The notes beneath the pieces were generated by a model. The model saw only the letters and a program-made list of their open reading frames with translations, did no database searches and was not told where the DNA came from. Of a DNA stretch of 20,280 bases, positions 1 through 20,280 are shown in pieces. Numbering within the stretch: position 1 is the first letter of the stretch; each line of letters opens with the position of its first letter. The stretch is from a virus. The translations under genes and the position numbers were made by a program. The stretch is taken from the IMG/VR virus record IMGVR_UViG_3300032053_017072, positions 1 to 20,280 of that record. One strand, 5' to 3'.

Positions 1-227
1 TCTTGGGGTAGCTCGTCATCCAGGAGAAGCGCCGCCTCGTACAGCACCGGCATCGTCACCCACTTCATGGGCGTGAAGGTGAAGCCAACATCGTCTGCTG
101 GCCTACCTATGAACGCAGCATCTTTTACCATGATGCGCCCGGGTTTTCGCCCCAGTTCTTCGGCCGCGATGAACATCGTTCCGCCCGCGGTGGCGTACAG
201 CATGTACTTGGGAGTTTTCTTGGACAT
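1..227 (-). CDS. Unknown protein, N-terminal part (cut by left edge)
   Basis: The reading frame is open from an ATG at 227 down to the window edge, giving about 75 residues beginning MSKKTPKYMLYATAGG. The ATG overlaps the TGA stop of the DNA polymerase gene in an ATGA arrangement, so it is very likely translated by coupling to the polymerase and belongs to the same leftward operon. The visible part mixes short hydrophobic and basic stretches, with no signal peptide, cysteine cluster or nucleotide-binding motif. I do not recognise the family. A role in replication is suggested only by position. The ORF is probably real, because the overlap geometry matches other gene pairs in this window and no stop interrupts the frame. 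Confidence 0.7.
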   Translation of the reverse strand, partial: MSKKTPKYMLYATAGGTMFIAAEELGRKPGRIMVKDAAFIGRPADDVGFTFTPMKWVTMPVLYEAALLLDDELPQ

Positions 228-3200
228 CAGCAGGTTGTCTCCTTCTTAGGCCGCCGCAGCGGCTTCAGCTCTCCGTAGGACGGTCCGATTTCAACATCGT
301 ACAGAAAGTCCACGGGGAGCCAGGGGAATCGTTCCTTGACGCGCTGGGTGATCCAGCGGTCCAGGAAAGGGAACAGGAGCGGCACGCTCTGGTCTGGTAT
401 CTCGAAGGTCAGAGAGTCGTGCACGGTGATGAGCAGCTCACCGTCGATTTCATGGATGTGCTCATCGATTTCGCATAGCTGTGAAAGCACCAAGTCCGAG
501 CTGGTCGACTGAATCAGGAAGTTGGTGCCTTCACGAATGGCCTCCGCCATCATCTCGCTGGTGACGTGCGCCAACCTGAAGCGCCGGCACCGACCAAACA
601 ACGTCTTGAGGATACGCCGGTTGTGGACCTGTAGGGCTACGTCGTCAACGTAGGCCCTCATCTTAGGAAGCGACGCATAGATGCTCTGCTGCAACTCACG
701 AGCGTATTCCAATGTTGAGCTGATGAGCTGCCGGATCTTGTACTCACTGCCGCCATACAGCGTGCTGAAGAAAACCTTCTTGCAGTCGGTGCGCCACTTC
801 TTGATGGTGGGGTCAGTCTCCTTCCCGGCTTGGATTTGGTCGTAGGTGAGCTTGTCCTTGTACACCATCGAGGTCACCCAGGAGTGGGTATCGATGCCCT
901 TGTTGAGAGAATCGATCATGGCTTCGTCGTGGGCGTATGCGGTATATACCCGGATCTCGGCACCCTTGATGTCGACGTTCACGATGAGGTTGCCCGGCTT
1001 CGAGGGAACGAACAGCTTCTTGATGTTGTAGCCTGGATGGACGACGATTTCCTTTCCGTCTGCGCCCTCTTTGGCACGCCGCGCCGCGTACAACGGGATG
1101 TTCTGCATATTGGGCTTCGAGCTGCTGAGCCGCCCCGTGGCAGTTCCGTTCAGGTTGAACCCGCAGTGGACCTTCCCATCGGCCTTGGAGAAACGCCGGA
1201 TTGGTTTCAGGTAAGTGTTCAGGGTCTTGTGGGACTCCCGGAATTCCAGCAGCTGCAGACAGAACTGATGCCGAGGGTCGTCCTCGGCGTACTTCTCCAT
1301 GTACTGGTCGAGGATATCCTTGCCAGTTCCGCCCGTGTCTCCTGAGTCGAGGCTGGCGAAGTTCAACTTGCCCATGTAGGCGCTGATTTGCTTTGGGGAG
1401 TTGAGGTTGAGCGACGGGTCGAACTTGGCGTGGACGTAGGACTCGGCAGAAGCTAACCGCTTCTCCACTTCGAAGACAGTTTTCTCCAGATGTTCTTGGT
1501 CCACGGTGAACCCCCGGTACTCCATCGCCGAGAGCGTTCGACTGCCGGGCAGATACAGACTCTTCATCACGCCGACGCCTTCTTCATACAGTTCGGTGTT
1601 GTGCAGGCGGACGGTCTGCGATTTCAGAATAAGCCGAGTAACGTCCGCGTCGGCCGCGGCGTACTTTCGCAGAGTCCCCAGCGGGATATGCTGGAAGCCT
1701 TCGTCTGCAGTACCTACGACCTTCTTGGCGCTTTCCTTCTTCGGCGACACGATGTTCATCTGCTTACGCAGAGTTTTGATGGCCACACGGGAGTTATCCA
1801 ATTGCTTCAGCTGCTCTTCCGTACGCTCCTTGGCTTTGACCTTCTGGATGGTGTCCTTGGTCGACACGGCTTGGGCAAGCTTGTCCCAATCGTCGTCCGG
1901 GCGCCCAGTGTTGATGCCGTTCACGCTGACGTAGACGATGTAGTCCGAGAGTTCGTCATCAGTCAGATACAGCGGAGGGTACTCGTCGCCATTCGATGTG
2001 TCTTCAACCTCGACCGACCGCTCCTCATCTTCCTCTTTTCCTCGTAAGAAGTTCTGCAGCGTTTCGTCGTATCCTTGGTACTCCGCGGCGTAGAGAGGCA
2101 CCAGTTGCTTCAAACGGTAGTGCCCTTTCTTGTCCTCGTCGATGTAGTGCTCACCCAGCATCGTATCCCAAGCCACGTTGTTGACCCGGAACGTACTGAT
2201 CTGCCGCCGCATAAAGTCTACGTCAAATTTCCCTGCGGCGATCTCTTGGAGCTTAGCCGCTTCGATCGCTCGGCGTGTCTCGATGAATTTTTGGTCGAAC
2301 TTCCAGTTGTGCAGCACCTTTGGTTTGGGGCAGCGAAGAAGCCGTTCTACATGCGCCCATGCTTCCATGGGGTCGTACGGGCATTCAGGATGATTCAGCA
2401 GGATGCTTGCTGCTTTCCCGTCATCCCACGCAACCGACAGCATGAGCGTTTTGGGGTCTGGGTGCGAGTACGGTCGCAGCGTGTTCGTTTCGGTGTCGAG
2501 AGAGATGAACCAGTCTTCTGGACCCGTCCCGCGTTCGGGGTTGTAGTAACCGATGATGTGGTCTACGAGATTCTTCACTTCATCAATGGTCTGGGGAAAG
2601 ACGTAATCCTTTGTCACTTCGTCGAGGCTCTTGGGCTTCACTTCTGGGTCGCAGGCCAACTGAGTCGCGCGCAGGAGCGCCGACATCACGACGTTGGCGG
2701 TGCCCAACTTGGCCAGTACGTGCTTCATGGACAAGAGGGGTACCACTATCAGCTTGCGGTAGCCCTGCGGGCTCGAATCGGCAACGGTTACTGTCATCTC
2801 TCGCCCGATGACGTCAGCAATTCGCCGCATCTTGACGCCAACGGCTTTTGCTGCCACAGGACCCAACGGTACGACGATAGGATTACGCCTTGGGATAGCC
2901 CCGCGGATTCGGTTGAGTTCCCGCTGCAGGTTCACCTGGCAGTGGGACAGGTGACCTGCTTTGGGCTCGTAGGCTCCGGCCTTGACGGCGTAGGTGTAGT
3001 ACACCTTCACGTCTTTGTACTTCCCGCCCTGGTATTGCCGGATGGTTTTCAGCATGTCCTTGAACAAGCGCCCCTCACGGCCGAAGAATGGCTGTCGATT
3101 GCCAACCGAGAAGCCGGAAGGGGCAGAACCGACTACGATAAGGTGCGCCGGATCATCGCCCGCGCCTGAATCTAGGCATGGGTCGTAAAACGCCGGGCAC

Positions 3201-3247
3201 CCTTCGCACAAACTGCTCTTCTTGAACGGTGCGCCTTGGTCCGCCAT
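227..3247 (-). CDS. Family A DNA polymerase with UDG-like N-terminal domain and 3'-5' exonuclease
   Basis: Replicative phage DNA polymerase, 1006 aa. Residues ~10-190 resemble a family 4 uracil-DNA glycosylase: CxxC at 14/17, a VVGSAPSG loop at 38-45 and a later Cys at 103. However, the catalytic GEAPG loop and HPS motif are not preserved, so glycosylase activity is doubtful. The proofreading exonuclease has D251/E253 (DTE), D318 and Y529/D533. The stretch between Exo II and Exo III is ~210 residues, far longer than in Klenow, and contains an acidic segment near 404-421. Polymerase motifs are TGRLSSS at 704-710 with PNMQNIP, motif A D759/E764, motif B R819, K823, F827 and Y831, and motif C HDS at 943-945, where most family A enzymes have HDE. 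The ATG at 3247 lies 3 nt after the primase stop. The next gene overlaps its stop, so the three genes form one operon. Function is secure; the role of the N-terminal domain is not. Confidence 0.95.
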   Translation of the reverse strand: MADQGAPFKKSSLCEGCPAFYDPCLDSGAGDDPAHLIVVGSAPSGFSVGNRQPFFGREGRLFKDMLKTIRQYQGGKYKDVKVYYTYAVKAGAYEPKAGHLSHCQVNLQRELNRIRGAIPRRNPIVVPLGPVAAKAVGVKMRRIADVIGREMTVTVADSSPQGYRKLIVVPLLSMKHVLAKLGTANVVMSALLRATQLACDPEVKPKSLDEVTKDYVFPQTIDEVKNLVDHIIGYYNPERGTGPEDWFISLDTETNTLRPYSHPDPKTLMLSVAWDDGKAASILLNHPECPYDPMEAWAHVERLLRCPKPKVLHNWKFDQKFIETRRAIEAAKLQEIAAGKFDVDFMRRQISTFRVNNVAWDTMLGEHYIDEDKKGHYRLKQLVPLYAAEYQGYDETLQNFLRGKEEDEERSVEVEDTSNGDEYPPLYLTDDELSDYIVYVSVNGINTGRPDDDWDKLAQAVSTKDTIQKVKAKERTEEQLKQLDNSRVAIKTLRKQMNIVSPKKESAKKVVGTADEGFQHIPLGTLRKYAAADADVTRLILKSQTVRLHNTELYEEGVGVMKSLYLPGSRTLSAMEYRGFTVDQEHLEKTVFEVEKRLASAESYVHAKFDPSLNLNSPKQISAYMGKLNFASLDSGDTGGTGKDILDQYMEKYAEDDPRHQFCLQLLEFRESHKTLNTYLKPIRRFSKADGKVHCGFNLNGTATGRLSSSKPNMQNIPLYAARRAKEGADGKEIVVHPGYNIKKLFVPSKPGNLIVNVDIKGAEIRVYTAYAHDEAMIDSLNKGIDTHSWVTSMVYKDKLTYDQIQAGKETDPTIKKWRTDCKKVFFSTLYGGSEYKIRQLISSTLEYARELQQSIYASLPKMRAYVDDVALQVHNRRILKTLFGRCRRFRLAHVTSEMMAEAIREGTNFLIQSTSSDLVLSQLCEIDEHIHEIDGELLITVHDSLTFEIPDQSVPLLFPFLDRWITQRVKERFPWLPVDFLYDVEIGPSYGELKPLRRPKKETTC

Positions 3248-3250
3248 TGA

Positions 3251-6200
3251 TTAGAAGTTCCCTCTCTTTGGAGGTCGGATATCGGTGGCGATATCGTTCA
3301 CCAACGACTGCCGGACCTTCTCGTCGGCGTCTATGGGTTCTACGATTTCGATTTCGGGCGTCACGCGGGACGCCAGGGTTTCACTCAAATCGATGACGGT
3401 GATGTCATCGGGGGAGACCGCGAGGCCACCAGTGCGTGGCCAAACCTCGTTCTTCAAAAAGGCGTTGGTCAGGCGTTCCCGGGAGATTACCCGAGGGTCT
3501 TGGTCGGCCATAATCTTGAGGCGGTGATAGTTCTGGTGATTGCGGTATTCGTTGTTGTACCGGAGGATGCCGCTGAGGGCTCTTTGCCAGAAGACGATGA
3601 GCCACTTCTTGTCCGGAATGAAGTAGGCGCCGATGTCGGTGGCCTTGAGCACTTCCATGAAGTCACGGTTGCCAATGATGGTTGACAGGGGGAGCATACC
3701 CTGGTGCTCTTTGCTGTGCTGTGCCAAGTTGATGGTAGTGTGCAATATCGCGTTCCAGATTCTCCGGTACTCCTGTTCGGTGCCACCGAAGTCAGCCATC
3801 TCCTGCGACTTTATGGCGCTGAAGTCGGTCATGAACTTCACGTAGTCTTCACCGACGAATTTCAGGATGGTCGCCGCTGGGAAGAAGTTTCGTGCCTGGC
3901 GATCCAGTGTTCCAGCTGCCATCGAAGCGTTGCCCTCGAACTCCTTCTGAATTTCCATGTACGTCTTGAGAATCTTCGGTATGTGGGGGAGGAGGCAGAG
4001 GGTAAGGCCCCGGCGCAACTTCTTCATGTCGGTGGGGGAGAACTCTTGCTGAATGGACAGAAGCGGATAGCGGTACCCAGGAATCTGTTTGGTGCGGATG
4101 TGCACAAAGCGGTTCAGGTCCTGGGCCTTCTGCATGGTGTAGATACCGCCGACGGTCATGGGGAAGTTGATCTTTCCGCGAATCGCTTCACCTGAGGACG
4201 TACCCCGAACGTAGTCGGCTCCACTGGCGGCCGACCGGACCAGGTCCAGTATCTCGCGAACGGCGAAGGACTTGTTGTCCGGCCGATGGGACCCTGCATC
4301 GACGTCTTCGAACTCGTCGAGGATGAGCCGCAACCGATTGTTGGCCATGAACTGCCGAATGCCCGCTGAGGTGTAGTTATCCATCACGGTGGTCGATTCG
4401 CACAGGCGATAGGCCGGGTTCGCGTTTCCGCCGATGACTTGCATCAACGTGCTCTTTCCAGAGTGGGACTCGCCGGTGATGTCGACAAAGACCATATTCT
4501 GGAAAATGGAGGCAATCGAGGTGTAGATGATGTCAGCAGCGATGAATGTAGTTTCGAGTTCGTGGTGAAAGAATTTCCAACCCATGTCGATGATTCGGTG
4601 TACCTGCCGATATATGTCCTTGGGGTCGAACTCGCTCCCCTCCTCGATATCGCGGAGCGTCTTCAGATTGGTCGACCATGGTCGGTTGGCCACCCGGAAC
4701 AGATAGCGCCCCGACCGGGGTGAATCCATCTCGGAGAACTTGAGACTCTCGTTTTCGAAAGTTCCCTGAAAGAAACGGTCGCCGTTGATGAGGTACAGGT
4801 GGTTGATTTCTTCGTGTTCGGTATCGGGAAGGAAATGGACGCCCTGGCCGACTTCTTCAAGCCTTGTTCGGCTCAGCAATCCATCGGCAGCTACCCCAAC
4901 GGCTTGGTCGTAGTAGCGCACCAGCATGTCCGTCTGTTCCAGGTCAGATCGGGGAATGTCCCGACCCTTTGGTCCCTGCTTGAACAGGATGAAATCGGGG
5001 ATTCCGACGTTCTTCTGCGCAAAGATGTCCAGTGGCCCGGTGTCCATCTCAATGGTGGGCGCCAAGTTTCGGGAGCTTCTTTGCAGCCGCTGAATCATTC
5101 TCCGCCGGTTGCTCCACACCGTCACGGTGGCGCGGGTGTCTTCACCACCGCCGTCCGAAGCCAAGAAAAGATAGACCTTCTCCAGGGCTTTCGCCAGACG
5201 AGCTCTGAACCCGACCGCAGTATCGTCGGGGGCGAGATCCTGAACGATGAGTTCCTTCTCGAGGCCATGGTCTTGGCAAGCAGTTTCAACGAACGCGTTT
5301 CGCTCGGTTTCATTCTTGAGCACGCGGCCGTACTCGATCGCTTTCTCGGTTCTGGCCTTGACGTCGCCGCTGGGGATCTTGTCCAGCGCTTCAGACAGTT
5401 GGTTAGCGGCCCACTCGTGGTTTCTAGCGTAACTCTTTGCGTCCTGAATGCGGGTGAAGAAGTCATCGAACCCGTAAGCCCGAATCGCCTCGTCGATGTC
5501 CTTCACACCTTTGCTTGCGTCCTCCTCTGTCCACTTGAAGACGCCGGTGACTTTGGCATTGTTCTTCAGCCACGCTTTTGCCCGGCCAATTCCACCCTCG
5601 TCAGCATCTTGAATCAACCGAATGTCCTTGAAGCCGAATTCCACCAGATGGTCAAGGTGGTCGTCCATCGAACCACCGCTGCCAACGATGAAAAAGTCAC
5701 TGCGCCCCCGAGTCATCTGATGAACGATGGGAGCCAGGGCATCGAAGTCGCCTTCGGTCACATGGAGCGTCATGTCCCCAAACTGCGGGCGCAACTCGGG
5801 GAACATGTTCAAACCGAAGAACCCAACTTCGTCGTCATAGGGGTCTTCGATGATTCGGAATTCGTGACCAGGACAGGGCTTTCGCAGCTTGATACGTCCA
5901 ATGTTGGTGGGAGAAGTGAAGTAGAAGAAGGCTAACCAACCCTCTTGCTTCATGGGTTCGTTTGGGAGCGCCAGGTACTTCTGAACATACTGGTACGCCG
6001 CCTCACGAAGTTGCTCCCCACCAGCTATCTGCTCTTCGTCGCCGAGGCGCTCGTACAATCGCTCTCGGGTCGGAAGTACCCCCACCGGCCATTGGTGGAT
6101 GGTGTCTTCAGGGATCTGCCGTTGCTGAAGCCATGCGAGCAGACCACCGTCAACGATGTAGGAAAACTCCGGTGCGGTAGGGTTAGCCAGCGCATCCCGA

Positions 6201-6616
6201 AGTTCCAGATTCATTACCTGATACAGCGCCGCCTTGACATGATCGTTGTCGTCGAACTTAGAGATGTTCTGGGTGTAAGAAGACGAGAACGATACGCCAT
6301 AGCGGTTCTTGAGCTGCCGCACGACTTGATGGGTAGCAACACCCATAACCTCGGACAAGAGGCGAATCGGGTCGTGCTCGTAACGCTTGCAGCTGCCCCC
6401 GAAGCAGTACGCAAACCCCTTTTCTGGCTTGATGTGGAACGACGGCGCTTTTTCTTTGTGATAGATACAGCATCCAACAATTTCGCCGCTTCGTTGACTC
6501 CACTGATTTTCGGGTTTGAACTCTTGGAGGATGGACAGCCAATCTGTAAGCGTTAGTTTCGTCCAGATCTTTCGCAGCTGTTCACGCGACAGCTTCTCGA
6601 CCTTGTTCGTCGGCAC
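3251..6616 (-). CDS. DNA primase-helicase (CHC2 zinc finger, TOPRIM, P-loop ATPase)
   Basis: A 1121-aa multidomain replication protein. Residues ~45-90 match a CHC2 primase zinc finger: C49/C50, H53, EKAPSFHI, C71 and C76. The TOPRIM catalytic core follows, with TEGDFDAL at 287-294 (E288) and QDADEGG at 336-342 (D337, D339). A C-terminal ATPase has Walker A GESHSGKST at 715-723 and Walker B LILDEFED at 764-771. This part looks most like superfamily 3 or P4/D5-type helicase modules rather than a DnaB/RecA helicase, but I infer that from motif style only. It would synthesise RNA primers and may unwind the fork for the adjacent polymerase. The start is a GTG at 6616, with GGAG 7 nt upstream. It lies 37 nt after the Cas4-like gene and 3 nt before the polymerase start. 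Primase assignment is firm; helicase class is moderate. Confidence 0.9.
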   Translation of the reverse strand: MPTNKVEKLSREQLRKIWTKLTLTDWLSILQEFKPENQWSQRSGEIVGCCIYHKEKAPSFHIKPEKGFAYCFGGSCKRYEHDPIRLLSEVMGVATHQVVRQLKNRYGVSFSSSYTQNISKFDDNDHVKAALYQVMNLELRDALANPTAPEFSYIVDGGLLAWLQQRQIPEDTIHQWPVGVLPTRERLYERLGDEEQIAGGEQLREAAYQYVQKYLALPNEPMKQEGWLAFFYFTSPTNIGRIKLRKPCPGHEFRIIEDPYDDEVGFFGLNMFPELRPQFGDMTLHVTEGDFDALAPIVHQMTRGRSDFFIVGSGGSMDDHLDHLVEFGFKDIRLIQDADEGGIGRAKAWLKNNAKVTGVFKWTEEDASKGVKDIDEAIRAYGFDDFFTRIQDAKSYARNHEWAANQLSEALDKIPSGDVKARTEKAIEYGRVLKNETERNAFVETACQDHGLEKELIVQDLAPDDTAVGFRARLAKALEKVYLFLASDGGGEDTRATVTVWSNRRRMIQRLQRSSRNLAPTIEMDTGPLDIFAQKNVGIPDFILFKQGPKGRDIPRSDLEQTDMLVRYYDQAVGVAADGLLSRTRLEEVGQGVHFLPDTEHEEINHLYLINGDRFFQGTFENESLKFSEMDSPRSGRYLFRVANRPWSTNLKTLRDIEEGSEFDPKDIYRQVHRIIDMGWKFFHHELETTFIAADIIYTSIASIFQNMVFVDITGESHSGKSTLMQVIGGNANPAYRLCESTTVMDNYTSAGIRQFMANNRLRLILDEFEDVDAGSHRPDNKSFAVREILDLVRSAASGADYVRGTSSGEAIRGKINFPMTVGGIYTMQKAQDLNRFVHIRTKQIPGYRYPLLSIQQEFSPTDMKKLRRGLTLCLLPHIPKILKTYMEIQKEFEGNASMAAGTLDRQARNFFPAATILKFVGEDYVKFMTDFSAIKSQEMADFGGTEQEYRRIWNAILHTTINLAQHSKEHQGMLPLSTIIGNRDFMEVLKATDIGAYFIPDKKWLIVFWQRALSGILRYNNEYRNHQNYHRLKIMADQDPRVISRERLTNAFLKNEVWPRTGGLAVSPDDITVIDLSETLASRVTPEIEIVEPIDADEKVRQSLVNDIATDIRPPKRGNF

Positions 6617-6653
6617 TGGACAACTCCGCTTGGCGGCCTACAGGTAGGGCCGG

Positions 6654-7454
6654 CTACAGGTTGCGCTTGAGAGGACACTGGCTGATGAATTCGCAGAACT
6701 TGCACTTCCACCCAGATTTCGGAGTAGCGTTCTCCGCGGCAAGCCCCGCCTCATTGAGAAACTGCGGGTACCACGGCATGACTTCTTCACGGATCATGCT
6801 GGGGAGTACCATCTTCGTATCCCATACGATTTCTTCACTGGCCAGGTAGTGCAACCCGGTTTGGACACCCTTGAGGTCAGGGTAAAGCAGCAACGCCGCC
6901 AAAGTATAGAGCTTCAGTTGCGCACGATGCTGGTCCAAGGCGTCGGTATGGGATGACGGTGGATTTCCGGACTTGTGGTCGAGGATGACTATACTCCCAT
7001 CTTCCGTGCTCAGGATAAGGTCCATGACGCCGCGGAAGAAGACATCCTTTCCGAAGAACGCCGTCTTTTGGAGATCTGCCGTCAGTCCAAACTTGAGTTC
7101 GACCCTTTGCTCCTTGACCTTGTTCGCTATCTTGTACGATTCGAGCCGGTCTCTAAAGTGCGCGATGCTGTGCGCAAACGAAACCAGATCGTCGATTTCT
7201 GGCGTGGTCAATTGTTGGTCGAGCGCTACTCGATAGATGATGTCCTTGATGGGCTCGGCCGCGCTTTGTAAGAAGCTCTCGAGCACCGCGTGCGCCGCTA
7301 TGCCGATACGCCCCCCAGCATCCTTCGGCGGAGCTCCCTTGGCTTTCTTCACGTACCTCAAGTTGTAGGCAAGCCCGCAGTTGAGCGCCAGTTCAGCTTT
7401 ACTCATTGACCACGGTGCATGCTTTTTGGCTTGTTCTGAAAATTGGGGTATCAT
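6654..7454 (-). CDS. PD-(D/E)XK nuclease, Cas4/RecB-like, with Fe-S type cysteines (first copy)
   Basis: A 266-aa nuclease of the Cas4/RecB-C superfamily. Visible motifs are H55 after an RIGIAAH stretch, RGVMD at 141-145 (D145), ILDHKSG at 157-163 (D159, K161) and QLKLY at 179-183. One N-terminal Cys (C26) pairs with a C-terminal cluster CKFCEFISQC (C251, C254, C260), the four-cysteine pattern that binds 4Fe-4S in Cas4 and AddB. It probably resects DNA ends as a 5'-3' exonuclease in phage recombination or replication. No CRISPR locus is present, so a spacer-acquisition role is not supported. The ATG at 7454 has CGGAG 5 nt upstream. The gene sits between a hairpin terminator (7477-7506) and the primase gene, opening the replication block. 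It is distinct from a second nuclease of the same class at 11170-12093. Confidence 0.88.
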   Translation of the reverse strand: MIPQFSEQAKKHAPWSMSKAELALNCGLAYNLRYVKKAKGAPPKDAGGRIGIAAHAVLESFLQSAAEPIKDIIYRVALDQQLTTPEIDDLVSFAHSIAHFRDRLESYKIANKVKEQRVELKFGLTADLQKTAFFGKDVFFRGVMDLILSTEDGSIVILDHKSGNPPSSHTDALDQHRAQLKLYTLAALLLYPDLKGVQTGLHYLASEEIVWDTKMVLPSMIREEVMPWYPQFLNEAGLAAENATPKSGWKCKFCEFISQCPLKRNL

Positions 7455-7476
7455 GGGAACTCCGAAAAAGTGAAAG

Positions 7477-7506
7477 GCGCCCCGGAGCCGCGCGACTCCG
7501 GGGCGC
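7477..7506 (-). terminator. Hairpin terminator or attenuator after the zinc-binding protein gene
   Basis: A perfect 11-bp GC-rich stem (GCGCCCCGGAG / CTCCGGGGCGC) closes an 8-nt loop. Read on the minus strand it is followed by CTTTCACTTTTTC, a broken U-rich tract. It ends about 22 nt before the ATG of the Cas4-like gene, leaving no room for a separate promoter there. The downstream replication genes therefore probably depend on read-through, making this a partial terminator that lowers their expression relative to the first gene. Confidence 0.75.
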
Positions 7507-7510
7507 TGTC

Positions 7511-7532
7511 TTCAGGGCCGTACGACCCTGAA
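7511..7532. repeat. Second inverted repeat in the 3' untranslated region
   Basis: Seven-bp arms TTCAGGG / CCCTGAA flank the 8-nt loop CCGTACGA. It lies 4 nt from the stronger hairpin at 7477-7506, whose loop is CCGCGCGA, so the two loops share the form CCGNNCGA. It has no U-tract on the minus strand. It could stabilise the 3' end of the transcript or assist termination. Confidence 0.5.
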
Positions 7533-7555
7533 AACATCTTCGTTGACCTGCCCTA

Positions 7556-8521
7556 CTACATGTTCGTCAGACCGGGACCCTTGCTGCCGTCAGCTGCCGG
7601 AGCGCCTGAACCGGCGAAATCGTCCGGCAAGCGCCCGACCACGTCCTTCGCAGTCGCAACCTGGCTGCGGATGTTCTCCTTGATGCGCTTGCGCGCCTCG
7701 GAGATCTTCTCGTGGATGAACCGCGCCATCGGGTCGAACTTCGGGTTGGTCTTTTCCCCCGTGGGAACCGCGGTGAAGACGTAGTACTTCGCACCGGTCT
7801 TCTCCTGAGTGGCCGTCTCGGCGCCGAGCGAGTACACGCGCTCCCAGATGACAGACCCCGAGCTGGTCTGGCGGTACAGCTTGCTGCCGACCTTGTAGCT
7901 CGTCTTCACGAATTGGATCTTGTAGATGTTCTGGAAGTCCTTGTCGAAGACGAAGACCTCGATGGACTTCTTGCACTGCGTGATCTGCCCTTCTCGGAAC
8001 GGCCGGTCGGGGCAATCGCCACACACCTGACCGCGGGTGGAGGTCACGGTGTCCTCCGAGCGGCACAGGCGATTCTTGTCGTCTTCATTGCCCTGGGTGA
8101 ACTTGGTGTTCGCGTAGTGCATGTAGATGGGAACAAACTCCCAGGGCGTCGGGAGCACGTCACCGGTGTCGGTGTACAAGTTCCCGAGCTTCGAGTTGCC
8201 CGGCGGGTTGCGGGTCAACGCCTGGTGGATGCGAACGATGGGCGGTGCCCAGCGCGCTCCCCCCATTTCCTCGTAGCCCTGCTTGTCGGGGTTCATGAGG
8301 GTGACGAGGTGTTCGACCTTCTCGGCGATCTCCGGCAGGTCGCGTTTGAGCACCGCGAGCGCCTTGTCGGCAGCGCTGGCGCCGACTTCTTCGGGTGCAG
8401 CTTGGGTTTCGACTTTCTCAGCCATCGGGGTCTCCTTCGTTTCGATTGTGGGCGTTGAGGGGATTGTGGTCGTTGTGGGAGTTGCTGGGGTTGCGGTCAT
8501 GGTCTCTTTCGATTTCTTCAC
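7556..8521 (-). CDS. Zinc-binding phage protein, possible ssDNA-binding protein
   Basis: A 321-aa protein from the GTG at 8521. The first ~35 residues are Thr/Pro-rich and look disordered. The core carries C153, C167, C170 and C183 in a CRSED...CGDCP...QCK arrangement, likely one zinc site. A beta-rich stretch follows (EVFVFDKDFQNIYKIQFVKTSYK and beyond) that could be an OB-type fold. The C-terminal ~60 residues are helical and basic, with a Gly/Ala-rich tail. I do not recognise the family with certainty. Position suggests ssDNA binding or a recombination accessory role: first gene behind a near-consensus promoter, closed by its own terminator, beside nuclease, primase and polymerase. GTG 8521 is preferred because AAAGGAGA lies just upstream and only ~24 nt separates it from the predicted transcription start. 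ATG 8500 and ATG 8425 are alternatives; the latter has its own AAGGAG and would give 289 aa. Confidence 0.75.
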   Translation of the reverse strand: MKKSKETMTATPATPTTTTIPSTPTIETKETPMAEKVETQAAPEEVGASAADKALAVLKRDLPEIAEKVEHLVTLMNPDKQGYEEMGGARWAPPIVRIHQALTRNPPGNSKLGNLYTDTGDVLPTPWEFVPIYMHYANTKFTQGNEDDKNRLCRSEDTVTSTRGQVCGDCPDRPFREGQITQCKKSIEVFVFDKDFQNIYKIQFVKTSYKVGSKLYRQTSSGSVIWERVYSLGAETATQEKTGAKYYVFTAVPTGEKTNPKFDPMARFIHEKISEARKRIKENIRSQVATAKDVVGRLPDDFAGSGAPAADGSKGPGLTNM

Positions 8522-8551
8522 CCGACTCTCCTTTCGTTTAGGGTATCGGCA

Positions 8552-8580
8552 ATAGTAGTCGACGCCCTTCCAATCGTCAA
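8552..8580 (-). promoter_or_regulatory. Near-consensus sigma70-type promoter for the leftward replication operon
   Basis: On the minus strand, TTGACG (8580-8575), a 17-bp spacer and TACTAT (8557-8552) match the sigma70 consensus at 5/6 and 4/6 positions. The expected start near 8545 leaves a short leader with AAAGGAGA before the GTG at 8521. The consensus quality points to recognition by the host holoenzyme and early expression. This is the best promoter match I found in the window. Confidence 0.75.
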
Positions 8581-8660
8581 GGAAAAATAACGGAATCGTC
8601 CCAGAAAACCCAAGTAAATCAGCGTGTTTTACGCACACCCCCTATTTTCCCGTTTTTCGG

Positions 8661-8689
8661 TTGCAAACGTCTACTGATAGTGTGACTAT
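8661..8689 (+). promoter_or_regulatory. Candidate promoter for the sigma factor gene
   Basis: TTGCAA (8661-8666) and GACTAT (8684-8689) are separated by 17 bp, with TG one base before the second hexamer, as in an extended -10 element. The expected start would be near 8696, upstream of the AGGAG at 8711-8715 and the GTG at 8724. The -10 match is only 3/6, so this is tentative. It diverges from the strong leftward promoter at 8552-8580. Confidence 0.35.
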
Positions 8690-8723
8690 TACCTACAGAA
8701 CCCAACCTGTAGGAGTGGGAACC

Positions 8724-9590
8724 GTGCAAGTTGTTTCACGCAGTAACGAACGGCGCGGAACGCGCGACAGCAATTTCTCTCGGTACTACAACGACGTCGG
8801 CCAGACCAAAATCCTCGATGCCGCCTCTGAGCAAGAGCTCTTCAAGCGCTACCAGGAAAAGCACGACATCGCCGCACGTGACCGCATAATCGAGAGCTGC
8901 CTTAGGTTCGTGGTGAAGCTGGCGACCAAGTACACCGACGATATGGATAGGTTGAAAGATCTCATATCTGCCGGAAACGAAGGTCTGCTAGCTGCCATCG
9001 ACCGATTTGACCCAGAGCGCAACACGCGCTTTCTATCGTATGCGACGCACTGGGTGCTGCTCTACATTAGAAACGAACTCAACAACGCCAGCCTCGTTTC
9101 GATGCCCCTCTGGTACCAGAAGACAGTCCGAAAGCTAAACAAGGTGAAAACGCGGGTGATGACCGAAACTGGTCAGAGAGCGAGTGACCGGCAATTGTGC
9201 CGCGCAGTTGGTGTCACAAAGTCCCAGCTCGGGCATCTTCGGGTAGATCGTTTTCGTTACTTCACAGTGGAGGACATGAATCTGTCGAACGACGGAATCG
9301 AAAGCAGAACGATGAGTTCCGAAACCCGGGAAATGCTTCAATCCATGCTCTATCCGGATTCGGCTTCCGTCAAAGATAGCAGCGTTCTCAAACTGTCCCC
9401 CAAAGAAAGCTTCGTTGTTGGTGCCTACTACGGATTTGTTGGCGACCCCTGGTCTCTCGCGCAGATTGCCAACTACCTGGGCGTAAGCTCCGAGCGCGTG
9501 CGACAGATAAAAGAAGCCGCGCTGGAGCAAATGCGAGAGGTTCTGGAAAAGAAAAAAGGCGTGTACAAACCGGAAGACGCCTGCCCCTAG
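8724..9590 (+). CDS. Phage-encoded sigma70-family RNA polymerase sigma factor
   Basis: A 288-aa sigma factor. Region 2 spans residues ~35-120, including DLISAGNEGLLAAIDRF (79-95) and FLSYATHWVLLYIRNEL (103-119), the counterpart of the -10-reading FSTYATWWIRQAI helix. A short region 3-like part follows. Region 4 (~224-275) ends in a clear helix-turn-helix, SLAQIANYLGVSSERVRQI (244-262), for -35 contact. In region 2.4 one of the two -10 tryptophans is His (H109) and the usual Gln is Leu (L113), so promoter specificity is probably altered. GTG 8724 is chosen because AGGAG lies 8 nt upstream. A longer TTG-initiated frame from 8661 would overlap the probable promoter. It is the only plus-strand gene within a 15-kb minus-strand region, so it is separately controlled. 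It may direct host core enzyme or the phage's own polymerase. Confidence 0.92.
   Translation: MQVVSRSNERRGTRDSNFSRYYNDVGQTKILDAASEQELFKRYQEKHDIAARDRIIESCLRFVVKLATKYTDDMDRLKDLISAGNEGLLAAIDRFDPERNTRFLSYATHWVLLYIRNELNNASLVSMPLWYQKTVRKLNKVKTRVMTETGQRASDRQLCRAVGVTKSQLGHLRVDRFRYFTVEDMNLSNDGIESRTMSSETREMLQSMLYPDSASVKDSSVLKLSPKESFVVGAYYGFVGDPWSLAQIANYLGVSSERVRQIKEAALEQMREVLEKKKGVYKPEDACP
9557..9582 (-). terminator. Terminator of the ParB operon, embedded in the sigma gene
   Basis: AGGCGT (9557-9562) and ACGCCT (9577-9582) form a 6-bp stem with a 14-nt loop. Read leftwards the stem is followed by TTTTTCTTTTCC, a good U-rich tail. It would end transcripts from the ParB side after they run about 30 nt into the 3' end of the convergent sigma gene. 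The stem is short, so efficiency is uncertain. Confidence 0.5.
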
Positions 9591-9609
9591 TTTACTTGGT
9601 AAACCAATC

Positions 9610-10491
9610 TCACTTCGAGAGCAGGTCCTTCACCATCCCACCGGCCCAGCCGATGCCGCGCATCATACCCTTGAAGAACTCGGCGCGCAGCTTGTCACCA
9701 CCGTCCGCCGCCTTCTTCTTGTGAACGTCGAGTTCGCTCAAGGCCTTCTTCAGATCACCCCTGTCCCGGGTAGAGCCGGCGGTGACTTTTCCGTCGGTTC
9801 TGACTGCCTTCTCGGCCTTTTCGGGCTTTGCGCGGCGCCCACGGTTGGTCTGCTTCTTCGAAGAGGCCGCTTCGACCATCTCCTTGAACTCCGGCAGCGG
9901 CGTGTGTTTGGCCTGTTCAAGAAGTTTCTTCTGCTCCTTCTCGTCGGTCACACGCGACAGCTCGCGGGCGTGCGTCGGAGTGATATCACCCTTCTGCACT
10001 GCCTTCTGCACGGAGTCGGGCATTTTGAGCAGCGACAGCCGCTGGCTGACGTAGCCATCGGTCTTGCTGATGCGTTCGGCCAGCTCCTTGGCGGTGAACC
10101 CCATCTCACTGATGGCCTGACGAAAGGCTTCGGCCTCCTCCAACGCACTGAGGTCTTCGCGCTCGAAGTTCTCCACGAGCTTGGACACGAAGAGGTCCTT
10201 GCCGGACGACTTTGACGACAGCAGAACCACCGGAACGATGGTCCACTTCAGGCGCCGGCACGCTTCCAGCCGGCGCTGTCCGAATACGAGTTCATGGGTC
10301 TCGCCGTTCGGTCCCGTCTTGCCGTCGGTGTAAGCGAAAACACCCGGCGGCTGCTTCAGCCCTGCTCCCTTGATGCTGCCCACGAGCTTGTCCAGACTCT
10401 TGTCCCAACCTGGATGCCGAATGTTGGGTGGGACGTAAATCTTGGACACGGGAAGGGTGGGCTGGGTCATGGTCTCCTTCTTGTCGGTCAT
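9610..10491 (-). CDS. ParB/Spo0J-family DNA-binding protein
   Basis: A ParB-family protein of ~293 aa. The N-terminal ParB/sulfiredoxin-like domain carries GQRRLEACRRL, matching the GERR nucleotide-binding box, and LVENFEREDLSALEEAEAF, matching the ENxQRxxL segment. A helix-turn-helix follows (FTAKELAERISKTDGYVSQR), which reads a parS-like site. The last ~90 residues are Lys/Arg-rich and then amphipathic, unlike the usual ParB dimerisation tail. Known ParBs bind CTP and load onto DNA as clamps; whether this one does is inference. No ParA is visible, so partition or a purely regulatory/nucleoid role are both open. The ATG at 10491 sits 5 nt after AGGAGG. ATG 10494 is too close to it, and ATG 10470, preceded by AAGGAG, is a possible internal start. 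It is the last gene of the leftward operon. Confidence 0.88.
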   Translation of the reverse strand: MTDKKETMTQPTLPVSKIYVPPNIRHPGWDKSLDKLVGSIKGAGLKQPPGVFAYTDGKTGPNGETHELVFGQRRLEACRRLKWTIVPVVLLSSKSSGKDLFVSKLVENFEREDLSALEEAEAFRQAISEMGFTAKELAERISKTDGYVSQRLSLLKMPDSVQKAVQKGDITPTHARELSRVTDEKEQKKLLEQAKHTPLPEFKEMVEAASSKKQTNRGRRAKPEKAEKAVRTDGKVTAGSTRDRGDLKKALSELDVHKKKAADGGDKLRAEFFKGMMRGIGWAGGMVKDLLSK

Positions 10492-10516
10492 CATCTCCTC
10501 CTGTGGGATTGCCGAT

Positions 10517-10786
10517 TTATCGTCGGCGTCGTTTCGTCCTTGCTGGACCAGAGGGGGTCATTGGTGGAAGCACCTCGGGTATCTTCTTCGCGTCGATGTG
10601 AAAGATCTCCAAGCGGTGTAGCGGCGTTCCGTTCAGAATGTCGCCGACCGCATGGAAAAACTCCCGACCGAAGACGTCCGAGCTCTTGCCGGAGTTGTGA
10701 TAGGCCATGAAGAGGTTGGATATCCTCCGGCAACGTTCAGCTAAGCTGGCAAGCGTGTGCTTTGACTTTCCCCGCACCTGGTCCAT
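10517..10786 (-). CDS. Small basic protein of unknown function
   Basis: An 89-aa protein from the ATG at 10786, with GAGG 5 nt upstream and only 7 nt after the stop of the zinc-ribbon gene. The frame is open further upstream, but that part overlaps the preceding gene in another frame and is Arg/Ser-rich noise. The protein has a helical N-terminal half (ERCRRISNLFMAYHNSG), a Phe-rich middle (FGREFFHAVGDIL) and a very basic end (KRRRR). Those features fit a small DNA- or RNA-binding protein. I do not recognise the family. It is the penultimate gene of the operon, ahead of ParB. Confidence 0.7.
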   Translation of the reverse strand: MDQVRGKSKHTLASLAERCRRISNLFMAYHNSGKSSDVFGREFFHAVGDILNGTPLHRLEIFHIDAKKIPEVLPPMTPSGPARTKRRRR

Positions 10787-10793
10787 GTCTGCC

Positions 10794-11168
10794 TCACTTC
10801 TGCTCGAAGGGTTCGCTACCGCACTTCGGGCAGAGCGAGACTTCGCCGTGCTTTTCGAGCGCGCTACCGCACTTCGGGCACGTGGCCGGTTTGCTCTCGG
10901 CCGCGGCTTTCTCTCCTGCTTCACTCGTCTCGTCGACGCCATACTTTTCCATGGGCTTCTCCTTGGTTTTCAGTTTCACGAGGATAGCCTTTCGGGCGTC
11001 TTTGCACAAGTTCGCCACGTCGGCGAGCTTCACCCGGATTCGGGTGTGGGCGATTTTGACGCCCTTTGCGGCATGGACCTCATCGGCCCGAATTTCGTCG
11101 ATGAGGCCGTAGATCTTGTTCAGCGCTTCGATGCCCAACGAGGGCAACGTGTCCAGGTTTGGATTCAT
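10794..11168 (-). CDS. Small helical protein with C-terminal zinc ribbon
   Basis: A 124-aa protein. Residues ~10-70 look like a basic helical hairpin (ALNKIYGLIDEIRADEV, then a segment ending KDARKAILVKLK), resembling small phage or histone-like DNA-binding proteins. The C-terminus holds two CPKCG knuckles (C97/C100 and C113/C116), a standard zinc ribbon. The function is unknown; nucleic-acid binding is inferred. ATG 11168 is chosen because AGGAGG lies 8 nt upstream and it follows the Cas4-like stop as TGAGATG, implying coupled translation. A longer in-frame extension upstream to 11285 overlaps that nuclease gene and is rejected. Confidence 0.78.
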   Translation of the reverse strand: MNPNLDTLPSLGIEALNKIYGLIDEIRADEVHAAKGVKIAHTRIRVKLADVANLCKDARKAILVKLKTKEKPMEKYGVDETSEAGEKAAAESKPATCPKCGSALEKHGEVSLCPKCGSEPFEQK

Positions 11169-11169
11169 C

Positions 11170-12093
11170 TCAGGCTCCTCCTTTTCTGCACTCGTCGAAG
11201 TACCCACACCACTTTTTGCTGCACCACCACCCAGGCGACCCGGGCGGAAAGCTTCCCCGGGCAATGGATTCGGCAACGCGCTCAATCACGAACTGCGCCC
11301 AGCGCCAGTCGTGCGCCCCACGGGGTGCACTGATCATCTTGACTGCCGGCGTCTTCGTTTTCGTTAGGCAGTTGAAAGCGACCTGGGTGACCTTGGTGAC
11401 GAGCGAGTAGATCGTCAGCTGCATGTCGTTCTGGGCGTCGTCGGCGGACTTGGCGCGAGAAACGACCTTGTGGTCTACGATGACCGGGCCAACCAACGTC
11501 GACTTCGGCGCATGGTCCTCGGCGAGCAGGTCGATGTAGCCCAGCATCGGAACGCGCATCTCGCCAATGGTCACCCAGAAGCGCCGCTCGATGAACGGTC
11601 CGATTGGGTCGACCACCGCTTTCAGAACCGGCAGATGGTCGCGCTGGTACAATGACAACAGTGCCCGGCCACGACTGAGCACTTGGTCTTCGTTTGCGTC
11701 ATCTTCGTTCTCGGCGTTCCAGTCGATGTCGGAACGCACGTTCTTCCACGCATCGGCGTGTGCATCCAGCATCATGTCTAACGGAACGTTGTCCGTTTTG
11801 AGTGCCTCTCGGTGTCCGACTTCTAAGCCACGGTGAATGGCTTTGCCCTCGGCCATGGCGATCGAAGGCGGCATGATGATGCCCTTGACCACGCGAAATT
11901 CAAACTGCCTTGGACACTTCAGATACTGCGATATCTGGCTGGCGGAGAGGTAGCCCTTCGGGAGTTCCAGGGTGCACTCCTCGATGGAGGACTCCTCCAG
12001 CATCTTCTGATACTCCTTGTCGGCATCGGTGTTTTCGACGCCTTCAAGGAACACAACACGGTTCTCAGTCGTCGTCGCTGTCGGGTCGCTCAC
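11170..12093 (-). CDS. PD-(D/E)XK nuclease, Cas4/RecB-like (second copy)
   Basis: A 307-aa nuclease of the same superfamily as the gene at 6654-7454, but clearly divergent. It shows LSASQISQYLKCPRQFEFR near 49-67 with C60, the EGKAIHRG His motif (H87), GYIDLL (D188), IVDHK (D207, K209) and QLTIY at 225-229. The C-terminal cluster WWCSKKWCGYFDEC supplies C291, C296 and C302. These are the catalytic acid/lysine set and four likely Fe-S cysteines. It probably processes DNA ends during recombination. The GTG at 12093 is preceded by GAGGAG and gives a 29-nt overlap with the upstream acidic gene. A longer frame to 12168 would overlap more and begins without an SD sequence. Superfamily assignment is firm; substrate and polarity are unknown. 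Confidence 0.85.
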   Translation of the reverse strand: MSDPTATTTENRVVFLEGVENTDADKEYQKMLEESSIEECTLELPKGYLSASQISQYLKCPRQFEFRVVKGIIMPPSIAMAEGKAIHRGLEVGHREALKTDNVPLDMMLDAHADAWKNVRSDIDWNAENEDDANEDQVLSRGRALLSLYQRDHLPVLKAVVDPIGPFIERRFWVTIGEMRVPMLGYIDLLAEDHAPKSTLVGPVIVDHKVVSRAKSADDAQNDMQLTIYSLVTKVTQVAFNCLTKTKTPAVKMISAPRGAHDWRWAQFVIERVAESIARGSFPPGSPGWWCSKKWCGYFDECRKGGA

Positions 12094-12526
12094 GGCTTTC
12101 TCCTCGCATGAGTTTTCGATGGATTGCTTTTCCGTCCTTTTCGTCCTTTGCCGCCCGCTCGAGTGCACGGATGGCGGTCATGTCCGTTCCTGGGGGAAAC
12201 ATCGTGGGGTCGAGCGGCATATCGCCCCCCTCTTCTTCCTGTGGAACGTTTGAGGTGTTGGACTTTTCGCTGTCGAACCGCTCCGTTGTCATTCCCCTTG
12301 ACTCGAAAGGGGGCGAAGGAGCCACCTCCTTGGGCTCTGGCACCGCGTTCGGATCCGGCTCGGCCTTCACCGTAACCTTCAAGCTGGGCTTGTAGGCCCA
12401 CTTGAACTTGGGCTTGGGCTTTTCGGCGTCGTCGAGCTCTTCGATAGTTCGGAAACCGCTCGCCGCCAGTTCCTCGAGGAGTTTCCGCTCGAGGTCCTCC
12501 TGGGTCCACTGAATCTCGATCTGCAT
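12065..12526 (-). CDS. Acidic protein of unknown function
   Basis: A 153-aa protein. It starts with MQIEIQWTQEDLERKLLEEL, a likely short helical domain. A Lys/Pro-rich linker (PKPKFKWAYKPSLKV) follows, then a largely disordered acidic stretch, ending in DSDDD. AAGGAGG stands 4 nt before the ATG at 12526, so translation initiation looks strong. The first 148 nt overlap the 3' end of the RNase H gene in another frame, and the last 29 nt overlap the Cas4-like gene. I do not recognise the family. A bridging role between replication proteins is conceivable, but nothing in the sequence proves it. Confidence 0.7.
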   Translation of the reverse strand: MQIEIQWTQEDLERKLLEELAASGFRTIEELDDAEKPKPKFKWAYKPSLKVTVKAEPDPNAVPEPKEVAPSPPFESRGMTTERFDSEKSNTSNVPQEEEGGDMPLDPTMFPPGTDMTAIRALERAAKDEKDGKAIHRKLMRGESRERPDSDDD

Positions 12527-12921
12527 GTCTCCTCCTTGGAAAGTTCATCGGCCCGCGGTCCGTCACCCTCTTCCCGAGAGTGCCAGATGACCTTGGCCTT
12601 CAATTGCGTGAGTCGGCGACAGGCCGTGACGTGCAATTTTCGGAGAGATTCTTCCCGGATACGATAGGCTCCGTTCAGCTGCCGAACGAGAAGTTGACTG
12701 TCGGTGAAAATGGTGACGGCCTCGACTACGACTTTGGTGGTTTCGAGCGCCCAGTTGCAAGCCGTCAACAGGGCCTGGTATTCCGCTGCGTTGTTGGTCC
12801 GAGCGGGCAAGTTCTCCGACAGCTCTTCGATAAGCTCGCCCGTGTGGGCGTTTCTGATTACGACGCCGGCGTGACACCGGCCAAACTGACAGGATCCATC
12901 AACTGTGATTTGGAGATTCAT
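12379..12921 (-). CDS. Ribonuclease H-like protein
   Basis: A 180-aa protein whose first ~130 residues match RNase HI. The four acidic catalytic residues appear as VDGSC (D8), NNAAEYQAL (E47), FTDSQLLV (D74) and RADELSKE (D125). It would degrade RNA in RNA-DNA hybrids, such as Okazaki primers laid down by the phage primase. The last ~49 residues are Arg/Ser/Pro-rich and are encoded in the stretch that also codes, in another frame, for the start of the next gene. They look like an unselected tail. The ATG at 12921 overlaps the endonuclease stop as ATGA, indicating coupled translation. Confidence 0.85.
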   Translation of the reverse strand: MNLQITVDGSCQFGRCHAGVVIRNAHTGELIEELSENLPARTNNAAEYQALLTACNWALETTKVVVEAVTIFTDSQLLVRQLNGAYRIREESLRKLHVTACRRLTQLKAKVIWHSREEGDGPRADELSKEETCRSRFSGPRRTSSGNSSRNWRRAVSELSKSSTTPKSPSPSSSGPTSPA

Positions 12922-13652
12922 CTCTTTTTGGTCTTTCTGCCCGGAGAGTGTGTCTGGAGATAATTGAGCGCCCGTTGAAGTAAACGTGGATTTTCTTTTA
13001 GGTGTCCTAAAGCAGTGTTACAATTGATGCAAAGTAACCCGCGCACTGCCCCAGTTTTGTGGTCGTGATCTACACTCAATCGTCGACCGTTTTTGTTAGG
13101 TTCCCTGCAAATGGCACATACTCCTTGTTGGCGGCGGAGTAACGCAGCATATTGCTGCGCATCCATTCCATAAGTTCGTAGATGAGGCAGGTGCGCGTCT
13201 CTATAGGACTTGAGCCAACTCCGTACCGTCTCCTGATTGGCTTTTTGGTAAGTGGCGCTCCGGCGTTTGACTACGTCCCTATGAGACTTGTAGTAGGTGC
13301 GAGCACGAGCAGAGGCCTTTTTCTTATTAGCCAAGTAATACTCCTTATTTTTGGCATTGATTTCGTTTCGGTGTTGCTCATAGTAGAGGTGCTTCTGCTC
13401 TTTTAGTTTACTTGAGTGCTTCTTACGCCAAAGCCGCGCCCGCTCCTTGTACTTCAGGTAATACTGACGCGCTTTTTGTTTGATTTCCTCCCGATGGGCC
13501 ACGCGCCGCACACGCGCTCTGCTGCGTATCTCATCCCGATGGCTTTCCCGGTATTTACGGCTTTCTCGGTATTTACGTTCCTTGTCGATGTCCCGATGCG
13601 CCAGATACCAAAGGTGCTTTCGTGCAGCGATTTCCTGTTTGCTTCTGACCAT
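12918..13652 (-). CDS. Endonuclease VII-like HNH nuclease with basic tandem repeats
   Basis: A 244-aa protein. The C-terminal ~80 residues match the T4 endonuclease VII (gp49) recombination endonuclease family: CAICREP, then LSVDHDHKTGAVRGLLCINCN, with two CxxC zinc pairs and a His/Asp/Asn active-site set, followed by LGHLKENP. That family resolves Holliday junctions and branched DNA. Related HNH proteins also occur as free-standing mobile endonucleases. The N-terminal ~150 residues are repeats of a Tyr/His/Arg/Lys-rich unit (for example YYLANKKKASARARTYYKS), strongly basic and likely DNA-binding. ATG 13652, with GGGGA upstream, is preferred over GTG 13703, which has no SD. It follows the SNF2 gene by 67 nt. 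Confidence 0.82.
   Translation of the reverse strand: MVRSKQEIAARKHLWYLAHRDIDKERKYRESRKYRESHRDEIRSRARVRRVAHREEIKQKARQYYLKYKERARLWRKKHSSKLKEQKHLYYEQHRNEINAKNKEYYLANKKKASARARTYYKSHRDVVKRRSATYQKANQETVRSWLKSYRDAHLPHLRTYGMDAQQYAALLRRQQGVCAICREPNKNGRRLSVDHDHKTGAVRGLLCINCNTALGHLKENPRLLQRALNYLQTHSPGRKTKKR
13543..13578. repeat. 18-bp tandem repeat inside the HNH gene
   Basis: Two adjacent 18-bp units, CTTTCCCGGTATTTACGG and CTTTCTCGGTATTTACGT, differ at two positions. On the coding strand they encode a tandem six-residue duplication (KYRESR/KYRESH). It is a recent-looking expansion within the basic repeat region of the endonuclease. Confidence 0.8.
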
Positions 13653-13719
13653 CCATGTCCCCTGTGTAAATGTACCTTCGGTCTCTTTTACCACCACTTG
13701 CACTATTATTTTATTCAGC

Positions 13720-15597
13720 TTAGAGCGGTTCAGGCTGAGTCACTATGCGCCGAATCTTGTCCTGGTAAACGCACCCAGATTTGAACGGTTGAATACCCTG
13801 AACAAAGCAATCTCTGTCTTTCTCCTGGCGGCAGAGCAAACAATCAATCCGATCAGTGAGTGTGTTGGCAACATCGATTTTCTGTTCCAGGGCTTTCACC
13901 AGAACTTGTCCGACGCTATTATCGCATACTAATCGATAAACGAATACTTTTTCGTCTTGTCCTATTCTGTAGTTGCGATCCCGAGACTGGAGATAAAAGT
14001 CCAAGCTGTAGGATAACCCGAAATAAATCATGTAACGCGCCGCAGTCAGCGTCAGCGCCACGCCAGTTGCAATCTGCCCCAAGTAGACCCGAATGTCCGG
14101 ATTGGTGTTGAAGCGAGTGGCAATATCCTGCGCCTGGGAGCTGTTTGAGCCATCAACCCGAACAAAGGGAGTATTACGAGCCTCAAGCAACTCTTGCACC
14201 ATATCAAGCTCGGCCTTGAAGTAACCCCAGATAATGACCTTGTTCTTAGGCTCAGCCAAAATCTCATCCAGCAGTTCTGCAAGAGCATCCAGCTTCGGGT
14301 TTTCTTTTAGCCTGGTCACGGCCTGCGCCGGGGGCGTTGTGACTTTCATGCACCGCTTGGTGTAGGGACGAATCTTTTCCTCGACGCAGCTGTGCACGTA
14401 CATGCACCCGTCGCAGATCTCGGGCAGCGGCTCGATGAACATTCCGCTCAGGACCTGCAAGAGCTTCTGCAGGACAGCCGCAGCGTGCGGCGCTTCGTAG
14501 AGTTTGCCCGCTTCTAAGCTGGCGCAGGCTTCGATGACCAGCTGATTGTACAAGTCGCGTTGCGTGCCAACGACTTGGAATGGATAATCAATGATGGTCC
14601 GTTCGGGCAGTTCCAGGCACTCTTCCTTGGTCTTCCGAATGCAGGTGCGCTGGACTTTGTCGTTCAGATGATCCAAGTTTTTGTAGCCTGTCGTTATCTT
14701 TTTGTTATATTTGGATTGGACAGTGTAGAGACATCTGAACACCCAAAAGCTCTTCGCCGGAATATATGGCGCCAAGAAGTGCAGCTGCCCGTACAGGTGA
14801 AGCGGATTACCCAGCGATGGCGTCCCGCTCATGATGATTCGCCGAGCTGCTCGGCTGGCCAGATAGCACGCAGCCTTGGTCCGCTCGCTGCTCTTCTCCC
14901 GCAAGTTGTGGCTCTCGTCTGCGATGATGGTGGTGTAGGGGAACGCCTTGATGATATCTTCAGCGTAGCGCTTGGCCGTATCGTAGCCCACGATGACCAC
15001 GTCGTAGTCACCGGCTTCGTCGATTTTAGCCTTCTTCTTGGCTTTCCCCGTGCCCACAAGCGGCAGGACTTTGAGCTCTCCTGGTCCAGCATGGATTCCA
15101 ATTTCGCGTAGCCACATCTTGATACCCACAACGGGAGTAAGGATGAGCGTCTTCTCCCGCTCGTGGCGTATCAGGTCTACGGCGATTTTCGTTTTTCCAA
15201 GTCCCATGTCATACAGGATGCCGCAGCGCAGGTTCCGAAGCGCATACTTCAGCGCCTCGACCTGATGCTCATAGGGCTTGGTCACGAATTCGAACCCCTC
15301 CCGAAGCGGAAAGGGGTAGGGTTTCTGCTTCATCTCTTCGGTGATCCGTTCGCATTCGGCGATGTGCGCCAAGGCTTCGGGGCTGAACTGCAGGCTGCTC
15401 CCGAAGACGATTTTCAGGTCCCGAACGACGTTTGCCGTGTAGGGGTAGAACGCCGGGAAGAGCCAGAGGCTCCGTTCCTCCATGAACGTTGCCCCAAAGA
15501 CGCGTTTGACGTCCTGGTGCGGAAGCCCAGGTGGGGCTACAAAAACAGGTGTTCCGTGCAGCCTGGTGAAGCCGCACTGCACTATTTGCTCGGTCAT
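13720..15597 (-). CDS. SNF2-family (SF2) DNA helicase/translocase
   Basis: A 625-aa superfamily 2 ATPase. Motif I is DMGLGKT (130-136), motif Ia is ILTPVVG, motif II is DESH (227-230), motif III is MSGTP (256-260) and motif VI is QSRDRNYRIGQ (537-547), the SNF2 signature. Translocation on dsDNA, fork remodelling or branch migration are the likely roles. The next gene in the operon encodes an endonuclease VII-like resolvase. Two extra cysteine groups stand out: C395/C398/C404/C416 between the RecA lobes, and C586/C589/C597/C609 at the C-terminus; both could bind metal. The ATG at 15597 has GGAGG 6 nt upstream; a TTG two codons earlier is less likely. It is the first gene of the leftward operon that ends at ParB. 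Confidence 0.92.
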   Translation of the reverse strand: MTEQIVQCGFTRLHGTPVFVAPPGLPHQDVKRVFGATFMEERSLWLFPAFYPYTANVVRDLKIVFGSSLQFSPEALAHIAECERITEEMKQKPYPFPLREGFEFVTKPYEHQVEALKYALRNLRCGILYDMGLGKTKIAVDLIRHEREKTLILTPVVGIKMWLREIGIHAGPGELKVLPLVGTGKAKKKAKIDEAGDYDVVIVGYDTAKRYAEDIIKAFPYTTIIADESHNLREKSSERTKAACYLASRAARRIIMSGTPSLGNPLHLYGQLHFLAPYIPAKSFWVFRCLYTVQSKYNKKITTGYKNLDHLNDKVQRTCIRKTKEECLELPERTIIDYPFQVVGTQRDLYNQLVIEACASLEAGKLYEAPHAAAVLQKLLQVLSGMFIEPLPEICDGCMYVHSCVEEKIRPYTKRCMKVTTPPAQAVTRLKENPKLDALAELLDEILAEPKNKVIIWGYFKAELDMVQELLEARNTPFVRVDGSNSSQAQDIATRFNTNPDIRVYLGQIATGVALTLTAARYMIYFGLSYSLDFYLQSRDRNYRIGQDEKVFVYRLVCDNSVGQVLVKALEQKIDVANTLTDRIDCLLCRQEKDRDCFVQGIQPFKSGCVYQDKIRRIVTQPEPL

Positions 15598-15609
15598 GGT
15601 CAACCTCCA

Positions 15610-15622
15610 TTTACGGCGTAAA
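15610..15622. promoter_or_regulatory. Palindrome upstream of the SNF2 gene, possible operator
   Basis: TTTACGGCGTAAA is a perfect inverted repeat with 6-bp arms around one base. It lies 12 nt upstream of the SNF2 start codon, within the divergent promoter region. A repressor site or a small transcript hairpin are both possible. The sequence alone does not decide. Confidence 0.3.
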
Positions 15623-15645
15623 CGTCATTCAGCGCAAGTTATTTC

Positions 15646-15674
15646 TTGCACTCAGCGACGGAGAATACTATTAT
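15646..15674 (+). promoter_or_regulatory. Candidate promoter for the portal gene
   Basis: TTGCAC (15646-15651), a 17-bp spacer and TATTAT (15669-15674, 5/6 to the -10 consensus) predict a start near 15681, just ahead of AGGAG (15691-15695) and the ATG at 15701. The -35 match is weak (3/6) and is partly covered by an inverted repeat GCAAG/CTTGC (15634-15649). Recognition by the phage's own sigma factor is possible. Confidence 0.45.
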
Positions 15675-15700
15675 TTTCGAAAGCGTAGCGAGGAGCGTCT

Positions 15701-17476
15701 ATGTCCCAATTCCCCGATGATTCCTTTGATCTGATTGGGCGAAGCATCCAGCACCCCAACCCGCTCTTCGACTTCCTGACGACTTTTGCGCCCAGGAAGC
15801 TGAAGACGCTCTTTCAGTACTGCGAATACCTCTACTACAATTGCCCGCAGATATTCGCAGCGCTGAACAAGTTCGCGGTTTACCCGGTCACAGACCTCAA
15901 GCTCGAAACGGACAACCCGACGCTGCGTGTAAAGTACAAGCGTCTGCTGGAAGACACCCTGCACCTAAAGAACATCCTCATCAAGACCAGCATCGACCGC
16001 TACGTGTACGGCAATTCCTTCATCTCCATCTACTTTCCGTTCCGGCGCTTCCTGACTTGTCCGAAGTGCGGTGAGAGCCACAACATCAAGTTCCTCGACT
16101 ACAAATTCCGCGCCAACCACAAGCGGGCCGAATTCAAGTTCCACTGCGGCCAGTGCAACAAGAGCGTCGTCGCGCTCGTGGAAGATAAAAAGATCAAGAT
16201 GCCCGCTGGCATCAACATCATTCGGTGGGACCCCAAGCACATCGAGATTGAGCACAACCAGCTCACTAACGAGAGCGTGTACTACCACTCGGTTCTTCCG
16301 GAGATTCAGGATCGGATCCGCAAGGGCGACAGGCACATCCTGAACACCACCCCACTGTCGTTCATCTACACCGTCGCCCAGAAGAAGCTCTTCAAATTCC
16401 TTCCAGGGCACCTGTACCACATGAAGGCCGACGCACCGGCCGGCATAGACCCGCGCTGGGGTCTGCCGCCCATCACGGCGACCATCAAGCAGTTCTACTA
16501 CGTCGCGGTTCTTCGCAAGGCGAACGAGGCAATCGCCCTGGAGCACACCATCCCCTTCCGCGTGTTGCACCCCGAGATGCCTACCGCTTCGTCGGACCCG
16601 ACCATCACGATTTCCATCGCAAACTGGATCGCTGAAACCAAGATGAACCTCAAGGCGTGGCGCAAAGACCCGCTGCACCTGATGTTCAGCCCGATTCCCG
16701 TGGGCGTCACTCAGATCGGTGGCCAGGGCCGAGCGCTTATGGTCACCGGCGAGATCACCGAGGCCGAGAACAACATCATCGCCTCGCTAGGCATCCCTCG
16801 CGAGTTCATCTACGGTGGCCTGTCGGCAACTGGTGGTGGCGTAACCCTGCGCATGCTCGAAAACCAGCTCCTGAACGACACCACGCATCTCATCGACGAA
16901 GCACAGTGGATTTCTGACCAGTGTGGGAAGTTCATGGGATGGTCGTCTATCAATCTGGACCTGGAACCCTTCAAGCTGGTCGACGACGTGCAGCAGAAGA
17001 TGATGCTGCTCCAGGCCAACCAGGTGGCCGGCGGCACTCTCTTCTCCAACACATCGTTGGCTAGCATGTTCGGTCGTGACCTCAAGCAGGAGCGAGACCA
17101 GCGTATGCAAGAACAGATCGATGAGCAGGGCTTCCAAACCGAGCTGCAGAGAAAGCTACAAGAAGGGCAGCAGAACCTTGCCGATCAGGCGCGCAGCGCC
17201 ACGGCGGCCGGACAACCTCAGCAGTACGACCAGCAACAGGTCATGGGGCAAGCCAGCCAGATTGCCCAGCAGCTTCTGTCAATGGACCCCGGAAGTAAGC
17301 GCAGCCAGCTACACGAACTGCAGATGGAAGACGCAGTCATGTACGCCTGCGTTGTCCAGGCGCTTGAGCAGATACAGACCAGCCAAGAGGCCCAGGCCAA
17401 GGCTATGGCGATGCAGCAGGGTGGTGCACCTGCGCCGGGCGGCAACGGTGGCGGTGGCGCCCCGAGAGGAATGTAA
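15701..17476 (+). CDS. Phage portal protein with internal zinc ribbon
   Basis: A 591-aa portal protein, the dodecameric ring at the capsid vertex through which DNA is packaged. Portal-like features are the N-terminal helical part, SIDRYVYGNSFISIYFP near 97-113, GIDPRWGLPPITATIKQFYY, ITEAENNIIASLGIPREFIYGG and a Gln-rich helical C-terminus ending in a Gly-rich tail. Unusually, a zinc ribbon with CPKC (C120, C123) and CGQC (C149, C152) is inserted in the N-terminal third. The ATG has AGGAG 5 nt upstream. The stop overlaps the next start as TAATG. A terminase is expected nearby but is not in the window. The call rests on overall pattern and length, since portals share little sequence identity. 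Confidence 0.85.
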   Translation: MSQFPDDSFDLIGRSIQHPNPLFDFLTTFAPRKLKTLFQYCEYLYYNCPQIFAALNKFAVYPVTDLKLETDNPTLRVKYKRLLEDTLHLKNILIKTSIDRYVYGNSFISIYFPFRRFLTCPKCGESHNIKFLDYKFRANHKRAEFKFHCGQCNKSVVALVEDKKIKMPAGINIIRWDPKHIEIEHNQLTNESVYYHSVLPEIQDRIRKGDRHILNTTPLSFIYTVAQKKLFKFLPGHLYHMKADAPAGIDPRWGLPPITATIKQFYYVAVLRKANEAIALEHTIPFRVLHPEMPTASSDPTITISIANWIAETKMNLKAWRKDPLHLMFSPIPVGVTQIGGQGRALMVTGEITEAENNIIASLGIPREFIYGGLSATGGGVTLRMLENQLLNDTTHLIDEAQWISDQCGKFMGWSSINLDLEPFKLVDDVQQKMMLLQANQVAGGTLFSNTSLASMFGRDLKQERDQRMQEQIDEQGFQTELQRKLQEGQQNLADQARSATAAGQPQQYDQQQVMGQASQIAQQLLSMDPGSKRSQLHELQMEDAVMYACVVQALEQIQTSQEAQAKAMAMQQGGAPAPGGNGGGGAPRGM

Positions 17477-17910
17477 TGCCCGACGAAAAGAACTACGCCG
17501 AAGACTTCGCCAATGCCATCCAAGGGCAGAAGCCCACGGCGCGGCGAGGACTGCCGCCACTTCATCCGCGCGAGGGTGACCGCTGGGTCAACCTGGCGAG
17601 CGAAAGCAAAAGTGTCGGACCAGAAGATACCGAGCCCGACAGCCCAAATCTGCTGGAACTGCCCAAAAACAAGAGGATGGTCGTGCGGTATCGGCAATTC
17701 AGCCTGACCGACCCGACTCAGGTCGCCGAACTCGAAGAAATCATGAACAACTGCGTTTCCAAACGCGGTTGGATTCTGGCTCGCGAAGAATGGGACATCG
17801 ACGCAAAGGGCAACAAGGTCGTTACCCTCAAATACATGGAAGTCCTCGACTTGGGAAAAAAGAAAGAAGAAGCCGGCGCAGGGTCACCCCCCACGCCGGC
17901 TTCTCCCTAG
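17476..17910 (+). CDS. Small protein of unknown function, coupled to portal
   Basis: A 144-aa protein. Its start codon shares one base with the portal stop (TAATG), so it is probably translated by ribosomes finishing the portal. The first ~65 residues are polar and Pro-rich and look disordered. Residues ~67-128 look like a compact alpha/beta domain (MVVRYRQFSL, then AELEEIMNNCVSKRGWIL, then a strand pair ending VTLKYMEVL). The tail is Lys/Glu- then Pro-rich. I do not recognise it. Position suggests a virion or head-assembly accessory. Its 3' end contains the terminator hairpin of the opposing gene pair. Confidence 0.75.
   Translation: MPDEKNYAEDFANAIQGQKPTARRGLPPLHPREGDRWVNLASESKSVGPEDTEPDSPNLLELPKNKRMVVRYRQFSLTDPTQVAELEEIMNNCVSKRGWILAREEWDIDAKGNKVVTLKYMEVLDLGKKKEEAGAGSPPTPASP
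17869..17903 (-). terminator. Terminator for the convergent leftward gene pair, embedded in the plus-strand gene
   Basis: A perfect 10-bp stem GAAGCCGGCG / CGCCGGCTTC closes a 15-nt loop. On the minus strand it is followed by TTCTTTCTTTTTTCCC, a clear U-rich tail; on the plus strand the stem is followed by TCCCTAG with no U-tract. It therefore acts chiefly on leftward transcripts from 18623, although it lies inside the coding sequence ending at 17910. Confidence 0.75.
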
Positions 17911-17913
17911 CCG

Positions 17914-18024
17914 TCAACCATCTTCGTCTTCTTCAGCTTCTCCGTCGTCGTCCTCTTCCAGCTCTGGATCGTGTTCTTCCTCGTCGTCGTCAACGACGGG
18001 GTCAAACTTGGTGATCCAGGTCAT
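17914..18024 (-). CDS. 36-residue highly acidic peptide
   Basis: The ATG at 18024 overlaps the TGA of the preceding gene (ATGA), implying coupled translation. The stop falls 3 nt short of the end of the convergent plus-strand gene. After MTWITKFDPVV, nearly all residues are Asp, Glu, Gly or Pro; 20 of 36 are acidic. Such extreme charge suggests DNA mimicry, a chaperone-like tail or binding to a basic partner, but none of these is shown. A longer in-frame extension upstream to 18246 lies over another gene and is rejected. Reality as a gene rests on the overlap and the tight fit. Confidence 0.6.
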   Translation of the reverse strand: MTWITKFDPVVDDDEEEHDPELEEDDDGEAEEDEDG

Positions 18025-18623
18025 TTCGAAGCCCCCTTCTCCTTCTTGGGGGTGAGAAGCGTAGACACTTGCGCTTTCTCGGCTGCGAAGCGATAGTCGA
18101 GCTCCTGCTGCTGCGCTTGGAGCTCCTTCACTTCGACAACCAGAGCCTCGAGCTTGCGCTGCGCCGCCCCTATCTGGGACTTCAAGCGGAGTTGCTCGCG
18201 CTCCAAATTCGTAACGACCTGGTGGCTGTCGGGGTTGACAACCCACACGACCTCCTGCCCCCGCCGGTCGCGCGTGCGCACGCGCAACTGGAATCCTGTG
18301 GCGTCAAAGTCCAGCAGGACCCCCCCGTGCCAGGGCATCTTTTCGACCTTGCCCTTCACCCAACGGGGCTTGTTCCGGAAGAAGACCTTGAAGTCCTGGT
18401 GAAGCGCCGCGCACTCCGTACGCCGCTGCTCCGCCCACGCCATCAGGTCTGCCCTTCGAGCTGCCTGTTCATCGGTCAGCGCGGCACCCTTTGGGTCTGC
18501 CAGCAGGATCGATACACGATCCTGTGCGTCCCGCCGCCTGAGCTCATCGAAAGGCTGCTCGAAGGGACGTACAGCGAAGACGGCCTCCAACAACGTATCG
18601 GCTACCTGCTCCAAGTTTTCCAT
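18021..18623 (-). CDS. Coiled-coil protein of unknown function
   Basis: A 200-aa protein. The N-terminal ~75 residues are charged helices. Residues ~76-135 look like a small beta domain (FKVFFRNKPRWVKGKVEK, GGVLLDFDATGFQLRVRT, EVVWVVNPD). Residues ~137-187 form a long coiled coil (LEREQLRLKSQIGAAQRKLE and onwards), with a Lys-rich end. AGGAGG stands 4 nt before the ATG, one of the strongest SD sequences here. It is the first gene of a two-gene leftward unit, divergent from the RNA polymerase beta gene. I do not recognise the family. A role tied to the polymerase or to virion assembly is conceivable only from position. Confidence 0.78.
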   Translation of the reverse strand: MENLEQVADTLLEAVFAVRPFEQPFDELRRRDAQDRVSILLADPKGAALTDEQAARRADLMAWAEQRRTECAALHQDFKVFFRNKPRWVKGKVEKMPWHGGVLLDFDATGFQLRVRTRDRRGQEVVWVVNPDSHQVVTNLEREQLRLKSQIGAAQRKLEALVVEVKELQAQQQELDYRFAAEKAQVSTLLTPKKEKGASK

Positions 18624-18661
18624 CTCGCCTCCTTTGTTTGGGGTAAAAAACTAAAAAGAAA

Positions 18662-18690
18662 TTGATAAACGGCTTCCTAGTTCTTATACC
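18662..18690 (+). promoter_or_regulatory. Candidate promoter for the RNA polymerase beta gene
   Basis: TTGATA (18662-18667, 5/6) and TATACC (18685-18690, 4/6) are spaced by 17 bp, giving a start near 18697 and a 5' leader of about 17 nt. An alternative -10, TATACT (18701-18706), has no matching -35 and would place the start within a base or two of the ATG at 18714, giving a leaderless mRNA. Confidence 0.4.
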
Positions 18691-18691
18691 A
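18683..18691 (-). promoter_or_regulatory. Candidate extended -10 for the leftward coiled-coil gene
   Basis: On the minus strand TGGTATAAG reads as an extended -10 (TG, one base, then TATAAG, 5/6). No convincing -35 stands 17 bp upstream. It overlaps the plus-strand -10 at 18685-18690, so firing in one direction may exclude the other. The predicted leader to the ATG at 18623 is about 50 nt. Confidence 0.35.
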
Positions 18692-18713
18692 GATTTGTCC
18701 TATACTTTCGGGC

Positions 18714-20280
18714 ATGGCGACCACGAAGGCAGAGCTCCCCCAAAACATCTTTTCAAGCGCTTCTCCTTGGCGGGAAAACATCCGGGACAAGGCCGTGGAG
18801 AGCATCAAAACGGCCTTTCCGTTCACCGGAAAGAAGTACACCGTCCAGGTTGAAAACGTCCGGGTGAAGCCCGCCGAGTACGGTCCCACTGATTTCAAGA
18901 AAGCGATGATGACGGCCAGGACGCTTTCGGAACCCATCAAGGGAACGTTGGTCCTGAAGGACGCCGGGGGAAAGACTCTGCAGAAGGTCCCCGACTTCAC
19001 CCTGGCTCAGCTACCCTACTATACACCGCATCACACGTTCCTCATCGAGGGCACGCCGCATGCGGTGAACAGCCAGCTTCGAATGAAGCCGGGCGTCTAT
19101 ACCCGCAAGAAGCGCAACGAGGAACTCGAGGCCCAGTTCAATACCATCGGGAACCCTTTCCGGATGACGATGGACCCGGAGAGCGGGCACTTTCACGTGG
19201 AGTATCAAACCTCGCGGATTCCGCTGTACCCCATCCTGAACAAGCTTGGGGTCTCCGACAAGGAGATCTCCGCGCACTGGAATCCACAACTGGTCGAGGC
19301 GAATCGTAACAAGTTTTCGAAAATAGACCAGCACTTCGACAAGCTGTATTCGAAAATCGTCCGCCCCAGCGAGGAGTCGACCGACAAGGTCGAAGCCGTG
19401 AATAAGGCTTTCGCGCGCACACAGCTAGATCCGGATGTTACAAAAGAACTCCTGGGCAAGTCGTTTACGCACGTGACGCCGGGTGCGTTGCTCGCGGCTT
19501 CGCAGAAGCTCCTGCGCGCCTACAACGACAAGCAAGACTTCGATGAGCGGGACAACCTGGCCTACAAGCGCATCATGGGGGTCGACGACTTCATCGCCGA
19601 GCGCATCAAGCTCGACGCCCGCGACCTGAAGCGCAAGGTCATGCTGAAGCTGGACTACGGCCAACCCGACCTGGAGAAGGCTATTCCAACTTCGCCGTTT
19701 ACCCGTGGCATCCGGAAGTTCCTGTCGACGTCGGCGCTGTCGGGGAGTCCGACCCAGATCAATCCGTTGGAGCTGATGGACGCTGCGACCAAGGTCACCT
19801 CGATGGGCGAAGGCGGAATATCGAGCGACCGTGCCGTCCCGACTGAAGCCCGCCACCTGCACGGCTCGCACCTGGGTGTCTTGGATCCCGTCCGAACCCC
19901 TGAGTCCTACCGCGCTGGCATCGAGCTGCGCACGGCGCTGTTCACCTCGCGAGACAAGCAGGGCAACATCTTCACGGCCCTGACCGACCGCGCCGGGAAG
20001 ACCCGCTACGTCCCCGTGAGCGAAGCTTCCAAAAAAGCCATCGCCTTCCCTGGTCAGGACATGCACGGGCGCATCAAGGTCGACGTCCTGCAGGCCGGCA
20101 AGCTGCGCTCGATTCCAGCGTCGCAGGTCGACTACATGGTGCCGAACGTCCATGGCATGTATACCGTCTCAACCAACCTGATTCCATTCCTGAACAGCAT
20201 CGACGGAAACCGAGCCGAGATGGGTTCGAAGATGGTAACGCAGGCGTTGCCCCTCAAGGACCCGGAGCCGCCGTTGGTTC
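18714..20280 (+). CDS. DNA-directed RNA polymerase beta subunit (RpoB-like), N-terminal part, cut by right edge
   Basis: The frame is open from the ATG at 18714 to the window end (522 residues so far). Matches to bacterial RpoB, in order, are: HHTFLIEGTPHAVNSQLRMKP (106-126) for the FIINGxERVVVSQLxRSPG segment; RIPLYPILNKLG (168-179); DNLAYKRI (280-287); the rifampicin-cluster counterpart ending SMGEGGI (363-369); TEARHLHGSHLGVLDPVRTPE (377-397); and VDYMVPN followed by NLIPFLNSIDGNRAEMGSKM. The final part equals about residue 690 of the E. coli protein, so roughly 165 residues of inserts are missing and this is a compact beta. The catalytic lysines lie beyond the edge. There is no clear SD. 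A beta' gene is expected downstream. Together with the sigma gene it points to a phage-owned multisubunit polymerase. Confidence 0.93.
   Translation, partial: MATTKAELPQNIFSSASPWRENIRDKAVESIKTAFPFTGKKYTVQVENVRVKPAEYGPTDFKKAMMTARTLSEPIKGTLVLKDAGGKTLQKVPDFTLAQLPYYTPHHTFLIEGTPHAVNSQLRMKPGVYTRKKRNEELEAQFNTIGNPFRMTMDPESGHFHVEYQTSRIPLYPILNKLGVSDKEISAHWNPQLVEANRNKFSKIDQHFDKLYSKIVRPSEESTDKVEAVNKAFARTQLDPDVTKELLGKSFTHVTPGALLAASQKLLRAYNDKQDFDERDNLAYKRIMGVDDFIAERIKLDARDLKRKVMLKLDYGQPDLEKAIPTSPFTRGIRKFLSTSALSGSPTQINPLELMDAATKVTSMGEGGISSDRAVPTEARHLHGSHLGVLDPVRTPESYRAGIELRTALFTSRDKQGNIFTALTDRAGKTRYVPVSEASKKAIAFPGQDMHGRIKVDVLQAGKLRSIPASQVDYMVPNVHGMYTVSTNLIPFLNSIDGNRAEMGSKMVTQALPLKDPEPPLV

Follow-up and report, generated by a model that had tools for sequence, protein, structure and literature searches.

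The stretch of viral DNA analysed here (IMG/VR record IMGVR_UViG_3300032053_017072, positions 1 to 20,280, the full extent of the record; hereafter the window, or the contig) ends inside a gene for a cell-type RNA polymerase (RNAP) beta subunit. Almost everywhere, the two large subunits of RNAP are made as separate chains, which cells assemble on alpha.

An open beta gene on a phage contig

The open reading frame (ORF) at 18714-20279 (+) consists of 522 open codons and then meets the contig end mid-gene. It forms the 5' part of an RNAP gene (beta residues 1-522), equivalent to E. coli beta ~18-700, or the protrusion, lobe and fork/Rif region. Pfam detected Rpb2 domain 2 (E 6e-5) and domain 3 (E 6e-8), both above the gathering cut-off, and phmmer against beta chains in the PDB covered residues 50-522 with a best E of 1e-28. 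The AlphaFold2 model (pLDDT 93.8, pTM 0.90) was matched by Foldseek most closely to Synechocystis RNAP beta (E 1e-33, TM 0.81). The initial annotation of this ORF as RpoB is borne out far beyond chance by these results, as is its proposal that beta runs continuously to E. coli residue ~690: the frame is uninterrupted up to codon 522, which aligns to E. coli R700. The same annotation had described the protein as compact, with ~165 residues missing. The gaps relative to E. coli are real, comprising mainly residues 224-340 (the SI1 insert, 117 aa) and small gaps elsewhere. Given that many bacteria also lack SI1, and that the compact betas of cyanobacteria and Thermus get to the equivalent of R700 at residue 558-579, this compactness is mostly ordinary and not phage-specific.

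The genes upstream were compared with those of related phage loci, of which the closest (L019 and L031) are ~60% identical, and with those of the cultured Salmonella phage Arash. A sigma-70 family factor with regions 2 and 4 lies at 8661-9590 (+) and is of the type of Arash Gp196. Further on lie an SNF2-family helicase at 13720-15603 (-), in kin a conserved neighbour of the portal and RNAP genes, and the portal gene at 15701-17476 (+). The latter, already noted on the same stretch as beta by the initial annotation, is supported by conserved synteny, with portal ORFs in related phages 30-67% identical to it (65-67% to L019/L031 and 31% to the annotated Arash portal, Gp204). Downstream of it, gene comparison with kin identified a small conserved ORF at 17476-17910 (+), and an ORF divergent from beta occupies 18021-18623 (-) with weak conservation (31% in L019). 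The order SNF2, portal, small ORF and RNAP, with sigma nearby, is that of the Arash type. Two further genes of the contig were noted. At 227-3247 (-) a family A DNA polymerase combines, in a single chain, a 3'-5' exonuclease domain and, at its N-terminus, a domain of the uracil-DNA glycosylase superfamily. A small protein at 10794-11285 (-), kept in kin, has a histone H1-like (Hc1) stretch and a C-terminal zinc-ribbon-like CxxC pair.

A derivation of the beta gene from host DNA, or a chimeric contig, is barely conceivable. Gene order and identity match L019/L031 gene by gene over 7.5-20.3 kb, from sigma through beta, and the cellular RpoB proteins retrieved are just 24-29% identical to the fused RNAP protein of the closest kin. 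The phage origin originally proposed therefore stands: the contig is genuinely from a phage, and 18714-20279 is the start of an open, cell-type RNAP beta gene.

Architecture of the gene in related phages

Relatives of beta were sought by using profile scans of IMG/VR, since a single-sequence scan of viral contigs gave no match. Successive scans returned 27 relatives, then 530 (80 kept) and then 409 (80 kept). Gene architecture near the contig was counted in the 80 nearest loci plus L019: 69 were fused through the catalytic barrel of beta', 12 ran off their contig and none stopped earlier. In every one of the 69 nearest relatives with a visible gene end, beta thus continues in frame into the N-terminal half of beta' (beta'N) past DxDGD, a motif present in all 69, and the remainder of beta' (beta'C) has its own ORF in every case where it can be seen (53/53). 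The refuting condition set in the initial annotation, an ORF ending soon after the edge and no beta', thus turns out in these kin to favour a complete RNAP. Given that all relatives with a visible end are fused, the contig gene is most likely the 5' end of a beta-beta'N fusion, which is predicted from kin, the contig itself stopping at codon 522. The initial reading as a stand-alone beta with a separate beta' gene is thus not supported. That arrangement, with an intact beta' as in bacteria, Yersinia phage GN1 and Rhizobium TM30 phages, does occur among other phages with multisubunit RNAPs and is compatible with the contig taken alone, but it was seen in 0/69 of the nearest kin, and the tree places the contig within the fused clade (100% support), leaving it very improbable. 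In Yersinia phage GN1 (L291 3401-9514) the separate genes are in reversed order, with beta' ahead of beta. The contig ORF is very probably the start of the single RNAP gene, a beta-beta'N fusion, of an Arash-related tailed phage.

Wider phage records were classified using segment models. Beta is whole in most kin, and 48 records encode the enzyme as a single chain, 55 as two chains and 7 as three, with a few other cuts; 35 further records are fused, but their beta'C lies outside the stretch or went unrecognised. A complete single-chain beta-beta' RNAP of ~2,050 aa, as in those 48 records of the wider clade, is highly improbable here, given that beta'C stands in a separate ORF in all 53 neighbourhood kin in which it is in view. 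Cuts elsewhere were observed within beta near model residue 635 (L168 2226-8595) and near model residue 918 (L134 5415-12259 and L202 1506-6786).

Among cultured phages, a fused form of the full-length enzyme was found only in Arash and the Vibrio phages D69, D148 and D181. In Arash and D69 the first gene (1,525-1,527 aa) contains Rpb2_6 together with Rpb1_1/Rpb1_2 and so spans beta and beta' as far as the catalytic motif; the second (606-609 aa) contains Rpb1_5. These phages (Arash Gp206/Gp216/Gp10, OQ632216) resemble the contig in the order SNF2, portal, small ORF and RNAP and in having sigma factors, and their beta is 32-37% identical to that of the contig over nearly full length. Their RNAP genes were annotated by the authors just as 'beta', 'beta'' or hypothetical, with the fusion unmentioned; the Arash 'beta' is thus to be corrected to beta plus half of beta'. 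Arash is ~65% divergent from the contig in beta and has the motif AADYDGD.

The junction was inspected in an alignment of kin without the Arash row, which was a wrong ORF. The sequence aligned with the end of E. coli beta (..RSLGINI) leads, essentially linker-free, straight into sequence aligned with E. coli beta' from about residue 17 onwards; the zinc-binding domain of beta' is absent. The C-terminal half of beta and beta'N of L031, modelled as one chain, gave a pLDDT of 89 and a pTM of 0.78, and the beta half matched bacterial beta. The predicted product of ~1,460-1,530 aa would unite the catalytic lysines of beta with the DxDGD of beta' in one, essentially linker-free chain. In Helicobacter and Wolbachia the C-terminal end of beta is likewise joined to the N-terminal end of beta', but beta' is kept whole and alpha is present, whereas in the contig's kin beta'C is split off.

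Six loci (L122, L138, L139, L143, L181 and L203) were left out as separate RPB1-like chains (L143 was tested; the others were judged by the same match pattern). BLAST matches labelled as Staphylococcus, Listeria or Enterococcus phage (25-27% identity) were rejected as apparently bacterial RNAP from records with wrong labels. PHROG 24349 was also set aside as a phage family, its length appearing to fit a stand-alone bacterial beta.

Insertions were found in several fused genes. L023 (9830-15379) and L024 (9830-15379) carry an intein-like insert of ~300 aa that interrupts the active-site motif of beta itself (GDK|SGRQGNKG), and the fused ORFs of L052, L053, L063 and L078 contain inserts of 300-550 aa. 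In Vibrio phage D181 (L003 21516-22440) an annotated homing-endonuclease gene interrupts beta after VPFFNS in an intron-like manner, and L029 (11516-12444) has an intron-like gap of about the same length at the same site.

Phylogeny and comparison with known polymerases

The main tree was built from beta plus beta'N (1,420 columns, 69 phages, 21 bacteria) in IQ-TREE using LG+F+G4 and UFBoot. Phages and bacteria each formed their own group (100% each), and the contig was sister to L031+L019 at 100%. Single-chain lineages (L162/L188/L195 and L113/L130; ~2,050 aa) were basal, the two-chain group received 100% support and the three-chain group was nested in the Arash group. The initial suggestion of a deep-branching viral RNAP holds as far as separation from bacterial RNAPs is concerned (100% UFBoot); its depth is less secure, because the phage branches are long and the rate may have accelerated in this clade.

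In a second tree, to which separate-chain phages were added, these adjoined the fused clade with weak support and long branches. The two trees disagree on the fused state of the deepest phage node, and both give a derived beta' fission: by parsimony, a derived split between beta'N and beta'C required 2 vs 5 changes in the main tree and 1 vs 4 in the second. The NCLDV outgroup locus L285 yielded the wrong ORF and was left out of conclusions. The favoured reading of these gene trees is that the two- and three-chain forms arose by gene fission from a fused chain; beta and beta' would have been fused in the phage lineage and beta' then cut after the catalytic barrel.

The contig's clade was compared with other phage RNAP systems. 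With the RNAPs of the phiKZ/AR9 jumbo phages it shares a multisubunit enzyme, the lack of alpha, the existence of a virion form and an associated SNF2-type helicase. In those phages beta and beta' are each split and no sigma is present (PMC7824862); the contig beta, in contrast, is continuous to R700, and in kin it is mostly whole and fused to beta'N. Because beta is whole and a sigma factor is present, the clade is not considered phiKZ-like. The RNAP of crAss phages shows no detectable similarity to cellular beta models (PMC7481178), whereas the contig beta, compared with the single-chain RNAPs of crAss and YonO, passes the Pfam Rpb2 cut-offs.

The mReC lineage (multi-subunit RNAP-encoding Caudovirales; PMC7481178) resembles the contig's clade in being Caudoviricetes with a cell-type RNAP apart from Bacteria. 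Its motif NADxDGD occurs in many subclade members, but the Asn is absent in L019/L031. All capsids detected in mReC were Gp23/PF07068, and a major capsid protein (MCP) was detected in only 8/97 contigs (PMC7481178). A Gp23-type MCP (PF07068) was found in 0/68 phage records with multisubunit RNAP (T4 control E 1e-122); the contig itself holds no capsid gene, and phrog_2522 capsids occurred in 14/30 records. Membership by capsid was therefore rejected and the clade was not filed as mReC; given that so few mReC contigs had a detected MCP, the two may overlap. Rhizobium TM30 (Kleczkowskaviridae), Yersinia GN1 and Vibrio 1.031.O have a homologous RNAP that branches next to the fused clade, but their beta and beta' are unfused and they carry a Gp23-type capsid protein (weak in Vibrio 1.031.O). 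The text of the mReC paper mentions fusion for crAssphage only (PMC7481178), and no description of a beta-beta'N fusion was found in a search of freely accessible, published papers.

Candidate promoters, sigma factors and possible virion packaging

Two candidate promoter elements precede the RNAP gene. CTATACTT (18700-18707, +) contains a TATACT separated from the beta ATG by 7 nt that include no Shine-Dalgarno sequence, and GGTATAAG (18683-18690, -) faces the opposite way ~25-30 nt before beta and contains the sole TATAAG of the contig. The CTATACTT-type element is nearly alike in L019 (TATACT to ATG 6 nt) and L031 (7 nt), the spacing is 6-9 nt in 13 loci, and a leaderless RNAP mRNA is possible. 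In several other kin CTATACTT lies 14-27 nt upstream of the ATG, some with a GGAGG-like ribosome site between. The divergent pair is conserved (contig 18683-18707, L019 9943-9962, L031 9954-9973). No 8-mer was more over-represented in Arash kin than GGTATAAG (45 seen vs 3.9 expected), which was enriched in further groups too, but not in bacterial controls. Host sigma70 promoters showed no enrichment (5 found vs 6.5 expected).

Polymerase, alpha and sigma genes were surveyed in 25 large records. Each contained one PF00562 RNAP ORF (25/25), although a phiKZ-type second enzyme might escape the Pfam model. Alpha (PF01000) was not detected in the 25 records (control 13/14), a Gp10-type sigma was present in all 25, and sigma region 2 was detected in 16/25. 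A second subunit, beta'C (~600 aa, with the trigger-loop region), and phage sigma factors would complement the predicted fusion, with no phage alpha detectable.

Published mass spectrometry of purified Arash virions assigned 3,516 spectra to the fusion Gp206, the most of any protein (128 unique peptides, 100% coverage), along with 1,210 to Gp216 (beta'C) and 467 to Gp10 (sigma) (PMC10585845). The authors proposed either early transcription or carry-over for this virion RNAP, and the main text of their paper makes no mention of Gp196 (PMC10585845). By analogy with Arash, packaging of the RNAP in the virion of the contig's phage is somewhat favoured. Gp10 sigma would then direct early transcription of the injected DNA, a Gp196-type sigma, as on the contig, would serve later genes, and the SNF2 helicase may help recycling.

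Kin tabulated in the alignment keep beta K1065, K1073, D814, R678 and R1106 (E. coli numbering). The normally invariant Asn of NADFDGD is replaced in L019/L031 (AGDFDGD, TGDFDGD), the motif is mostly NADYDGD or NLDYDGD in the wider subclade, and beta E813 and H1237 are changed in the subclade, so that polymerase activity is not guaranteed. A degenerate, structural RNAP-like virion protein would suit this loss of Asn and the very high abundance in Arash virions; since DxDGD and the two active-site lysines are kept, as is most of the core, and sigma factors are co-conserved, it is very unlikely. In the drug pocket almost all phage rows carry other residues in place of E. coli R143, Q513, H526 and R540, and mostly T in place of S531; the phage RNAP is therefore predicted to be rifampicin-insensitive.

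The broader proposal, for which the chances are judged to be even, is that a large group of tailed phages, with hundreds of IMG/VR contigs, goes back to an ancestor with a one-polypeptide catalytic RNAP, no alpha and its own sigma, that the enzyme was re-cut at different points, and that members inject a sigma-loaded, packaged holoenzyme. If true, these phages would have host-independent transcription from the first minute and a bacterial-type promoter system. This large viral lineage, with a linker-free fusion, no detectable alpha, sigma kept and several alternative later cuts, is a natural record of the joins and cuts that RNAP tolerates. Because Arash is cultured and has the protein in its virion, minimal RNAP assembly, injected sigma-holoenzymes and an ancient versus a recent origin of phage RNAP become testable, and the contig's enzyme could reveal how a polymerase of cellular type may come to be fused, cut anew and packaged.
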